A stretch of 58,758 bases of DNA from Tissierellia bacterium (GTDB lineage: Bacteria; Bacillota; Clostridia; Tissierellales; Sedimentibacteraceae): positions 1 to 58,758 of the forward strand of contig DURT01000088.1 of the NCBI GenBank assembly GCA_012843025.1. Direction: 5' to 3'. Shown here piece by piece: positions 1-58,758 of the stretch. A model generated the notes under the pieces. It was not told the DNA's origin. It saw only the letters and a list, made by a program, of their open reading frames with translations, and made no database searches. Made by a program: the position numbers and the translations under genes. How positions within the stretch are numbered: the first letter of the stretch is position 1; every line of letters starts with the position of its first letter.

Positions 1-374
1 CTTCCAATTTCCCATTTAATTCCTTTTTCCTTATTCCTTACTTCCTAAAGTCCTTTCATTCCTCAATTTTTAGGGCAAAAAATGAAAATAAAGTGCTTTT
101 AGGATTGAGGGTTAAGGGGGAAGGGTTAAGGAGAGATTTTATCCATTTTTCATTCCATTTTCTTTTCCATTCAATCTTCTAATCCATTGATTTTTCTGGC
201 TTTTAGCCTTATTCCTTGTTCCTTATCCCTTAAAACTTCTAAACAAAAAAAATGGCTTACAGGGCTTTTCTTCTCCCTAATAAACCATGTTTTCTAATAC
301 TACTTTATTTACCCCGTTTCATACATTTGAAAAATGAAAGGAGTTTATTTGGTTTATACAATTTACTTCATGTC
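1..374. other. Gene-free, strongly strand-biased pyrimidine-rich spacer
   Basis: No convincing gene lies here. The + strand is dominated by pyrimidine runs built from variants of TTCCTTA (around 20-60 and 205-232), interrupted at about 102-137 by a purine-rich stretch (GGATTGAGG, GTTAAGGGGG, AAGGGTTAAGG) that is roughly complementary to them. The region could therefore fold back on itself or form unusual purine/pyrimidine DNA. The 99-codon open frame at 252-551 overlaps recR on the other strand and is a shadow. A short inverted repeat (TTTCAT...ATGAAA, about 318-341) lies 3' of recR but has no clear T-tract. Confidence 0.5.
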
Positions 375-971
375 TTACATTTCTCTTCTGCCTTCCATGG
401 CTCGCATGAGGGTAACTTCATCAGCGTACTCGATGTCTCCGCCTACGGGAATACCGTGGGCTATACGGGTTACTTTGATTCCCATGGGCTTGATAAGCCG
501 GGATATGTAAACTGCTGTTGCTTCACCTTCTATGGTAGGATTTGTTGCTAATATGACTTCCTTTACATCTGAATTCATTCTTGATACTAAATTTTTTATA
601 TTTATATCATCAGGTCCTATGCCATCGAGAGGTGAAATGGTACCATGAAGAACATGGTAGACGCCCTTGTATTCCTTGGTACGCTCCATGGCTGCAATAT
701 CCCTTACATCCTCCACTACACAAATAGTGGAAGCATCCCTTTTTGTATTGTTGCAAATGCTGCACAGTTCTCCCTCAGTAAGGTTTCCACACTGTTTGCA
801 GTGTTTTGTATATTTTTTTGCATTGACTATTGCTTTTGCCAATTCCACCACATCGCTGCCCTTCATGTCCAAGATATGAAAGGCAAGGCGCTGAGCAGAT
901 TTTCTGCCTATTCCCGGAAGCTTTGACAGCTCTTCTATAAGCTTTGTAATAGGCGCTGTATAATTTTCCAT
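375..971 (-). CDS. recR: Recombination mediator RecR
   Basis: RecR works with RecF and RecO to load RecA on gapped DNA in the cytoplasm. The 198-residue product has the family length. It shows a helix-hairpin-helix region near residues 10-32 ([14 protein letters not shown]), a four-cysteine zinc finger at C58, C61, C70 and C73, and a Toprim domain from about residue 80 to 175 with the acidic pair in VVEDVRD. The start codon overlaps the last base of the upstream ybaB stop codon, so the two are translationally coupled. The order dnaX-ybaB-recR is a conserved bacterial cluster. Identification is secure. Confidence 0.97.
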
Positions 972-1321
972 TACATTAACCCTGGAATATTTACTCCGCC
1001 AGTAACTTTTTTCATTTCACTTTCCATCATTTCATCGGCCTTTCTGAAGGCTTCATTGATTGCTGCCACAATCATATCTTCAAGCATTTCCACATCGTCT
1101 TCGTCTACAACTTCCGGATCAATTTTTAGTTCTAACATTTCTTTCTTTCCGTTAACTTTAACTGTGACAGCTCCTCCTCCAGAAGTAGCCTCTACTTCTC
1201 TTTCCTCAAGCTCTTTCTGCATTTCTTCCATCTGTTTCTGCATTTTTTGAATCTGCTTCATCATATTGTTCATGCCACCGGGCATGCCCATGCCCTTGGG
1301 CAGTCTTCTACCTTTTGCCAT
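971..1321 (-). CDS. YbaB/EbfC nucleoid-associated protein
   Basis: Small DNA-binding nucleoid protein of the YbaB/EbfC family, 116 residues, usually a dimer. The N-terminus is rich in Met, Gly and Gln ([17 protein letters not shown]) and leads into a charged coiled-coil helix (about residues 20-45). The central segment carries the family pattern of glycine-rich [11 protein letters not shown] followed by [16 protein letters not shown]. An AGGAGG ribosome binding site lies just before the ATG. It sits between dnaX (2-base gap) and recR (1-base overlap), the standard arrangement. Confidence 0.95.
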
Positions 1322-1323
1322 TT

Positions 1324-3000
1324 TTAGTCCTCCTGTTTAAATTCAACTATTTCTCCAAATTCATTTTTTAAATCTTCATATACATTTTCTATGGTGATTT
1401 TCGGTTTAGTCTTAACCAACTTTTCTCTCTTAGTTACAAATTCAACCTGGCAGTCCTCATTTACAAAACTACTTAATACTTCTCTAAACTTATCCTTATT
1501 TTTTGGCAGATTAGCAGCACTTATGTGAAAAGTGAACTTAGGGTCAAATTCAAATACCACCTTCTTATTTGTTACTTCTGCCAATTGGGACTCCCTTATA
1601 ATAGCTTGAAGGGCTACATTGTCTCTTCTTATTTCTTTTAGTATTGTCTGCCAGTTCTCCTGTATTGCATTATAAATCTCTTCATCGCTTTTGTTTTCAA
1701 ATTCTTTCTTTTCTACAGGCTTTTGAATGAGTTCTTCCTTTTTTTCTGTAATTTCTTTAGGTCTATTTACTGGTTTTGGTTTATATTTATTTTCAGAAGA
1801 TATTTTTTTCTCTTCATCCTGTTTTATTTGAATAGCTGGAGGTTGGTAGTTACCTTGTAACCTTTGCTCCAACTCATCAATTCTTTTTATAAGTGCTTCT
1901 AAGTCTACATAACTGATATTATGGAGCATTTTTATTAGCTTTGTTTCCAAAAGAACTCTGGGATTTAAGGCCCTCTTACATTCTGCCTGGGCAGTTGATA
2001 AATCCTCTATTATTTTCACTACTTCATCAACAGATATTTTACTGCTTAATTTTTTTAGTTCCTCAGCTTCATCTTCAGAAATTCTCATAATATTATCGAA
2101 AGAATTTGTTGTTTTTATTATAAGAATATTTCTGAAACATATAATTAATTCATCTAAAAAGTAGGTAAGTTCTTTTCCGCTGTTTAAAATATCGTCTACC
2201 AAGGTCATGGTTTTTTCAATATTTTTATCAATAATTAAATTTGCTGCCTCTGTAATAACCTGGTAATTTACTGTTCCCAATAAATTTACTACCGTTTCAT
2301 AATTAACTCCATCCTCATTAAAAGATATGCATCTGTCCAATATACTTTGGGCATCTCTCATGGCTCCTTCTGAATTTGCAGCAATGAGTTTAAGTGCCTT
2401 TTCTTCATATTTTATATTTAGTTCCTGGCATATTTTCTTCAGACTTTCTACAATAATTTCAGAGCTAATTCTTTTTAAATCGAATCTTTGGCACCTGGAC
2501 AATATGGTAGCAGGTATTTTATGAGGCTCTGTTGTTGCAAGTATGAAAAGAAGATGTTTAGGTGGTTCTTCCAAGGTTTTAAGGAGTGCATTAAAAGCAC
2601 CCTTTGACAGCATGTGCACCTCATCAATTATATAAACCTTGTACTTACTTTTAACGGGAAGAAACTTCACTTTATCTCTTAACTCTCTAATATCTTCCAC
2701 ACCATTGTTGGATGCAGCATCCATTTCAATAACATCCATATTGTTTTCTTCTAAAATGCTTATGCAGCTTTCACATTCATTGCATGGATTACCGTCCTGG
2801 TTGTTCAAACAGTTTACAGCCCTGGAAAATATTTTGGCAGTAGATGTTTTCCCCGTACCTCTTATACCGCTAAAAAGATAAGCATGGGCTAAATTATTTG
2901 ACAGTATTTGATTTTTTAACGTCCTTGTTACATGCTCCTGACCTAGCACATCGTCAAAAGTTTTTGGACGAAATTTTCTGTATATTGCTTGATGAGACAT
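1324..3000 (-). CDS. dnaX: DNA polymerase III subunit gamma/tau
   Basis: Clamp-loader ATPase of DNA polymerase III, 558 residues from the chosen start. The frame extends upstream to 3081, but the ATG at 3000 has AGGTGG before it and gives the normal N-terminus [12 protein letters not shown]. Visible motifs are Walker A GIRGTGKT (residues 45-52), a zinc module with C64, C73, C76 and C79, Walker B IIDEVH (124-129) and the sensor SRC. Beyond residue 380 the sequence becomes lysine- and glutamate-rich and then enters the tau-specific C-terminal domain. A seven-A run at 1803-1809 could allow a shortened gamma-like product (see findings). It heads the dnaX-ybaB-recR operon. Confidence 0.97.
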
Positions 3001-3233
3001 TTTACCACCTGGTTCCGATATTTTTATAATTATAGCATAAATAAGGCTTTTAAACAACTGAGGAAGGTTGCCTTTAATCAAGTTCTGCTTTCATTATAAT
3101 CTACAGAGACTGTTTTATATGTTAATTTTTTTTAATATTTAGCCTGTTAAAGACGATGAATTCTCTAGGGGAATATGATAAAATTTATTTATAAGAAGGG
3201 AAATTATATTTCGTACTATTGAAGGAGATCACC

Positions 3234-3971
3234 ATGGATATTAAACAAATAAGAGATATAACTATTATTGATTTTGATGAAAATAAATACTTGGGAATTG
3301 CCTGTGATTCCTGTGGAGGTATAGGTTACAAGGAGCACGATGTGGTTAAAGCTTCACCTCAGCTTACGGCCTACCATACGGGGAAGGTGGTATTGGCAGA
3401 ATTATTGAGTATGGGATTTACACCTTTTATTTTGGCTGATGGATTGGCTGTTGAAATGAATGATACAGGCAAAAAGCTTATTGAAGGATTTAATGAAGTT
3501 TTGTCAAAGTTAAGCACGAAGGTTCACTTAACAGGAAGTACCGAAGAAAATATAAAGACGGTTCAAACTTCCATGGGTGTTACCTGCATAGGAATTTGTG
3601 AAAAAAGTAAGTTGAAATATAAGAAAACTTCAGCAGGTAGCTTAGGCCTATTAATAGGACTTCCCATGGTTGGTAATGAAGTATTAAACAATTTAGATAA
3701 AGTATTGGACATAGATGATTTTGAAAGATTATCCAATTGTAATTATGTTGAAGAAATGCTTCCGGTAGGTTCACGAGGAATTGAAGCGGAACTTAATGAT
3801 CTTTTAAAAGATAATGGTTTGGATTTTAAGTTTGAACAAAATTTAAATTTAGATTTAAAGAAGTCGGGAGGTCCTTCATGCAGCTGTATAGTTTCTATAG
3901 ATAAAAATAAAATAGACTTGTTAAAAAATATAGTTCACAAGCCTATAACAATCTTAGGTGAGTTCAGGTAA
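3234..3971 (+). CDS. PurM/AIR-synthase-like protein, candidate alpha-ribazole kinase (CblS-like)
   Basis: A 245-residue protein of the AIR synthase-related (PurM-like) ATP-binding superfamily. The N-terminal part has a glycine-rich ACDSCGGIG followed by KEHD and a helix containing GKVVLAELLSMG, and the C-terminus has GGPSCSCIVSI. Listeria CblS, an alpha-ribazole kinase used in cobamide lower-ligand salvage, belongs to this family. I infer that role here because a CblT-like ECF component and several corrinoid enzymes occur in the same window, but not next to it. The start is the ATG at 3234, eight bases after AAGGAG. A TTG 15 bases upstream also opens the frame but would lie before the ribosome binding site. 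It is a single gene on the + strand. Confidence 0.6.
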   Translation: MDIKQIRDITIIDFDENKYLGIACDSCGGIGYKEHDVVKASPQLTAYHTGKVVLAELLSMGFTPFILADGLAVEMNDTGKKLIEGFNEVLSKLSTKVHLTGSTEENIKTVQTSMGVTCIGICEKSKLKYKKTSAGSLGLLIGLPMVGNEVLNNLDKVLDIDDFERLSNCNYVEEMLPVGSRGIEAELNDLLKDNGLDFKFEQNLNLDLKKSGGPSCSCIVSIDKNKIDLLKNIVHKPITILGEFR

Positions 3972-3976
3972 ACTAA

Positions 3977-4010
3977 AAGGCAATTTTTGCACTATGCTAA
4001 AAATTGCCTT
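3977..4010. terminator. Hairpin between convergent candidate cblS and rpmE
   Basis: A 12-bp inverted repeat (AAGGCAATTTTT and its complement) with a 10-base loop lies between the stop of the + strand gene and the stop of rpmE. On the minus strand it is followed by TTTTAGTTT, so it should terminate rpmE. It may also act on the + strand, where the T-tract is weak. Confidence 0.8.
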
Positions 4011-4015
4011 GAAGT

Positions 4016-4216
4016 TTAATCTAAGTTGTATTTCTTCTTAAATCTGTCTACTCTACCGCCCTTATCAACAAACTTTTGCTTGCCTGTGAAGAAGGGGTGG
4101 CATTCTGAACAAATTTCAACTCTGATTTCGTCTAAAACGGAACCTGTTTCAAATGTATTTCCACATGCACATCTTACAGTTACAGTTTTATATTCTGGAT
4201 GTAATCCTTTTTTCAT
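4016..4216 (-). CDS. rpmE: 50S ribosomal protein L31, zinc-binding type
   Basis: Component of the large ribosomal subunit, 66 residues. It starts MKKGLHPEY, the classical L31 N-terminus, and retains the zinc-ribbon cysteines in VRCACGN and CSECHPF, so it is the zinc-containing (C+) paralogue. The start is the ATG at 4216, preceded by AGAGGTG. A GTG nine bases upstream falls inside that ribosome binding site. It lies downstream of rho on the same strand, a gene pairing common in Firmicutes. Confidence 0.96.
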
Positions 4217-4308
4217 AGCGTTCACCTCTTTCTCGATCTATATGAATATATAATCTTCAAATTACCTACAGAATTATATCACAGGGTTTTATATAATACA
4301 ATATTTTT

Positions 4309-5715
4309 TTAATAATTCCTTTCATTAAGATCGGATTTTATTTTTTCAAGATTTAAAAATTGTGCCGTTTGTTTTATAAATTCGTCATTAGTCTTATATT
4401 TCAGAAGTCCATCAATTATTCTTTCTGTAACATCTGCAACAGGAAAGTTGCTCATTGCTTTTCTTAATTGCCAAATTGTCTGTAACTCTTCAGGGGTAAG
4501 GAGTAATTCTTCTCTTCTGGTGCCGGATTTATTAATATCAATAGCAGGAAATACTCTTTTTTCTGATAGCTTTCTGTCTAAGTGGATTTCCATATTGCCT
4601 GTTCCCTTAAATTCTTCAAATATTAAGTCGTCCATTTTGCTACCGGTTTCAATTAAGGCACTGGCAAGTATGGTGAGACTTCCTCCGTTTTCTATATTCC
4701 TTGCAGCACCGAAAAATCTCTTAGGTCCATATAAAGCTCCCGGGTCCAACCCTCCTGACAAAGTTCTTCCTGTGGGAGTAATAGTTAAATTGTAGGCTCT
4801 TGCAAGTCTTGTAATACTGTCTAGTAGAATAACCACATCTTTTCCGTGTTCCACCAATCTTTTAGCCCTGTCTAAAACCATTTCTGCAACCTTTATATGA
4901 TTTTTAGGCAGTTCATCAAAAGTGGAATAAACAACATCCCCTTTAACGCTTCTTTTCATATCTGTAACTTCTTCAGGACGTTCATCAATTAAAAGCATGA
5001 TTATTTCAATTTCAGGATAGTTTTCCGCAATACTGTTGGCAATGTTTTTCAAGATTGTTGTTTTTCCTGCTTTCGGCGGCGCAACAATCATACCTCTTTG
5101 TCCTCTTCCTATAGGTGCTATCAAATCAATTATTCTCATGCTAATATCTATGGGGGATATTTCTAATTTTATTCTTTCATTAGGGTAAATGGGGATGAGA
5201 GTGTCGAAATCTTTTCTATATTTAGAAGATTCAGGATTTTCATCATTTATTTCATTTACATAAAGCAGTGCTTTAAATTTTTCTCCTTGTTTGGGAGGTC
5301 TGGTAATACCTGAAATTTTATCTCCCGTTTTCATATGGAATCTTCTAATTTGAGAAGGGGATATGTATACATCCTCGTCGCTGGTTAGATAATTTTGGGT
5401 TCTTAAAAATCCGTAACCATCTGGGTGGGTTTCAAGAATACCGGATACTTGTTCCGATTCTCCGCCTCCAGCCTCTAATTCCTCAACTATCTTTTCAGGT
5501 AATGTTATTTTTTCTTCTTCTATTTCTATGGGTTCTGGGGATATTTCTTCTATTTTTTCTGTTGTAAGATTAACATCTTCTAATTTTTCAATTAAATTAT
5601 CTATCTCATCTAATTTTTTTATTAATTCTTCTTTTTTATATTTATAGGCATCCCGTATACCGTTTAATTTCGCCAAATCTTTCAATTCAGAAAGTTTTAA
5701 TTTTGTTAAATCCAT
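4309..5715 (-). CDS. rho: Transcription termination factor Rho
   Basis: Hexameric RNA-dependent ATPase that ends transcription at Rho-dependent sites. The 468-residue protein has the Rho N-terminal helical domain (residues 1-40, [15 protein letters not shown]), an acidic linker (about 40-85), a cold-shock-like RNA-binding domain (about 90-155, with GYGFLR and DVYIS), and the ATPase core with Walker A APPKAGKT (213-220), [12 protein letters not shown] and the Q- and R-loop region. The start ATG at 5715 follows AAGGAGG. The upstream ATG at 5730 would precede the ribosome binding site. The acidic insert is longer than in E. coli Rho, as in many Gram-positive homologues. Confidence 0.97.
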
Positions 5716-5861
5716 AAAGCCTCCTTGCATCTAATCTATGTAATCTATATGGGGGAAAAACAGATGAGTTCATGGCAGGTGTAAGTAGATGTTTAAATAC
5801 TATCATTTTACAATCTTTTAGTCAAGAACTTAATTATAATGTTTTCCTTAATAGTTACGAT

Positions 5862-5908
5862 TTGTTAATTTGTTAACTATTGATTTGTTTTAGTTTTTCT
5901 TATACTAT
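5862..5908 (+). promoter_or_regulatory. Rex-like operator plus sigma-A promoter of the sensory hydrogenase operon
   Basis: Bases 5862-5879 read TTGTTAA-4-TTAACTA and match the clostridial Rex (NADH/NAD+ sensor) consensus TTGTTAAnnnnTTAACAA at 13 of 14 defined positions. It abuts a promoter with -35 TTGATT (5880-5885), a 17-base spacer and -10 TACTAT (5903-5908). The first gene starts 32 bases further on, behind GAGGTG. The match is seen directly; Rex binding is inferred. Confidence 0.65.
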
Positions 5909-5940
5909 ATAAGTAAGAGATTATATAACCGAGGTGTAAA

Positions 5941-6186
5941 ATGACTGAACTAAAAGTTTGCGTAGGCAGTGCATGTCATTTAAAAGGTTCTTATGATGTA
6001 ATAGAAATTTTTAAATACTTAATAAAGAACAGAAATGTCGACCATTTGGTTGAGCTTAAGGCTGCCTTTTGTCTTGGTCATTGCACTGAAGCTGTATCGG
6101 TAAGTTTGGACGGAAAAATATATTCAGTAAATCCTGATAATGCGGAAATTTTTTTTGATGAATACGTTATGACCAAAGTGAGGTAG
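5941..6186 (+). CDS. Thioredoxin-like [2Fe-2S] protein (NuoE-like), hydrogenase operon
   Basis: An 81-residue thioredoxin-fold ferredoxin like the C-terminal part of NuoE/HydC. It has the four cysteines expected for a 2Fe-2S cluster: C7 and C12 in CVGSAC, and two more in the CLGHC element. It would pass electrons to or from its neighbours in the cytoplasm. It is the first gene of a three-gene operon. The next gene starts two bases after its stop, and the pair is followed by a phosphatase. Small NuoE-like partners of this kind accompany group C (HydS) hydrogenases. Confidence 0.85.
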   Translation: MTELKVCVGSACHLKGSYDVIEIFKYLIKNRNVDHLVELKAAFCLGHCTEAVSVSLDGKIYSVNPDNAEIFFDEYVMTKVR

Positions 6187-6188
6187 TT

Positions 6189-7898
6189 ATGAAAATACTT
6201 GACTTTTATCCTACAAATTGCAAGAATTGTTACAAATGCGTGAGAAATTGTGCCGTTAAAGCAATAAAAATGATTGATGATCAGGCTCAAATTGTGGAGG
6301 AAAAATGTATTGCATGCGGTAATTGTTTCTTAGTATGTCCACAAAATGCGAGAAATATCCACAGTGATCTGGAAAATGTGGAAAATGCCTTCTCTCAAGG
6401 TAAGAAAATAATAGTATCCATTGCTCCTTCCTACTTGGGAGTTTATGATGAACCTTACAAACTTATATCCGTGCTGAAATATTTGGGTGTTTCCTTGGTT
6501 GAAGAAACAGCCATAGGGGCGGAACAAGTTACAAAACTTTATGGAGAATATATTAAAACAACCAAGGAAAAAAACGCCATTACCACCTGTTGTCCGACGG
6601 TGAATATGACTATACAAAATTATTACCCCGATCTTATAAAATACTTAATTCCAATTGACTCCCCCATGATTGCCCACTGTAAAATGATTAGAAAACGACA
6701 TAATGATGCTTATATAGTATTCTTGGGACCTTGTATATCTAAAAAATGTGAAGCTTATGGCTACCAGCTATCTGGTGTCATGGATGCAGTTATTTCCTTC
6801 GAAGAACTAGATAAGCTATTGGAAGCCAAAAATATAGATATATCCCAATTTGAAGAAAGCTATCCTGATTTAGAAGGAAATTACACAGGGAAGAAGTATC
6901 CATTGGAGTATGGTATTTTGTCAGGAATTAGCAGTATTGTAGAAGCAAGTAAGTTTACTCCTTTTGCAATATCAGGCATAGATAATTTAAGAGGTGCCTT
7001 CGATGCCATGACTAAAGGAGAACTGACAAATGTACTAATCGAAGCTAACAGCTGTGATGGGGGTTGCATGGGAGGACCAGCGGTACCAAAGAGGAGCAAA
7101 AATATATATGTAAGAAAAATTCATGCCCGAAAAAAAATCCAATCATTAAAGAATAATGAATATGAAAATTATACAGCAGAAGAAAAAAAATTAAATTATG
7201 TGAGAAAATTTAGGAATAAACAGTATATTCATCCTCCCTTCTCAGAAGAAGAAATTCGTAGTGTACTTGAGCAAACAGGCAAGCACAGTCCTGCTGATGA
7301 GTTAAATTGTGGAGCCTGCGGATATGATACATGCCGGGAAAAGGCTATATCTGTCTTGGAAGGATTGTCTCATCCTCAAATGTGTATGCCCTATATGCGC
7401 AGTGAAGCAGAAAAAATATCAAATATATATTTTGAATACTCTCCCAGTATAATTGTAATTGTTGATTTGAATCTTAACATACTAGACTTAAATCCCGTGG
7501 GAGAAAAAACTTTTAATGTTGATGTCAGCACCATTAAGGGCAAAGCCCTTTCCACCATTATGCCGGACAATGATTTTAAACATGTGTTAAAAACTGAAGA
7601 AAGTATGGTGGGGCGAAAAATAAAACTTGATAAGTACGGTTTAATTGTATTCCAGCGTATTATATACCTGCCTAAAAATAAAATATTGTTTGGCATATTA
7701 AATGACATTACTGATGATGAACTTAAAAAGCAACAAATTATAAACTTTAAATTAAATACATTAGAAACTGCCGACAATGTAATTGAAAAACAGATGCGGG
7801 TTGCCCAGGAGATAGCAGGACTCTTAGGTGAAACTACTGCTGAAACAAAAGCTGCCTTATTAAAGCTGAAAAAAGTTGTTTTAGAGGAAAATGAATGA
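6189..7898 (+). CDS. Sensory [FeFe]-hydrogenase (group C/HydS-like) with PAS domain
   Basis: A 569-residue protein. The N-terminus has a two-[4Fe-4S] ferredoxin domain (C11, C14, C17, C21 and C40, C43, C46, C50). The hydrogenase core has divergent but complete H-cluster ligands: TTCCPTV (C134, C135), GPCISK (C182) and SCDGGCMGG (C289, C293). A further [4Fe-4S] module with CGACGYDTC and a last Cys in MCMP follows (residues 374-399), then a PAS domain from about 415 to 530. This domain order is that of HydS/HfsB-type sensory hydrogenases rather than bulk H2 producers. It shares an operon with the 2Fe-2S protein upstream and overlaps the SpoIIE-like phosphatase downstream by four bases. I infer that it senses H2 or redox state and signals through the phosphatase. 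Confidence 0.87.
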   Translation: MKILDFYPTNCKNCYKCVRNCAVKAIKMIDDQAQIVEEKCIACGNCFLVCPQNARNIHSDLENVENAFSQGKKIIVSIAPSYLGVYDEPYKLISVLKYLGVSLVEETAIGAEQVTKLYGEYIKTTKEKNAITTCCPTVNMTIQNYYPDLIKYLIPIDSPMIAHCKMIRKRHNDAYIVFLGPCISKKCEAYGYQLSGVMDAVISFEELDKLLEAKNIDISQFEESYPDLEGNYTGKKYPLEYGILSGISSIVEASKFTPFAISGIDNLRGAFDAMTKGELTNVLIEANSCDGGCMGGPAVPKRSKNIYVRKIHARKKIQSLKNNEYENYTAEEKKLNYVRKFRNKQYIHPPFSEEEIRSVLEQTGKHSPADELNCGACGYDTCREKAISVLEGLSHPQMCMPYMRSEAEKISNIYFEYSPSIIVIVDLNLNILDLNPVGEKTFNVDVSTIKGKALSTIMPDNDFKHVLKTEESMVGRKIKLDKYGLIVFQRIIYLPKNKILFGILNDITDDELKKQQIINFKLNTLETADNVIEKQMRVAQEIAGLLGETTAETKAALLKLKKVVLEENE

Positions 7899-9064
7899 TG
7901 GAGTATTTCATTGACATTAATTATAAAAGTATAAATAAACATAATGAAGAATTGTGCGGAGACAAGGTAGAATATATTTATGATGATGAAGGTGTTATCA
8001 TTGTTATGTCCGATGGTTTAGGTAGCGGCGTAAAGGCAAACATATTGGCAACCATGACTACCAAGATTGCGGTAACCATGTTAAAGGAAGGAGCATCTAT
8101 AGACGATACCATTGAAACTATTATAAATACTTTACCAGAATGCAAAATTCGGAAATTGGCTTATTCCACCTTCACTATAATTAGAATCGATAAGGATAAC
8201 AATGCATATATTGCAGAATATGATAATCCCCCTTATTTTTATTATTCTTATAAGAGGAGTATTCCCGTTCCTAAGAAGGAGCGTATTATAGGAAATAAGA
8301 AAATCTACGAGTCCAATATTAAACTAAATCTTGGAGATGCAATATGCGTTGTAAGTGATGGTGCAATTCATGCGGGAATTGGACAAATGCTTAATTTGGG
8401 CTGGTCCTGGGATGAAATAAACGAGTATTTAAGGGAACTGAACAATGTAAATCGCTCAGCACAACTCATTAACGGAAACTTCATAGGAGTATGCAGCAAC
8501 CTATACAACAATCAACCAGGGGATGATACGACCATAGTGACCCTTAAAGTAAGAAAGCCGGAAATTATAGATATTTTCATTGGTCCTCCCGGGGACAAGA
8601 GCAAAGATAAATATCTTGGTGAAATTATGAGAAATAGTAATAATATTAAAATTATATGTGGCGGTACCACAGCTTTAATTGCAGAAAGGGAATTGGGACT
8701 GGAACTAGAAGTTGATATGGACTCCATGAGGGAGGATGTTCCTCCTATTGCCTATATGGAAGGCTTTGATTTAGTTACAGAGGGAGTTCTCACCTTGGGC
8801 AAAACCTTAGAGAATATAAAGAAATTAAATGATACAAGTTACGAAAATGTAATTGATAACAATGAGTATGACGGATGTTCCCTCCTAACAAAGTATTTGA
8901 CAGATATAGGAACTCATATTAATTTTTACTTAGGAAGTGCTGTTAATCCAGCACATCAAAATCCTAATTTCCCGGCAGATTTTAACATTAAGAAAAATAT
9001 AATCCATGGCATAATAAGTGAACTTAAAAAGGCAGGAAAAAAAATAAACGTAGTACATATATAG
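7895..9064 (+). CDS. SpoIIE-family (PP2C-type) serine/threonine phosphatase
   Basis: A 389-residue protein with the SpoIIE/PP2C fold. Metal-binding motifs are visible as MSDGLGSGVKA (about residues 38-48), VVSDGAIHAGIG and GDDTTIVTLKV (about 210-220). The segment after residue 230 (GPPGDKSKDKYLGE onward) is an additional conserved domain found in phosphatases linked to HydS hydrogenases; its role is unknown to me. The start overlaps the hydrogenase stop (ATGA), so synthesis is coupled. Most likely it is the output module that dephosphorylates an unknown anti-sigma-antagonist-like target. Confidence 0.85.
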   Translation: MMEYFIDINYKSINKHNEELCGDKVEYIYDDEGVIIVMSDGLGSGVKANILATMTTKIAVTMLKEGASIDDTIETIINTLPECKIRKLAYSTFTIIRIDKDNNAYIAEYDNPPYFYYSYKRSIPVPKKERIIGNKKIYESNIKLNLGDAICVVSDGAIHAGIGQMLNLGWSWDEINEYLRELNNVNRSAQLINGNFIGVCSNLYNNQPGDDTTIVTLKVRKPEIIDIFIGPPGDKSKDKYLGEIMRNSNNIKIICGGTTALIAERELGLELEVDMDSMREDVPPIAYMEGFDLVTEGVLTLGKTLENIKKLNDTSYENVIDNNEYDGCSLLTKYLTDIGTHINFYLGSAVNPAHQNPNFPADFNIKKNIIHGIISELKKAGKKINVVHI

Positions 9065-9127
9065 GAGACAACCTTTGTCCCCTATATATTGTGAAACCCT
9101 ACAGCAATCTTTATTGCCTTGTAGGGT
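9057..9127. terminator. Two hairpins between convergent phosphatase and glpX
   Basis: Hairpin one (9057-9089) pairs ATATATAGG.GACAA with TTGTC.CCTATATAT and includes the phosphatase stop codon. Hairpin two (9096-9127) pairs ACCCTACA.GCAAT with ATTGC..TGTAGGGT and lies just past the glpX stop. Together they separate the two convergent units. Neither has a long T-tract. Confidence 0.6.
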
Positions 9128-9134
9128 GGGATTC

Positions 9135-10115
9135 TTATTTCACATATGCATAAGAAGGTTTCTTGTCTAAGGCATGGGTTGTTTCTATAAAACGTATAGT
9201 TCCTGACTTGGAACGAGTTACAACAGAAGATGTTCTTGCCCTGTTATTGGCCATATATCTGACTCCCTTTAACAGTTCACCGTTGGAAACTCCTGTAGCT
9301 GCAAAGATAATATCATCACCTTTTGCCAAATCATCCATGGTCAAAACTCTGTCCCAGTATCCGGCTCCAGCCATTTCCATGCATCTTCTTTTTTCTTCTT
9401 CATTACTTGGTCTTAAAATACCCTGGAATTCGCCTCCCAAGCATTTAAGGGCAGCTGCAGATATTACACCTTCAGGTGCCCCGCCCCTTCCTACAAACAT
9501 ATCCACTCCTGATTCGCTGAAACATGTTGCTATAGCTGCAGCAACATCGCCGTCTCCGAACAGTTTGATCCGGGCACCTATACTCCTTGCCCTTCGAATA
9601 ATGTCCTCATGTCTTTCCCTGTCCTGAATTATTACTGTTATGTCTGTAATGTCTTTACATAATGCCTTTGCCACATTGTACAAATTTTTCTCTATGGAAG
9701 CAGTTATATCTATACAGCCTGCCGCCCTGGGTCCTACAGCAATTTTGTCCATGTAGACATCAGGTGCGTGAAGCAGGCATCCCTTAGGTGCTACTGCCAC
9801 TACAGACAGTGCTCCAGGAAGTCCTTTGGCAACTAAGTTGGTTCCGTCTAGGGGATCTACCGCCACATCGATTTCAGGAGAACCTTCTTCCCATGTTCCT
9901 ATTTTTTCTCCTATGTAAAGCATGGGGGCTTCATCCATTTCTCCTTCCCCTATTACTACGGTGCCTTTAATATCTAAAACCTGGAACATACTTCTCATGC
10001 CGTCCACTGCTGCCTGGTCTGCAATTTCTTTATTCCCTCTGCCTAAGTATTTTCCACAACCTAAGGCTGCAGCTTCCGTTACCCTGACTATATTTAAAGC
10101 TAATTCTCTATCCAT
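9135..10115 (-). CDS. glpX: Class II fructose-1,6-bisphosphatase
   Basis: Hydrolyses fructose 1,6-bisphosphate to fructose 6-phosphate in gluconeogenesis. The 326-residue protein shows the GlpX metal- and substrate-binding motifs GEGEMDEAP (residues 56-64) and DPLDGTN (87-93), then GRGGAPEGV and a final domain with AATGVSNGELLKGV. The start is the ATG at 10115, where GGGAG has proper spacing; an ATG two codons upstream touches the ribosome binding site. It is a single gene, transcribed away from kce. It is the only gluconeogenic gene in the window. Confidence 0.96.
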   Translation of the reverse strand: MDRELALNIVRVTEAAALGCGKYLGRGNKEIADQAAVDGMRSMFQVLDIKGTVVIGEGEMDEAPMLYIGEKIGTWEEGSPEIDVAVDPLDGTNLVAKGLPGALSVVAVAPKGCLLHAPDVYMDKIAVGPRAAGCIDITASIEKNLYNVAKALCKDITDITVIIQDRERHEDIIRRARSIGARIKLFGDGDVAAAIATCFSESGVDMFVGRGGAPEGVISAAALKCLGGEFQGILRPSNEEEKRRCMEMAGAGYWDRVLTMDDLAKGDDIIFAATGVSNGELLKGVRYMANNRARTSSVVTRSKSGTIRFIETTHALDKKPSYAYVK

Positions 10116-10185
10116 ATTCATCTCCCACTATTTCTTTATTTTTCTACATATAAAGATACTATAAATACAAAAAATTTTCCACCCT

Positions 10186-10276
10186 ATATTCTGAGATACT
10201 GCAGAATATTTCTGGTAAAATATGTTCGTTAAATTTTCATCAAGTAGTTGACTATAGATTTCAAATAGGCTAAAAT
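10186..10276 (+). promoter_or_regulatory. kce promoter with upstream inverted repeat
   Basis: A sigma-A promoter has -35 TTGACT (10248-10253), a 17-base spacer and -10 TAAAAT (10271-10276). About 40 bases upstream lies a perfect 8-bp inverted repeat, ATATTCTG (10186-10193) and CAGAATAT (10202-10209), with an 8-base gap. It could be an operator for kce or for the divergent glpX. The regulator is unknown. Confidence 0.6.
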
Positions 10277-10309
10277 AGATATAGGCAAAAAATTTTAATG
10301 GAGGTTATT

Positions 10310-11125
10310 ATGGAAAAATTAATTATTACCGCCTGTCTTACAGGAGCAGAAGTTACAAGAGAACAACAGCCTAATTTGCCCATAACACCGGATGAAATTG
10401 CAGAGGCTGCATATGAATGTTACCTAGCAGGAGCATCCATGGTACATATTCATGCACGAGATAAAGATGGCAATCCTACACAAGATTTTGAATATTACAA
10501 GGCAATCAAGGAAAAAATTGAAGCAAAATGTAATATTATTTTCCAGCCATCAACTGGAGGGGCTACATGGCATACACCGGAACAAAGACTTCAACCGGTT
10601 GAACTAAAACCTGAAATGGCAACTCTTAGCATGGGAACATGCAACTTTGGCGATGATGTGTTCATGAATACAGAAGAAACTATTAGAATTTTCGCAAATC
10701 GAATGAATGAACTTGGCGTAAAACCCGAATTGGAATGCTTTGATAAGGGAATGATAGACACTGCAAAAAGATATATCAAACAAGGATTAATTAAAGCCCC
10801 TGCTCACTTTGACTTCGTTTTAGGTGTTCCCGGAGCTATAGGAGCAGAAATAAGGGATTTACTATACATGGTTGAATCAATTCCTGAAGGATCAACATGG
10901 ACAGCAGCTGCTATTGGAAGACACCAACTTCCAATAAACGTAGCTACCATACTGTTAGGAGGACATGTAAGAACAGGCTTTGAAGACAATATTTATTATA
11001 GAAAAGGTGAACTTGCAAAATCTAACGCTCAATTGGTAGAACGAATTGCCAAACTTTCAAGAGAACTTGGCCGTGAAGTAGCAACTCCCGACGAGGCCAG
11101 AGTAATTTTAGGATTAAAGAAATAG
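10310..11125 (+). CDS. kce: BKACE-family beta-keto acid cleavage enzyme, 3-keto-5-aminohexanoate type (Kce-like)
   Basis: A 271-residue zinc enzyme of the BKACE (DUF849) family. Kce condenses 3-keto-5-aminohexanoate with acetyl-CoA in anaerobic lysine fermentation. Zinc ligands are visible in HIHAR (H46, H48), with the substrate region QPSTGGA and the GGHVRTGFEDN motif near residue 230. The start at 10310 follows GGAGG; the ATG at 10298 would precede it. It stands alone with its own promoter and terminator, without kamA, kamDE, kdd or kal beside it. Another beta-keto acid substrate is therefore possible. Family assignment is firm; substrate is moderate. Confidence 0.82.
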   Translation: MEKLIITACLTGAEVTREQQPNLPITPDEIAEAAYECYLAGASMVHIHARDKDGNPTQDFEYYKAIKEKIEAKCNIIFQPSTGGATWHTPEQRLQPVELKPEMATLSMGTCNFGDDVFMNTEETIRIFANRMNELGVKPELECFDKGMIDTAKRYIKQGLIKAPAHFDFVLGVPGAIGAEIRDLLYMVESIPEGSTWTAAAIGRHQLPINVATILLGGHVRTGFEDNIYYRKGELAKSNAQLVERIAKLSRELGREVATPDEARVILGLKK

Positions 11126-11133
11126 TTAATAGA

Positions 11134-11160
11134 AGAGAACGGCTTGCCGTTCTCTTTATT
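11134..11160 (+). terminator. Rho-independent terminator of kce
   Basis: A 9-bp perfect stem (AGAGAACGG/CCGTTCTCT) with a 4-base loop, followed by TTTATTATT, begins eight bases after the kce stop. Confidence 0.88.
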
Positions 11161-11210
11161 ATTGGGAAGCTGTCCAGGTATGGCAGCATATATTGCGTCG
11201 TGGTGGATTC

Positions 11211-12260
11211 TTATTCCATTGCCAATTCAACTAACTTTACTATTAAATCCTTGTATTCAATACCTATTTTCTTAAGCATTGAAGGATACCTGCTTAAATC
11301 TGTCAATCCGGGAATTGTATTTACTTCGTTTAAATAAATTTCTTTTTCTGGTGTTAAGAACATGTCTATTCTCGCCATGCCTCTACAGCCTAATGCCCTG
11401 TAGGTTCTTAAGGCAATTTCTTTAGCCTGAGTCTGTAATTCAGGGCTTATACGGGCGGGACAGTGAATTTTGGAATTGTGCTGAGAGTATTTCTCCTCAT
11501 AGTCGAAAAAGTCATTTTTAGTGTCTATTTCATCAACTTCACCTATAATTAGTTCTTCGTTGCCAATTACGGCACATCCTATTTCAAATCCCTCAATACC
11601 TTTTTCAATTACTATTTTCCTGTCGTATTCGAAGGCTTCCATTACTCCACTTTCAAACTCATCATAATTTCGAACCTTGCTTATACCTATAGAGGACCCA
11701 CCGTTGGCAGGCTTTATAAACATTGGAAGAGACAGTTCTTTTATAGCTCTGTCGTATAATTCCTTAATATTTAAAGTATTAGAGTTTACCACTGATATGT
11801 AAGGTGCCGTTTTAATTCCTGCACTTTCACATACTACATGGGTAAATTCCTTGTCCATACATAGGGCAGAAGAAGTCATGTCGCAACCAACAAAAGGAAT
11901 TCCCGCCATTTGACACATTCCCTGTATGGTGCCGTCTTCACCGTTTCTACCGTGGAGAACGGGAAAAATACAGTCTATAGGTATTCTTTCAGTTTCATTA
12001 TTTTCCTTGAGCTTTATAAATCCTTTAAAGTCTCCCATACTGAGCATCAAGGGACTTAAATTTTCCTTATGCCATGTATCATCGCGTATTTTATCAACAC
12101 TTCCTTCATAATGCAGCCATTCCCCTTCTCTCGTTATTCCAACTAATGTTACATCAAATAACTCTTCTGGCACATTTTTAATAATTGCTGCAGCTGAATA
12201 CAATGAAATAGTATACTCGTCAGACTTTCCTCCAAACAATATGGCTAATTTAGTTTTCAT
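11211..12260 (-). CDS. ddl: D-alanine--D-alanine ligase
   Basis: ATP-grasp ligase that makes D-Ala-D-Ala for peptidoglycan. The 349-residue product has the N-terminal GGKSDEYTISLYSA motif, the ATP-binding KPANGGSSIGISK segment and the C-terminal catalytic NEVNTIPGLTDLSRYP. Its start overlaps the end of murF by 11 bases, so ddl and murF form a coupled operon for the last cytoplasmic steps of the pentapeptide. murF, upstream in transcription, uses the ddl product. No vancomycin-type D-Lac residue pattern was assessed. Confidence 0.96.
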   Translation of the reverse strand: MKTKLAILFGGKSDEYTISLYSAAAIIKNVPEELFDVTLVGITREGEWLHYEGSVDKIRDDTWHKENLSPLMLSMGDFKGFIKLKENNETERIPIDCIFPVLHGRNGEDGTIQGMCQMAGIPFVGCDMTSSALCMDKEFTHVVCESAGIKTAPYISVVNSNTLNIKELYDRAIKELSLPMFIKPANGGSSIGISKVRNYDEFESGVMEAFEYDRKIVIEKGIEGFEIGCAVIGNEELIIGEVDEIDTKNDFFDYEEKYSQHNSKIHCPARISPELQTQAKEIALRTYRALGCRGMARIDMFLTPEKEIYLNEVNTIPGLTDLSRYPSMLKKIGIEYKDLIVKLVELAME

Positions 12261-13638
12261 TTCCCCACTCCTCTAATTTATTCGCTATATATTCAAGTTT
12301 TAAAAACCTGGAGCCCTTTACTAAAATTGTACAATCTTCCCCTATATATTGTTTTAAATATCGGGCTGCTTCTTCCTTAGTATCAAATTCAACAATAGAT
12401 TCTATATTTGTATTTTCACGTGCACCTTTAGCTATATGTTTAGCCTCTTGGCCTATGGTTACAAGTTCATGGATTGTATGTCCTGATAAATCCTTTCCAA
12501 CATTGTAATGAATATCTTTACTCATTTCCCTGTAGCCGAGCATATCTCCAAGGACGGCAATTTTCTTTTTCGACTTAAAGAGGTCGAATATACTTAGAGC
12601 TGCCTTTATACTTACAGGATTAGATTTATAGCAATCATTTAAAATATTGCAATTATTAATTTTTATTATTTCATTTCTGAGACCGGTTTTCTCAATTTTT
12701 AGAAGTCCTTGTCTGATTTCTTCACTGTTCATCCTAAACTCTCGGGCTGCCAAAATAGCTGCCATGGTATTTAAAGCCTGATGCTTTCCTAAAATATCTA
12801 TTTTAAGTTCCCCTAAGCTTTCATCGCTTACTTTAATTTTTATACCGTCTAAGCTTTCATCAAAATCTTTAAGCCAAAGGGTATTCTTTTCTTTTAATCC
12901 AAAGGTCTGTTTGCGTATGCTTTCTTTAATGGGAGTATTTTTTACCGTTTCTTCAATAAGTACATCATCTCCATAGTAAATAAACAGACCATTATCCTTA
13001 ATACCATTTACTATTTCAAGCTTTGCTTTGGCAATTTCTTCTATAGAAGGAAAATTGTCTATATGGACTAATCCAACACTGGTGATAATTCCTATATCCG
13101 GCTCCACTAAGTTTGTTAAAAAGTCGATTTCGCCCTTTCTTTCCATGCCCATTTCGATAACGGCAACTTCACAGTCCTCATCTAAACTAAGAAGTGTATA
13201 GGGTACTCCTATTTCCGTATTGTAATTACCCATGGTTTTCTGAGTTTTATATTTATGGGACAATAGGGCGGCAGTAATATCCTTGGTGGATGTTTTTCCG
13301 TTACTTCCAGTTACTCCTACTATTTTTGCTTTAAGCTTTTTTCTGTAGGCCCTGGAAAGTTCCTGAAGACCTTCCACTGTATCATCTACTAAAATAACTC
13401 CTATATCTTTGGGAGGATCAGGATGGTCTTTATTCCACAAAGTTGCGGCTGCACCTTTTTTTATTGCTTCATTTATAAAATTATGACCATCTACAGTGGC
13501 TCCCTTTATAGGTATAAATAAATTGTTTTCTGTTACATTTCTTGAATCTATACTTACACCCTGAATATATTTTTCCGGGTCGCCTAATAGGGGGGCTTTT
13601 AAAATTTCAGCAACTTCTTTAATCTTTATATTAATCAT
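12250..13638 (-). CDS. murF: UDP-N-acetylmuramoyl-tripeptide--D-alanyl-D-alanine ligase
   Basis: Adds D-Ala-D-Ala to UDP-MurNAc-tripeptide. The 462-residue protein has the Mur ligase domains in order: N-terminal substrate domain with SIDSRNVTENNLFIPIKG (residues 29-46), the ATP loop GVTGSNGKTSTK (108-119), the central EMGMERKGEIDFLT segment and a C-terminal domain beginning with CYKSNP and VLGDMLGY. An AAGGAAGG site precedes the ATG. It is the first gene of the murF-ddl pair. Confidence 0.97.
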   Translation of the reverse strand: MINIKIKEVAEILKAPLLGDPEKYIQGVSIDSRNVTENNLFIPIKGATVDGHNFINEAIKKGAAATLWNKDHPDPPKDIGVILVDDTVEGLQELSRAYRKKLKAKIVGVTGSNGKTSTKDITAALLSHKYKTQKTMGNYNTEIGVPYTLLSLDEDCEVAVIEMGMERKGEIDFLTNLVEPDIGIITSVGLVHIDNFPSIEEIAKAKLEIVNGIKDNGLFIYYGDDVLIEETVKNTPIKESIRKQTFGLKEKNTLWLKDFDESLDGIKIKVSDESLGELKIDILGKHQALNTMAAILAAREFRMNSEEIRQGLLKIEKTGLRNEIIKINNCNILNDCYKSNPVSIKAALSIFDLFKSKKKIAVLGDMLGYREMSKDIHYNVGKDLSGHTIHELVTIGQEAKHIAKGARENTNIESIVEFDTKEEAARYLKQYIGEDCTILVKGSRFLKLEYIANKLEEWGNEN

Positions 13639-13700
13639 CAGTAGTCCTTCCTTATAAATTTATTATTTAATTATATTGCACTACACTAAATTCTGCAAGG

Positions 13701-13731
13701 TACAAAAAATAACTCTGCTTTTGCAGAGTTA
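13701..13731 (-). terminator. Rho-independent terminator downstream of tlp
   Basis: A 9-bp perfect stem (TAACTCTGC/GCAGAGTTA) with a TTTT loop. On the minus strand it runs into TTTTTTG. It lies 64 bases past the tlp stop and upstream of murF, so it isolates tlp. Confidence 0.85.
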
Positions 13732-13795
13732 GTGATACAATTATGAAAAAATCCGTAATTTATAAATATTCAGGATGGATTATGAATTTCGAGGG

Positions 13796-14029
13796 TTATT
13801 TATAATTGTTTTCTCTAGCTATTGCTTCCTCTCGAATTTCTTTTCTCATACCCTTTAAAGCCTGTTCCCGTCTTTTGTTCTTTGCCACCAATTCTTGTCT
13901 TTGCTTTTCATCTTCTGCTAATTTTATAGCATCTTTTGTTTCTCTGTAATTTCTAATAGTATTGTCAATATTGAACTGAATTCTTTCAACATTGTCTCTT
14001 CTATCATCAGGTTTTGGTCTGTTATTCAT
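13796..14029 (-). CDS. tlp: Small acid-soluble spore protein Tlp
   Basis: A 77-residue, highly charged protein matching the Tlp family of minor spore proteins. Characteristic segments are PDDRRDNVERIQFNI near the N-terminus and RREQALKGMRKEIREEA near the C-terminus. In Bacillus it is made in the forespore under sigma-G and is packed in the spore core. It is monocistronic, flanked by terminators, as expected for a forespore gene. I could not pick out a convincing sigma-G promoter in the AT-rich 14030-14110 region. Its presence is the best evidence here that the organism forms spores. Confidence 0.92.
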   Translation of the reverse strand: MNNRPKPDDRRDNVERIQFNIDNTIRNYRETKDAIKLAEDEKQRQELVAKNKRREQALKGMRKEIREEAIARENNYK

Positions 14030-14143
14030 ACTTCTACTCCTTCATTTATTTTTATATTTATTTTTTGTAAAAACAAATATAAAAATCATCCTTTATATGG
14101 AGTATAAAGCAAATTTAAATTATATTGTTTTTATTTAGATTTC

Positions 14144-14181
14144 AAAAAAATACCCCCTCATGAGGTTCTCATGAAAGGGTA
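14144..14181 (-). terminator. Rho-independent terminator of por/nifJ
   Basis: Stem TACCC..CATGAG/CTCATG..GGGTA, reading on the minus strand into TTTTTTTG, eight bases past the por stop. Confidence 0.88.
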
Positions 14182-14188
14182 TTAATTT

Positions 14189-17100
14189 TTAGTATTTCAT
14201 TTCTGCCATTCTTACGTAGCTTTCGTATCTTTCTTTAGCATCTTTTTCTGCCTTAGCATATAGTTCTTCAGCTATTTCAGGGAAGGTTGTCTTTAATGAT
14301 GAATATCTTACTTCACCATCAAGGAATTCTCTGAATGATGCTTTAGGTGGCTTAGAATCTAATATGAACGGATTCTTACCTTCTTCTTTAAGAAGTGGAT
14401 TGAATCTATAAAGATGCCAGTAGCCTGCTTCAACAGCTTTCTTTTCTCTTTCAACGGTCTTACCCATTCCTGCCTTAATTCCATGGTTAATACATGGAGC
14501 GTAAGCTATTATCAAGGATGGTCCGTTGTAGCTTTCTGCTTCTTTAAGAGCTTTCAAGAACTGGTTCTTGTCAGCGCCTATAGCAACTTGTGCTACGTAT
14601 ACGTATCCGTAGGTTGTAGCTATTAGACCAAGGTCTTTTTTCTTAACTCTCTTACCTGCTGCTGCGAATTTAGCTACAGAACCTGTAGGAGTAGCTTTTG
14701 AAGACTGGCCTCCTGTATTTGAATATACTTCTGTATCAAGTACAAGAACATTTACATCTTCTCCTGAAGCTAGTACATGGTCTAATCCGCCATATCCAAT
14801 ATCATATGCCCATCCGTCTCCACCTATGATCCACTGTGATTTCTTAACTAAGTAGTTTTTCTTATCTAAAATATTGTTAATTGCAGCTTCACATTCATTA
14901 CATGGGGTGAATCCTTCAAGTGCTTTAAGAACTTTTTCGCTTGCTACTTTTGATTCTTCTCCTAATTCTCTGTTATCAATCCATTCCTGGAATGCTTCCT
15001 TCAACTCAGGAGTAATATTCTTTTGTAGAAGTTCTTCCATTGATAATTGGATGCTGTCTCTTAATTGTCTAACGGCTGTTGCCATTCCAAATCCATATTC
15101 TGCATTATCTTCGAACAGGGAGTTAGCCCATGATGGTCCTCTTCCATTTTCGTCCTTGGTATATGGTGTTGATGGTGCTGATGCTCCCCAGATTGATGAA
15201 CAACCTGTTGCATTTGCAATCATCATTCTATCTCCGAACAATTGAGTAATTGTTTTTACATATGCAGTTTCACCACAACCTGCACATGCTCCTGAGAATT
15301 CGAAGTATGGTCTGCAGAACTGGCTTCCCTTGACTGTCATCTTATCCATTAAGTTGCCCTTAATGCTTATATTTTCAGTTGCGTACTTCCAGTTTGGAAC
15401 TTCTCTTTCAACTTCTTCTGCAATTGGAGTCATTACCAGAGCTTTTTCGCCTTTTCTGCCTGGGCAAATATCTGCACAGTTACCACATCCGGTACAGTCT
15501 AATGGACTTACTTGAATTTTATATTCTAATCCTTCTAGTCCCTTACCAATGGCTTTAATAGTTTCGAATGTTTCAGGTGCATTTGCCTTCTCTTCTTCAT
15601 TTAACAAGAAAGGTCTTATAACTGCATGAGGACATACGAAGGAGCATTGGTTACACTGGATACAGTTTTCTGATATCCATTTAGGTACAGTTACTGCAAT
15701 TCCTCTCTTTTCATAAGCAGCTGTTCCATGAGGGAAGGTACCGTCTTCTCTGCCAACGAATGTACTTACAGGTAATTTATCTCCCTCTTGTCTATTCATT
15801 ACATCTGCAACATTTTTGATGAATCCAGGTTTTTCATCTTCCGTGAATGGTACTGCCAAACCGCTGTCCGCTTTATTATCGTCAGTAGCATTTTTCCACT
15901 CTTCAGGAATGTTTATTTTCTTAAGTTCTGTAATTCCTTTATCAACAGCAGCCTTATTCATATTAACTATTGCATCGCCTTTTCTTCCATAGGAGGTTTC
16001 GATAGCTTCATATAAATATTTAACTGCATCTTCTATAGGAATAACATTTGCTAACTTAAAGAAGGCTGACTGAATTATCATATTGGTCCTGTTGCCAAGG
16101 CCTAATTCCTGAGCTATTTCAGTTGCGTTAATAGTATAGAAGTTAATGTTCTTTTCGGCCATGTATCTCTTATACTTGGCTGGCAAGTTAGCATCTAATT
16201 CTTCTTCAGACCATAGAGTATTTAATAGGAATGTTCCTCCTGGTTTCAGTCCTTCCAATACATCGTACTTATCTACATAGGATTGTTGTGATAATGAAAT
16301 AAAGTCCGCTTCCTTCACTAAGTAAGTTGATCTTATTGGTGATTTACCAAATCTTAAGTGGGATACTGTAACTCCTCCAGATTTTTTCGAGTCATAGGAG
16401 AAGTATCCCTGAGCATACATATCAGTATGGTCACCTATAATTTTTATTGCATCCTTATTGGCTCCAACCGTTCCATCTGAACCAAGTCCCCAGAATTTAC
16501 ATCTGATAGTTCCTGGTGAAGATACATTTATTTCTTCCGGAGTATCTAAGGATTTAAGGGTAACGTCGTCAACTATACCGATTGTAAAGTCATTCTTAGG
16601 TTCATCTGCCTTTAGGTTTTCATATACTGCAAATATTTGTGCCGGAGTAGTGTCTTTTGAACCAAGTCCGTATCTTCCGCCTACTATAACTGGAGCATCT
16701 TCTTTTCCATAGAACAATGATTTAACATCTAAGTACAATGGTTCTCCAACTGCGCCTGGTTCTTTTGTCCTGTCTAATACAGCAATCTTTTTAACTGTCT
16801 TCGGTAATACATCAAAGAAATATTTAGCTGAAAAAGGTCTGTATAAATGCACTATAACTATTCCAACTTTTTCGCCTTTTGCATTTAAGTAATCAATAAC
16901 TTCTTTTGCCGCTTCTGTTACGGAACCGATAGCAACTATTACACGATCTGCGTCTTCTGCACCATAGTAGTTAAAGGGTTTGTATTCTCTTCCTGTAAGC
17001 TTGCTGATTTCCTTCATATAATCATTAACAATATCTGGCACAGCATCATAGAATTTGTTGGACGCTTCCTTTGCCTGGAAGAAAATATCCGGATTTTGTG

Positions 17101-17755
17101 CAGTTCCCCTGGTAACTGGATTTTCTGGATTAAGAGCTCTATCTCTGAATTCCTTAACTGCATCCATGTCTACTAATTTAGCTAAGTCCTCATACTCAAT
17201 TACTTCAATTTTTTGTACTTCATGAGAAGTTCTGAAACCATCAAAGAAGTTAAGGAAAGGAACTCTTGATTTAATAGCAGCCAAGTGTGCCACTGCAGAA
17301 ATATCCATTACTTCCTGAACACTTCCTGATGCCAACATAGCAAAACCTGTCTGTCTCGCTGCCATTACGTCTGAATGATCACCAAATATTGATAAAGCAT
17401 GTCCCGCTACTGCTCTTGCGGTAACATGGAATACTCCAGGCAATAATTCTCCCGCGATTTTATACATATTAGGTATCATTAGCAGTAATCCCTGGGAAGC
17501 AGTAAAGGTTGAAGTAAGTGCTCCTGCCTGCAATGAACCGTGGACAGCACCTGCAGCTCCAGCTTCTGATTCTAATTCCGTAACTCTTACTGTCTGCCCG
17601 AAAATATTTTTCTTTCCATGAGCAGCCCAGTCATCAATAAGCTCCGGCATAGGTGATGAAGGTGTGATGGGGAAAATTGCAGCTACTTCCGTAAATGCGT
17701 AGGCTATATAGGCAGCAGCAGTATTTCCGTCCATAGTTTTCATGACTTTTGACAT
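14189..17755 (-). CDS. nifJ: Pyruvate:ferredoxin (flavodoxin) oxidoreductase, single-chain
   Basis: Oxidises pyruvate to acetyl-CoA and CO2 with reduction of ferredoxin, the main pyruvate-cleaving enzyme in anaerobes. The 1188-residue chain has the fused domain order of the homodimeric enzyme: N-terminal pyrimidine-binding domain, gamma domain, two [4Fe-4S] clusters (CIQCNQCSFVCPH and CTGCGNCADICPG, about residues 690-760) and a C-terminal TPP domain with CAGCGET, GDGWAYDIGYGG and SNTGGQSSKATP. AGGAGG lies seven bases before the ATG. It is likely monocistronic, 110 bases after hprK, with a strong terminator. Confidence 0.97.
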   Translation of the reverse strand: MSKVMKTMDGNTAAAYIAYAFTEVAAIFPITPSSPMPELIDDWAAHGKKNIFGQTVRVTELESEAGAAGAVHGSLQAGALTSTFTASQGLLLMIPNMYKIAGELLPGVFHVTARAVAGHALSIFGDHSDVMAARQTGFAMLASGSVQEVMDISAVAHLAAIKSRVPFLNFFDGFRTSHEVQKIEVIEYEDLAKLVDMDAVKEFRDRALNPENPVTRGTAQNPDIFFQAKEASNKFYDAVPDIVNDYMKEISKLTGREYKPFNYYGAEDADRVIVAIGSVTEAAKEVIDYLNAKGEKVGIVIVHLYRPFSAKYFFDVLPKTVKKIAVLDRTKEPGAVGEPLYLDVKSLFYGKEDAPVIVGGRYGLGSKDTTPAQIFAVYENLKADEPKNDFTIGIVDDVTLKSLDTPEEINVSSPGTIRCKFWGLGSDGTVGANKDAIKIIGDHTDMYAQGYFSYDSKKSGGVTVSHLRFGKSPIRSTYLVKEADFISLSQQSYVDKYDVLEGLKPGGTFLLNTLWSEEELDANLPAKYKRYMAEKNINFYTINATEIAQELGLGNRTNMIIQSAFFKLANVIPIEDAVKYLYEAIETSYGRKGDAIVNMNKAAVDKGITELKKINIPEEWKNATDDNKADSGLAVPFTEDEKPGFIKNVADVMNRQEGDKLPVSTFVGREDGTFPHGTAAYEKRGIAVTVPKWISENCIQCNQCSFVCPHAVIRPFLLNEEEKANAPETFETIKAIGKGLEGLEYKIQVSPLDCTGCGNCADICPGRKGEKALVMTPIAEEVEREVPNWKYATENISIKGNLMDKMTVKGSQFCRPYFEFSGACAGCGETAYVKTITQLFGDRMMIANATGCSSIWGASAPSTPYTKDENGRGPSWANSLFEDNAEYGFGMATAVRQLRDSIQLSMEELLQKNITPELKEAFQEWIDNRELGEESKVASEKVLKALEGFTPCNECEAAINNILDKKNYLVKKSQWIIGGDGWAYDIGYGGLDHVLASGEDVNVLVLDTEVYSNTGGQSSKATPTGSVAKFAAAGKRVKKKDLGLIATTYGYVYVAQVAIGADKNQFLKALKEAESYNGPSLIIAYAPCINHGIKAGMGKTVEREKKAVEAGYWHLYRFNPLLKEEGKNPFILDSKPPKASFREFLDGEVRYSSLKTTFPEIAEELYAKAEKDAKERYESYVRMAEMKY

Positions 17756-17781
17756 TATGTAACCTCCTATATACTATATAT

Positions 17782-17867
17782 TTGTTATAATATTGACTAA
17801 CCCAATACTGATTAAATTATATCTCATATGAATATTTATTGCAACCAAAAAAGGTCAATTTCTTACT
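17782..17867 (-). promoter_or_regulatory. por/nifJ upstream region with possible promoter and weak Rex-like site
   Basis: On the minus strand TTGACC, just past the hprK stop, is followed after 18 bases by TATTCA, a moderate promoter. Nearer the gene, 17782-17799 reads on the + strand TTGTTAT-4-TTGACTA, a poor (10 of 14) match to the Rex consensus. The same last half-site base change occurs in the better site before the hydrogenase operon. Both calls are tentative. Confidence 0.35.
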
Positions 17868-18780
17868 AGTTGCGAACCATGTTATGAAACTTTTTATTAT
17901 ATGTTTCAAGGGGATTGTAGCCTAATAGTTTCTGTCTATAATTCTTGGCAGCTATTTCTATTATGGCAGAAATATTTCTTCCCGGTCTTACAGGTATTAC
18001 TACGGTGGGAACCTTTACCCCAAGTATTTCCGTATATTCTTCATCTGCCCCTATCCTGTCGTATTCTTTATTATCATCCCATTCTTCCAACTCGATTACC
18101 AGTTCTATAAATTGTTCTATTCTTATGGAACCTACACCGAATAAATGCTTAATATCAAGTATACCTATACCTCTTATTTCCATTAAATGCTGTGTTAGTT
18201 CAGGGCAAGTTGCCTTAAGCCCTCCTTCGACTTTTTTTACTATTACTGCATCATCTGCCACAAGTCTGTGACCTCTGTTTATTAGTTCAAGGGCTGTTTC
18301 ACTTTTACCTATGCTGCTTTTTCCCTTCAGCAGTACTCCTACACCGAAAACTTCCAAACAGACACCGTGTAATGTAATTTCCTCCGCTAGTTCTTCTTCT
18401 AAGAAATTTATCATTATGTTTACTAATTTGTCAGTCTTTATGTTGGATTTAAATACAGGCCCTTTGTATTTTTTTGCATAATGAATGATTATATCCTCAA
18501 CTTCCATTGCATTGGCAACGATTAATGCAGGTATGGGATAGCTGAAAAACTTGTCCATACGCTCTCTTTTTACTTCTTCATCTAAATTTTTGAAGTACAA
18601 AGTCTCCGCTTTTCCCATAACTTGCACTCTTTCGAAGGAAAACCAATCAAAATATCCCGCCATCTGGAGACCTGGCCTTATAATATCTGGTGTATATATT
18701 CTGGATTGAACATCCTCTGGATAATATACGGGTTCAATTCCTGTATAACTAACTAAGTCTTCAAGTTTTACATATTGCAT
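17866..18780 (-). CDS. hprK: HPr kinase/phosphorylase
   Basis: Bifunctional enzyme that phosphorylates HPr at Ser46 and removes it, driving carbon catabolite control in low-GC Gram-positives. The 304-residue product shows HGVCLEVFGVGVLLKG leading into the P-loop GKSSIGKS (residues 153-160), the DDAV acid pair (177-180) and the C-terminal signature VRPGRNISAIIEIAA. The usual second P-loop glycine (GxSGxGKS) is isoleucine here. The start at 18780 follows GAGGGATGG; upstream codons of the frame are not supported. It lies 68 bases after uvrC. No ptsH is present in the window. Confidence 0.95.
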   Translation of the reverse strand: MQYVKLEDLVSYTGIEPVYYPEDVQSRIYTPDIIRPGLQMAGYFDWFSFERVQVMGKAETLYFKNLDEEVKRERMDKFFSYPIPALIVANAMEVEDIIIHYAKKYKGPVFKSNIKTDKLVNIMINFLEEELAEEITLHGVCLEVFGVGVLLKGKSSIGKSETALELINRGHRLVADDAVIVKKVEGGLKATCPELTQHLMEIRGIGILDIKHLFGVGSIRIEQFIELVIELEEWDDNKEYDRIGADEEYTEILGVKVPTVVIPVRPGRNISAIIEIAAKNYRQKLLGYNPLETYNKKFHNMVRN

Positions 18781-18848
18781 ATTTATACCATCCCTCAAAT
18801 AAAATAAATATTTGACATTTAACTATAATAATAAATTATTCAAAAAAA

Positions 18849-20678
18849 CTACTTTTCTTTGTTAAAAAATTCATAAACTGATTCTGCTGCTCTTCGATTC
18901 ATTCCCGGTACTGCTGATAGTTCTTCTATACTTTTTGTTTTAATATTTTCTACAGAACCGAATTCTTTAAGCAGGTTTATTTTTCTCTTTTCTCCTATAT
19001 TCTCAATATTGTCAAGCTCAGACTTAAACAATGTTTTATCTCTTAAATTTCTGTGATAATTAATTGCAAATCTATGAGCCTCTTCCTGAATCCTGTATAT
19101 TAACTTATAGACTAGGTCCCTTTTATTAAGTTCTATTTCCCTATTACGAAATATCAATCCTCTGGTAGTATGCTTGTCATCCTTTATCATACCACAAACT
19201 GGAATATTTAAACCAAAATTCCTTACTACTTCTTCAGCAATATTAGTTTGTCCTTTTCCCCCGTCGATTAAAATTAAATCAGGCATTTTATTAAAGCCTT
19301 TACTTTCACCCAATCCTCTGTTGATTCTTCTTTCTAACACTTCTTCCATACTCTTGTAATCATCTGGACCTGTTACTGTCTTTATTCTGAATCGACGATA
19401 GTTACTTTTATTAGGAAGGCCCTTTTCAAATACTACCATGGAACCTACAGACTGAACTCCCTGTATGTTGGAAATATCATAAGCTTCTATCCGCTTAGGC
19501 TCTTCTTCAAGCTCTAAGAGATTTTTTAGCTCTTCAAGGGCTTTCATACTTTCTTCTAAGTTTCTTCTTATCCTCTGACTTCCTTTTTCCAAAATTTCAA
19601 GGGCATTTTTCTTAGTCATCTTTACCAACATGCTTTTTTCACCCTTTACCGGAACTTTCAGACTAACCTTATTTCCTCTCTTTTCTGATAAAAGTTTTTC
19701 AAGGACTTCCATATCTTCAACGGCTGTTTCAATGTATATTTCCTTAGGTATATATACAGTACCAGTATAAAACTGAGTTAGGAAAGAGCTGATTATCTTC
19801 TCTCTGCTTTCATTTTCAATATTTGTAAGAAGATAATGTTCACTGCCTATAATTTTACCGTTTCTAATAAAGAAAATCTGTATACAAGCTTCATCTATTC
19901 CTAAAGCACTGCCTATAACATCCTGGTCTATATATGAATTTGCAGAAACCACCTTTTGCTTTTCAGAAATTACCTCTAAGGCCTTTATTTGATCCCTGTA
20001 CTTGGCAGCTTCTTCATAATCCATATTTTCAGATGCTTTAATCATTTGTTCCCTTAATGATTTAATTAGGTCTTCGCCGCCGGTTAAAAAGCCAATAGCT
20101 TTATCTACTTCTGCCCTGTACTTATCTTCATCCACATTTCCCATACAGGGAGCAGTACATCTATTTATATAGTAGTACATACATGGTCTTTGGCATTTTT
20201 TTGTGCCGTCTAATTTTAAGGAACACTTTCTAATTTTATATAAGTTTCCAATAATATCTATTATATCATTGACAGCATAGGCACTGGGATAGGGTCCAAA
20301 ATACTTAGCTCCGTCCTTTTTTACTTCTCTTACCTTGTAAATACGCGGATACTTTTCCTGAACAGATATTTTTATATATGGATATTGCTTGTCATCCCGC
20401 AATAGAGTGTTGTACTTTGGTCTGTATTTCTTAATAAAGTTTGCTTCAAGTATTAGTGCTTCTACTTCATTGTCAGTTATTATATATTCGAATTCAGAAA
20501 TATTTTTTACCATAGCCTGAATTTTAGGCGTATGATTTTTTGACTGAAAGTATTGTCTGACTCTTTTCTTTAGATTTTTAGCTTTACCTACATATATTAT
20601 TTCCCCGAAGCTGTTTTTCATTTGATATACTCCGGGACTATCAGGCAATTTCTTTAATTCTTCAAATATATTAAACAT
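18849..20678 (-). CDS. uvrC: Excinuclease ABC subunit C
   Basis: Dual-incision nuclease of nucleotide excision repair. At 609 residues it has the normal size and domain order: GIY-YIG nuclease at the N-terminus (SPGVYQMK ... YVGKAKNLKKRVRQYF), a cysteine cluster near residues 150-180, a UVR motif (YEEAAKYRDQIKALE), the RNase H-like endonuclease domain (IEAYDISNIQG ... LILIDGGKGQ) and a helix-hairpin-helix tail (NIGEKRKINLLKEFGS). AGGAGA precedes the ATG. It is probably transcribed with hprK. Confidence 0.97.
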   Translation of the reverse strand: MFNIFEELKKLPDSPGVYQMKNSFGEIIYVGKAKNLKKRVRQYFQSKNHTPKIQAMVKNISEFEYIITDNEVEALILEANFIKKYRPKYNTLLRDDKQYPYIKISVQEKYPRIYKVREVKKDGAKYFGPYPSAYAVNDIIDIIGNLYKIRKCSLKLDGTKKCQRPCMYYYINRCTAPCMGNVDEDKYRAEVDKAIGFLTGGEDLIKSLREQMIKASENMDYEEAAKYRDQIKALEVISEKQKVVSANSYIDQDVIGSALGIDEACIQIFFIRNGKIIGSEHYLLTNIENESREKIISSFLTQFYTGTVYIPKEIYIETAVEDMEVLEKLLSEKRGNKVSLKVPVKGEKSMLVKMTKKNALEILEKGSQRIRRNLEESMKALEELKNLLELEEEPKRIEAYDISNIQGVQSVGSMVVFEKGLPNKSNYRRFRIKTVTGPDDYKSMEEVLERRINRGLGESKGFNKMPDLILIDGGKGQTNIAEEVVRNFGLNIPVCGMIKDDKHTTRGLIFRNREIELNKRDLVYKLIYRIQEEAHRFAINYHRNLRDKTLFKSELDNIENIGEKRKINLLKEFGSVENIKTKSIEELSAVPGMNRRAAESVYEFFNKEK

Positions 20679-20781
20679 TGTTTCTCCTATAAAATAATAA
20701 TATTATTATACCACGTTTTCCTTAATTATAACATAATAGATGACTAATTTTCTTTTAATATTGTCAATCAGGGCTTTTTTC

Positions 20782-20810
20782 TCAAAAGAAAAACCACTAG
20801 GAAGTGGTTT
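20782..20810 (-). terminator. Rho-independent terminator of nagB
   Basis: Stem AAACCACT/AGTGGTTT with a 4-base loop, then TTCTTTTG on the minus strand, starting about 23 bases beyond the nagB stop. Confidence 0.8.
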
Positions 20811-20832
20811 AAGTAGTATTCTATTTAAGTAC

Positions 20833-21558
20833 TTATAAATACTTTGCTGCATCCTTATCTAGTATAAAGGTTACATTATTGTGAAGCTGTAAGATAGAAC
20901 CAGGAACCTGAGGGGTAACTTTTCCCTTAATACTTTTTAATATGGCATCAGACTTTGCTTCTCCTGTAGCCAACATTACTATTTTTTTAGCTGATAGAAT
21001 GGACTTCATACCCATGGTAATAGCTTTTTTGGGGACACTTTCCATATTGTCGAAAAATCTTGAATTAGCAAGGATAGTATCTTCAGTAAGTTTCACTAGG
21101 TGAGTATGAGGTTCGAAGAAATCATTAGGCTCATTAAATCCTATGTGTCCATTAGGTCCTATACCAAGAAAGAGTATATCTATAGGTCCTCTTTCCCTGA
21201 TTAAATTTTCGTAGAGATTACATTCTTCCTCCATGTCCTTTGCAACTCCATTGGGTATGTACGTATTTTCTTTTTTTATATCTATATGGGAAAAAAAGTT
21301 TTTATCCATGTAGTAGGAATAACTGCTTTCATGATTTTTATCCAATCCTACATATTCGTCTAAATTAAATGTTGTAACATCTTTAAAAGAAATATTATTG
21401 TCCTTATATGTTTCTATTACTATTCGGTACATTCCCATAGGAGTAGAACCCGTTGGAAGACCTAAGACTGCATTATTTTTTGATTTCACTGTATTTATTA
21501 AGTATTCTGCCGCTAATTGACTTACCTCTTCATAGTTGTCTTTTATTATAACTTCCAT
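20833..21558 (-). CDS. nagB: Glucosamine-6-phosphate deaminase
   Basis: Converts glucosamine 6-phosphate to fructose 6-phosphate and ammonia, feeding amino sugars into glycolysis. The 241-residue protein shows the phosphate-binding GLPTGSTP (residues 34-41), NLDEYVGL, and the catalytic LGIGPNGHIGFNEP. The ring-opening histidine follows the aspartate region as in other NagB proteins. AGGTG lies before the ATG. It has its own terminator; nagA is not adjacent. An inverted repeat ATACCA...TGGTAT (21668-21697) upstream may be a control site. Confidence 0.95.
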   Translation of the reverse strand: MEVIIKDNYEEVSQLAAEYLINTVKSKNNAVLGLPTGSTPMGMYRIVIETYKDNNISFKDVTTFNLDEYVGLDKNHESSYSYYMDKNFFSHIDIKKENTYIPNGVAKDMEEECNLYENLIRERGPIDILFLGIGPNGHIGFNEPNDFFEPHTHLVKLTEDTILANSRFFDNMESVPKKAITMGMKSILSAKKIVMLATGEAKSDAILKSIKGKVTPQVPGSILQLHNNVTFILDKDAAKYL

Positions 21559-21696
21559 TACACCTAATCCTTTCTTATGCTATTGGAAAACCTATTAATT
21601 TTTATGAAGTTTTAATTTAATATATTACATTAATTGGAATAAATCAACTATAAAATCAGACCTCAAATACCAATTATTGCAATAAATGGAATGGTA

Positions 21697-21730
21697 TATG
21701 AAAAAATCTTCTGAAAATTCAGAAGATTTT
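21697..21730 (-). terminator. Rho-independent terminator of nrdJ
   Basis: Stem AAAATCTTCTGA/TCAGAAGATTTT with a short A/T loop that begins at the nrdJ stop codon, followed on the minus strand by TTTTTTCATA. Confidence 0.88.
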
Positions 21731-24083
21731 ATCGTATGGGGCAAATACCTGTATCACAACTGTCATTTCCTACATCCAACATTCCTTCCTGAACTTCATA
21801 CTTACTTAACAAGGATGGAATAAAGGGTTTCATTTCTTTTACTCTCTTATTATATTCCTCTTCCGTTATAGCTTCATAAGGCATCAGCTGATAGAAGCTG
21901 TCATCCAAAGATAAGAAGGACAGGGCAACAATATCGTCCCAGTTATCCCATACCCACTGTTCTACTTCTTCCCATTCATGTTCCCTGACATGGACTGTAA
22001 TGGAACAGTTGTGGTCTACATAGTTTTCCATGAATAATTTATAGTTTTCCAACTGTTCAATAGCTGTTACATCATACTTAGTTTTTCCTTCTGGTGCCTT
22101 TTGTGGAAACTCTATAACCTTTGTAGTGCAAGTTTCCATATCCTGGCCTACTTCAGGATATATTGGGTAGTTCAACTCCTCACAAACTTTCACTAAAGGA
22201 TCGTGACTGTTTATTCTTACTCTTCTTACGAAGTAAGGAGCATGAGAATAATGAACTCCGCTGGATACTCCCGGAAGCTGAGACAATGTTCCTTCAGGTT
22301 TTACGGTAGTAACTAAGAGGGGAGCTTTTTGTCCTATTTCTGCAGCATACCTTTCTGCTTCATCTTTAGCAGCATCTCTTAACTTTCTCAGCAATGCTGC
22401 CTGTTCCTCCCTGCTAAGCCCTGTTGCATTAACCATGTCCTGCCACCCAGTAAGGGAACAACCTGTTAATTTATCTCTTTGTTGTACTCTGTCCCACTGG
22501 GATAGTTCCAACTCCACACAAGTCATTCTGTAAGCAGCTCTTGCAGATAACCTTTGGGCTCTTAAAAGTCCCCTTTCATCTAATTTTCCATTTTCATCAA
22601 CAAAGGCATAAACATTTACGGTAGTTAAATTGCATAGCCCTTTGTTATCCAAGAGTATTTCACCACAGGGGTTAACTCCGTTCATATTTGGTCTTCTTTT
22701 CTTTCCAGCCTCTTCGTTAACCCATCCAGGCTCTCCCGAATATCGCATTTGTTCAATTTGCCATTTCAATTGTTCCCTTGTTGGCTTTTTCCTGTAGTAT
22801 ATGGAATTATTGCTCATGGAGCGGTGGATTATATCCTTATCAACGATCCATTGGCCGTCTATCTGCTTATATAGCTTACTCTTAGCCTCAATACAATCTA
22901 CATCATCATAATCTATAAGCATTATTTCCGCAGTTCTTCTTACTCCGCCTACCACTACATTTTCACCGATAATGTTTGCTATGTCCAAACAGTCGATGGG
23001 TTTTAGCTTAAATCTTTCCTTTCCTTCAATGGCACCTCGTTTTTTGATAACCATGTCAATCTTGGTGAACATATTTTTCAAACTGGAATGACCGCTGGCA
23101 GTTCCACCGAAGGTTTTTAATACTTCTCCCTTAGGCCTTACATTGTTATAGTTAATAATGATAGTATTAATATTTCTGTATTCAGTTGAATTTATGAAAC
23201 TGAAGAAATAGTCAAGGGCCTGTACCCATCCCTCCTTACTGTCTCCCACAGTTATTCTCACAGAATTATTATGGCTGAATTCAATACCTGAATTATCCTC
23301 TCTCTTGGATTTCTCCACAGGGGTGTAATCTTCATGAATTATTTTGTAATTTCCTCTTACTTTTGGCAGCTGCTCCACATCGTCCTTTAATATTCTCACA
23401 CCTACGCCAGCTCCAATCATAAGGAGGTAAAACAAATCTCTGAAGGCCCTGAAATCATCTATTATTTCGAAGGCACAGTTGAAATTTGCCATAGGATAGT
23501 TGTAAGAAACAGGAGTACCTCCCACCCAGAAGGTTCTTCCAGATAAAAATTGCCTTAAGTTAAATATATTATCGTATAATTCCTCTGCTTCTTCCCTTTT
23601 TGTAGGAACTAGGCTACAGTTATATTCCACAGCCCTTCGTACTGTTTCCCACCAATATTCTCTTCTTCTTTCTTCAGGTAACCACCTGGAATATGTTCTG
23701 TAATATACAAAATTTCCCAACTGGTTCATGGGAGAACCTCTGTGCTTGTACTTGCTGATAAACTCCTCGCTGAGAACTTTGTGATCTCTTCTCTTTCGGG
23801 CATCCCTTGACTTATCTCTCTCATATCTGTATAATATGTATCTCTTGGCAACATCTTTTCTGACGCTGTCCATCAGGTGGTTTTCAACTAAGTCCTGCAC
23901 CATTTCCACTGTGATGGGAAAATTCTTATTTGAAAGTTCTTCTTGGATTTTTAAGCTTATGTCTCGTGCCAATTCTTCATCAACGCCGTCCTTGGTTTCT
24001 TTCATAGCTTTAATAATGGCGTTGCTAATTTTTTCAGGATTAAAATCAACGTAATTACCAGTTCTTTTTAATATTCTTATCAT
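21729..24083 (-). CDS. nrdJ: Adenosylcobalamin-dependent ribonucleoside-triphosphate reductase (class II)
   Basis: Makes deoxyribonucleotides with coenzyme B12 as radical source, independent of oxygen. The 784-residue protein has an N-terminal ATP-cone (IRILKRTGNYVDFNPEKI ... RYILYRYER, about residues 1-95), the ten-stranded barrel with NPCGEILLDNKGLCNLTTVN, and the C-terminal redox pair CDTGIC near the end, as in the monomeric Lactobacillus-type enzyme. The ATG at 24083 is chosen because a consensus promoter and NrdR boxes lie just upstream; the ATG at 24131 lies upstream of that promoter's -10. Regulation by NrdR is strongly suggested. Confidence 0.94.
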   Translation of the reverse strand: MIRILKRTGNYVDFNPEKISNAIIKAMKETKDGVDEELARDISLKIQEELSNKNFPITVEMVQDLVENHLMDSVRKDVAKRYILYRYERDKSRDARKRRDHKVLSEEFISKYKHRGSPMNQLGNFVYYRTYSRWLPEERRREYWWETVRRAVEYNCSLVPTKREEAEELYDNIFNLRQFLSGRTFWVGGTPVSYNYPMANFNCAFEIIDDFRAFRDLFYLLMIGAGVGVRILKDDVEQLPKVRGNYKIIHEDYTPVEKSKREDNSGIEFSHNNSVRITVGDSKEGWVQALDYFFSFINSTEYRNINTIIINYNNVRPKGEVLKTFGGTASGHSSLKNMFTKIDMVIKKRGAIEGKERFKLKPIDCLDIANIIGENVVVGGVRRTAEIMLIDYDDVDCIEAKSKLYKQIDGQWIVDKDIIHRSMSNNSIYYRKKPTREQLKWQIEQMRYSGEPGWVNEEAGKKRRPNMNGVNPCGEILLDNKGLCNLTTVNVYAFVDENGKLDERGLLRAQRLSARAAYRMTCVELELSQWDRVQQRDKLTGCSLTGWQDMVNATGLSREEQAALLRKLRDAAKDEAERYAAEIGQKAPLLVTTVKPEGTLSQLPGVSSGVHYSHAPYFVRRVRINSHDPLVKVCEELNYPIYPEVGQDMETCTTKVIEFPQKAPEGKTKYDVTAIEQLENYKLFMENYVDHNCSITVHVREHEWEEVEQWVWDNWDDIVALSFLSLDDSFYQLMPYEAITEEEYNKRVKEMKPFIPSLLSKYEVQEGMLDVGNDSCDTGICPIR

Positions 24084-24109
24084 TTCCCTTATCTCCCTGT
24101 TGTTTTGAT

Positions 24110-24167
24110 GTACTACATATTGTACCAACAACCTTGTAGCATGTCAATCGGATACTATATATTGTGG
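24110..24167 (-). promoter_or_regulatory. nrdJ promoter with two NrdR boxes
   Basis: On the minus strand the promoter reads TTGACA (24142-24147), a 17-base spacer and TACAAT (24119-24124). Box 1 (24152-24167) matches the NrdR consensus ACACWATATATWGTGT at 14 of 16 positions, and box 2 (24110-24125) at 11 of 16. Their centres are 42 bp apart, four helical turns, as expected for paired NrdR boxes. Box 2 covers the -10 element and box 1 lies just upstream of the -35, a layout for repression. Confidence 0.85.
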
Positions 24168-24268
24168 TACACTTTATGGGCAAAAAAATATTCCTTTGTT
24201 GAAATATCAAGGAATAATACACTTCTTAATAAATCTTAATACTTTATGGCATGAAATTAAAGATTCAT

Positions 24269-24303
24269 AATAGTCCTTAGTTTGTTTAATACTAAGGACT
24301 ATT
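24269..24303 (-). terminator. Hairpin downstream of ECF S-component gene
   Basis: A 12-bp perfect inverted repeat (AATAGTCCTTAG/CTAAGGACTATT) with an 11-base loop, starting eight bases beyond the gene end. The following minus-strand bases are only moderately T-rich, so termination strength is uncertain. Confidence 0.65.
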
Positions 24304-24310
24304 AGCTTTC

Positions 24311-24847
24311 CTATGCATTATTATATGATTCCCATTTCATGAATGTTTTAATAGCGTAAACCAGGGAAGGTATAAAAATCAATTGAATGATAATTCCTGG
24401 TAATCCTGTCACTATAGCTGTTTTAACATACATAACAGGATTCATTTTCACTCCGAATAGCTGCACCAACACAGCAACTGTTAAGCCTGCCGCAATTCTT
24501 CCAGCTATCATTGATAGAATTAATGAAGGTATGGGAGATAGTTTGAACTTTCTTACAGCCATAGATGCAGTAAATCCATAAATTCCTAATTCAACTGCCA
24601 TAATTATTGCCATTGGAAACATTACTGGCATTCCTGTCAACAGTCCACTCATTATAGGTGTTATAATTCCAAGGGCTAATGCAAGTTGTGGTGGCAGCAA
24701 AAATCCTCCGATTAAAACAGGTATGTGCATTGGTAAAGCAATGGGTCCTGTCATACCAAATATATGGAAAATCATTGGAAGTATTATTCCTATTGCTAAT
24801 AATAATCCACTTAATATTAATTCTTTTATTGTAGCTCTTTTATTCAT
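24311..24847 (-). CDS. ECF transporter S component, candidate cobamide-precursor transporter (CblT-like)
   Basis: A 178-residue membrane protein with five or six hydrophobic helices, typical of substrate-binding S components of energy-coupling-factor vitamin transporters. The N-terminus (ATIKELILSGLLLAIGIILPMIFH) and the small-residue-rich second helix fit this family. CblT of Listeria, which takes up alpha-ribazole, is one member. I infer a corrinoid-related substrate from the corrinoid genes in the window, not from residues. AAGGAGG precedes the ATG. It follows the DUF1893 gene by 20 bases in one operon. ECF A/A'/T subunits are not nearby, as usual for group II systems. Confidence 0.75.
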   Translation of the reverse strand: MNKRATIKELILSGLLLAIGIILPMIFHIFGMTGPIALPMHIPVLIGGFLLPPQLALALGIITPIMSGLLTGMPVMFPMAIIMAVELGIYGFTASMAVRKFKLSPIPSLILSMIAGRIAAGLTVAVLVQLFGVKMNPVMYVKTAIVTGLPGIIIQLIFIPSLVYAIKTFMKWESYNNA

Positions 24848-24867
24848 AGTTCCTCCTTGTAATTAGA

Positions 24868-25308
24868 TTAGCTTACAGCTCTTTTTCTTTTTATATTTTC
24901 CAAAAACTTCTCTATTTCTATTAAGAGCTCTTCAATATTGTTTGCTTTTAGGGTTAAAGTTTCAACAGGACACATTCCTGTTTGATCCCGGTTTTTAATA
25001 TAGGGAGTAATTTGGACATAATCATACTTAATATTTGCTTCCTTTAATACGTTTATTGCGTTAACAGAAATTAGTTCTGTTTTTAATTCCTTTATTTCTG
25101 CATAAGAGCATAACATTGCTGCAGCTTTTCCCGTTACTCTATCAGCTATACTGGCTCCTTTAAGGTCTTCTTTTTGTTCTCTTAAGACTGTATATAATGG
25201 ATTAATACCTTTATCATAGCTTGAAAAAATAACTTTACCTTCCTTTACTACCACCAATGTAAAATTATTCTTTTTTAATAATTCCACTGCTATATCTATA
25301 TCTTTCAT
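24868..25308 (-). CDS. DUF1893 (TM1506-like) protein
   Basis: A 146-residue soluble protein of the DUF1893 family, which has a cytidine-deaminase-like fold. The features visible are a short N-terminal strand-helix (FTLVVVKEGKVIFSSYDKGINPLY), GASIADRVTGKAAAMLCSY in the middle and a conserved CPVETL near residue 115. The catalytic role is unknown. The ATG at 25308 sits seven bases after GGAGAG; the ATG two codons upstream is too close to it. It is the first gene after a long structured leader and is paired with the ECF S component, so the two probably handle the same small molecule. Confidence 0.8.
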   Translation of the reverse strand: MKDIDIAVELLKKNNFTLVVVKEGKVIFSSYDKGINPLYTVLREQKEDLKGASIADRVTGKAAAMLCSYAEIKELKTELISVNAINVLKEANIKYDYVQITPYIKNRDQTGMCPVETLTLKANNIEELLIEIEKFLENIKRKRAVS

Positions 25309-25314
25309 TGCCAT

Positions 25315-25645
25315 CTCTCCTTTGTTCTTGTTAACATCTGCCTTCTACTACACTTAATCAAAAAATAAAAACCACAAAAGTCCTCACTAATTCTTTAGTG
25401 ATGAAAACCTTCATGGTTCATAATTCCGCTTATTAAATTTTAACTTGCTCTATACTTTTACTATACTATATGATGACCTACATCATTATCCATTAAAGGA
25501 TAGAACTTTTTAATTATGCATTAGTCATTAATGTTCGATTATTATACTATTTATATTCAATTAATTCAAGAGGTTTTGCTAATTTTTTTTGCTGTCAGTT
25601 AATAATTTGTATGAAGAAACATTTTTTATTTGACATAGGCTTATC
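25315..25645 (-). promoter_or_regulatory. 331-base structured leader upstream of the DUF1893-ECF genes
   Basis: No protein gene of usual size is present. On the minus strand there are, in order: a 6-bp inverted repeat ATGATG-5-CATCAT (25470-25486), two overlapping TATAGT -10-like elements (25460-25470) with no good -35, a tiny frame MNHEGFHH (25421-25395), and a long hairpin (25370-25418) followed by a T-rich run TTTATTTTTTG (25360-25370). The hairpin pairs AACCATGAAGG with CTTTTGTGGTT (several G-U) and has an inner CACTAA/TTAGTG stem. It resembles an attenuator about 50 bases before the DUF1893 start. No cobalamin riboswitch core was seen. Confidence 0.55.
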
Positions 25646-27379
25646 TTAAGTATAAAAGTTCATGTTATTTATGTAGTTATCTGCAAATAAATCATTATCT
25701 CCTAATTGAACATGGGTTGTATTCTCAATAATCTTATTTAGTTTTTCCTTCATATATTTGTTTAACAAGTAGAGGGATACTCCTTTACCGGCTCCGTTTC
25801 CCACTATTTTAATTTCTACCCTTGTTTTAGGAAGTAATCCTATATATTGGGCATTATGGGGATTTATATAGTTGCCGAATGCACCAGAAACTATTACTTC
25901 ATCTATATCATCCATACTTTTTCCCCATATGCCTAAAATAGTCATAATGGCTGAATAAATGGAACTTTTGCTAAGCTGTACCTGCCGTATATCCTTCTGG
26001 ATAACGTACACCCCATCCTGGTATAGGTTGTTTGGTTTATAAATTACAAAGGAGTTATTACCGTCTATTTCTTCAATTCTGTCTTTAAGTTTAGAATAAG
26101 GGTTTATTCCTGAAAATTCATCGTAACTTCGTATTCTTCCCGTTTTATCCAAAATATTATTTCTTAAAAGCTCAGCCACTATATCGATAATGCCGGAGCC
26201 GCATATACCTGTAGGTTCCTGACTGCCTACAACTTTTAATATAACTTGGTTTCCTTCTATTTTACATCTTTCTATAGCACCGGAAGCAGCTCTCATTCCA
26301 CAAGTAATATTTCCTCCTTCAAGGGCAGGACCGCAAGCAGCAGAAGTTACATAATAGCCCTTTATGTTTCCTACAGCAATTTCCCCATTCGTTCCTAAAT
26401 CTACGATGAGCATATTTTTGCTTTCTTCCTCAATAGTTAAAAGAAGAGCTACCATATCAGCACCTACAAAGCCTCCCAAGAGGGGTAAAAATTCAATTTT
26501 ACATCTTTCAGTACAAATAATCTCTGTTTCAGAGCCCCAACACTCTACCAGGTCCTTTGTTATGCCTTCAAAAGGACTTCTTCCTAATCCTTCAGGGCTT
26601 AAACCTAAAAATAGGTGGTGCATTAAGGTGTTACCACAAAGAACTATATGGTAGAGGTTCTCCGGCAAATCTGGCAACTGTTCCTTGGCACTTTCTAATA
26701 ATTTATTCAAGGTAGAAATAATTTTTTTGTTTAATTCTTTTAATCCTTCTTCCGTCTTTCCGTAATTTATTCTAGTTACTAAATCCGCCCCCATAGCTAC
26801 CTGGCTGTTAACATCGGATAATGTACTTAATAATTTACCTGTTATAAGATCATAGATATATATAACAACAGTAGTTGTCCCAATATCTACAGCTGCTCCG
26901 TACAAAACCTTTGAACTGTCCCCGGGTAGCACATCGATTATACTGTCTTCATATTTAACAAAGGTCATACCTTGAACATTATTATTGTATAACCTATAAA
27001 ACTTTTTTAACAGATAAGGGTCACAGCCTTTTAATAGTTCATTCTTTCTTTTCTCCAGATCATTTTTTTCTAAGTAGAATTTCCTTACATGGGGGTTGAA
27101 TTGATAGTTTTCGATTTTTGATGTTAATATGGGAACATCCATTGAGTCGTATCCATCAGTAATAACTGTGATATTTTCCATAACAGGTGTTTTACATGCC
27201 AGTACTTCTTCTACCTTGTTATTCCTGCTTATTTTTACTTTACATTTACCGCATGTTCCCTTACCGCCACAAACTAAATTTAAGAAAATCCCTGCTTCTT
27301 CAAAGGCTTTAGATAGGAGAGTACCTTCCTTCACTTTTACTGTTAAGTTTTCATTTGAAAAATTAATAATGTATTCCAT
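25646..27379 (-). CDS. RACo-like ATP-dependent reductive activator of corrinoid proteins
   Basis: A 577-residue protein with an N-terminal plant/adrenodoxin-type [2Fe-2S] ferredoxin domain (C37, C43, C46, C62 in the spacing CX5CX2CX15C), a linker, and a C-terminal ASKHA-type ATPase domain with GAAVDIGTTTVVIYIYD, DLGTNGEIAVG and SGAFGNYINP. RACo and its relatives use ATP to reduce inactive Co(II) corrinoid proteins to Co(I). The protein has no partner corrinoid protein or methyltransferase directly beside it. It lies 53 bases after the M20 hydrolase, with a hairpin between, so it may have its own transcript. Family assignment is firm; the target is unknown. Confidence 0.85.
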   Translation of the reverse strand: MEYIINFSNENLTVKVKEGTLLSKAFEEAGIFLNLVCGGKGTCGKCKVKISRNNKVEEVLACKTPVMENITVITDGYDSMDVPILTSKIENYQFNPHVRKFYLEKNDLEKRKNELLKGCDPYLLKKFYRLYNNNVQGMTFVKYEDSIIDVLPGDSSKVLYGAAVDIGTTTVVIYIYDLITGKLLSTLSDVNSQVAMGADLVTRINYGKTEEGLKELNKKIISTLNKLLESAKEQLPDLPENLYHIVLCGNTLMHHLFLGLSPEGLGRSPFEGITKDLVECWGSETEIICTERCKIEFLPLLGGFVGADMVALLLTIEEESKNMLIVDLGTNGEIAVGNIKGYYVTSAACGPALEGGNITCGMRAASGAIERCKIEGNQVILKVVGSQEPTGICGSGIIDIVAELLRNNILDKTGRIRSYDEFSGINPYSKLKDRIEEIDGNNSFVIYKPNNLYQDGVYVIQKDIRQVQLSKSSIYSAIMTILGIWGKSMDDIDEVIVSGAFGNYINPHNAQYIGLLPKTRVEIKIVGNGAGKGVSLYLLNKYMKEKLNKIIENTTHVQLGDNDLFADNYINNMNFYT

Positions 27380-27391
27380 CTCTTTTACCTA

Positions 27392-27420
27392 AATAATAAG
27401 GGGGATGTCCATCCCCCTAT
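27392..27420 (-). terminator. Hairpin between M20 hydrolase and RACo-like gene
   Basis: A perfect 8-bp stem AGGGGGAT/ATCCCCCT with a 4-base loop (27399-27418), followed on the minus strand by TATTATTT. It could terminate the transporter-hydrolase operon, but the T-tract is mixed. Confidence 0.65.
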
Positions 27421-27432
27421 ATGTTATTCATA

Positions 27433-28596
27433 TTATTCATTTAAAAAATCATATGCATATTGTGCATGTAGTGCAACTCCATTAACCAGCATGTCTTCGT
27501 CAATATCAAACATAGGATGGTGGTTTGCATAACATGTATCTTTTTCTTCGTTTGCAGTTCCTACTATGGCGAAAGTACCTGGAACTTTTGCCAAGTATTC
27601 GGAAAAATCTTCAGAACCTAACATTTTAGGCATTTCCATTACTGCATCCTCAGACATGATTTTTGCAATAGCCTTCCTTGCTCTTTCCGTTGATTCTTCG
27701 TGGTTAATAGTAGGAGCTGTAAGAAAATCATATTGTAATTCCGCTTCTGCTCTGTAGCTAGCTGCTGTTGATTTAATAACTCTTTCCATCATGGATGGCA
27801 ATTGGTCTCTAACTTCATAGCTGAAGCACCTGGTTGTACCTTCTAACACTGCCTCATCTGCTATTACGTTAAACCTGGTTCCGGAATTGAATTTTCCTAT
27901 GCTTACCACAACACTGTCCATAGGGGATATTTCCCTGCTTACTAGTGTTTGTAAATTCATTACTATGGCAGATGCTGCTACCAGTGCATCTACTCCCAAA
28001 TTAGGCATGGAGCCGTGTCCTCCCACACCTTTAACGGTAATTTTGAACTTGTCTGCAGAAGCCATGCGTGGACCGGATCCTACAGCTATTTTACCTGTGG
28101 GGAAATTACCCATTACGTGCATTCCAAACACTTCATCAACACCTTCTAAGGCACCACCTTCTATTAACACCTTAGCTCCCTGTGCTATTTCTTCTGCAGG
28201 CTGGAAGAGAAGCTTAACAGTACCTTTTAATTCATCCTTAATTTCATTTAAAACCTGGGCAGCACCTAGAAGCATTGCACCGTGAGCATCATGGCCGCAG
28301 GCATGCATAATACCTTCATTTTTTGACTTGTAGGGAACGTCACGGATTTCATTTACTTCAAGGGCATCTATATCTGCTCTTAAAGCTATAGTCTTTCCCT
28401 TATTTTTACCTTCAATTGTAGCTACTACTCCTGATTCTCCTATAGACACGAAGGGAACACCTATTTTTGTTAATTCTTCTTTAATTCTTTTAGCAGTCCT
28501 TACTTCCTTCATACTGAGTTCAGGATACATGTGAAATTCTCTTCTCATGTCTATAGTATACTGCTCATATTTTTTTGCTATTTCTTTTATATTCAT
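27433..28596 (-). CDS. M20-family amidohydrolase (first copy)
   Basis: A 387-residue zinc-dependent amidohydrolase related to hippurate, IAA-amino-acid and N-acetyl-diaminopimelate hydrolases. Motifs include RREFHMYPELSMKE near the start, ALRADIDALE, MHACGHDAHGAMLLGAA, LLFQPAEE and GHGSMPNLGVDALVAAS in the dimerisation domain. The last ligand lies in LGSEDFSEYL. The substrate is probably an N-acyl amino acid or peptide. GGGAGG precedes the ATG. It starts 13 bases after the membrane transporter gene, so uptake and hydrolysis of one substrate are likely coupled. Confidence 0.88.
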   Translation of the reverse strand: MNIKEIAKKYEQYTIDMRREFHMYPELSMKEVRTAKRIKEELTKIGVPFVSIGESGVVATIEGKNKGKTIALRADIDALEVNEIRDVPYKSKNEGIMHACGHDAHGAMLLGAAQVLNEIKDELKGTVKLLFQPAEEIAQGAKVLIEGGALEGVDEVFGMHVMGNFPTGKIAVGSGPRMASADKFKITVKGVGGHGSMPNLGVDALVAASAIVMNLQTLVSREISPMDSVVVSIGKFNSGTRFNVIADEAVLEGTTRCFSYEVRDQLPSMMERVIKSTAASYRAEAELQYDFLTAPTINHEESTERARKAIAKIMSEDAVMEMPKMLGSEDFSEYLAKVPGTFAIVGTANEEKDTCYANHHPMFDIDEDMLVNGVALHAQYAYDFLNE

Positions 28597-28609
28597 TACA
28601 ACCTCCCGG

Positions 28610-29779
28610 TTAAATTAATTTAGCCATAAATCCAGCTAATACTACTGATGCAATTGATACTGTTACAAATCCTGCTATAAGCATCTTGGGGAGTATTGCA
28701 TCTAATATAACTTTCCTTTCTTCTTCTGTTTCACCTATGGCATTTGCCACCTCATTTGAAATAATGAAAGTTCCCGGAAAACCGAATAATGCAGTAGAAC
28801 CTATTGCTATGGACATATATTTATCCATACCTAAAATTTTTCCTGCAATTGCTGAAAAAATACTAAATCCAATAACACCTATGGCCAAGCATCCTATTAT
28901 TGGAACTATTAATGACATTAACATTTCAGGTGTAGCAGAAGCTAAGTTAGCAAAAATAACTGTTAATAAGCATATCATTACAAAGCCTTGGCTGTTTGCT
29001 GTAGTCATGGAATCCTTTTCTATAAAACCTAACTCTCTTACTATTACACCTAGTACTAAACATACTATCAATGCGTTTACTGCACCATTTGTCAGGGCTG
29101 ATATTTTAACCCCTATAAAGGATACAATGGTTAATTTAAGTAACAATATGGAACTTAGCTGAAGCTCTTTTCTTAGAGGTGGGAAAATGCGTTTTTTTGG
29201 TTCATCAATAATCTCTTCCTCTGTTTCATCAGTAAGTGTATTATTTTCACTTAATGCTAACACTCGTCTTGCTTCCTTTTTAAGACAATAAGAAGCTACG
29301 GGAGTACCGAAAAAAGTTTGTGTTACAAGAAGCATGGTTGCAAATACGGCTACACTCTCCAGTCCTTTTTCCATTGCAGCTTCACTTACTATTAAGGCTG
29401 CAACTACACCACCGGAAATAGGTGGAGCTGCTGATGCCGCCATTTCCCTACCAAATATTGGTCCTCCTACAAAGTACACTAATACTCCTATTCCTACAAC
29501 TGCGGCTAAGGCAATTATAACCGTTTTCCACTGCTTAGCCAATTCCTTCAAACTAATCATGGTTCCCATGTTAGTCAAAAGAAGGGGCATTGCCAATTGT
29601 CCTACCTTGAAAAATCCTGAATCGTCAAAAATGGTGGAGGGTAAGCCCACCCAAAAAGCAATTAAAAAAACAACTGCAGTAGTAAAAAGCATTGAAAAGG
29701 TTGCCTTTGTTTTAAATGAAACATAATCGCCAATAGCGAATGCTACTAGTATGAATAATATTGCAGTTAACCCATCCAT
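28610..29779 (-). CDS. Polytopic membrane transporter-like protein, family uncertain
   Basis: A 389-residue protein with about ten or eleven hydrophobic helices and one hydrophilic loop near residues 180-200 (ENNTLTDETEEEIIDEPKK). Glycine/proline-containing helices such as AMPLLLTNMGTM and AAPPISGGVVAALI recall ion-coupled secondary carriers of the GltS/DUF819 type, but I do not recognise it with certainty. GAGGAGG lies before the ATG. It is the first gene of a pair with an M20 amidohydrolase, so it may import an N-acyl or peptide substrate. Confidence 0.6.
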   Translation of the reverse strand: MDGLTAILFILVAFAIGDYVSFKTKATFSMLFTTAVVFLIAFWVGLPSTIFDDSGFFKVGQLAMPLLLTNMGTMISLKELAKQWKTVIIALAAVVGIGVLVYFVGGPIFGREMAASAAPPISGGVVAALIVSEAAMEKGLESVAVFATMLLVTQTFFGTPVASYCLKKEARRVLALSENNTLTDETEEEIIDEPKKRIFPPLRKELQLSSILLLKLTIVSFIGVKISALTNGAVNALIVCLVLGVIVRELGFIEKDSMTTANSQGFVMICLLTVIFANLASATPEMLMSLIVPIIGCLAIGVIGFSIFSAIAGKILGMDKYMSIAIGSTALFGFPGTFIISNEVANAIGETEEERKVILDAILPKMLIAGFVTVSIASVVLAGFMAKLI

Positions 29780-29880
29780 TTATGTACCTCCTCACTAAAA
29801 ATATTTATTAGGGCAAATTATAGCACATAATTTCATGAATAACAACACATCTTTTTAAATATTTTTGGAGACAAACAGGG

Positions 29881-30507
29881 TTATTCTGTATTTTTATAGA
29901 CGCAGTCAGTATTTATGCAGTCGAAGCATGTATTTATTTCTTCATCTACCCCTTCTACAATTGTATAAATATACGTCAAGGAATTCGACGGAACCATAAC
30001 ATTATGTTCATTTGAATATATTTCCACTCTAATATGTTTTTCTAATTCCTCTATGAATTTTCTCTGATATTTTAAATCTAAATTTCCATCCCCCGGAGCG
30101 TACCTTCTATTTAATTTATAACCTTGTTTCTTTATATCATTTCTAATTTTGTTGTTCATTTTATCCGATGCTTTGAAAATAGCATGGGATACCATCTCAT
30201 TTAACAAATAACCTTTGAGATATTCCCCCCGGGATATTAAATCACTAGCTAGGGAATTAGTGTCCCTTTCAGCAGAGACATAGCAAATGATATATTTATC
30301 TACATTTTCTTCAAGCTTCAAAGGAAAATAGTCAGTAAATATATAAGCTAGTTTAATTTCCATGGAAGATATAATATCACTTAGCTGGCTAAATACTGCC
30401 TCACAATTTTTAAATGTTTCAGTTCCTTCATAAATATGAAGATTTTTATATAATACTTCCTTATTTATCCTTGCCCTTATTCTAAATTCATTTACATTAT
30501 TTTTCAT
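29881..30507 (-). CDS. MetH activation-domain-like protein
   Basis: A 208-residue protein resembling free-standing versions of the methionine synthase activation (SAM-binding) domain. The key sign is RRYAPGDGNLDLKYQ (about residue 135-150), close to the R-x-APG-Y/D signature that binds SAM in MetH. A C-terminal CxxCxxxxC motif (CFDCINTDC) is typical of small clostridial homologues. I infer that it helps reductive methylation of a corrinoid protein elsewhere in the genome. The ATG at 30507 follows AAGGTG. It lies 101 bases upstream of the transporter gene and just after the second M20 gene on the same strand. Confidence 0.65.
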   Translation of the reverse strand: MKNNVNEFRIRARINKEVLYKNLHIYEGTETFKNCEAVFSQLSDIISSMEIKLAYIFTDYFPLKLEENVDKYIICYVSAERDTNSLASDLISRGEYLKGYLLNEMVSHAIFKASDKMNNKIRNDIKKQGYKLNRRYAPGDGNLDLKYQRKFIEELEKHIRVEIYSNEHNVMVPSNSLTYIYTIVEGVDEEINTCFDCINTDCVYKNTE

Positions 30508-30551
30508 TTTTTTCACCTTATTTTAGAAGGATATTTTGAAAGTAACAAATA

Positions 30552-30598
30552 GGGACATTCCTATGCCGTCCTTGGCTCTTTCATTAAGGAAATGTCCC
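30552..30598. repeat. Inverted repeat with GGGACATTCC arms, 3' of M20 gene
   Basis: GGGACATTCC (30552-30561) and GGAAATGTCCC (30588-30598) form an imperfect hairpin with a 26-base loop just past the end of the M20 gene. The same GGGACATTC core occurs on the other side of that gene at 31828-31862. It may serve as a terminator, but no T-tract was seen. Confidence 0.55.
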
Positions 30599-30604
30599 AT
30601 ACAT

Positions 30605-31807
30605 TTATTTATTATTTTTAAGCCACTGAATTGCCGTGTTAGCATAAACGGCAGAGCCTATATAGAATGCATCTTCATTAAAGTTAACTTTTGGATGGTG
30701 CTGTGGATAAGGATATCCTTCTTCTGGAGATCCACCGCTTAAAGCCATCATTATTGAAGGAACTTTTTCACTTATATATCCGAAATCTTCGGAACCAGTC
30801 ATTTTACCTCCAGGGAATGCTTCTGAGAATGTTACAACATTGTTTTCTCCCAACATTTCCTTATTTATATTGTATGTAAATTCTGAAAGTTCTCTGTCAT
30901 TGTACACAGAAGGACATTCCATTCTGTATTCAACGTTAACACTTGCCCTGAATACAGAGGCAACACCTTTTGCTATTTCAACTACTCGTTTCTTCATTAA
31001 CTCCCTGTCATCTCTGTCAAAAGCTCTTATAGTTCCTTCTATGAAAGCCTTGTCAGGAATAATGTTTGCAGCATTTCCACCATGCATCTGACCAATGGTT
31101 ATAACTGCAGTACTGGAAGGCTTAATTTCTCTCGCTATAATTTCCTGAAGTGATAGATGTATGTGTGCTGCCACATTTAATGGGTCTATAGAATCTTGAG
31201 GCATTGCCCCATGGCCTCCCTTACCTTGAATATCTATGTGGAACATATCACCGGAAGAAGTAGAATATCCTTCTTCTGCTACAGCCAAGGTACCAGATTT
31301 CATAGACATTCCAGAAAATATATGGATCATGGCAGCAGCATCTACCTTTGGAGATTCTAAAACACCTGCATCTATCATGGCTTTGGCACCAGATAAAGTT
31401 TCTTCTGAAGGTTGGAATAAGAGTTTAACAGTACCTTCAATTTCATCTTCATGATCTTTTAAAAGCTGAGCTGCCCCCAAGAGCATAGCTGCGTGAGTAT
31501 CGTGTCCACAGGCATGCATATTTTCTGTGGTTGATTTATACTCTAAATCATTTTCTTCCACTATGGGTAAAGCGTCTATATCTCCTCTTAAAAGGATTAC
31601 TTTACCTGGTTTCTTTCCTCCCGCTAAGGCTACTACTCCTGCCCCAGACACAATTTCAGGTTCATAACCCATCTCTTTTAATCTTTTGGCAATATATGCA
31701 GAAGTTATAGGTAGATCCATACCTAACTCAGGATGTTGGTGCAGGTATCTTCTATCTTTTATAATTACTTCCTGCAATGCTTTCGCTTCCTTTAACAAAC
31801 TATTCAT
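30605..31807 (-). CDS. M20-family amidohydrolase (second copy)
   Basis: A 400-residue paralogue of the M20 hydrolase at 27.4 kb. It shows RYLHQHPELGMDLP, LRGDIDALPI, MHACGHDTHAAMLLGAA, LLFQPSEE, GHGAMPQDSIDPLNVA and the late TGSEDFGYIS. The overall pattern is that of hippurate- or N-acyl-amino-acid hydrolases. The start at 31807 follows GGGAGG; the frame's earlier Met at 31825 precedes that site. It is bracketed by two related inverted repeats, which suggests a self-contained unit. Substrate is not predictable. Confidence 0.88.
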   Translation of the reverse strand: MNSLLKEAKALQEVIIKDRRYLHQHPELGMDLPITSAYIAKRLKEMGYEPEIVSGAGVVALAGGKKPGKVILLRGDIDALPIVEENDLEYKSTTENMHACGHDTHAAMLLGAAQLLKDHEDEIEGTVKLLFQPSEETLSGAKAMIDAGVLESPKVDAAAMIHIFSGMSMKSGTLAVAEEGYSTSSGDMFHIDIQGKGGHGAMPQDSIDPLNVAAHIHLSLQEIIAREIKPSSTAVITIGQMHGGNAANIIPDKAFIEGTIRAFDRDDRELMKKRVVEIAKGVASVFRASVNVEYRMECPSVYNDRELSEFTYNINKEMLGENNVVTFSEAFPGGKMTGSEDFGYISEKVPSIMMALSGGSPEEGYPYPQHHPKVNFNEDAFYIGSAVYANTAIQWLKNNK

Positions 31808-31826
31808 AAATTCCTCCCTATACAAC

Positions 31827-31862
31827 GGGGGACATTCTTCTTACCAAGAGAATTATGTCCCC
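31827..31862. repeat. Inverted repeat with GGGGACATTCTT arms, 5' of M20 gene
   Basis: GGGGGACATTCTTCTT (31827-31842) pairs with AAGAGAATTATGTCCCC (31846-31862). The hairpin is strong, with one bulge, and lies only 20 bases before the M20 start codon, so it would be in the 5' leader or promoter. Confidence 0.6.
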
Positions 31863-31900
31863 ATTCATTTTTTATATTATATACTTTTATATATTGAGAG

Positions 31901-32902
31901 TCAATTTAGAATATATTTTATTATTTCGTCTTTGAATTCACTTGTAGTTAAATTTCCTCCCAGGTCCTTTGTATGCAATCCCTTCTTCATTAAAACTTGT
32001 TTGAGAGCTTCTTCTATAATATTGGCAGCTTTTTCTTCTCCAATATATTTAAGCATCATTGTTCCTGATAAAATTGCAGAAGTGGGATTGGCAATATTTT
32101 TTCCCGCTATATCCGGGGCAGAACCGTGAACAGGCTCGAATATTGCCGTACTATCTCCAATATTAGCCCCAGGAGCCATACCAAGACCTCCTACTAAACC
32201 TGCTGCCAAGTCTGAAAGTATATCTCCATATAAGTTAGGAGCAACTATAACTTCGTAATCGTGGGGATTCATTACTAATTTCATAGCCATAGCATCAACG
32301 ATTACATCTTCGAACTTAATATGAGGATATTTTGTTGAAACATCCCTGCCAGCTTGTAAAAATAAACCGTCTGTTAATTTCATAATATTAGCCTTATGGG
32401 TCAGAGTAACTTTATTTCTTTTTTCTTTTTCTGCTAACTTAAAAGCAAAGTCTACTATTCTTTCGCTTGCCTCTCTCGTTATTATTTTAATACTTTCTGC
32501 CGCATTTTCATTTACCTTATGCTCTATCCCCCTATACAGGTCTTCCGTATTCTCTCTTACAATAACCAGGTCCAAATTTTTATAGAGAGAATCGATACCT
32601 TCAAAAGTTTTTACTGGTCTTACATTGGCATAGAGATTAAATCTTTGTCTTAACTCCACGTTTATACTTCTGAATCCCGTCCCCACAGGAGTAGTTATGG
32701 GACCTTTTAATACTATTCTATTTTTTTCAATACTCTTTATAGTTTCTTCCGGCAAAAGAACACCGCACTTTTCATATGCGGTACTTCCTGCTATAACTTC
32801 TTCCCATTCTATACTATCCGTTACAGCATCTATAATTTCTTTTGCAGCATACATTATTTCCAAACCTATACCGTCTCCTGGTATAAAAGTTATTTTTTTC
32901 AT
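31901..32902 (-). CDS. icd: NAD-type isocitrate dehydrogenase (isocitrate/isopropylmalate family)
   Basis: Oxidative decarboxylation of isocitrate to 2-oxoglutarate. The 333-residue protein has the family N-terminus ITFIPGDGIGLEIM, the substrate region with ENTEDLYRGIEHK, the catalytic lysine region KANIMKLTDG and the GSAPDIAGKNIANP nucleotide loop. At this length it is like the NAD-dependent ICDH and homoisocitrate group. Position behind citrate synthase and aconitase decides for isocitrate. Its start overlaps the aconitase stop by four bases. Confidence 0.88.
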   Translation of the reverse strand: MKKITFIPGDGIGLEIMYAAKEIIDAVTDSIEWEEVIAGSTAYEKCGVLLPEETIKSIEKNRIVLKGPITTPVGTGFRSINVELRQRFNLYANVRPVKTFEGIDSLYKNLDLVIVRENTEDLYRGIEHKVNENAAESIKIITREASERIVDFAFKLAEKEKRNKVTLTHKANIMKLTDGLFLQAGRDVSTKYPHIKFEDVIVDAMAMKLVMNPHDYEVIVAPNLYGDILSDLAAGLVGGLGMAPGANIGDSTAIFEPVHGSAPDIAGKNIANPTSAILSGTMMLKYIGEEKAANIIEEALKQVLMKKGLHTKDLGGNLTTSEFKDEIIKYILN

Positions 32903-34830
32903 TTCATCACCTTACTCATATAATTCAGCAGTCCTCCTGCCTTAATAATTTCAACAGCTCTTTCAGACAGAGCTAATTCCATTTTATATATTTTATTCTT
33001 AGTTTTATTTTCAACTATAACTACATTATTCTCTACTTGAGCTAAAAGATTGTTTATCACTATTTCATCCAACATATCGATAGTATCGTAATCTTCCTCA
33101 TTCATGAAAGTTAAAGGAAGTATGCCGTTATTTATTAAATTGCTTCTGTGGATGCGGGCAAAAGATTTGGCCATTACTGCTTTTACTCCTAAGTACAAGG
33201 GAGCTAAGGCTGCATGTTCCCTACTGGAGCCTTGACCGTAATTCTTTCCACCTACAATTATTCCACCCTTGTTTTCCTTTGCCCTTTTAGGAAATTCTTC
33301 ATCTATAGCAGAAAAACAAAACTCAGATAAATATGGAATATTAGACCTGTAAGGCAAAAGGTTGGCGTTGGAGGGCATTATTGCATCTGTTGTTACATCG
33401 TCTCCAACTTTTATTAATATTTTTCCTCCCACTGTATTTTCCATTGCTTTATTTTGGGGGAAAGGTTTAATATTGGGACCTCTTATTACTTCTACATCCC
33501 TACCATCTTCTGCAGGACTTACGATCATATTGTCATTTACATAAAACTTTTCAGGCATTTCAATATTTAAATCAACTTGGTAATCAAAGTCTTCCAATCC
33601 AGCTATATATCCTTTAATTGCTGAAAATGCAGCTACTTCAGGACTTACCAGGTATACATCTGCCGATGGGGTTCCGCACCTGCCTTTGAAATTTCGGTTA
33701 AAAGTTCTCAAGGACACTCCATTAGTATTGGGAGCTTGCCCCATTCCTATACAGGGTCCACATCCACTTTCAAGAATACGGGCTCCTGCAGAAATAATTT
33801 TTGCCAAGGCTCCATTTTCTGCAATCATGGTAAGTACCTGCTTAGATCCAGGTGATATAACCAAGGATACATCCTCGTGTACAGTATGTCCTTCTAATAT
33901 ATTGGCAACTCTCATTAAATCATAATACGAGGAATTAGTACAGCTACCTATTGCTACTTGATTTATCTTCTTACCCCTTACTTCTCTTACAGACACTACC
34001 TTATCTGGTGAATGAGGAAGAGCTATATTAGGCTCTAAGGCACTTAAGTCAATAGTGATTTTTTTCGCATAAACAGCTCCTTCATCAGCTTTAAGCTCTA
34101 TAAAGTCCTCTTCTCTTCCCTGTGCCTTTAAAAATTCCAAGGTTCTTTCATCAGAGGGGAAAATGGAAGTTGTAGCTCCTAATTCTGCCCCCATATTTGT
34201 AATAGTTCCTCTTTCTGGAACAGATAAGGATTTTACACCCTCACCTGTATATTCAAATATTTTGTTCACTCCTCCTTTTACGGTGAAGTGTTTTAATACT
34301 TCAAGAATTACATCCTTAGCGGAACAAAATTTATTAAGTTTTCCCTTCAGCTCCACATTTATTATTTCTGGCATTATAATATTGTATTCTCCACCTGCCA
34401 TGGCAATAGCCACATCCAGGCCCCCTGCCCCTATGGCCAGCATACCCATTCCACCGCAGGTGGGGGTGTGGCTATCAGAACCTAAAAGGGTTTCTCCGGG
34501 AACCGAAAATCTTTCAAGGTGAACTTGGTGGCATATGCCGTTTCCCGGTTTTGAAAAGTAAATGCCGTGCTTCTTTGCCACTGTTTGAATATATAAGTGG
34601 TCATCTGCATTTTCAGGTCCCGATTGAAGCATGTTATGATCTATATAGGCAACGGAACGCTTGGTCCTTACTCTGTCTATTCCCATTGCTTCAAATTGCA
34701 AATAAGCCATTGTACCTGTAGAATCCTGGGTTAATGTTTGATCTATTTTAATTCCGATTTCTTTACCAGGAATCGCTTCACCGGAAACTAGGTGGTTTTT
34801 GATTATTTTTTCTGCTAATGTCAGTGCCAT
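32899..34830 (-). CDS. acnA: Aconitate hydratase
   Basis: Isomerises citrate to isocitrate with a [4Fe-4S] cluster. The 643-residue protein starts with the small-subunit-fused order of the mitochondrial/clostridial type. Cluster ligands are in GSCTNSSYYD and SGCGPCIGMGQ, catalytic residues in SDSHTPTCGGMG, and the C-terminal swivel domain has YGQGSSREHAALAP. AGGAGG lies before the start. It forms an operon between the Re-citrate synthase (8-base gap) and icd (4-base overlap). The gene symbol is by role; the paralogue type (AcnA or AcnB numbering) was not settled. Confidence 0.92.
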   Translation of the reverse strand: MALTLAEKIIKNHLVSGEAIPGKEIGIKIDQTLTQDSTGTMAYLQFEAMGIDRVRTKRSVAYIDHNMLQSGPENADDHLYIQTVAKKHGIYFSKPGNGICHQVHLERFSVPGETLLGSDSHTPTCGGMGMLAIGAGGLDVAIAMAGGEYNIIMPEIINVELKGKLNKFCSAKDVILEVLKHFTVKGGVNKIFEYTGEGVKSLSVPERGTITNMGAELGATTSIFPSDERTLEFLKAQGREEDFIELKADEGAVYAKKITIDLSALEPNIALPHSPDKVVSVREVRGKKINQVAIGSCTNSSYYDLMRVANILEGHTVHEDVSLVISPGSKQVLTMIAENGALAKIISAGARILESGCGPCIGMGQAPNTNGVSLRTFNRNFKGRCGTPSADVYLVSPEVAAFSAIKGYIAGLEDFDYQVDLNIEMPEKFYVNDNMIVSPAEDGRDVEVIRGPNIKPFPQNKAMENTVGGKILIKVGDDVTTDAIMPSNANLLPYRSNIPYLSEFCFSAIDEEFPKRAKENKGGIIVGGKNYGQGSSREHAALAPLYLGVKAVMAKSFARIHRSNLINNGILPLTFMNEEDYDTIDMLDEIVINNLLAQVENNVVIVENKTKNKIYKMELALSERAVEIIKAGGLLNYMSKVMK

Positions 34831-34838
34831 GTTTCCTC

Positions 34839-36173
34839 CTATATTGCTTTTTCGCTATATTTGAAAATATACATATTTGCAAAGTTCTTCATTTCCTCAT
34901 TAGATATATTAGTTGTCCTTCCATTTTTGTATTCTTCGTCTATTTTCTTTTTAATAGGTATTAGTCTTTCGTCAGTCTTGGTGATTCTTTCATCTCCCTT
35001 TAAACCAAAGTAACTGTTAATCCAGTAGGCAATGCTGGATATTCCCGAATAGGAGTTAATTGCCACCAAGGGAGGTTTGTTAAGTATTTTCTTGGTATCG
35101 AAACTATTGTATATTTCTTCATCTTTCAAAAGACCATCTGCATGAATTCCTGCCTTAGTAACATTAAACTCTCTTCCTACAAAGGGAGTTTTGGAAGGAA
35201 TACTATATTGAAGTTCTTTTTCAAAATATTCTTCTATCTCATTTAGTACTTTCAAATTCATTGACTTTAAATTACCCTTTATTTGTGCATACTCTATTAC
35301 CATTGCCTCTAAGGGAGTATTTCCTACTCTTTCTCCAATACCGAACAAGGTAGTATTAACAGAAGAACCTCCATACAGCCAGGAAGTTGTGGAATTAGTT
35401 ACAGAAGCATAGTAATCATTATGTCCGTGCCACTCTATAGATTCAGAAGGAACTCCCGCATAATATTTAAGCCCGTGTATTATTGCAGGAACAGATCTGG
35501 GAAGTTCAACCCCTGAGTGTGAAACACCTAAACCTAGGGTATCACAAGCTCTTATTTTTACATTTATTTTGCTTTCTCTGCTTAATTCCATAAGATTTTT
35601 TGCCAAGGGTACAACGAAACCATAGAAATCTGCCCTAGTAATATCCTCAAAGTGACACCTAGGTACTATTCCATTTTCTAAAGCGGAGTAGGCAATGTCC
35701 AAGTACATCTTCATTGCTTCCGACCTTGTTTTGTTTAATTTATTGAATATATGGTAATCTGAACAGGACATTAAAATTCCTGTTTCCTTAATACCCATGG
35801 ACTTAACTAAATTAAAATCATCCTTATTGGCTCTTATCCAGGATGTAATTTCAGGAAATTCATATCCTCTGTCCATACATTCTTCAACAGCTTTTCTGTC
35901 TTTTTCTGTATATAGGAAAAACTCCGTTTGTTTTATTATCCCTGAATCATTATCCAATTCATGGAGCAAATCAAATAATTTCACCATTTGCTTAGTGTCC
36001 ATATTGGTCATAGCTTGCTGTCCGTCTCTAAATGTTGTATCGGTAATCCATATATTTTCAGGAATATTCATGGGAAGCTGGATGTTGTTAAATTTAATTT
36101 TAGGAATTTCATCATAAGGAAAAACTTCTTTGTACAGCTTTGGCTTAATTACATCTACGGGATTATACTTCAT
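34839..36173 (-). CDS. Re-type citrate synthase
   Basis: A 444-residue TIM-barrel enzyme of the homocitrate/isopropylmalate synthase family. It has the metal-site motif DTTFRDGQQAMT near residue 50 and a HGHNDYYASVTNS segment near residue 250. Length, N-terminal extension (IKPKLYKEVFPYDEIPKIKF) and the downstream aconitase and isocitrate dehydrogenase identify it as the Re-face-specific citrate synthase of Clostridium kluyveri type, not homocitrate synthase. It condenses oxaloacetate and acetyl-CoA. The start at 36173 follows GGAGG. Homocitrate synthase remains a minor alternative. Confidence 0.86.
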   Translation of the reverse strand: MKYNPVDVIKPKLYKEVFPYDEIPKIKFNNIQLPMNIPENIWITDTTFRDGQQAMTNMDTKQMVKLFDLLHELDNDSGIIKQTEFFLYTEKDRKAVEECMDRGYEFPEITSWIRANKDDFNLVKSMGIKETGILMSCSDYHIFNKLNKTRSEAMKMYLDIAYSALENGIVPRCHFEDITRADFYGFVVPLAKNLMELSRESKINVKIRACDTLGLGVSHSGVELPRSVPAIIHGLKYYAGVPSESIEWHGHNDYYASVTNSTTSWLYGGSSVNTTLFGIGERVGNTPLEAMVIEYAQIKGNLKSMNLKVLNEIEEYFEKELQYSIPSKTPFVGREFNVTKAGIHADGLLKDEEIYNSFDTKKILNKPPLVAINSYSGISSIAYWINSYFGLKGDERITKTDERLIPIKKKIDEEYKNGRTTNISNEEMKNFANMYIFKYSEKAI

Positions 36174-36185
36174 ATTAACCTCCAA

Positions 36186-36470
36186 AATTTTGAAAGATAT
36201 TTTATTTATGTTGCATTTCCTTCTGTCGTTTTTAGTATTATAGAGGTCATTATAATCCCAATTTGCAACTAAGTCAAGTGTTTATTTCATTATTTTTAAA
36301 TTTTATGGGCGCTTTTCATGGTTTGAAGGAGTGAACTTGCAACTTGTTTTATAATTCTTTCATAAAATGTCGTTTCCTTTGTAGTTTTTCTTGCAATATA
36401 TTTCAGTTTCCTTGCAATATACACCCAATAAGACAATCAAAATTTCTGAGGTTCCAGGAAACTTGGACAT
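36186..36470 (-). promoter_or_regulatory. Citrate operon promoter and TTGCAA-repeat control region
   Basis: A promoter on the minus strand has -35 TTGACT (36272-36277), a 17-base spacer and -10 TATAAT (36249-36254). The 6-bp palindrome TTGCAA lies in that spacer (36263-36268) and recurs upstream at 36337-36342, 36391-36396 and 36412-36417. The last two belong to a 15-bp direct repeat TTTYCTTGCAATATA spaced 21 bp, two helical turns. This 311-base stretch holds no gene. The regulator is unknown; the layout suggests an activator or a repressor acting cooperatively. Confidence 0.65.
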
Positions 36471-36496
36471 AATAAAACACATGGTTTGCCATGTGT
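36470..36496 (-). terminator. Rho-independent terminator of ung-like gene
   Basis: Stem ACACATGG/CCATGTGT with a 4-base loop directly after the stop codon, followed by TTTTATTATG on the minus strand. It marks the probable end of the CRISPR operon transcript. Confidence 0.85.
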
Positions 36497-37210
36497 TCAG
36501 TCTTTCCAATTAATAATATTCATTGTATCTTTAAAGCAATCATTTCTTAAAAAGTCATCTTCGTACTTTTCAGAGCACATCATAGGATGTCTGCTTATAT
36601 AGAGTTTACCGTGTTTTATAAATTGCTTTTTTTCTTCAGCCATTTTACCCCATAAAAACCAGGAAATATCTCTATTTTCTTCCGAAATAAATTCCAATAA
36701 TCTTTCACTGAAATCCTTCCATATATGTATATGACTTCCCGTATTTCCTGGTTCTACAGACAGATATGTATTAAGAAGCAACACTCCTTGTTTTTCCCAG
36801 GATTTAAATATTTTATCGGGAGGAAGTATTGTAAAGTCACCTTTTTTTATTTCTCTTTGTATTTCAGAAAACTTCTTTATTTGGCTGTATTCCCTTATTC
36901 CATTATAGTTTTTATAAATTAATCGTACTATATTTTTTAAGGAAACTTGTCTGAATTTTTGATTCCACGAATACAAATCTCCTACTTCAAAAGCCCGTCC
37001 CGTGGCTCTCCCCTTTTCTGGATAGGGGTCTTGCCCTAGTATTACAACCTTTATATCATAAAGATTATTCATCATAAAGCGAAGTATATTACCGTGTTCT
37101 GGATTTGTATTGTTCCCTATTTTTCTTTCTATACTTTCTAATTCTAAAATAATATCCTCTGTGAGAAATTTATCCCAAGAGGAATGGGCACCCTTCGGTA
37201 TCAAGCTCAT
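36497..37210 (-). CDS. Divergent family-1-like uracil-DNA glycosylase at the end of the CRISPR operon
   Basis: A 237-residue uracil-DNA glycosylase-fold protein. It keeps GQDPYP (the water-activating Asp and the Tyr of GQDPYH, but Pro for His), GRATGRAFEVG, LLLNTYLSVEPGNTGSH and a late HPMMCS replacing HPSPLS, with the catalytic His kept. It is on the same strand as the cas genes, 218 bases after csm6, with a degenerate repeat cluster between and a terminator behind, so it may be co-transcribed. Function could be uracil removal or, speculatively, work on CRISPR-related DNA. Uracil excision is likely but the altered motifs leave doubt. Confidence 0.75.
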   Translation of the reverse strand: MSLIPKGAHSSWDKFLTEDIILELESIERKIGNNTNPEHGNILRFMMNNLYDIKVVILGQDPYPEKGRATGRAFEVGDLYSWNQKFRQVSLKNIVRLIYKNYNGIREYSQIKKFSEIQREIKKGDFTILPPDKIFKSWEKQGVLLLNTYLSVEPGNTGSHIHIWKDFSERLLEFISEENRDISWFLWGKMAEEKKQFIKHGKLYISRHPMMCSEKYEDDFLRNDCFKDTMNIINWKD

Positions 37211-37266
37211 ACTATCTTCCTTTTCAATATATTTCTTACCACTCCCGGGAATAGTTTTAATTTTCA

Positions 37267-37430
37267 GGTCAGTCCCCTTAGGGGATATTCTTATACCTTA
37301 TTACACTAATAGAACTCAGCTTCCTGTAGGATTTCCGTCCCTTGCAGGGAATTATTTTTAACAAATTAAACAATGGGTGGAATTCGAATCTTTCCGTCCC
37401 CGGGAGGGATTCTTCCGCCTTAAGGAATCT
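37267..37430 (-). CRISPR. Degenerate CRISPR-like repeat cluster A (3 units plus partial)
   Basis: Three related repeats start, by their core G, at 37272, 37337 and 37395, spaced 65 and 58 bp. On the + strand they read TTTCCGTCCC, a short loop, then GGGATT; on the minus strand, the cas direction, they end in a GGGACGGAAAT-like tag. A fourth, truncated copy (37413-37430) abuts the csm6 stop. Unit 37272 has a mutated tag. Stems of three or four G-C pairs are kept, loops differ. The units are not identical as in an active array. Confidence 0.6.
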
Positions 37431-38757
37431 ATAAGAGGCTTTTAATCAATTTGTTCATATCCTCATATGAATCCCAAAGTTCTCTGCTAATATTCATACC
37501 TGAAACATTAGCCAAGTATTTTAATTTATTTATTATTTCTTCAGACTTATATCCTGTTTCATTTTTTATCCATTCATCTGTTACAGAAATAATTTCATGG
37601 GCAGTTAAGTTTCTGACTCTTTGTTCTACATTCCTTAGATCTGCTACAGTATTTATTACATTCATATCAGTACAATATGCATCTATTATAACTGACATAT
37701 GGTATGATGCCAAGGGGGTTTCTTTGATACCACCTGAGAAATGTTTATCTAAAACTCCTAACAAACTAGGGTTGCTGGATAATTTTTCTCTGCTCCACCT
37801 TCTAATAACTATATTGTTATTGTTTTTTATTCTGTCACAATATCTATTTACATCTATATTACAAATCCTTTTTAAAACCAATTCAAACAACTCGGCAATA
37901 ACTGGAGTGGTTGCTCTAATAAAATCTGCATACTCTTCTTTAATAACTTTAATATTTAAACTTAATAAGTATTCTAATATAATTTTTCTTTCATGATCTT
38001 TAACAGGCAATATGTCATAAGCCGTATTTTTTAATTCAGTATCCATACCTGAAAAGTTTAATTGAAGTCTGTAATTTGCTGCCCTTAACAATTTAAACAA
38101 ATCTTCCCTCAAAAAGGTCCTTATGTCATTAGAAACACTAAGAGCAGCTACATAATCGTATGCATCTATATGTCTTGCTACAACATTCTTTTTAATAGCT
38201 GCTAACTGATTTTCTCCCTTAGATTCAACACATCTGTTTTCAAAATTTTCGTCATTATCTTCATTTAATTCCCAATTTACTTCCACATCATAATCGTCTA
38301 AATTTTGGTCGTGTACATTAATTCTTTTAATGGGAGTAGTAACCTGTATGGGAATCATTTTAAACTCTGAAAGGGCTGCCATTGTTTGCAGGGCACCTTT
38401 CATAGCTGGTGTCCCCGATGATACATTTAATAATATTGAGTAGTCTTTATACTCATTAATAATATTTGAAATAACCTTGTTAAAATCCTCATAAAAGTAG
38501 TCAAAATCTTGAACTTCTTCCAGTTCAGGCCTTTCTACTATATGTACTTTAAAGGAATGATTTAATAATTCCCCTAATTTTTCTATGCAGTAGACATATC
38601 TATTATCCGTAATGTGGTAATTGTACATATGCTTAGATAAATAAAGATATACTACATCTGGCTTGTATACTCTTAAAATGTGGAGCATTGCACCATCCCT
38701 GAAATATTTGATGGGATCCGTACCTCCTACAGATGAAAATAATACTTTTTTACTCAT
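37429..38757 (-). CDS. csm6: Type III-A CRISPR ribonuclease Csm6 (CARF-HEPN)
   Basis: A 442-residue effector RNase activated by cyclic oligoadenylates made by Cas10. The N-terminal CARF domain has SSVGGTDPIKYF near residue 7 and LNVSSGTPAMKGAL near residue 122, the ligand-binding elements. The C-terminal HEPN domain carries one R-x4-H active site, RNLTAHEI, near residue 390. Length is normal. It has its own AGGAGG and lies between two clusters of degenerate CRISPR-like repeats, 234 bases after csm5. That separation from the rest of the operon is unusual. Confidence 0.92.
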   Translation of the reverse strand: MSKKVLFSSVGGTDPIKYFRDGAMLHILRVYKPDVVYLYLSKHMYNYHITDNRYVYCIEKLGELLNHSFKVHIVERPELEEVQDFDYFYEDFNKVISNIINEYKDYSILLNVSSGTPAMKGALQTMAALSEFKMIPIQVTTPIKRINVHDQNLDDYDVEVNWELNEDNDENFENRCVESKGENQLAAIKKNVVARHIDAYDYVAALSVSNDIRTFLREDLFKLLRAANYRLQLNFSGMDTELKNTAYDILPVKDHERKIILEYLLSLNIKVIKEEYADFIRATTPVIAELFELVLKRICNIDVNRYCDRIKNNNNIVIRRWSREKLSSNPSLLGVLDKHFSGGIKETPLASYHMSVIIDAYCTDMNVINTVADLRNVEQRVRNLTAHEIISVTDEWIKNETGYKSEEIINKLKYLANVSGMNISRELWDSYEDMNKLIKSLL

Positions 38758-38779
38758 ACTGTCCTCCTATATTTCACAC

Positions 38780-38989
38780 ACTCCGTCCCCTTTAGGGATT
38801 ATTATAAAATATTATACCTTAAGAAAGGAGAGGTTTATTTCCGTCCCCTTGTGGGGAGTGGATCTTATGCTGTTCTTTTTGGATCAGATTCCTTCTGGGA
38901 GTTTCCGTCCCCTGGGGGGATTCCTTAATCGTTAAAAAAATTTATGGGGAGGTATTTATAATGGGCTTCCGTCCCCTAAGGGGGGTCCA
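38780..38989 (-). CRISPR. Degenerate CRISPR-like repeat cluster B (4 units) between csm5 and csm6
   Basis: Four repeats with core G at 38785, 38843, 38907 and 38971, spaced 58, 64 and 64 bp. On the minus strand three share the tag GGGGACGGAAR or close to it and the fourth has GGGGACGGAGT. Each is preceded by a C-rich arm so that CCC(C)-loop-GGGG forms a small hairpin; loops vary in sequence and length. The intervals (34-40 bases) differ in sequence and show no match to the rest of the window that I could see. The last unit ends close to the csm6 ribosome binding site. Confidence 0.65.
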
Positions 38990-38991
38990 TA

Positions 38992-40101
38992 TTATTTATT
39001 CTCCAATATATTAATTTTACATAGCCCCATTTCGTACAAAGTTTCCTCATATTTTGTGCATTTTAGCATGTGAGGGGATACACCCAAGGAAACATCCTTG
39101 TAATGTTTATGTTCTTGTTTTGTTTTAAAGGATAGAGTATTGTCTATAATTCTGCTTGCCATCACAACCCCTTCTTCTCCAAAAAGAGGGTAGGTTACTG
39201 TCTTGGATACATATCCGCTACCTCCTCCTAAGTAGAAGGAATTTTCAGGATATTCCCTATCCTTTCCAAAAGCTTTATTGAAAACATCCTTATGGTAATT
39301 AAAGAAACTATTTATTGAACCTATAATTGCATCTACACTATAATTACATAAGTGTGTATCAATCGTAAGATTGAACTCTATCTTTCTATGGGGTTTTATA
39401 CACTCTCTTAAAACTGGCAAACTTTTTTGTTTACCCTCTACTGTTACATCTATTTTTTGGCATAAAACTAAGTCAGACAGGTTCAATGGCTTGCTGTCGC
39501 TGATACGTATACCCGCAAGACAATCATTTGCTGCATTATAGCCTTTATCATTTCTTACAGCGTTAAAAGCTTCCTGTTCAATAGTAGCAGCTTCTCTATA
39601 CAAATATCTTCTTTTATATTTAGCTTTTTTAGCTTTAACTATGTCTTTTTTAACTTCATCGAATAAGTTGTTATTTTCCATTATAATTTCCGTCAATAAA
39701 GCCGTTCTAAGGGCTCCTTTTAAGCTACTTCCTGGTACATAGGGGTGGCCGTATGAATCTTTTACAAATAATAATATTTCTTTTTTACCTTTTTCTTCAA
39801 AGACTGCATCTCCGCTGTCAAGGCTGTACTTCATCCATTGTTGATATTCTTTTTTATCTACATTTCTATCCTTAAACCATGCAAACAAATCTTTGCTATC
39901 ATATAGTAAATAATTCTCATATTCTTTTAATAAATTTAATTTTTCCAGACCTTTATACAATTTAAACAAATCAGGAATTAAAACCTTTTTATCGTTACTG
40001 TGAAAAACATATTCCTTCCTGTTTATCTTTTCTCCTGAACCTATGAATACAGGCGCCAAAGTTTCAACAATAATTTTATATGTTTTTAAATAACCCATCA
40101 T
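38992..40101 (-). CDS. csm5: Type III-A RAMP protein Csm5
   Basis: A 369-residue backbone-capping RAMP protein of the Csm complex that binds the 3' end of the crRNA. It contains YVPGSSLKGALRTALL near residue 130 and a glycine-rich FYLGGGSGYVSKTVTYPLFG segment near residue 280. The start overlaps the csm4 end by four bases. It is followed directly by repeat cluster B. Confidence 0.9.
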   Translation of the reverse strand: MMGYLKTYKIIVETLAPVFIGSGEKINRKEYVFHSNDKKVLIPDLFKLYKGLEKLNLLKEYENYLLYDSKDLFAWFKDRNVDKKEYQQWMKYSLDSGDAVFEEKGKKEILLFVKDSYGHPYVPGSSLKGALRTALLTEIIMENNNLFDEVKKDIVKAKKAKYKRRYLYREAATIEQEAFNAVRNDKGYNAANDCLAGIRISDSKPLNLSDLVLCQKIDVTVEGKQKSLPVLRECIKPHRKIEFNLTIDTHLCNYSVDAIIGSINSFFNYHKDVFNKAFGKDREYPENSFYLGGGSGYVSKTVTYPLFGEEGVVMASRIIDNTLSFKTKQEHKHYKDVSLGVSPHMLKCTKYEETLYEMGLCKINILENK

Positions 40102-41027
40102 TTCACCCCCATAAACATAGGTTTTGCATATCTGTAAACAGGATGATTGCCCTTGTAAGATACATCGTAGATATTTCCATTAAACTTTTGTTTAAAACAA
40201 GAACCTGATTTAAAGGCGTAAAAATCCCTTTTCTTTAAATTACCTTCTGCATAAGTTAAAGAACTTACAAATCCACTTCGCTTATTTAACAAATAATAAG
40301 CTCCTTCTATGGCATCTTCCATTTCTTCCTTATCAGGCAAACATATTGATAAGGTCATATAAGTTTGAGCCGACTCATCATTTAAACATTTTAATAATTT
40401 TTTCGGCACCTCCTTAACTTCGTAAGTAAATTTTCCTAAACCTGCTGACCTTTTTCCTCCGATTCCTGTATAGGACAGGCTATAGATTAATTTGTCTATA
40501 AAATGTAAGTCTTCATCCTTACTATAGGCAATGCATATATAAATGCCATTACCTTCTGAAAATTTGTACAAACCTACAGAATAGGGTTGGGCTTCCTCTG
40601 AACCTTTTACCCTGACTTGAGTTCTCAGTGTGTATATTCCTAAATTTTTAAATATTTCTTCCTCGTATTCAGGATTTAATTTTCCCTGCATATAAGTATG
40701 GATTTTACTTACAGGAATATATTTTAATTTTTTAAAAGCTTTTTTTTGAACTGAATTTCCTTCTTCCTCTATTATAGCAGGTTTTAATGGTTTTGGAACA
40801 TATAACTCATCCTTAATAAATGGAAGTCCATCAGATAGAAGAATTAGACTGTTCTTGGTTAAGGTAACTAATTTTTCAAGACTTTCGGTACCTCCTGCCT
40901 TTAATGCTTCGTGACATAAGGCTGAGAATATAGTATCTGAATTAATTGCATATTCTCCATCAGTTAATGAATCCACTCCAATATGGATACCAGTGCTGAA
41001 ATATAATTTGTAAATAACATACTTCAT
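40098..41027 (-). CDS. csm4: Type III-A RAMP protein Csm4
   Basis: A 309-residue RAMP protein that caps the 5' tag of crRNA in the Csm complex. It shows an N-terminal TGIHIGVDSLTDGEYAINSD ferredoxin-like start and the glycine-rich G-loop GIGGKRSAGLGKFTYEV near residue 205. The ATG at 41027 follows AGAGG and leaves a 2-base gap after csm3; the frame's upstream start at 41057 would overlap csm3 by 28 bases and lacks a site. Confidence 0.9.
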   Translation of the reverse strand: MKYVIYKLYFSTGIHIGVDSLTDGEYAINSDTIFSALCHEALKAGGTESLEKLVTLTKNSLILLSDGLPFIKDELYVPKPLKPAIIEEEGNSVQKKAFKKLKYIPVSKIHTYMQGKLNPEYEEEIFKNLGIYTLRTQVRVKGSEEAQPYSVGLYKFSEGNGIYICIAYSKDEDLHFIDKLIYSLSYTGIGGKRSAGLGKFTYEVKEVPKKLLKCLNDESAQTYMTLSICLPDKEEMEDAIEGAYYLLNKRSGFVSSLTYAEGNLKKRDFYAFKSGSCFKQKFNGNIYDVSYKGNHPVYRYAKPMFMGVK

Positions 41028-41029
41028 AA

Positions 41030-41689
41030 CTAAACCTCTTTTAGCATAGATCGGCATCTTTTAAGTATTTCACTGTCCACCTCTCCTACAACAGTTTCTA
41101 TTTCAATATCTGAAATTTTTATTTTTCCATAACCTCTCGAGCCGTGTCCACCTAAGTAATCGTATTGAAGTAATTTAAAACCTTCTTTAATAGCCTTAAA
41201 ATCTTCTTCAATTTCATCTTCTTTTTGTGCATCATAAATAATTTTTAAATCAAAAGTAGTTCCTCTTATAACTCTTTCTATTTGTCTGGGGTTTGCTACT
41301 GATGTTAAACGATTAATAGTATTCTCAAATTTAATCTCTGTTGCTGAGTGAAGTCCTATGGAATTTAACTCATCCATGTTGCTTACTAACATGTCAGAAA
41401 ACAGCAACCTGCTCGTTTTAATATTCCCTTTTTTAGCGCTGCCGAATAGTCTAAGAACAATTTCATGATCATCATCAGGAGAACTTACTATGCCCTGATT
41501 GTATTTTTTTGCTAAAAGAGTTCTCATCTTTCCTTTAAGACTGCTGCCGGGAATAATGGGCAAATTAGTGCCTACATCCCTTATTACAGTTGAATCTACT
41601 GCCCCAATTGCTGAAAATTGAGAGGATCCCCCAATGTGCATACCTGTTTCCACGGTGATTTTTCCTCTTATTTGAATTTTGGAATACAT
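41030..41689 (-). CDS. csm3: Type III-A backbone RNase Csm3
   Basis: A 219-residue RAMP subunit, present in several copies per complex, that cuts target RNA at 6-nt steps. It has the catalytic Asp in SAIGAVDSTVIRD near residue 31, LPIIPGSSLKGKMRTLL near residue 50 and the glycine-rich YDYLGGHGSRGYGKI loop near residue 185. The target-RNA nuclease site looks intact. It lies nine bases after csm2. Confidence 0.93.
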   Translation of the reverse strand: MYSKIQIRGKITVETGMHIGGSSQFSAIGAVDSTVIRDVGTNLPIIPGSSLKGKMRTLLAKKYNQGIVSSPDDDHEIVLRLFGSAKKGNIKTSRLLFSDMLVSNMDELNSIGLHSATEIKFENTINRLTSVANPRQIERVIRGTTFDLKIIYDAQKEDEIEEDFKAIKEGFKLLQYDYLGGHGSRGYGKIKISDIEIETVVGEVDSEILKRCRSMLKEV

Positions 41690-41698
41690 TCTTACCTC

Positions 41699-42088
41699 CT
41701 AATCCCTTCCGCCATAAAATTTGTGATAAGCAACTAATGCTTCCATATATCTACAAAACAATAAAAACTTTTCTCTGTTATTCCCAATTTGGTCAATATA
41801 TTGTAATATATTTGCTCTATCTACGAAGTCCTTCACTGTTTTTTCTCTTCCTGCCTCGTATACAAATCGCATCTTTAAATATTGAATTCTGCCTTGCACC
41901 TCAATACTTAATTCTTTACCTGGTTCATGAACAGCTAAATTGTAGATTTCTGAAATCATACTTAATAAATTCCTTATTTTTGAAGCAGTTAGAGGTATAT
42001 ATAACTGGCCTTTGTTGTTTCTTACCTGTAAACTTTTTATTACATTTTCAGCTTGTCCCACATAGGTTAGCTCATTTAATTTGTCCAT
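41699..42088 (-). CDS. csm2: Type III-A small subunit Csm2
   Basis: A 129-residue helical small subunit that binds the crRNA-target duplex. The middle part ASKIRNLLSMISEIYNLA and LKMRFVYEAGREKTVKDFV match the Csm2 pattern, though this family is weakly conserved. The start overlaps cas10 by 13 bases. Position between cas10 and csm3 supports it. Confidence 0.85.
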   Translation of the reverse strand: MDKLNELTYVGQAENVIKSLQVRNNKGQLYIPLTASKIRNLLSMISEIYNLAVHEPGKELSIEVQGRIQYLKMRFVYEAGREKTVKDFVDRANILQYIDQIGNNREKFLLFCRYMEALVAYHKFYGGRD

Positions 42089-44379
42089 TGTTCTCCTCTC
42101 TCCTCTCCTTCTTTTCTGCTTAAAAATCCATAGATATAAATTGCTGTAATTAACTGCCTACAATCTTCATCCTGTTGCATCCATAAATACATCTGTTTTG
42201 AAAATTTTTTGTATAATTCTTTCTGTGCTGCTTCTGCTTTTTCATCAGGCTCCAAACGAGCTAGCAGGTAAGCATACCTGGCTAAATTAATTTTTTCTTC
42301 TTTGTTCCGTAATAATTGTAAAATGTTGTAAAGAAAGGTCTTTCCTCTTTCATGAGAATTATCAAAAAATTCCCTAATCATTTGAAATTTTTCACCTAGT
42401 ACATTATCGATTAAACAGTCCCAAGAATAGCAGTTTTCTTCACTAAATAAGGTTATGGAATTTTTGTTCTCCATAGATTTTGACTTTTCTTCTAACTGGC
42501 CTACTTCCTTTGCCATTGTTGAAACTGGATACCCGTTAGGATAAATACCTATACCAGCTGATATGGTCATTGTATTTTGAGAATACTTTTTAAAACTTTT
42601 ATAAAGGTCTATTGCAAAACATAGAATATCATCCCAGCTTCCAACTATGAACAGGTCATCACCGCCAGAATATACAATAGTAGCATTTCTTTTACCCTTC
42701 TTGTTGCCTAGTAGGTAGTACTGACCATTTTCTAAAATATTGTTTATATGAAGTTTGAAAAACATTGATAACTTTTTAGATAAAGTGGCAGTTCTCGATA
42801 AAGTAACATACTTATCTCCTGAAATTTCGTTTTCAAATCCAGATACAAAGGCTTGTCCTAAATTATCAACATCTGCTCTTAAAACCCCCAGCCTCTTTAT
42901 ACCCTTTGATGAATTTGCCAGATCCTCGAAGCTATAACCATTATTATAACTTCCCACCCATAACTTTGTTGCAGCATGAAATTCTGTAGACGGTTCATTT
43001 TTGCCATAACACCTTATAAGGTTATCATTTTTTATATTTTCCCAACCTTCCCCCTTATAGGATGCTAAATATTTATTTATTGGCAATGGAAGGGAGTTGT
43101 TGTGGGGCTTGCTTAGTATTGAAAAAAGTTTATTGTTTATAATTGCAGTAGACATTCTTTCGAGGCTTTCACAAATTTTACACTTATTATCCTCTGTCAG
43201 CATATCCGTCCTTTTGCAAACACTGCATTCCCTTTCGCCAGAAATACTGCTGCTATTAAAATAAAGGATTTCCTCTGCACTGTAGCGATGAAGTTTTTTC
43301 CTTGATATATCTTGGGATATTTTCTTAAATATATTTTTATAAGACCCTGCCGGCTGATTTCTTAAATCATTGGCACTGCATATACTGTAACCTCCCGCCA
43401 CATAAAGGGAAATTTTAAATACTTCCATAAACCATTTCTTTATAGAGTTTTCAAACCATATAATTTTTTCTTTTGTTAATTGGGTGTTAGGTAGCAGTAT
43501 ATAGGCATGTCCACCTCCGGAATAGATTATATTTGCTCTGGATACACCTATAGAACATATTAACTCATCAATTAAATGTTCCAACATAATTTCCAAATAA
43601 AAAGATCTGGATCTTAATGATTTTAAGGCTCCCTTGCTGCTTATTGTATATATGAAGTCCTGTATACCTGATATATCCATTGAGTATAGTATAAATACTT
43701 TTTCATCATAAAATTTCTTACTATCGTATAAAACTGACCTATAATCATTAATTTCTTTTTCCTGAAGATAATCATTAATGCAAGTAGCTAAGGCTGCGGT
43801 CATTTTAAGGTGATCGTACAATGAAATATCAGATAGCTCCCTGTGGGTAGATAATGGAACGAATGATAAATTTGCTTCTAATACTTCTAATAAGTAGTTT
43901 ATGTATTCTTCCTTAATTTCAATATCTATTAAGGATTGTTTTATATTATTTTCAATACTTTCGTAAAATGCTGGAGTTAACTTCACCCTTTCTGCAGGGT
44001 AGTTTATAGCCCCGGTATTTAGCAAAGTTTCTTGTTTGTAGACGTACTTTTGTTGATTGCCGTTTAGTATATTGAATATACTTTGAAGAGGTATTTCTCT
44101 GTCAAAACTAAAAGATTTGTCTTCTTCATCGACGCCTGCTGCAATACTATTTGCAATATAAGTAATATAGGCATTAGATGAAGTGCATATAGGGGCATCC
44201 TTAAGCATATTACTATGATGATACAATACTTGGTTAAGAATGTCTGTATCTGTTATCTTACCTTCATTTTTCAAAAAACTGTACCCACTTAAACTATGGT
44301 TCTCACTACCCTTAAATATTATTTTTCCCAAATCGTGTAATAAAGATCCTAAGATTAATTTCAGCTTTCTTTCATTCAT
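42076..44379 (-). CDS. cas10: Type III-A CRISPR Cas10/Csm1 with HD and GGDD sites
   Basis: A 767-residue large subunit. The N-terminus has the HD nuclease motif LLHDLGKI followed by LYHHS, for single-stranded DNA cleavage. The two palm domains follow, with a CxxC...CxxC zinc element near residue 385 (CSVCKR...CKICES) and the cyclase motif YSGGDDLFIVGSWDD near residue 590, so cyclic oligoadenylate synthesis is expected. It starts inside the stop of cas6 (4-base overlap). Both catalytic sites are intact, so the system should be functional. Confidence 0.94.
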   Translation of the reverse strand: MNERKLKLILGSLLHDLGKIIFKGSENHSLSGYSFLKNEGKITDTDILNQVLYHHSNMLKDAPICTSSNAYITYIANSIAAGVDEEDKSFSFDREIPLQSIFNILNGNQQKYVYKQETLLNTGAINYPAERVKLTPAFYESIENNIKQSLIDIEIKEEYINYLLEVLEANLSFVPLSTHRELSDISLYDHLKMTAALATCINDYLQEKEINDYRSVLYDSKKFYDEKVFILYSMDISGIQDFIYTISSKGALKSLRSRSFYLEIMLEHLIDELICSIGVSRANIIYSGGGHAYILLPNTQLTKEKIIWFENSIKKWFMEVFKISLYVAGGYSICSANDLRNQPAGSYKNIFKKISQDISRKKLHRYSAEEILYFNSSSISGERECSVCKRTDMLTEDNKCKICESLERMSTAIINNKLFSILSKPHNNSLPLPINKYLASYKGEGWENIKNDNLIRCYGKNEPSTEFHAATKLWVGSYNNGYSFEDLANSSKGIKRLGVLRADVDNLGQAFVSGFENEISGDKYVTLSRTATLSKKLSMFFKLHINNILENGQYYLLGNKKGKRNATIVYSGGDDLFIVGSWDDILCFAIDLYKSFKKYSQNTMTISAGIGIYPNGYPVSTMAKEVGQLEEKSKSMENKNSITLFSEENCYSWDCLIDNVLGEKFQMIREFFDNSHERGKTFLYNILQLLRNKEEKINLARYAYLLARLEPDEKAEAAQKELYKKFSKQMYLWMQQDEDCRQLITAIYIYGFLSRKEGEERGEQWTN

Positions 44380-45122
44380 TTTGTGCTCCTCTCATTTACT
44401 CTTAATCCGCCCATTCCAATAGCACTTTTTATACCTACGCCTGAATACTCTCCATATGCAAATAATAGATTTGCCAGGTTCACCATTGCTTGTGGACCTC
44501 TTATTTTAATAGTAATTCGCCCCATGAAGGATGGTATTACAATACCTTCCATATGGAAAACAGTACTTTTTAATCGATACCTTGTAATGTCTGAGTTTTC
44601 TATTAAATGTTCCAATGCTTCTTCGCTGTAAATGGAAGAATTAGCTGAACTGTTGTCAAATTTATTCATTAAACTCTGAAAAATAAGTTTTAAATCAGGA
44701 TAAAACACATATTTTCCTTGACTTTTAAAAGCTGTAGGAGTAATGAATGTTACATCTAAGTAAGGATTCCCTTGGAAAAAGTATTTTTCATTTAATAGTT
44801 GTTCGTAAGTCTTTATTGAAACCTTTTTTTCAAGAACTTTAAGTGTAATATTTTTTTGTTTTAAGTTTACGTCCTGCATGTTATTCAGCAAAGGATTAAT
44901 TACTTGGTTCTTTGCTTCTTCTGTCATTGTATGTATTGTCCACTTTATTAGATTGTTTTCAAATTCTAAGTATTGACTATAGGGTTTTAATCCGGTTTTA
45001 TGTAAGTTATCCGCATATGGCGCACTTATTGACTCCATTAAAACACCTTGAAACAAAGAAGAAATGTTATAATTTAATCTATTGTCCTCATTTTCAAGCA
45101 TTATTTCTAATTTCCCTAACAT
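44376..45122 (-). CDS. cas6: CRISPR processing endoribonuclease Cas6
   Basis: A 248-residue RAMP RNase that cuts precursor crRNA at repeat hairpins. The C-terminal part has the glycine-rich loop GEYSGVGIKSAIGMGGL, and the middle has FITPTAFKSQGKYVFYPD, both typical of Cas6. The N-terminal start ATG at 45122 follows GAGGTGG; a longer frame to 45200 lacks a site. It is the first gene of the operon, and its gene end overlaps cas10. No Cas1, Cas2 or Csm-linked array lies nearby. Confidence 0.85.
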   Translation of the reverse strand: MLGKLEIMLENEDNRLNYNISSLFQGVLMESISAPYADNLHKTGLKPYSQYLEFENNLIKWTIHTMTEEAKNQVINPLLNNMQDVNLKQKNITLKVLEKKVSIKTYEQLLNEKYFFQGNPYLDVTFITPTAFKSQGKYVFYPDLKLIFQSLMNKFDNSSANSSIYSEEALEHLIENSDITRYRLKSTVFHMEGIVIPSFMGRITIKIRGPQAMVNLANLLFAYGEYSGVGIKSAIGMGGLRVNERSTK

Positions 45123-45204
45123 GTCCACCTCATATATTATTACATCTTTTCTATAATAGCATATTTCTACAAATTTCTCCATCATTTTTCCAACCATCAA
45201 AAAC

Positions 45205-45230
45205 TAAAAAAGCGACTGTAGCCAGCCGCT
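45205..45230 (-). terminator. Rho-independent terminator of the secreted protein gene
   Basis: Stem AGCGGCT/AGTCGCT with a 6-base loop that touches the stop codon, then TTTTTT on the minus strand. It separates this gene from the cas operon, which must have its own promoter within 45123-45205 (none clear). Confidence 0.82.
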
Positions 45231-45814
45231 TATGCTCTTTTTTGTTTTCTGTTAACTATTAATGCTCCTCCTAAAACAACTATAGCACCACCCAATATGT
45301 ATTGTAAGGGACTATTCTTTTCACCATCCTCCCCTAAATCGGCAGTAACACTTACTTCATCAGTTTCTGCTATTGAATCAGATACACTAGTATCTGCTAT
45401 ATCTGATGTTGCTGGATCTATAAGAGGCATATCCTCCGCATACTCCAATGTTACAGCAGGAATACCTTCCACAACCTTAATCTTATCTTCTCCTATTAAA
45501 TCATAGATATAGTTTATATTTTCTTCATTGTAGGGTGTAATTCCTATTTCAACATATTCATCCATTGGGGCCGTATGGGTTACAAAAATATCTTTTTCCT
45601 CTAATTTATTGTCGTATTCTTTAAACAAGATCCTATCTATTTTTAGCTGTTTCTCATAAATTTCCTCATTAATTTCACCTATATCATAATATACTGGTGA
45701 ATCTGGCGGAACAACCCTTTCTAACGGTTCTATTGATTCTGCAAATGCACTTCCAATAGACGCTGCTAGTATACATAGGCTAATAGTTGCTACTTTTATC
45801 TTTCTTGCAAACAT
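45230..45814 (-). CDS. Secreted, C-terminally anchored protein of unknown function
   Basis: I do not recognise this 194-residue protein. It has an N-terminal signal peptide (KIKVATISLCILAASIGSAFA, cleavage near residue 25), an acidic extracellular region rich in Asp, Glu and Ser/Thr (about residues 26-160), and one C-terminal transmembrane segment (YILGGAIVVLGGALIV) followed by a positive tail NRKQKRA. That order is like cell-surface anchored spacer proteins, but there is no LPxTG. The gene is single, with its own terminator. Function is not predicted. Confidence 0.75.
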   Translation of the reverse strand: MFARKIKVATISLCILAASIGSAFAESIEPLERVVPPDSPVYYDIGEINEEIYEKQLKIDRILFKEYDNKLEEKDIFVTHTAPMDEYVEIGITPYNEENINYIYDLIGEDKIKVVEGIPAVTLEYAEDMPLIDPATSDIADTSVSDSIAETDEVSVTADLGEDGEKNSPLQYILGGAIVVLGGALIVNRKQKRA

Positions 45815-45934
45815 GCTAATCTTCCTTTCCTAGTATTTCTTACATGGCCATTGTAAGTTACACTATATTAGACGATAGATTTGTAAATATGTTTCAATAA
45901 AACACTGCCAAATTTTCCTAGGCAGCAAACTAGC

Positions 45935-45986
45935 AGGGCGGTTCTTACTTAGCATTAAAATGTATTAATCCAGAAAAACCGTCCCC
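45935..45986. repeat. REP-like hairpin with GGGCGGTT/AACCGTCCC arms
   Basis: AGGGCGGTTCTT (45935-45946) faces AGAAAAACCGTCCCC (45972-45986), with an inner ATTAA/TTAAT pair. Its GGnCGGTTCT...AACCGTCCCC form is like repetitive extragenic palindromes widespread in clostridial genomes. It lies beyond the MerR gene end. A second small hairpin, CTGCC...GGCAG (45905-45925), lies before it. Confidence 0.5.
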
Positions 45987-45993
45987 ACTGATA

Positions 45994-46755
45994 TTATTTT
46001 CTTCCAGTATAAATCCATATGGCATCTCGTAAGAATTCACTAGCTCCAGGGCCAACTTTATCGTAATATGCTTTAAATCTTTCATCATCTACATACATCT
46101 GTGCCAAATTTCCATGGGCTTCTTTGTCATAACTGCCCCAGCAGAAGGTAATAAATTTTTTATGGAGCTCTGCTGTTTTTTGTGCAAGTTCTCCAGCAGG
46201 ATCCTTAGTTTCCATTGCCTTCTCTAAGTTTTCTAAAATTGAACTGCTTAATTCCTCCAATTTCTTGTATTGTTCCTCTGTCATATTCATAAATTGTTTA
46301 TTTGACTTTCTTACTGCTTCTTCCCCATATTTTTCTCTTATTTCTTTTCCGAATTTCTTTTCATTGTCTTCTAATAAATTTTTCTTAAAGCCTTCAAATT
46401 TTTCTTTATCACTCAAAACAATTCTCCCTTCTTTATATTTAATAGTCTTCTCCAAATTTTCAATTAAAATATCTAGCTGTTCTCTTTTTTCAAGGAGCTT
46501 CTTTCGATGTTCCTTAAGGGATTTTATTTCATCATAATCTGGGGAAGACAATATGTTTTTAATTGTATCTAAACTGATTCCTAATTCCCTATAGAATAAT
46601 ATTTGCTGCAATCTATCTACTTCTTCCTTACCATAAATGCGATATCCTGATGAGCTGATTCTTGCAGGATGAAGAATTCCTATCTCATGATAGTATCTAA
46701 GCGTTCTGGTACTTACCCCTGCCAATGAACTTAATTTCTTAATGGTATATTCCAT
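45994..46755 (-). CDS. MerR-family regulator with TipAS-like domain
   Basis: A 253-residue regulator. The N-terminal winged helix (YTIKKLSSLAGVSTRTLRYYHEIG) and coiled-coil dimer helix are MerR-type. The C-terminal half (about residues 125-253, with KKFITFCWGSYDKEAHGNLAQMYVDDERF) is a TipAS drug-binding domain, which in Streptomyces binds thiopeptides; a Cys is present in the expected area. It is divergent from a YczE-type membrane protein, with a MerR-style promoter between, and probably controls its own expression and that neighbour. Confidence 0.88.
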   Translation of the reverse strand: MEYTIKKLSSLAGVSTRTLRYYHEIGILHPARISSSGYRIYGKEEVDRLQQILFYRELGISLDTIKNILSSPDYDEIKSLKEHRKKLLEKREQLDILIENLEKTIKYKEGRIVLSDKEKFEGFKKNLLEDNEKKFGKEIREKYGEEAVRKSNKQFMNMTEEQYKKLEELSSSILENLEKAMETKDPAGELAQKTAELHKKFITFCWGSYDKEAHGNLAQMYVDDERFKAYYDKVGPGASEFLRDAIWIYTGRK

Positions 46756-46847
46756 GTTCTCACTCCTCGTATAATATGTTTAGAACTTCTGGATTCATAT
46801 CGTTTAGCTAAAGTCCTTATGAACCTCTTACCAGATTGCTTATATGT

Positions 46848-46904
46848 ATTATAGACCTTTACGTAACGTTAATGTCAATAAACAAATTAATGGTTTATAA
46901 ACCA
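46848..46904 (-). promoter_or_regulatory. MerR-type promoter with 19-base spacer and adjacent palindrome
   Basis: On the minus strand -35 TTGACA (46873-46878), a 19-base spacer and -10 TATAAT (46848-46853). The long spacer contains TTAACGTTACGTAAAGG, an imperfect palindrome. This is the classic MerR-activated layout. Next to it, on the side of the divergent yczE gene, TGGTTTATAAACCA (46891-46904) is a perfect 14-bp palindrome, possibly a second operator. Confidence 0.75.
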
Positions 46905-46995
46905 GGAAGAACTATCTCAACTATTTTTTATAAAGAATAATATTGTTTTTTTATGGAATATCATATATTATTATTAAAAATGCCAGGAGGTAATA

Positions 46996-47664
46996 ATGCA
47001 GAATTATTTAAAAAGGATGTGGAAACTTAGTATAGGTCTTATTCTATACTCTTTCGGCCTATTGTTTAATATACATGCTAATATTGGACTTGCACCATGG
47101 GAAGCTTTCAGTATTGGTATATACAATGTAACTGGTATCTCTTTTGGAAAAGTTAGTGTAATAACAGGAATACTTATTTTGATTGCCGTAGCTTTATATT
47201 TTAGAGAAAAAATAGGTGTAGGTACAATATTGAATACGATTTTTATAGGATTGTTAGTTGATTTATGGGAAATATTAAATATTATACCCTATATGAATAC
47301 CTTTGCATCAGGACTAGTAATGTTGTTTTTAGGGCAAGTACTGGTAAGTCTTGCTACTTACTTCTATGTAAGTGCTGGATTAGGTTCCGGACCCAGAGAT
47401 ACTTTAATGATTGCTTTAGGAAAGAAGTTTTCCAATGTACCTATTGGAGTGATAAGAGGTTTAATTGAAGGTACAGTATTGTTAATAGGTTGGATACTAG
47501 GTGCAAAGGTTGGCCTTGGAACGGTTGTATACGTTTTTGGAATAAGCTTTATCCTTCAAACAACCTTTAATCTGTTAAATTTTGATGTAAAATCAGTAGA
47601 ACACGAAAGTATTTTTGACACTATAAATGCACTTAAAGAATTATACGCCAAATCTGAAGCCTAA
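46996..47664 (+). CDS. YczE/YyaS/YitT-family membrane protein
   Basis: A 222-residue protein with about five transmembrane helices. The N-terminal LIGLILYSFGLLFNIHANIGLAPWEAFSIGIYN and LGSGPRDTLMIALGKK sections match the YczE family, found beside antibiotic or stress regulators in Firmicutes. Function is unknown; members are proposed to be transport or signal-related. AGGAGG precedes the ATG. It is divergent from the TipA-like MerR gene, so it is likely to be its target. Confidence 0.78.
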   Translation: MQNYLKRMWKLSIGLILYSFGLLFNIHANIGLAPWEAFSIGIYNVTGISFGKVSVITGILILIAVALYFREKIGVGTILNTIFIGLLVDLWEILNIIPYMNTFASGLVMLFLGQVLVSLATYFYVSAGLGSGPRDTLMIALGKKFSNVPIGVIRGLIEGTVLLIGWILGAKVGLGTVVYVFGISFILQTTFNLLNFDVKSVEHESIFDTINALKELYAKSEA

Positions 47665-47679
47665 CTTAGGTTGGGTTTG

Positions 47680-48234
47680 CTAAACAAATGATTTAAGCTT
47701 TTCCTTAACTTTTAGCAAATCCTTCCATGCATCTTTTTTTGCTCCTTCATTTCTCAACAGATATGAAGGGTGAAAAGTAGGAATGAAGTAAAAGTTTCCC
47801 TTTTTTACGAAAATTCCCCTTTCCTTGCTTATTTTTATATCGGGATTTATAAGGTTCTTAGCTGCAACGGCACCTAAGCATACAATAATTTTAGGATCGA
47901 TTAATTTAACCTGCCATCTTAAATAATCAAGGCATGCACTACATTCATCTTCCATGGGATTTCTGTTTTCAGGAGGTCTGCACTTAACAATATTGGCTAT
48001 GTAAACATCACTACGTTTTAAATCGATGGCTTCAATCATTTTATCCAACAGTTGTCCCGCTCTTCCAACAAAGGGTCTCCCTTGTACATCCTCGTAATAA
48101 CCAGGACCTTCTCCAACAAACATAAGGTCTGCATTTTCATTACCTTCACCAAATACTACATTTGTTCGTGTCTGAGACAATCTGCACTTTCTGCATCTAT
48201 AACAAAATTCCCTTAATTCGTCCATAGTATACAT
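47680..48234 (-). CDS. Family 4 uracil-DNA glycosylase (Fe-S)
   Basis: A 184-residue enzyme that removes uracil from DNA. The N-terminal CRKCRLSQTRTNVVFGEG and FVGEGPGYYEDVQGRPFVG pattern is that of family 4 (thermophile-type) UDG. Four cysteines for a [4Fe-4S] cluster are visible (CxxC near residue 15, one near 85, one near 100). The C-terminal FIPTFHPSYLLR is the HPS motif. It is a different family from the ung-like gene in the CRISPR operon. It is probably monocistronic. Confidence 0.93.
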   Translation of the reverse strand: MYTMDELREFCYRCRKCRLSQTRTNVVFGEGNENADLMFVGEGPGYYEDVQGRPFVGRAGQLLDKMIEAIDLKRSDVYIANIVKCRPPENRNPMEDECSACLDYLRWQVKLIDPKIIVCLGAVAAKNLINPDIKISKERGIFVKKGNFYFIPTFHPSYLLRNEGAKKDAWKDLLKVKEKLKSFV

Positions 48235-48375
48235 ACTGTACCTCTAAGCTCACCTATATTTTATAATTATTTTATCACAGATTTTAGCATATTTCTATTA
48301 ATTATGGACAACCATCGAAAATTTTGTTGAGATCCATGAAAAAGGATTTGAACTTCTGCTCAAATCCTTTTTATA

Positions 48376-48999
48376 CTATAAAACCTGTACCCTGAATGCT
48401 GTAGTTTGGGGAGGAATGCTCAAAGTCTGAAAAATTGCATGGTCGACTCTTACAAAATCTCCAGGTCTTAAATCTCTTAAACTTATTCTTCTTCCCCTCC
48501 TGTCTATGATTACTGTGGAATCTGTTATTACAAATCTCATTTGGCTTAAAATATTAAATGGATTTCCAGTATATAAAAAACCATTTACTGGGTCCACCGC
48601 CATAACTCTGCCTTCAGTAGTAGTATATTGGCTTTCAATTACAGTAATTCTGTAGGCTCTTGACTGTGGTGGAATACTTCTGGTCATGGCGGCTGAGAAT
48701 TCAGCATCTACTGTCATACCCTCTCTCAATTCTCTAAATGGTACTGGCTCTCCAAATTGGTTAATGATTATTGTATCTCTTCCTACTACCAATGTCACAA
48801 CCTGCATGTTCAAAGTTTGATTTCTGTCCATTACTCCGTAAGATATTGTTACATATCCGTTTATGTTATCCCTGGTTACATTTTCTATTATAGCATTTTC
48901 CGCAAAGATTACATCTATGCCCCTGTTCCCAAAAATTCTGTCAATTAATAAATTAATTCCCCAATCGCTCAATCTTTGATTTCTAACTATATCATCCAT
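48376..48999 (-). CDS. Two-repeat protein of unknown function
   Basis: I do not recognise this 207-residue protein. It has two tandem, about 53-residue repeats (residues 68-120 and 155-207), each ending in a SIPPQ(S/T) x(R/T)AxR element after a D-x(T)-(V/I)II strand and an RELREG/RDLRPG turn. This resembles small beta-rich domains of surface or spore coat proteins, but no signal peptide is seen. The start at 48999 follows GAGAGGTG; the longer frame to 49182 overlaps the small Fe-protein gene. It lies downstream of the feo operon and may be separately expressed. Confidence 0.7.
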   Translation of the reverse strand: MDDIVRNQRLSDWGINLLIDRIFGNRGIDVIFAENAIIENVTRDNINGYVTISYGVMDRNQTLNMQVVTLVVGRDTIIINQFGEPVPFRELREGMTVDAEFSAAMTRSIPPQSRAYRITVIESQYTTTEGRVMAVDPVNGFLYTGNPFNILSQMRFVITDSTVIIDRRGRRISLRDLRPGDFVRVDHAIFQTLSIPPQTTAFRVQVL

Positions 49000-49111
49000 A
49001 TTACACCTCTCAAGTATATATAATAATATATATTCACGAGAGATTAATATGTGATTAGGTCCTTTAAGAATACTGTCCATTGCATATAATAAGCTGCCTC
49101 TATTGAGACAG

Positions 49112-49267
49112 CTATTTGTTACTAGATGGACAACTGTTAATCTTACTGCATCCTGAACAGCCAGAACAACAGCCTGAACCATTTTTTCTTTGTTTTCTCA
49201 TAAATAACACTATTCCTGCAACTATTGCTGCAATAATAGCAATTATTATAATATCTGCTGTGTTCAT
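49112..49267 (-). CDS. FeoB-associated Cys-rich membrane protein
   Basis: A 51-residue protein in a frame too short for most ORF cutoffs. It has one N-terminal hydrophobic helix (MNTADIIIIAIIAAIVAGIV) and then a basic stretch and a Cys-rich tail with SGCCSGCSGCSKI. This is the FeoB-associated Cys-rich protein pattern, often the last gene of the feo operon. A GGGGG stretch lies before the ATG. It is 22 bases after the feoB stop, so co-transcribed with it. The longer 268-codon frame on the same strand across this region is spurious. Confidence 0.88.
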   Translation of the reverse strand: MNTADIIIIAIIAAIVAGIVLFMRKQRKNGSGCCSGCSGCSKINSCPSSNK

Positions 49268-49289
49268 ATTAACCCCCTTTATGAACAAA

Positions 49290-51302
49290 TTATATGAACA
49301 AATTCCCCAATTGGTACACTACCATTCCAACCACATATGCTGTCATGGTCTGATACATTGCAGTAAGAACCGCGTTTTTTACTGAACCAAGCTCCCTCTT
49401 AGTTGCAGCAAACGCTGCAACACAAGGCATGTACAGAAGTGTAAATGTCAAAAATGCAAATGAACTTAAAGGAGTAAATATGGTGCTTAATGCTGTTGAA
49501 AGTTCCAAATCTGTAACAGTTCCAGTTAATACTGATAAAGTACTCACCACCGCTTCCTTAGCAGTAAGTCCTGATATTAATGCAGTGGATGCTTTCCAGT
49601 CATTAAATCCTAAGGGTATGAATATGGGTGCTATTAATGATCCTATAGTTGCAAGTATGCTGTAGGAGCTATCCTCAACCATATTCAGCGACCAGTCAAA
49701 ACTTTGAAGGAACCATATTATGATTGTTCCCAAGAATATTATTGTGAAGGCCCTTTGTAAAAAATCTTTTGCCTTTTCCCACATGTGTAAAAGAACACTT
49801 TTTCTTGAAGGTATTCTGTATGCGGGAAGCTCCATAACAAAGGGGACAGGCTCTCCCTTAAAAATTGTACCTTTTAACAATAGTCCTGACAATATAGCAA
49901 CGACTATTCCCATTATATAAAGTGCTATCATTATAAAAGCAGCATTTTCAGGGAAAAATGCCATGGTCATCATCCCATAAATCGGAAGTTTGGCACTGCA
50001 GGACATAAAGGGAGTCAACACAATAGTCATTTTTCTGTCTCTTTCGCTTGCCAATGTCCTGGTTGCCATAATTGCTGGTACACTGCAGCCAAAACCTATT
50101 AGCATTGGGACAAAAGAACGTCCTGATAAACCTATCTTCCTTAAGAGCTTATCCATTAAAAAGGCTATTCTGGCCATGTATCCACTGTCTTCCAGCATTG
50201 AAAGGAAGAAAAACAATATTACTATAATCGGTAGGAAGGATAACACACTTCCAACACCTGCAAATATTCCGTCTATAACCAATGAATGCAGCCAAGGACT
50301 TACTTGGTATGATTCCATTAGATTTGCCACATAATCTGTAGCTAATGCTATTATTTCTTCCAGATAACCCTGAAGAAAAGCTCCTGCAGCCCCAAAAGTT
50401 ATCCAGAAAATTACAAACATAATTCCAATAAATATTGGAATACCAAGGTACTTGTGAGTCAAAACTTTATCTATTTTTTCTGAACGGATCTGTTCTCTTG
50501 TTTCCTGTTTTTTAATAACTGTATCTCTGCATATCTGTTCAATATATGAATATCTCATATCTGCCAGTGCTGCTTCCCTGTCAGTATTCAGAGCCTTTTC
50601 CATATCCTCAACTACATGCTCTATGATATGAGTTTGACTTTCTGTTATCTTAAGCTCCTTAAAGGTTAGCTCGTCCCCTTCAACAAGTTTTGTAGCGGCA
50701 AACCTTAAAGGATACTCTGCTTCCTTTGCCTGATCTTCAATTAAATGAGAGATGGCATGAATAGCCTTATGAACCTCGCCTGTACAGAAGTCCAACTTTA
50801 CTGGTTTTCTTTTTTCCTGGGCAGTCTTGATCGCCACTTCCACAAGCTCTGATACTCCTTCTTTCTTGCTTGCTGAAATAGGTACAACAGGTATTCCTAA
50901 GTGTTTTGACAGCTTCATTACATCAATGGAGTTTCCGCTAGCTCTAACTTCATCCATCATATTCAGAGCGATGACCATTGGAATAGAAAGCTCCATCAAT
51001 TGCAAGGTTAAGTATAGGTTTCTTTCAATGTTTGTAGCATCAACAATATTCAAAATTAAATCAGGATGTTCCTTTAACAGAAAATCCCTAGTAACAACCT
51101 CTTCCAATGAATATGGTGATAATGAATAAATTCCAGGTAAATCTACTAAAGAAGCATCTTTAAATCTTTTTATTTGCCCTTCCTTCTTTTCTATTGTGAC
51201 ACCTGGAAAATTACCCACATGTTGATTGTTTCCCGTTAATGCATTATAAAGAGTTGTTTTTCCGGAATTCTGATTACCTGCAAGGGCAATTACATATTTC
51301 AT
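49290..51302 (-). CDS. feoB: Ferrous iron transport protein B
   Basis: Membrane protein that imports Fe2+, powered or controlled by its cytoplasmic G domain. The 670-residue product begins with the G1 motif GNQNSGKTT (residues 9-17), with VDLPG (G3) and NMMD (G4) following, then two membrane domains (Gate motifs with a cysteine, GFGCSVPAIM). The start overlaps feoA by four bases. It is under the Fur box upstream of feoA. The small Cys-rich gene follows it. Confidence 0.97.
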   Translation of the reverse strand: MKYVIALAGNQNSGKTTLYNALTGNNQHVGNFPGVTIEKKEGQIKRFKDASLVDLPGIYSLSPYSLEEVVTRDFLLKEHPDLILNIVDATNIERNLYLTLQLMELSIPMVIALNMMDEVRASGNSIDVMKLSKHLGIPVVPISASKKEGVSELVEVAIKTAQEKRKPVKLDFCTGEVHKAIHAISHLIEDQAKEAEYPLRFAATKLVEGDELTFKELKITESQTHIIEHVVEDMEKALNTDREAALADMRYSYIEQICRDTVIKKQETREQIRSEKIDKVLTHKYLGIPIFIGIMFVIFWITFGAAGAFLQGYLEEIIALATDYVANLMESYQVSPWLHSLVIDGIFAGVGSVLSFLPIIVILFFFLSMLEDSGYMARIAFLMDKLLRKIGLSGRSFVPMLIGFGCSVPAIMATRTLASERDRKMTIVLTPFMSCSAKLPIYGMMTMAFFPENAAFIMIALYIMGIVVAILSGLLLKGTIFKGEPVPFVMELPAYRIPSRKSVLLHMWEKAKDFLQRAFTIIFLGTIIIWFLQSFDWSLNMVEDSSYSILATIGSLIAPIFIPLGFNDWKASTALISGLTAKEAVVSTLSVLTGTVTDLELSTALSTIFTPLSSFAFLTFTLLYMPCVAAFAATKRELGSVKNAVLTAMYQTMTAYVVGMVVYQLGNLFI

Positions 51303-51532
51303 TCGTTAAATACCTCTTTCAACTCAATTTTTGAAGCTTCTTCTTTTCTTATGGTTAAAACATAGTTTCTTAGGAAAAGTTCAATAGGGTCTCCCAAAGG
51401 TGCGACTTTTCTTACATATACTTTTGTATTTGGGGTTAAACCCATATCCAACAATCTTCTTCTAAGCATACCCTGCCCGCCAACAGATGCTATAATACCA
51501 CCTTGACCCGGTTTAATACTATCTAATGTCAT
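51299..51532 (-). CDS. feoA: Ferrous iron transport protein A
   Basis: A 77-residue SH3-like protein that aids FeoB. The pattern SVGGQGMLRRRLLDMGLTPNTKVYVRKVAPLGDP is that of FeoA. A ribosome binding site (AGGAGG) precedes the ATG. It is the first gene of feoA-feoB-Cys-rich protein. Confidence 0.95.
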   Translation of the reverse strand: MTLDSIKPGQGGIIASVGGQGMLRRRLLDMGLTPNTKVYVRKVAPLGDPIELFLRNYVLTIRKEEASKIELKEVFNE

Positions 51533-51552
51533 ATAACTTTTCCTCCTACATT

Positions 51553-51612
51553 GAAACTGATAATCATTATCATCTTTTTATAAATTATATTCCTTCTGAT
51601 AACTAATGTCAA
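51553..51612 (-). promoter_or_regulatory. feoA promoter with Fur box
   Basis: Minus-strand promoter with -35 TTGACA (51607-51612), 17-base spacer and -10 TATAAT (51584-51589), all consensus. Just downstream of the -10, 51553-51571 matches the Fur box GATAATGATAATCATTATC at 17 of 19 positions. Repression by Fur under iron sufficiency is expected. Confidence 0.9.
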
Positions 51613-51632
51613 TATTTATATGAAAATTTGAC

Positions 51633-51657
51633 ATAATAAAAACCCGCTAATAGCGGG
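51633..51657 (-). terminator. Rho-independent terminator after the PII-like gene
   Basis: Stem CCCGCTA/TAGCGGG with a 1-base loop boundary (51643-51657), then TTTTTATTAT on the minus strand. It lies 22 bases past the gene stop and just before the feoA promoter. Confidence 0.85.
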
Positions 51658-51678
51658 CTATCTGTTAAGATAGGTTTT

Positions 51679-52029
51679 CTATTTAAACTCCTCTAAATTA
51701 GAGCTGTATACTTCCAAAACCGGCACAGAAAACATAAATCCAATTCCTGGTTCATCGAAATAATCTAATTCTTTCTTTATCTTTTCAACTACCTTATCAA
51801 GTTTTTCCTTATCTTTTATTACACTGAAAATAATCTTACTATAGGGTTTTCTTCCGTCTATAAGCTTTCTTACACTGTCAAGCATAGGTAGATTTATATT
51901 ATGGTCTAAAAGAACCTTACCCATTCCCTGGCTATCTATTGAAGTTGCACCGATCTCCTCTTCATAGAACAATTCATGTATGTCATCAAGCTTAAAAATA
52001 TCATTTAATACTAATATTAAAGCGTACAT
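51679..52029 (-). CDS. PII-like/DUF small protein
   Basis: A 116-residue protein resembling small PII-like (ferredoxin-like fold) regulators: beta-strand ALILVLNDIFKLDDIHEL, then GATSIDSQGMGKVLL, and a late KIIFSVIKDKEKLDKVVEKIKKEL segment. The exact family is not certain. The ATG at 52029 follows GGAGG. It is monocistronic and lies between the UPF0173 hydrolase and the feo promoter. Confidence 0.6.
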   Translation of the reverse strand: MYALILVLNDIFKLDDIHELFYEEEIGATSIDSQGMGKVLLDHNINLPMLDSVRKLIDGRKPYSKIIFSVIKDKEKLDKVVEKIKKELDYFDEPGIGFMFSVPVLEVYSSNLEEFK

Positions 52030-52097
52030 CTGAACCTCCATAATTCTCTGATGCCTTTCATTATATCATATGGTATTTTACTATTCAATAACGAAAA

Positions 52098-52775
52098 CTA
52101 TACATACATACTTTCATTAATACTAAGTATCTTTACTTCTGAGGATTTTACTTTATTCTTAAATACCTGAGGGTCAGCCTTTATAATGTCGAAAGTATCA
52201 TAGTGCATAGGTACCACAAATTTCGCTTTAATAAATTCTGCTGCTTTTACCGCATCTTCTATATCCATAGTATAATTTCCTCCGATGGGAAGAAAAGCAA
52301 CGTCAATTTTTTCATCTTCCAATAGCTTCATATCATAAGTTAGGCCTGTGTCTCCAGCATGATAAACTTTCTTACCTTCTATTTCAATAATAAATCCACA
52401 GGGATTGCCTCCATATACCATGTTCTCTCCTTCAGATATACCAGAACCGTGAAGGGCATTTGTCATTTTTACCGTCCCAAAATCCAACTTCACCCTTCCT
52501 CCAATATGCATTGAATGGGTTTTTAGACCATACTTGCCTAAGTAAGCAGAAATTTCATGGTTGGCTATTATTATGGAATTATTTTTCTTTGCTATTTCAA
52601 TCGTATCTCCTAAATGGTCTCCATGGCCGTGGGTTACAAAAATGTGTGTTATGTTACCTAAGTCCTCAATTCTTACTTTGCACAATTCATTCCCTTTAAT
52701 GAAAGGATCCACAATTGCCTTAACTTTTCCCGCTTCAATTACCAATACAGAATGCCCCAAATAAGTAAGTTTCAT
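52098..52775 (-). CDS. UPF0173 metal-dependent hydrolase (metallo-beta-lactamase fold)
   Basis: A 225-residue protein of the MBL superfamily. Visible metal ligands are HGHGDHLGD near residue 51 and [10 protein letters not shown] near residue 140, with the late MHYDTFD. UPF0173 members are typically annotated as metal-dependent hydrolases; the substrate is unknown. The ATG at 52775 follows AGAGGTG. Tandem 16-bp repeats lie in its 5' region. Confidence 0.88.
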
Positions 52776-52786
52776 TTCTATCACCT

Positions 52787-52821
52787 CTTTTTAACTATAT
52801 AATAACTTTTTAACTATATAA
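52787..52821. repeat. 16-bp direct repeat upstream of the UPF0173 gene
   Basis: CTTTTTAACTATATAA occurs at 52787-52802 and again at 52806-52821. The first copy overlaps the ribosome binding site region of the UPF0173 gene. It could be a slippage duplication or a control site. Confidence 0.7.
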
Positions 52822-52908
52822 AATCAATACCTAAAGGAAAATCTATTCCGTTTTTTGTATTATATTGGAAAATCAGCCGATTTCCAGTAACTGTGACTCC
52901 CATTTAAG

Positions 52909-52936
52909 TTGATTTTAAACAAGAACATGATATAAT
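52909..52936 (+). promoter_or_regulatory. Promoter of the large activase gene
   Basis: -35 TTGATT (52909-52914), a 16-base spacer and -10 TATAAT (52931-52936). The ATG follows 49 bases on, with GGGAGG before it. No obvious operator was seen. Confidence 0.7.
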
Positions 52937-52985
52937 TATCTCATAGTTTTAACAATTTATTTTCTGCCTTACTAGGGAGGTCATA

Positions 52986-55900
52986 ATGAAGGATTACCTT
53001 GTTGGATTAGATATAGGTTCTACTACTGTTAAAATTGCTGTATTGGATAAGGATGGCAATATAATACATAAGCAATATGAAAGGCATTATTCCGATATTA
53101 AAAATACTGTTACGGAAATTATTAATAATTCATCAGAATACCTAAAGGACAACGAAATTCGAATAAGCGTTACTGGTTCCGGTGCCATCGATGTATCCAA
53201 GTACTTAGATATTCCCTTCGTTCAGGAAGTTGCGGCATCAACAGCTGCAATAGAAAAATTTATCCCAGATACTGATGTAGTTATAGAACTTGGTGGAGAA
53301 GATGCCAAGATAACATATTTGTCAGGAAACATGGAACAGAGAATGAACGGTTCCTGTGCAGGAGGTACTGGTGCATTTATTGACCAAATGGCAGTATTGA
53401 TGAAGACAGACGCTGCAGGGTTAAATGAACTTTCGAAAAAACATGAAACAATTTATCCCATTGCTTCCCGTTGCGGAGTTTTTGCAAAATCAGACGTACA
53501 GCCCTTGCTTAACGAAGGAGCAAGACAGGAGGATATAGCAGCTTCAATTTTCCAAGCGGTTGTAAACCAAACTATAAGCGGACTTGCCCAGGGAAGACCC
53601 ATAAAGGGAAATGTGGCATTTTTAGGGGGACCTCTGTTTTTCTTGTCAGAGTTAAGGGAAAGGTTTAAGGAAACTTTGGAACACGCTGAAAATACCCTAT
53701 GTCCTGCTGATGCTAACTACTATGTTGCCATTGGTGCTGCCTTAATGTCTGCTGATAATGAAAAAATATCCTTCAATGATTTCTATCAAAAGATGAAGAA
53801 CAAGATGGAACATTCGGATTATCATTATCGCAAACAAGAATTAGAACCTTTATTTAATAACGAAGAAGAATATGAAGAATTTCTGAAACGACATAATCAA
53901 CACAAAGCAAAAAGAAAAAATATGGATGAATACTCAGGACCTGCCTTTTTAGGTATTGATGCAGGTTCAACTACTACAAAATTAGTACTTATTACGGAAG
54001 AAGGAGAAATACTACATTCCTATTATGGAAGCAATGAAGGAAACCCCCTGAATTCTGCAGTCAAAGCTGTAAAGGAACTCTATGAAAACATGCATTCGGG
54101 AATTAAAATAGCTTATACTGCGGTAACCGGTTACGGAGAACATTTAATAAAGGCTGCTTTAAATGTGGATGTAGGTGAAATTGAAACAGTCGCTCACTAC
54201 AAGGCTGCGGATTTTTTCCTTAAAGGCGTAGACTTTATAATTGATATAGGCGGCCAGGATATGAAAAGCATGGTAATTAAAAATGGAGTTATAGATTCCA
54301 TCATGCTTAATGAAGCCTGTTCCTCAGGCTGTGGCTCATTTATTGAAACTTTTGCAAAATCATTGGAAATGTCCGTTCAAGAGTTTGCTGATGCTGCCAT
54401 GTTTTCAAGGCATCCAGTAGACTTGGGAACAAGATGCACTGTTTTTATGAACTCAAAAGTTAAACAGGCTCAGAGAGAAGGTGCAACCTTAAGCGACATT
54501 TCTGCAGGAATTTCATTTTCAGTAGTAAAAAATGCCCTATTTAAAGTAATTAGATTAACTTCTGTTGAATCATTGGGAGAAAAAGTAGTGGTGCAGGGAG
54601 GTACCTTCTACAACAATTCCGTTCTTAGGGCTTTTGAACAAATTACTGGACGTAATGTAGTAAGACCTGATATAGCAGGTATAATGGGAGCCTTCGGAGC
54701 AGCAATTATCGCCAGAGATAAATATGAAGAAGGAATGGAAAGCAGTTTCGTAAAAGCTGAAAATCTACATAATTTTTCCTTTGAAACTTCCATGGAGCGA
54801 TGCGGCCTTTGTACCAATAACTGTTTACTAACTATAAATGAATTTTCTGACGGAAGATACTTTGTATCTGGCAACCGATGTGAAAAAGGTTCTGAAAAAT
54901 ATATACCTGTTGAGAAAAAGGAACCATTACCCAATTTATACAAATATAAAAATAAGCGTGTTTTCGACTATAAACCTTTGTCCCTTAAGGAAGCAAAGAG
55001 GGGAATTATAGGAATCCCCAGGGTTCTGAACATATATGAAGATTATCCTTTCTGGTTCACTTTTTTCAATGAATTGGGATATAGGGTTGTACTTTCAGGC
55101 GTGTCCAGTAAAAAAATCTATGAATTGGGAATGGGTACCATACCTTCAGAGTCTGTATGTTATCCGGGCAAAATAGCCCATGGCCATGTAAAAGACCTAA
55201 TAAATAAAAAAGTTAAAAAGATTTTCTATCCCTGTATTTCTTACAATATAAAGGAAGATGATGATGCAGGAAACCACTATAATTGTCCCATAGTAGTATC
55301 TTATCCTGAAACTATAGAAGCAAATGTAAATCTTAAAGGTGTTAAATTTTACAAGCCCTTTTTGAACCTTAACGATAAGGAAAGATTAGTTAAAAAGCTT
55401 TATCGTGAGATAGGAGAATCAGAAAGCCTGTCCTTCGATGAAATAAAAAAAGCAGCTGAAAAAGCATACAAGGAATTGTTTGCTTACAAACAAGATGTTT
55501 TAAAAGAAGGAAGCAGGGCATTAAAATATATAAGAGATAATAACAAAAAAGGTATTGTTCTTGCCGGCAGACCCTACCACATAGACCCAGAAATCAATCA
55601 CGGCATAGCTGAAATGATTGAAAGCTACGGTTTAGTAGTACTGTCTGAAGATTCTATAGAAGATATATATCCTATCGAAAGACCCCTTCGTGTAATTGAC
55701 CAATGGGCATACCACACCAGGTTGTACAAAGCTGCTACCTATGTTTCAAATACTGACGATTTAGAATTAGTTCAGCTTAATTCCTTTGGATGCGGATTAG
55801 ATGCCGTAACAACAGACCAGGTTTGTGAAATACTTGAAAAAAACAATAAAATATATACTGTAATTAAAATAGATGAAATAACTAACTTAGGAGCCATAAG

Positions 55901-57248
55901 AATCAGATTACGCTCCTTAATGGCTTCCATGGAAGAAAGAGAAAAAAGCGGCATCGTTCATAAGCGTATTGAAGAAAGTAGGAAAAGAGTTGTTTTTACA
56001 AAGGAAATGAGAAAGAATCATACCATATTAGTACCTCAAATGTCGCCTATTCATTTCCAATTCATTGAAACAGCGGCTAAGGCTTCAGGTTATAATGCAG
56101 TTGTTCTACCTAAAGCAAGTAAGGAGGATATAGATGTAGGCTTAAGGGTTGTTAACAATGATGCCTGTTATCCTTCAATCATAGTGGTAGGTCAACTTAT
56201 AAACGCGCTACAGTCAGGAAAATATGATTTAAACAATACTTCTCTCATGATATCTCAAACAGGAGGAGGTTGTCGGGCAACTAACTATATAGGATTTATA
56301 AGAAAGGCTTTAAAAGATATTGGCTGCGAAAATATTCCAGTAATTTCATTTAATGTTGTTGGTCTCGAGAAACAACCAGGCTTTAAAATAACACCTTCTT
56401 TTGCTAAAAGACTGGTAATGGCGATAGTTATAGGAGATACATTAATGCGTGCCACCTACAGAACCAGGCCTTATGAAAAAGTAAAAGGTTCCGTAAATAG
56501 TCTTTATAAGAAATGGGTTGACCTTGCTCACAAGGTAATAAAAAGTGCAAAAATGTGGGAGTATTATAATCTTATTAAAAATATTGTAAGAGATTTTGAC
56601 AACATAGAATTAGATGAAAGTATAAAAAAACCAAGGGTAGGTATAGTTGGAGAGATACTGGTAAAATTCCATCCTGATGCAAACAATGACGTATTTTCTC
56701 TATTAGAAGAAGAAGGTGCTGAGGTAGTGGTTCCTGATCTGTTAGATTTCTTCTCCTACAGTGCTTACAACGGTGTTATAAAATACGATGAACTTCTGTT
56801 AGGTACAAGAAGGTCCAAAGCAATTGATAATTTTGCAGTAAAAATTTTAGATATATACAAAAAACCCAGCGTAGAAGCTTTCCGAAATTCAAAAAGATTT
56901 TCAACTCCGGCAAACATTAAGGAATTGGCACATAAGGCTAAAAAGTTCTTATCTTTGGCCAACCAAACAGGTGAAGGATGGTTTTTAACGGGTGAAATGA
57001 TAGAGCTTTTAGATAGCGGCATTAACAACATACTATGTCTTCAGCCCTTTGCATGTCTTCCCAATCATATAACAGGAAAAGGAATGATTAAAAAGCTTAA
57101 AGATGCTTATCCCTTATCAAATATTGTCCCCATAGATTATGATCCGGGAATGAGCGAAGTAAATCAAATAAACAGAATTAAATTAATGCTTACCAATGCG
57201 GTAAGAAATATGAAAGGAACAGAAAAAGAAAGTGTTGTCTCAATCTGA
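52986..57248 (+). CDS. Large 2-hydroxyacyl-CoA dehydratase activase-like protein
   Basis: A 1420-residue protein. It has two BadF/BcrA-type ASKHA ATPase domains, each with a GSTTVKI/GSTTTKL phosphate loop (LDIGSTT near residue 9, GIDAGSTTTK near residue 325), and a following DUF2229/HgdB-like domain with a CGLCTNNC cluster (about residue 605). GGTGAF (about residue 127) and GCGSFIE (about residue 445) carry the cysteines of the [4Fe-4S] cluster between two subunits. Such fusions activate radical 2-hydroxyacyl-CoA dehydratases by ATP-driven electron transfer. The partner dehydratase is not here. It has its own promoter and is monocistronic. Confidence 0.88.
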   Translation: MKDYLVGLDIGSTTVKIAVLDKDGNIIHKQYERHYSDIKNTVTEIINNSSEYLKDNEIRISVTGSGAIDVSKYLDIPFVQEVAASTAAIEKFIPDTDVVIELGGEDAKITYLSGNMEQRMNGSCAGGTGAFIDQMAVLMKTDAAGLNELSKKHETIYPIASRCGVFAKSDVQPLLNEGARQEDIAASIFQAVVNQTISGLAQGRPIKGNVAFLGGPLFFLSELRERFKETLEHAENTLCPADANYYVAIGAALMSADNEKISFNDFYQKMKNKMEHSDYHYRKQELEPLFNNEEEYEEFLKRHNQHKAKRKNMDEYSGPAFLGIDAGSTTTKLVLITEEGEILHSYYGSNEGNPLNSAVKAVKELYENMHSGIKIAYTAVTGYGEHLIKAALNVDVGEIETVAHYKAADFFLKGVDFIIDIGGQDMKSMVIKNGVIDSIMLNEACSSGCGSFIETFAKSLEMSVQEFADAAMFSRHPVDLGTRCTVFMNSKVKQAQREGATLSDISAGISFSVVKNALFKVIRLTSVESLGEKVVVQGGTFYNNSVLRAFEQITGRNVVRPDIAGIMGAFGAAIIARDKYEEGMESSFVKAENLHNFSFETSMERCGLCTNNCLLTINEFSDGRYFVSGNRCEKGSEKYIPVEKKEPLPNLYKYKNKRVFDYKPLSLKEAKRGIIGIPRVLNIYEDYPFWFTFFNELGYRVVLSGVSSKKIYELGMGTIPSESVCYPGKIAHGHVKDLINKKVKKIFYPCISYNIKEDDDAGNHYNCPIVVSYPETIEANVNLKGVKFYKPFLNLNDKERLVKKLYREIGESESLSFDEIKKAAEKAYKELFAYKQDVLKEGSRALKYIRDNNKKGIVLAGRPYHIDPEINHGIAEMIESYGLVVLSEDSIEDIYPIERPLRVIDQWAYHTRLYKAATYVSNTDDLELVQLNSFGCGLDAVTTDQVCEILEKNNKIYTVIKIDEITNLGAIRIRLRSLMASMEEREKSGIVHKRIEESRKRVVFTKEMRKNHTILVPQMSPIHFQFIETAAKASGYNAVVLPKASKEDIDVGLRVVNNDACYPSIIVVGQLINALQSGKYDLNNTSLMISQTGGGCRATNYIGFIRKALKDIGCENIPVISFNVVGLEKQPGFKITPSFAKRLVMAIVIGDTLMRATYRTRPYEKVKGSVNSLYKKWVDLAHKVIKSAKMWEYYNLIKNIVRDFDNIELDESIKKPRVGIVGEILVKFHPDANNDVFSLLEEEGAEVVVPDLLDFFSYSAYNGVIKYDELLLGTRRSKAIDNFAVKILDIYKKPSVEAFRNSKRFSTPANIKELAHKAKKFLSLANQTGEGWFLTGEMIELLDSGINNILCLQPFACLPNHITGKGMIKKLKDAYPLSNIVPIDYDPGMSEVNQINRIKLMLTNAVRNMKGTEKESVVSI

Positions 57249-57261
57249 CAACACTTTTCTA

Positions 57262-58308
57262 TTAACCAATTGTAGCCACCATAACTGCTTTAATTGTATG
57301 AAGTCTATTTTCCGCTTCATCAAAAACTATGGAATTTTTACTTCTAAATACTTCGTCGGTAACTTCTCTTATATCGTATCCTAATTCAATTTGTTCCTTT
57401 GCCAGCTTGGTCTCAAAATCATGGAAGGCAGGAAGGCAATGCATAAATTTTACTTCTTCGTTCCCAGTGGCTTTTAATAAATCCATAGTCACCTTGTAAG
57501 GAGCAAGTAATTTAACCCTTTCCGGTATTTGATCTTCTTCCCCCATAGATGCCCAAACATCTGTATAAATTACATCAGCTCCCTTAACAGAATCTATACT
57601 GTCGGATATTTCAATTTTTGCTCCTGTATAGTGTGCAACTTCATACACTTTTTTTAAAATTTCTTTATCTATTTGATCTGCTAACTCCTTTGGTCCTAGC
57701 GCTACATAGTGCATTCCCATTTTTGCACATCCATACATCCAGGCATAAGACATATTATTTCTAATATCACCGGTAAATACTACCTTAACCTCATTCAAAG
57801 GCTTTGTTATATGCTCTTCTATAGTAAGCATATCTGCCAATATTTGAGTGGGATGGTCTACATCCGTCAAGCCGTTCCAAACTGGTACTCCTGAATATTT
57901 GGCCAAATCCTCCACAACCTTTTGTTGAAACCCTCTGTATTCAATTCCATCAAAAAATCTTCCCAATACTTTTGCTGAATCTTCTAATGATTCTTTCTTA
58001 CCTATTTGCGAACTGCTAGGGTCAAGATATACCACATGGGCTCCTTCGTCCAATGCAGCAACTTCAAAAGCACATCTAGTTCTTGTTGATGTTTTATCAA
58101 ATAAAATAACTATGTTTTTATCTTTTAGTAAATAGTTATGAATTCCTGATCTCTTATTTTCTTTAAGGCTGTGAGCCAAGTTCAATAAATATCTGATTTC
58201 TTCTGGGGTAAAATCCATTAGAGTTAAAAAACTGCGTCCTTTTAAATTTACTTCAATAGCGTCATCTTTTATGGTTGAAAAATTTCGTACTTTCAAATTA
58301 ACTGCCAT
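57262..58308 (-). CDS. argF: Ornithine carbamoyltransferase
   Basis: Makes citrulline from ornithine and carbamoyl phosphate. The 348-residue product shows the carbamoyl-phosphate loop STRTRCAFE (about residue 75), the [11 protein letters not shown] segment near residue 147 and [10 protein letters not shown] near residue 290. GGAGG lies before the ATG. It is convergent with the activase gene and has an AT-rich upstream region. Whether it acts in biosynthesis or arginine deiminase catabolism cannot be told without neighbours. Confidence 0.95.
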
Positions 58309-58577
58309 AACATCCTCCGTAATATTTATAAATGTTTTTGTATTTTTAATATATTATCAGAATTTTTTATTAATTGCAAGAGTTTTTTTATAAATATTTA
58401 CTTATATTTTTACTATATTTTAAATATTCGCATATATAATATATCTGTATATTTATTGGTATTATGCGTTTTTGTAATATCTGTCACTATGTATTTTACA
58501 AAGTATCATAAATAATTAACCATGGAGTCCTATGAATAAACAATCATTCTTATGTTAAATGTTTTTATAAATTTGCA
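58309..58577. other. AT-rich spacer upstream of argF
   Basis: No gene is seen. The stretch is very AT-rich. A tentative argF promoter on the minus strand is TTGCAA-17-TAATAT (around 58355-58380). Several AAATATTTATAAA-like palindromic segments near 58321 and 58390 could be ArgR sites, but the matches are not convincing in such AT-rich DNA. Confidence 0.3.
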
Positions 58578-58612
58578 TAAAAAAATACAGTTGGAGTTCT
58601 TTCCAACTGTAT
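58578..58612 (-). terminator. Rho-independent terminator of the rRNA operon
   Basis: Stem ATACAGTTGGA/TCCAACTGTAT with a short loop, followed by TTTTTTTATG on the minus strand. It lies just 3' of the 5S rRNA gene and ends the operon. Confidence 0.92.
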
Positions 58613-58617
58613 TTATA

Positions 58618-58734
<117 letters not shown>

Positions 58735-58758
58735 TAGGTCATACGCAACAAGCATCAA

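Follow-up and report, generated by a model that had tools for sequence, protein, structure and literature searches.

The hfsA, hfsB and hfsC genes in the stretch of DNA analysed here (the window, 58,758 nucleotides) constitute an hfsABC/HydS operon without hfsD, and it is probable that this is a signalling operon that stands under the control of the NADH/NAD+-responsive regulator Rex and in which the hydrogenase HydS sets the activity of the phosphatase HfsC. Control by Rex is a prediction that is well supported in silico, in particular by the conservation of a candidate operator and of its promoter geometry in related bacteria.

The three genes are adjacent, in the order hfsA-hfsB-hfsC, and occupy positions 5941-9064 of the plus strand. 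The first, hfsA (5941-6186), encodes an 81-aa thioredoxin-like [2Fe-2S] protein (PF01257); the second, hfsB or hydS (6189-7898), encodes a PAS-bearing [FeFe] hydrogenase of 569 aa, as identified by Pfam, alignment and a structural model; and the third, hfsC (7895-9064), encodes a 389-aa SpoIIE/RsbU-type PP2C phosphatase, as identified by Pfam, alignment and fold matches. The first-pass annotation had described a HydS-type operon with a PAS-containing hydrogenase and a SpoIIE-like phosphatase, and this description holds, with the phosphatase encoded by a separate third gene. No hfsD is present 3' of hfsC, where the next gene (9135-10121, minus strand) is convergent.

In HydS, Pfam detects the [FeFe] hydrogenase and, besides it, two ferredoxin clusters and an Fe-S domain at the C-terminus; the H-cluster domain (Fe_hyd_lg_C, PF02906) is encoded by 6402-7079 on the plus strand, and its four ligand cysteines are invariant in 95 of 95 sequences, with 21 of 21 for Sedimentibacter. 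The Pfam search of the window's HydS missed the PAS domain, which Pfam does detect in 35 of 40 aligned HydS members and which in the window's member is visible in the AlphaFold2 model (residues 421-506; 7449-7706, plus strand). The model and the alignment further reveal a C-terminal helix with a near-invariant segment (residues 508-567; 7710-7889, plus strand), the helix being modelled by AlphaFold2 with a confidence of 55-70 over most of its length, which we propose may form the output to HfsC. In HfsC itself, the catalytic aspartates D23, D40, D155, D210 and D211 are invariant in 43 sequences, and in a comparison of its model with the PDB the PP2C folds lead, all 50 among the matches listed being PP2C or PP2C-bearing; in addition, the protein carries a C-terminal alpha/beta domain (about residues 224-388).

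Judged by residue and domain criteria alone, the window's HydS displays the ligands, ferredoxin clusters, C-terminal Fe-S domain and PAS domain of the group C hydrogenases. With the group C HydS of Thermotoga maritima, as described in PMC10055695, it shares the N-terminal ferredoxin clusters, the H-domain and the PAS domain, and in both proteins Gly and Ser replace the Met of the catalytic enzymes. The T. maritima protein has Ala at the position of the proton-transfer Cys299 of CpI (PMC10055695), whereas the window's HydS lacks this group C replacement and keeps the cysteine (Cys134), the relatives having Cys in 75 of 95 cases, Ala in 14 and Ser in 6. Since the replacement in group C, by Ala mainly, is described as applying only 'mostly' (PMC10407848), it is not strictly defining for the group. 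The group D HydS of Thermoanaerobacter mathranii (PMC13104023, PMC10407848) shares the C-terminal [4Fe-4S] cluster and a putative sensory role, but group D is described there as devoid of the PAS domain that the window's HydS carries. A group-D-like protein is encoded by a separate gene in the same genome (G000:C7).

The HydS of Ruminococcus albus is likewise a PAS-bearing putative H2-sensing hydrogenase that is encoded beside a regulatory enzyme; the accounts of that system describe a Ser/Thr kinase, whereas the enzyme in the window is a phosphatase, and a kinase was not found nearby. In some gut relatives a kinase-like gene precedes hfsA. The hfsABCD operon of Thermoanaerobacterium saccharolyticum (Tsac_1550 onward) has the same order of hfsA, hfsB (PAS hydrogenase) and hfsC (phosphatase) but also includes hfsD, which the window's operon lacks; a hydrogenase is found at that place in 27 of the 66 related loci with enough sequence.

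Upstream of hfsA lies the Rex-like operator TTGTTAATTTGTTAACTA (5862-5879, plus strand), which starts 79 bp before the ATG at 5941 and agrees with the consensus TTGTTAANNNNTTAACAA at 13 of the 14 defined positions. It is the only site in the 58,758 bases with at most one mismatch, such sites averaging 0.07 per shuffled window (7 of 100 shuffles had at least one). At the level of the 2.2-Mb genome the picture is different, and there it is compatible with a chance match in AT-rich DNA that no regulator reads: three sites with at most one mismatch were seen, none perfect, against about 2.6 expected by extrapolation from the window shuffles, and one of the two others lies within a reading frame. 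When two mismatches are allowed there is no enrichment either (37 sites versus 61 for the reversed control), which counts against the Rex reading, yet such enrichment would be a supporting and not a defining feature. Two genomic sites with 12 of 14 positions precede genes that, by eye from sequence, we take to resemble crotonase and thiolase genes. As the quality of the match is thus ordinary genome-wide, it is the conservation before orthologous operons that argues for a real operator.

The predicted operator is indeed conserved above background: 38 of the 80 non-redundant upstream regions of orthologous operons contain a site with at least 12 of 14 positions, against 0.76 in shuffles. The signal is strongest in Sedimentibacter (14/17 regions; shuffles average 0.26) but extends to the other relatives (24/63; shuffles average 0.50). 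Among 105 permuted palindromes the half-site TTGTTAA ranks first in the 80 regions, and at a threshold of at least 13/14 it is found in 15 regions, versus a maximum of 2 for any other permutation. When hfsA is the first gene of the operon the site (at least 12/14) occurs in 14/17 Sedimentibacter and 24/50 other regions, and when hfsA closely follows another gene it occurs in none of 13. Scores below 12 in 39/63 non-Sedimentibacter and 3/17 Sedimentibacter regions were counted against the Rex reading. Taken with the conserved spacing between operator and promoter, the excess over shuffles and permutations makes a chance match most improbable.

Directly abutting the operator is the -35-like hexamer TTGATT (5880-5885, plus strand), followed after a 17-bp spacer by the -10-like hexamer TACTAT (5903-5908, plus strand; TATAAT in close relatives). 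Together the hexamers match only 8 of 12 promoter letters, which is under the threshold of the sigma-70 promoter scan that listed nothing at 5880-5908, so that the claim of a promoter depends on the relatives. Within Sedimentibacter, 13 of the 17 regions have their best -35-like hexamer starting 18-24 bp past the operator start, and there the -35/-10 pairs score 9-11/12; the window has equal spacing at 8/12. Both the Rex-like site with 13 defined matches and its position beside the -35, as put forward in the first-pass annotation, were recovered on rescoring, and the geometry is kept in relatives.

How Rex would act from this position is less certain, for in Sedimentibacter the operator adjoins the -35 on its upstream side without overlap, its centre near -45, and this spacing would suit a Rex that binds yet activates or merely tunes the promoter. 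In the other clostridia, however, a TATAAT-like hexamer precedes 14 of 24 operators by 0-10 bp (5.9 expected), which places them just past the -10, as a repressor would require, and the published descriptions present Rex as a repressor. Activation or tuning is therefore rather unlikely, and repression by Rex is the reading that we favour.

The first-pass annotation had held that its proposal would fall if the genome lacked a rex gene, but a true Rex is encoded (G000:C75; 320 bits to the NCBI equivalog, 264 bits to a solved Rex), and the Rex DNA-binding family was found in 26 of 27 family genomes. That another regulator with a similar site reads the palindrome is very improbable, since this is the motif published as the Rex consensus of clostridia and since in one gut metagenome locus (L086) rex itself lies directly before the operon, 36 bp upstream of hfsA. 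For a wider regulon the scores neither support nor exclude Rex control. Upstream of rex (autoregulation; 26 loci given, 3 unrecognised by motif, 23 scored) the best sites reach 9-12/14, and 12 only once; upstream of hydABC (8 loci given, a hydC-like gene recognised in 3) the scores are 11/14 at -38 in the window's genome, 13/14 in G025 and 8 in G004.

The connection between Rex and hfs has a precedent in T. saccharolyticum, for which a Rex site upstream of hfsABCD was predicted earlier (PMC5886521); there TTGTTAATAAATTAACTA at -78 shares all 14 defined letters with the site found here, the deviation included, at the same spacing. What is added is the breadth among relatives and the promoter geometry. 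In the Rex regulons described for Caldicellulosiruptor bescii and Clostridium thermocellum, Rex sites likewise precede hydrogenase genes, and also hydrogenase-maturation genes, but the passages considered here do not name a HydS/SpoIIE operon as a target; C. thermocellum possesses hfs, yet the passages considered on its Rex regulon leave it unlisted, which counts against the link. Further literature sources are PMC6391272, PMC8457756, PMC5707799, PMC11837493, PMC4967309 and PMC12578642.

The first-pass annotation had envisaged a hydrogen sensor that is itself controlled by the NADH/NAD+ ratio. Its Rex half is strengthened by the encoded Rex and the conserved operator, but the sensor half is weaker, because HydE, HydF and HydG were not found, despite the intact domain layout and the four ligands. 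None of the three maturases was found in the window's genome (a draft, 97.4% complete) or in 10 other HydS-bearing congeners (drafts, 62-99% complete; a stray 20-bit HydE match in G014 was left uncounted), and the same holds for two genomes matching cultured Sedimentibacter. The window's genome and these two nevertheless keep five or six genes of the [FeFe]-hydrogenase family, HydS and catalytic hydrogenases among them, with the H-cluster ligands intact. In the genomes lacking HydEFG, HydS is under strong purifying selection (median dN/dS 0.057 over unsaturated pairs), a value that does not lend itself to fine comparison, since silent sites have reached saturation in the majority of HydS pairs (38/55, 89/110 and 29/45 pairs were set aside). 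HydA was recovered for 4 of 8 loci.

These observations would fit a HydS that is no H2 sensor here: Rex would still control it, but with the [2Fe] subcluster missing, its Fe-S clusters and PAS domain would report on some other redox state. We consider this possible but doubtful, since the ligand cysteines are kept throughout, since the catalytic hydrogenases are likewise retained and since, the genomes being drafts, maturase genes may lie on a missed contig. We also weighed whether an SsuA-type importer, encoded beside hydE-hydF in G002 and G009, might take the place of HydG, and rejected the idea: strong matches, with 57% identity between the two, are limited to these 2 of 25 genomes, those in the remainder being weak, so that the genomes without all three maturases stay unexplained. 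Tentatively, the window's species and the two genomes matching cultured Sedimentibacter, at least, might obtain the [2Fe] subcluster by an undescribed route (other enzymes, or uptake from neighbours), or their HydS and other hydrogenases might function without it. If real, the gap would open to study, in bacteria that can be cultured, whether and by what means the H-cluster arises without HydEFG.

Returning to the preferred reading, i.e. an hfsABC operon repressed by Rex, at high NAD+ Rex would occupy 5862-5879 and lower transcription, and a rise in NADH would release it, so that the sensor is made as reductant accumulates. The Fe-S/H-cluster domain of HydS would then sense H2 or a redox state linked to it, and the signal would pass via the C-terminal Fe-S cluster and the PAS domain to the long C-terminal helix, thereby setting the activity of HfsC, which would alter the phosphorylation of a target and retune the fermentation genes. 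In T. saccharolyticum, deletion of hfsA or hfsB is reported to raise adhE transcripts two- to threefold, and deletion of hfsB is reported to increase the ethanol yield in several thermophilic anaerobes, which makes the operator a practical handle. If Rex controls hfs/HydS in many clostridia, a putative H2 sensor would be made solely when NADH builds up, and such control would tie together H2 and NADH, the two signals that set the split between ethanol, acetate and H2 in fermenters.

The three-gene run at 5941-9064 (+ strand) encodes a thioredoxin-like [2Fe-2S] protein (HfsA, 81 aa), the [FeFe] hydrogenase HydS (569 aa) and the SpoIIE-type phosphatase HfsC (389 aa), and this bears out the HydS-type operon with a SpoIIE-like phosphatase proposed in the first-pass annotation, in hfsABC order and with the phosphatase as a separate third gene. 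It is flanked upstream by a gene on the opposite strand (4309-5730), which we take to be rho, and downstream by a convergent one (9135-10121), presumably glpX. The genome (2.2 Mb, 97.4% complete) is judged from its sequence to belong to the genus Sedimentibacter; the named HydS relatives at 77-80% identity are those of S. saalensis and S. hydroxybenzoicus. The gene order equals that of hfsABC in T. saccharolyticum, but the operon of the window lacks hfsD. A hydrogenase gene lies directly 3' of hfsC in 27 of 66 related loci whose sequence extends far enough (9 further loci had short tails and fall outside this count). The same holds for G001, G002, G020 and G026 (other genomes of the family or genus), the gene being divided between two reading frames in G026. 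Loss of hfsD within the genus is thus probable.

The sequence TTGTTAATTTGTTAACTA (5862-5879) upstream of the operon matches 13 of the 14 positions of the clostridial Rex consensus, as claimed, and is the only such site in the window (0.07 expected). In the whole genome there are three one-mismatch sites including this one, about the chance number, and 37 sites with at most two mismatches, fewer than the 61 in the reversed control, so that the quality of the match alone proves little. The other one-mismatch sites are at G000:C35:45544 and G000:C86:12569; one is intergenic between divergent genes and the other lies within a reading frame. One Rex is encoded in the genome, on contig C75 (it scores 320 bits against the NCBI equivalog for Rex and 264 bits against a Rex of solved structure), and the earlier worry that a rex gene might be missing can thus be set aside; the Rex DNA-binding family is found in 26 of 27 family genomes. 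The operon type is already known, and the operator at hfs has been predicted once before: Table 5 of PMC5886521 lists TTGTTAATAAATTAACTA at -78 before hfsABCD of T. saccharolyticum, with all 14 defined positions lettered as in the window site. For the same species, deletion of hfsA or hfsB is reported to give a higher ethanol yield, with adhE transcripts up two- to threefold. Among openly licensed papers our searches brought up none that tests whether Rex binds at hfs and none that surveys this across species.

Relatives of HydS were gathered from 80 loci of named contigs and 23 of family genomes (103 loci, 95 distinct proteins; 7 loci without a recognisable hfsA). Loci with fewer than 200 upstream bases or at least 95% alike in HydS were left out, which kept 80 upstream regions: 17 termed Sedimentibacter (HydS at least 60% identical to that of the window) and 63 others. 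The best site scores at least 12 of 14 in 14 of the former and 24 of the latter, where dinucleotide shuffles gave means of 0.26 and 0.50 regions, respectively. TTGTTAA heads the 105 palindromes obtained by half-site permutation, being matched at 13 or more positions in 15 regions and at 12 or more in 38; no other exceeds 2 regions at the higher threshold, and the seven ranked next reach at most 4 at the lower. The site is absent from all 13 non-Sedimentibacter regions in which hfsA lies close behind another gene and present in 24 of the remaining 50. Against Rex control counts that the best site falls below 12 in 39/63 others and 3/17 Sedimentibacter regions. A rex-family gene lies 36 bp 5' of hfsA in one of the 103 loci (L086, a gut Clostridia metagenome contig, 316-957). 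Four gut relatives (L068, L070, L079, L083) carry two hfsA-like genes preceded 5' by a kinase-like APH-family gene (family tested in L070); further upstream of hfsA in L068, L070 and L083 is a gene that we take to be adhE.

Thirteen of the 17 Sedimentibacter regions have their best -35-like hexamer 18-24 bp (start to start) past the top-scoring site, and together with its -10 this hexamer matches 9-11 of 12 positions; three regions do not conform, and the window keeps the spacing with a match of 8 of 12. An operator before the -35 would be compatible with either direction of regulation by Rex. In other clostridia it follows closely on a TATAAT-like hexamer in 14 of 24 cases (5.9 expected at random places), a position typical of a repressor. 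That the presence of the operator is kept while its position shifts speaks for selection on Rex control, and on this comparison of sequences Rex very probably controls the hfsABC operon of the window.

With respect to the sensor, the ferredoxin and H-cluster ligand cysteines of HydS are kept in 95 of 95 proteins. At the position of Cys299 of the hydrogenase CpI the window protein and 75 of 95 relatives have Cys, whereas both characterised sensory enzymes have Ala. The AlphaFold2 model (mean pLDDT 88.5) places a PAS fold at residues 421-506, in agreement with the PAS domain initially read, followed by a single long helix (508-567) that contains one of the most conserved segments. HfsC has a PP2C fold with invariant aspartates and, C-terminal to the phosphatase domain, a highly conserved alpha/beta domain (residues 224-388, window 8564-9058) for which no Pfam match was found; HydS may drive HfsC via its C-terminal helix. 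A second hydrogenase-like signalling operon (L137 on contig C7, 858-4520) encodes a group-D-like protein without PAS and with a C-terminal Fe-S cluster, next to two HATPase proteins (one RsbW-like), two DRTGG proteins and one PHP protein; conceivably this operon supplies the HfsC phosphatase with a kinase-like partner. L136 (contig C36, 2724-4549) encodes a B1-type [FeFe] hydrogenase, monomeric and accompanied by a small HfsA-like [2Fe-2S] protein of its own, and no Rex-like site of at least 12/14 was found in the 8-kb stretch there.

The maturases HydE, HydF and HydG bear on hydrogen sensing, because a HydS that lacks an H-cluster would not be an H2 sensor of the usual kind. None was found in the window's genome (97.4% complete), nor in G003 (98%), G004 (99%) or G005, G016 and G020 (95-97%); among 25 genus genomes the curated cut-offs are passed by HydE in 10, HydF in 8 and HydG in 8 (loci for these observations: L195 2900-5214, L196 6944-9216 and L197). 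[FeFe]-hydrogenase-family matches number 5 in the window's genome, G003, G016 and G020, 6 in G004 and 3 in G005, HydS not being among the last; motifs are intact in those proteins of the window's genome that were read. Median dN/dS of HydS is 0.057 in genomes without maturases (17/55 pairs unsaturated) and 0.086 in the remaining ones (16/45). To place the lack of maturases on the HydS tree takes 6 changes, and well-supported branches make at least 4 of them unavoidable, though gaps in the drafts could mimic some. In G002 and G009 hydE and hydF are adjacent, hydG was not found, and an SsuA-type importer adjoins the pair. Hydrogenases without maturases are noted for Rhodospirillum rubrum and Entamoeba in PMC4967309. 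We consider it reasonably likely that both layers operate jointly, in which case Rex would control the operon, H2 would be sensed through HydS-HfsC, and the H2 sensor would itself stand under the NADH/NAD+ ratio.
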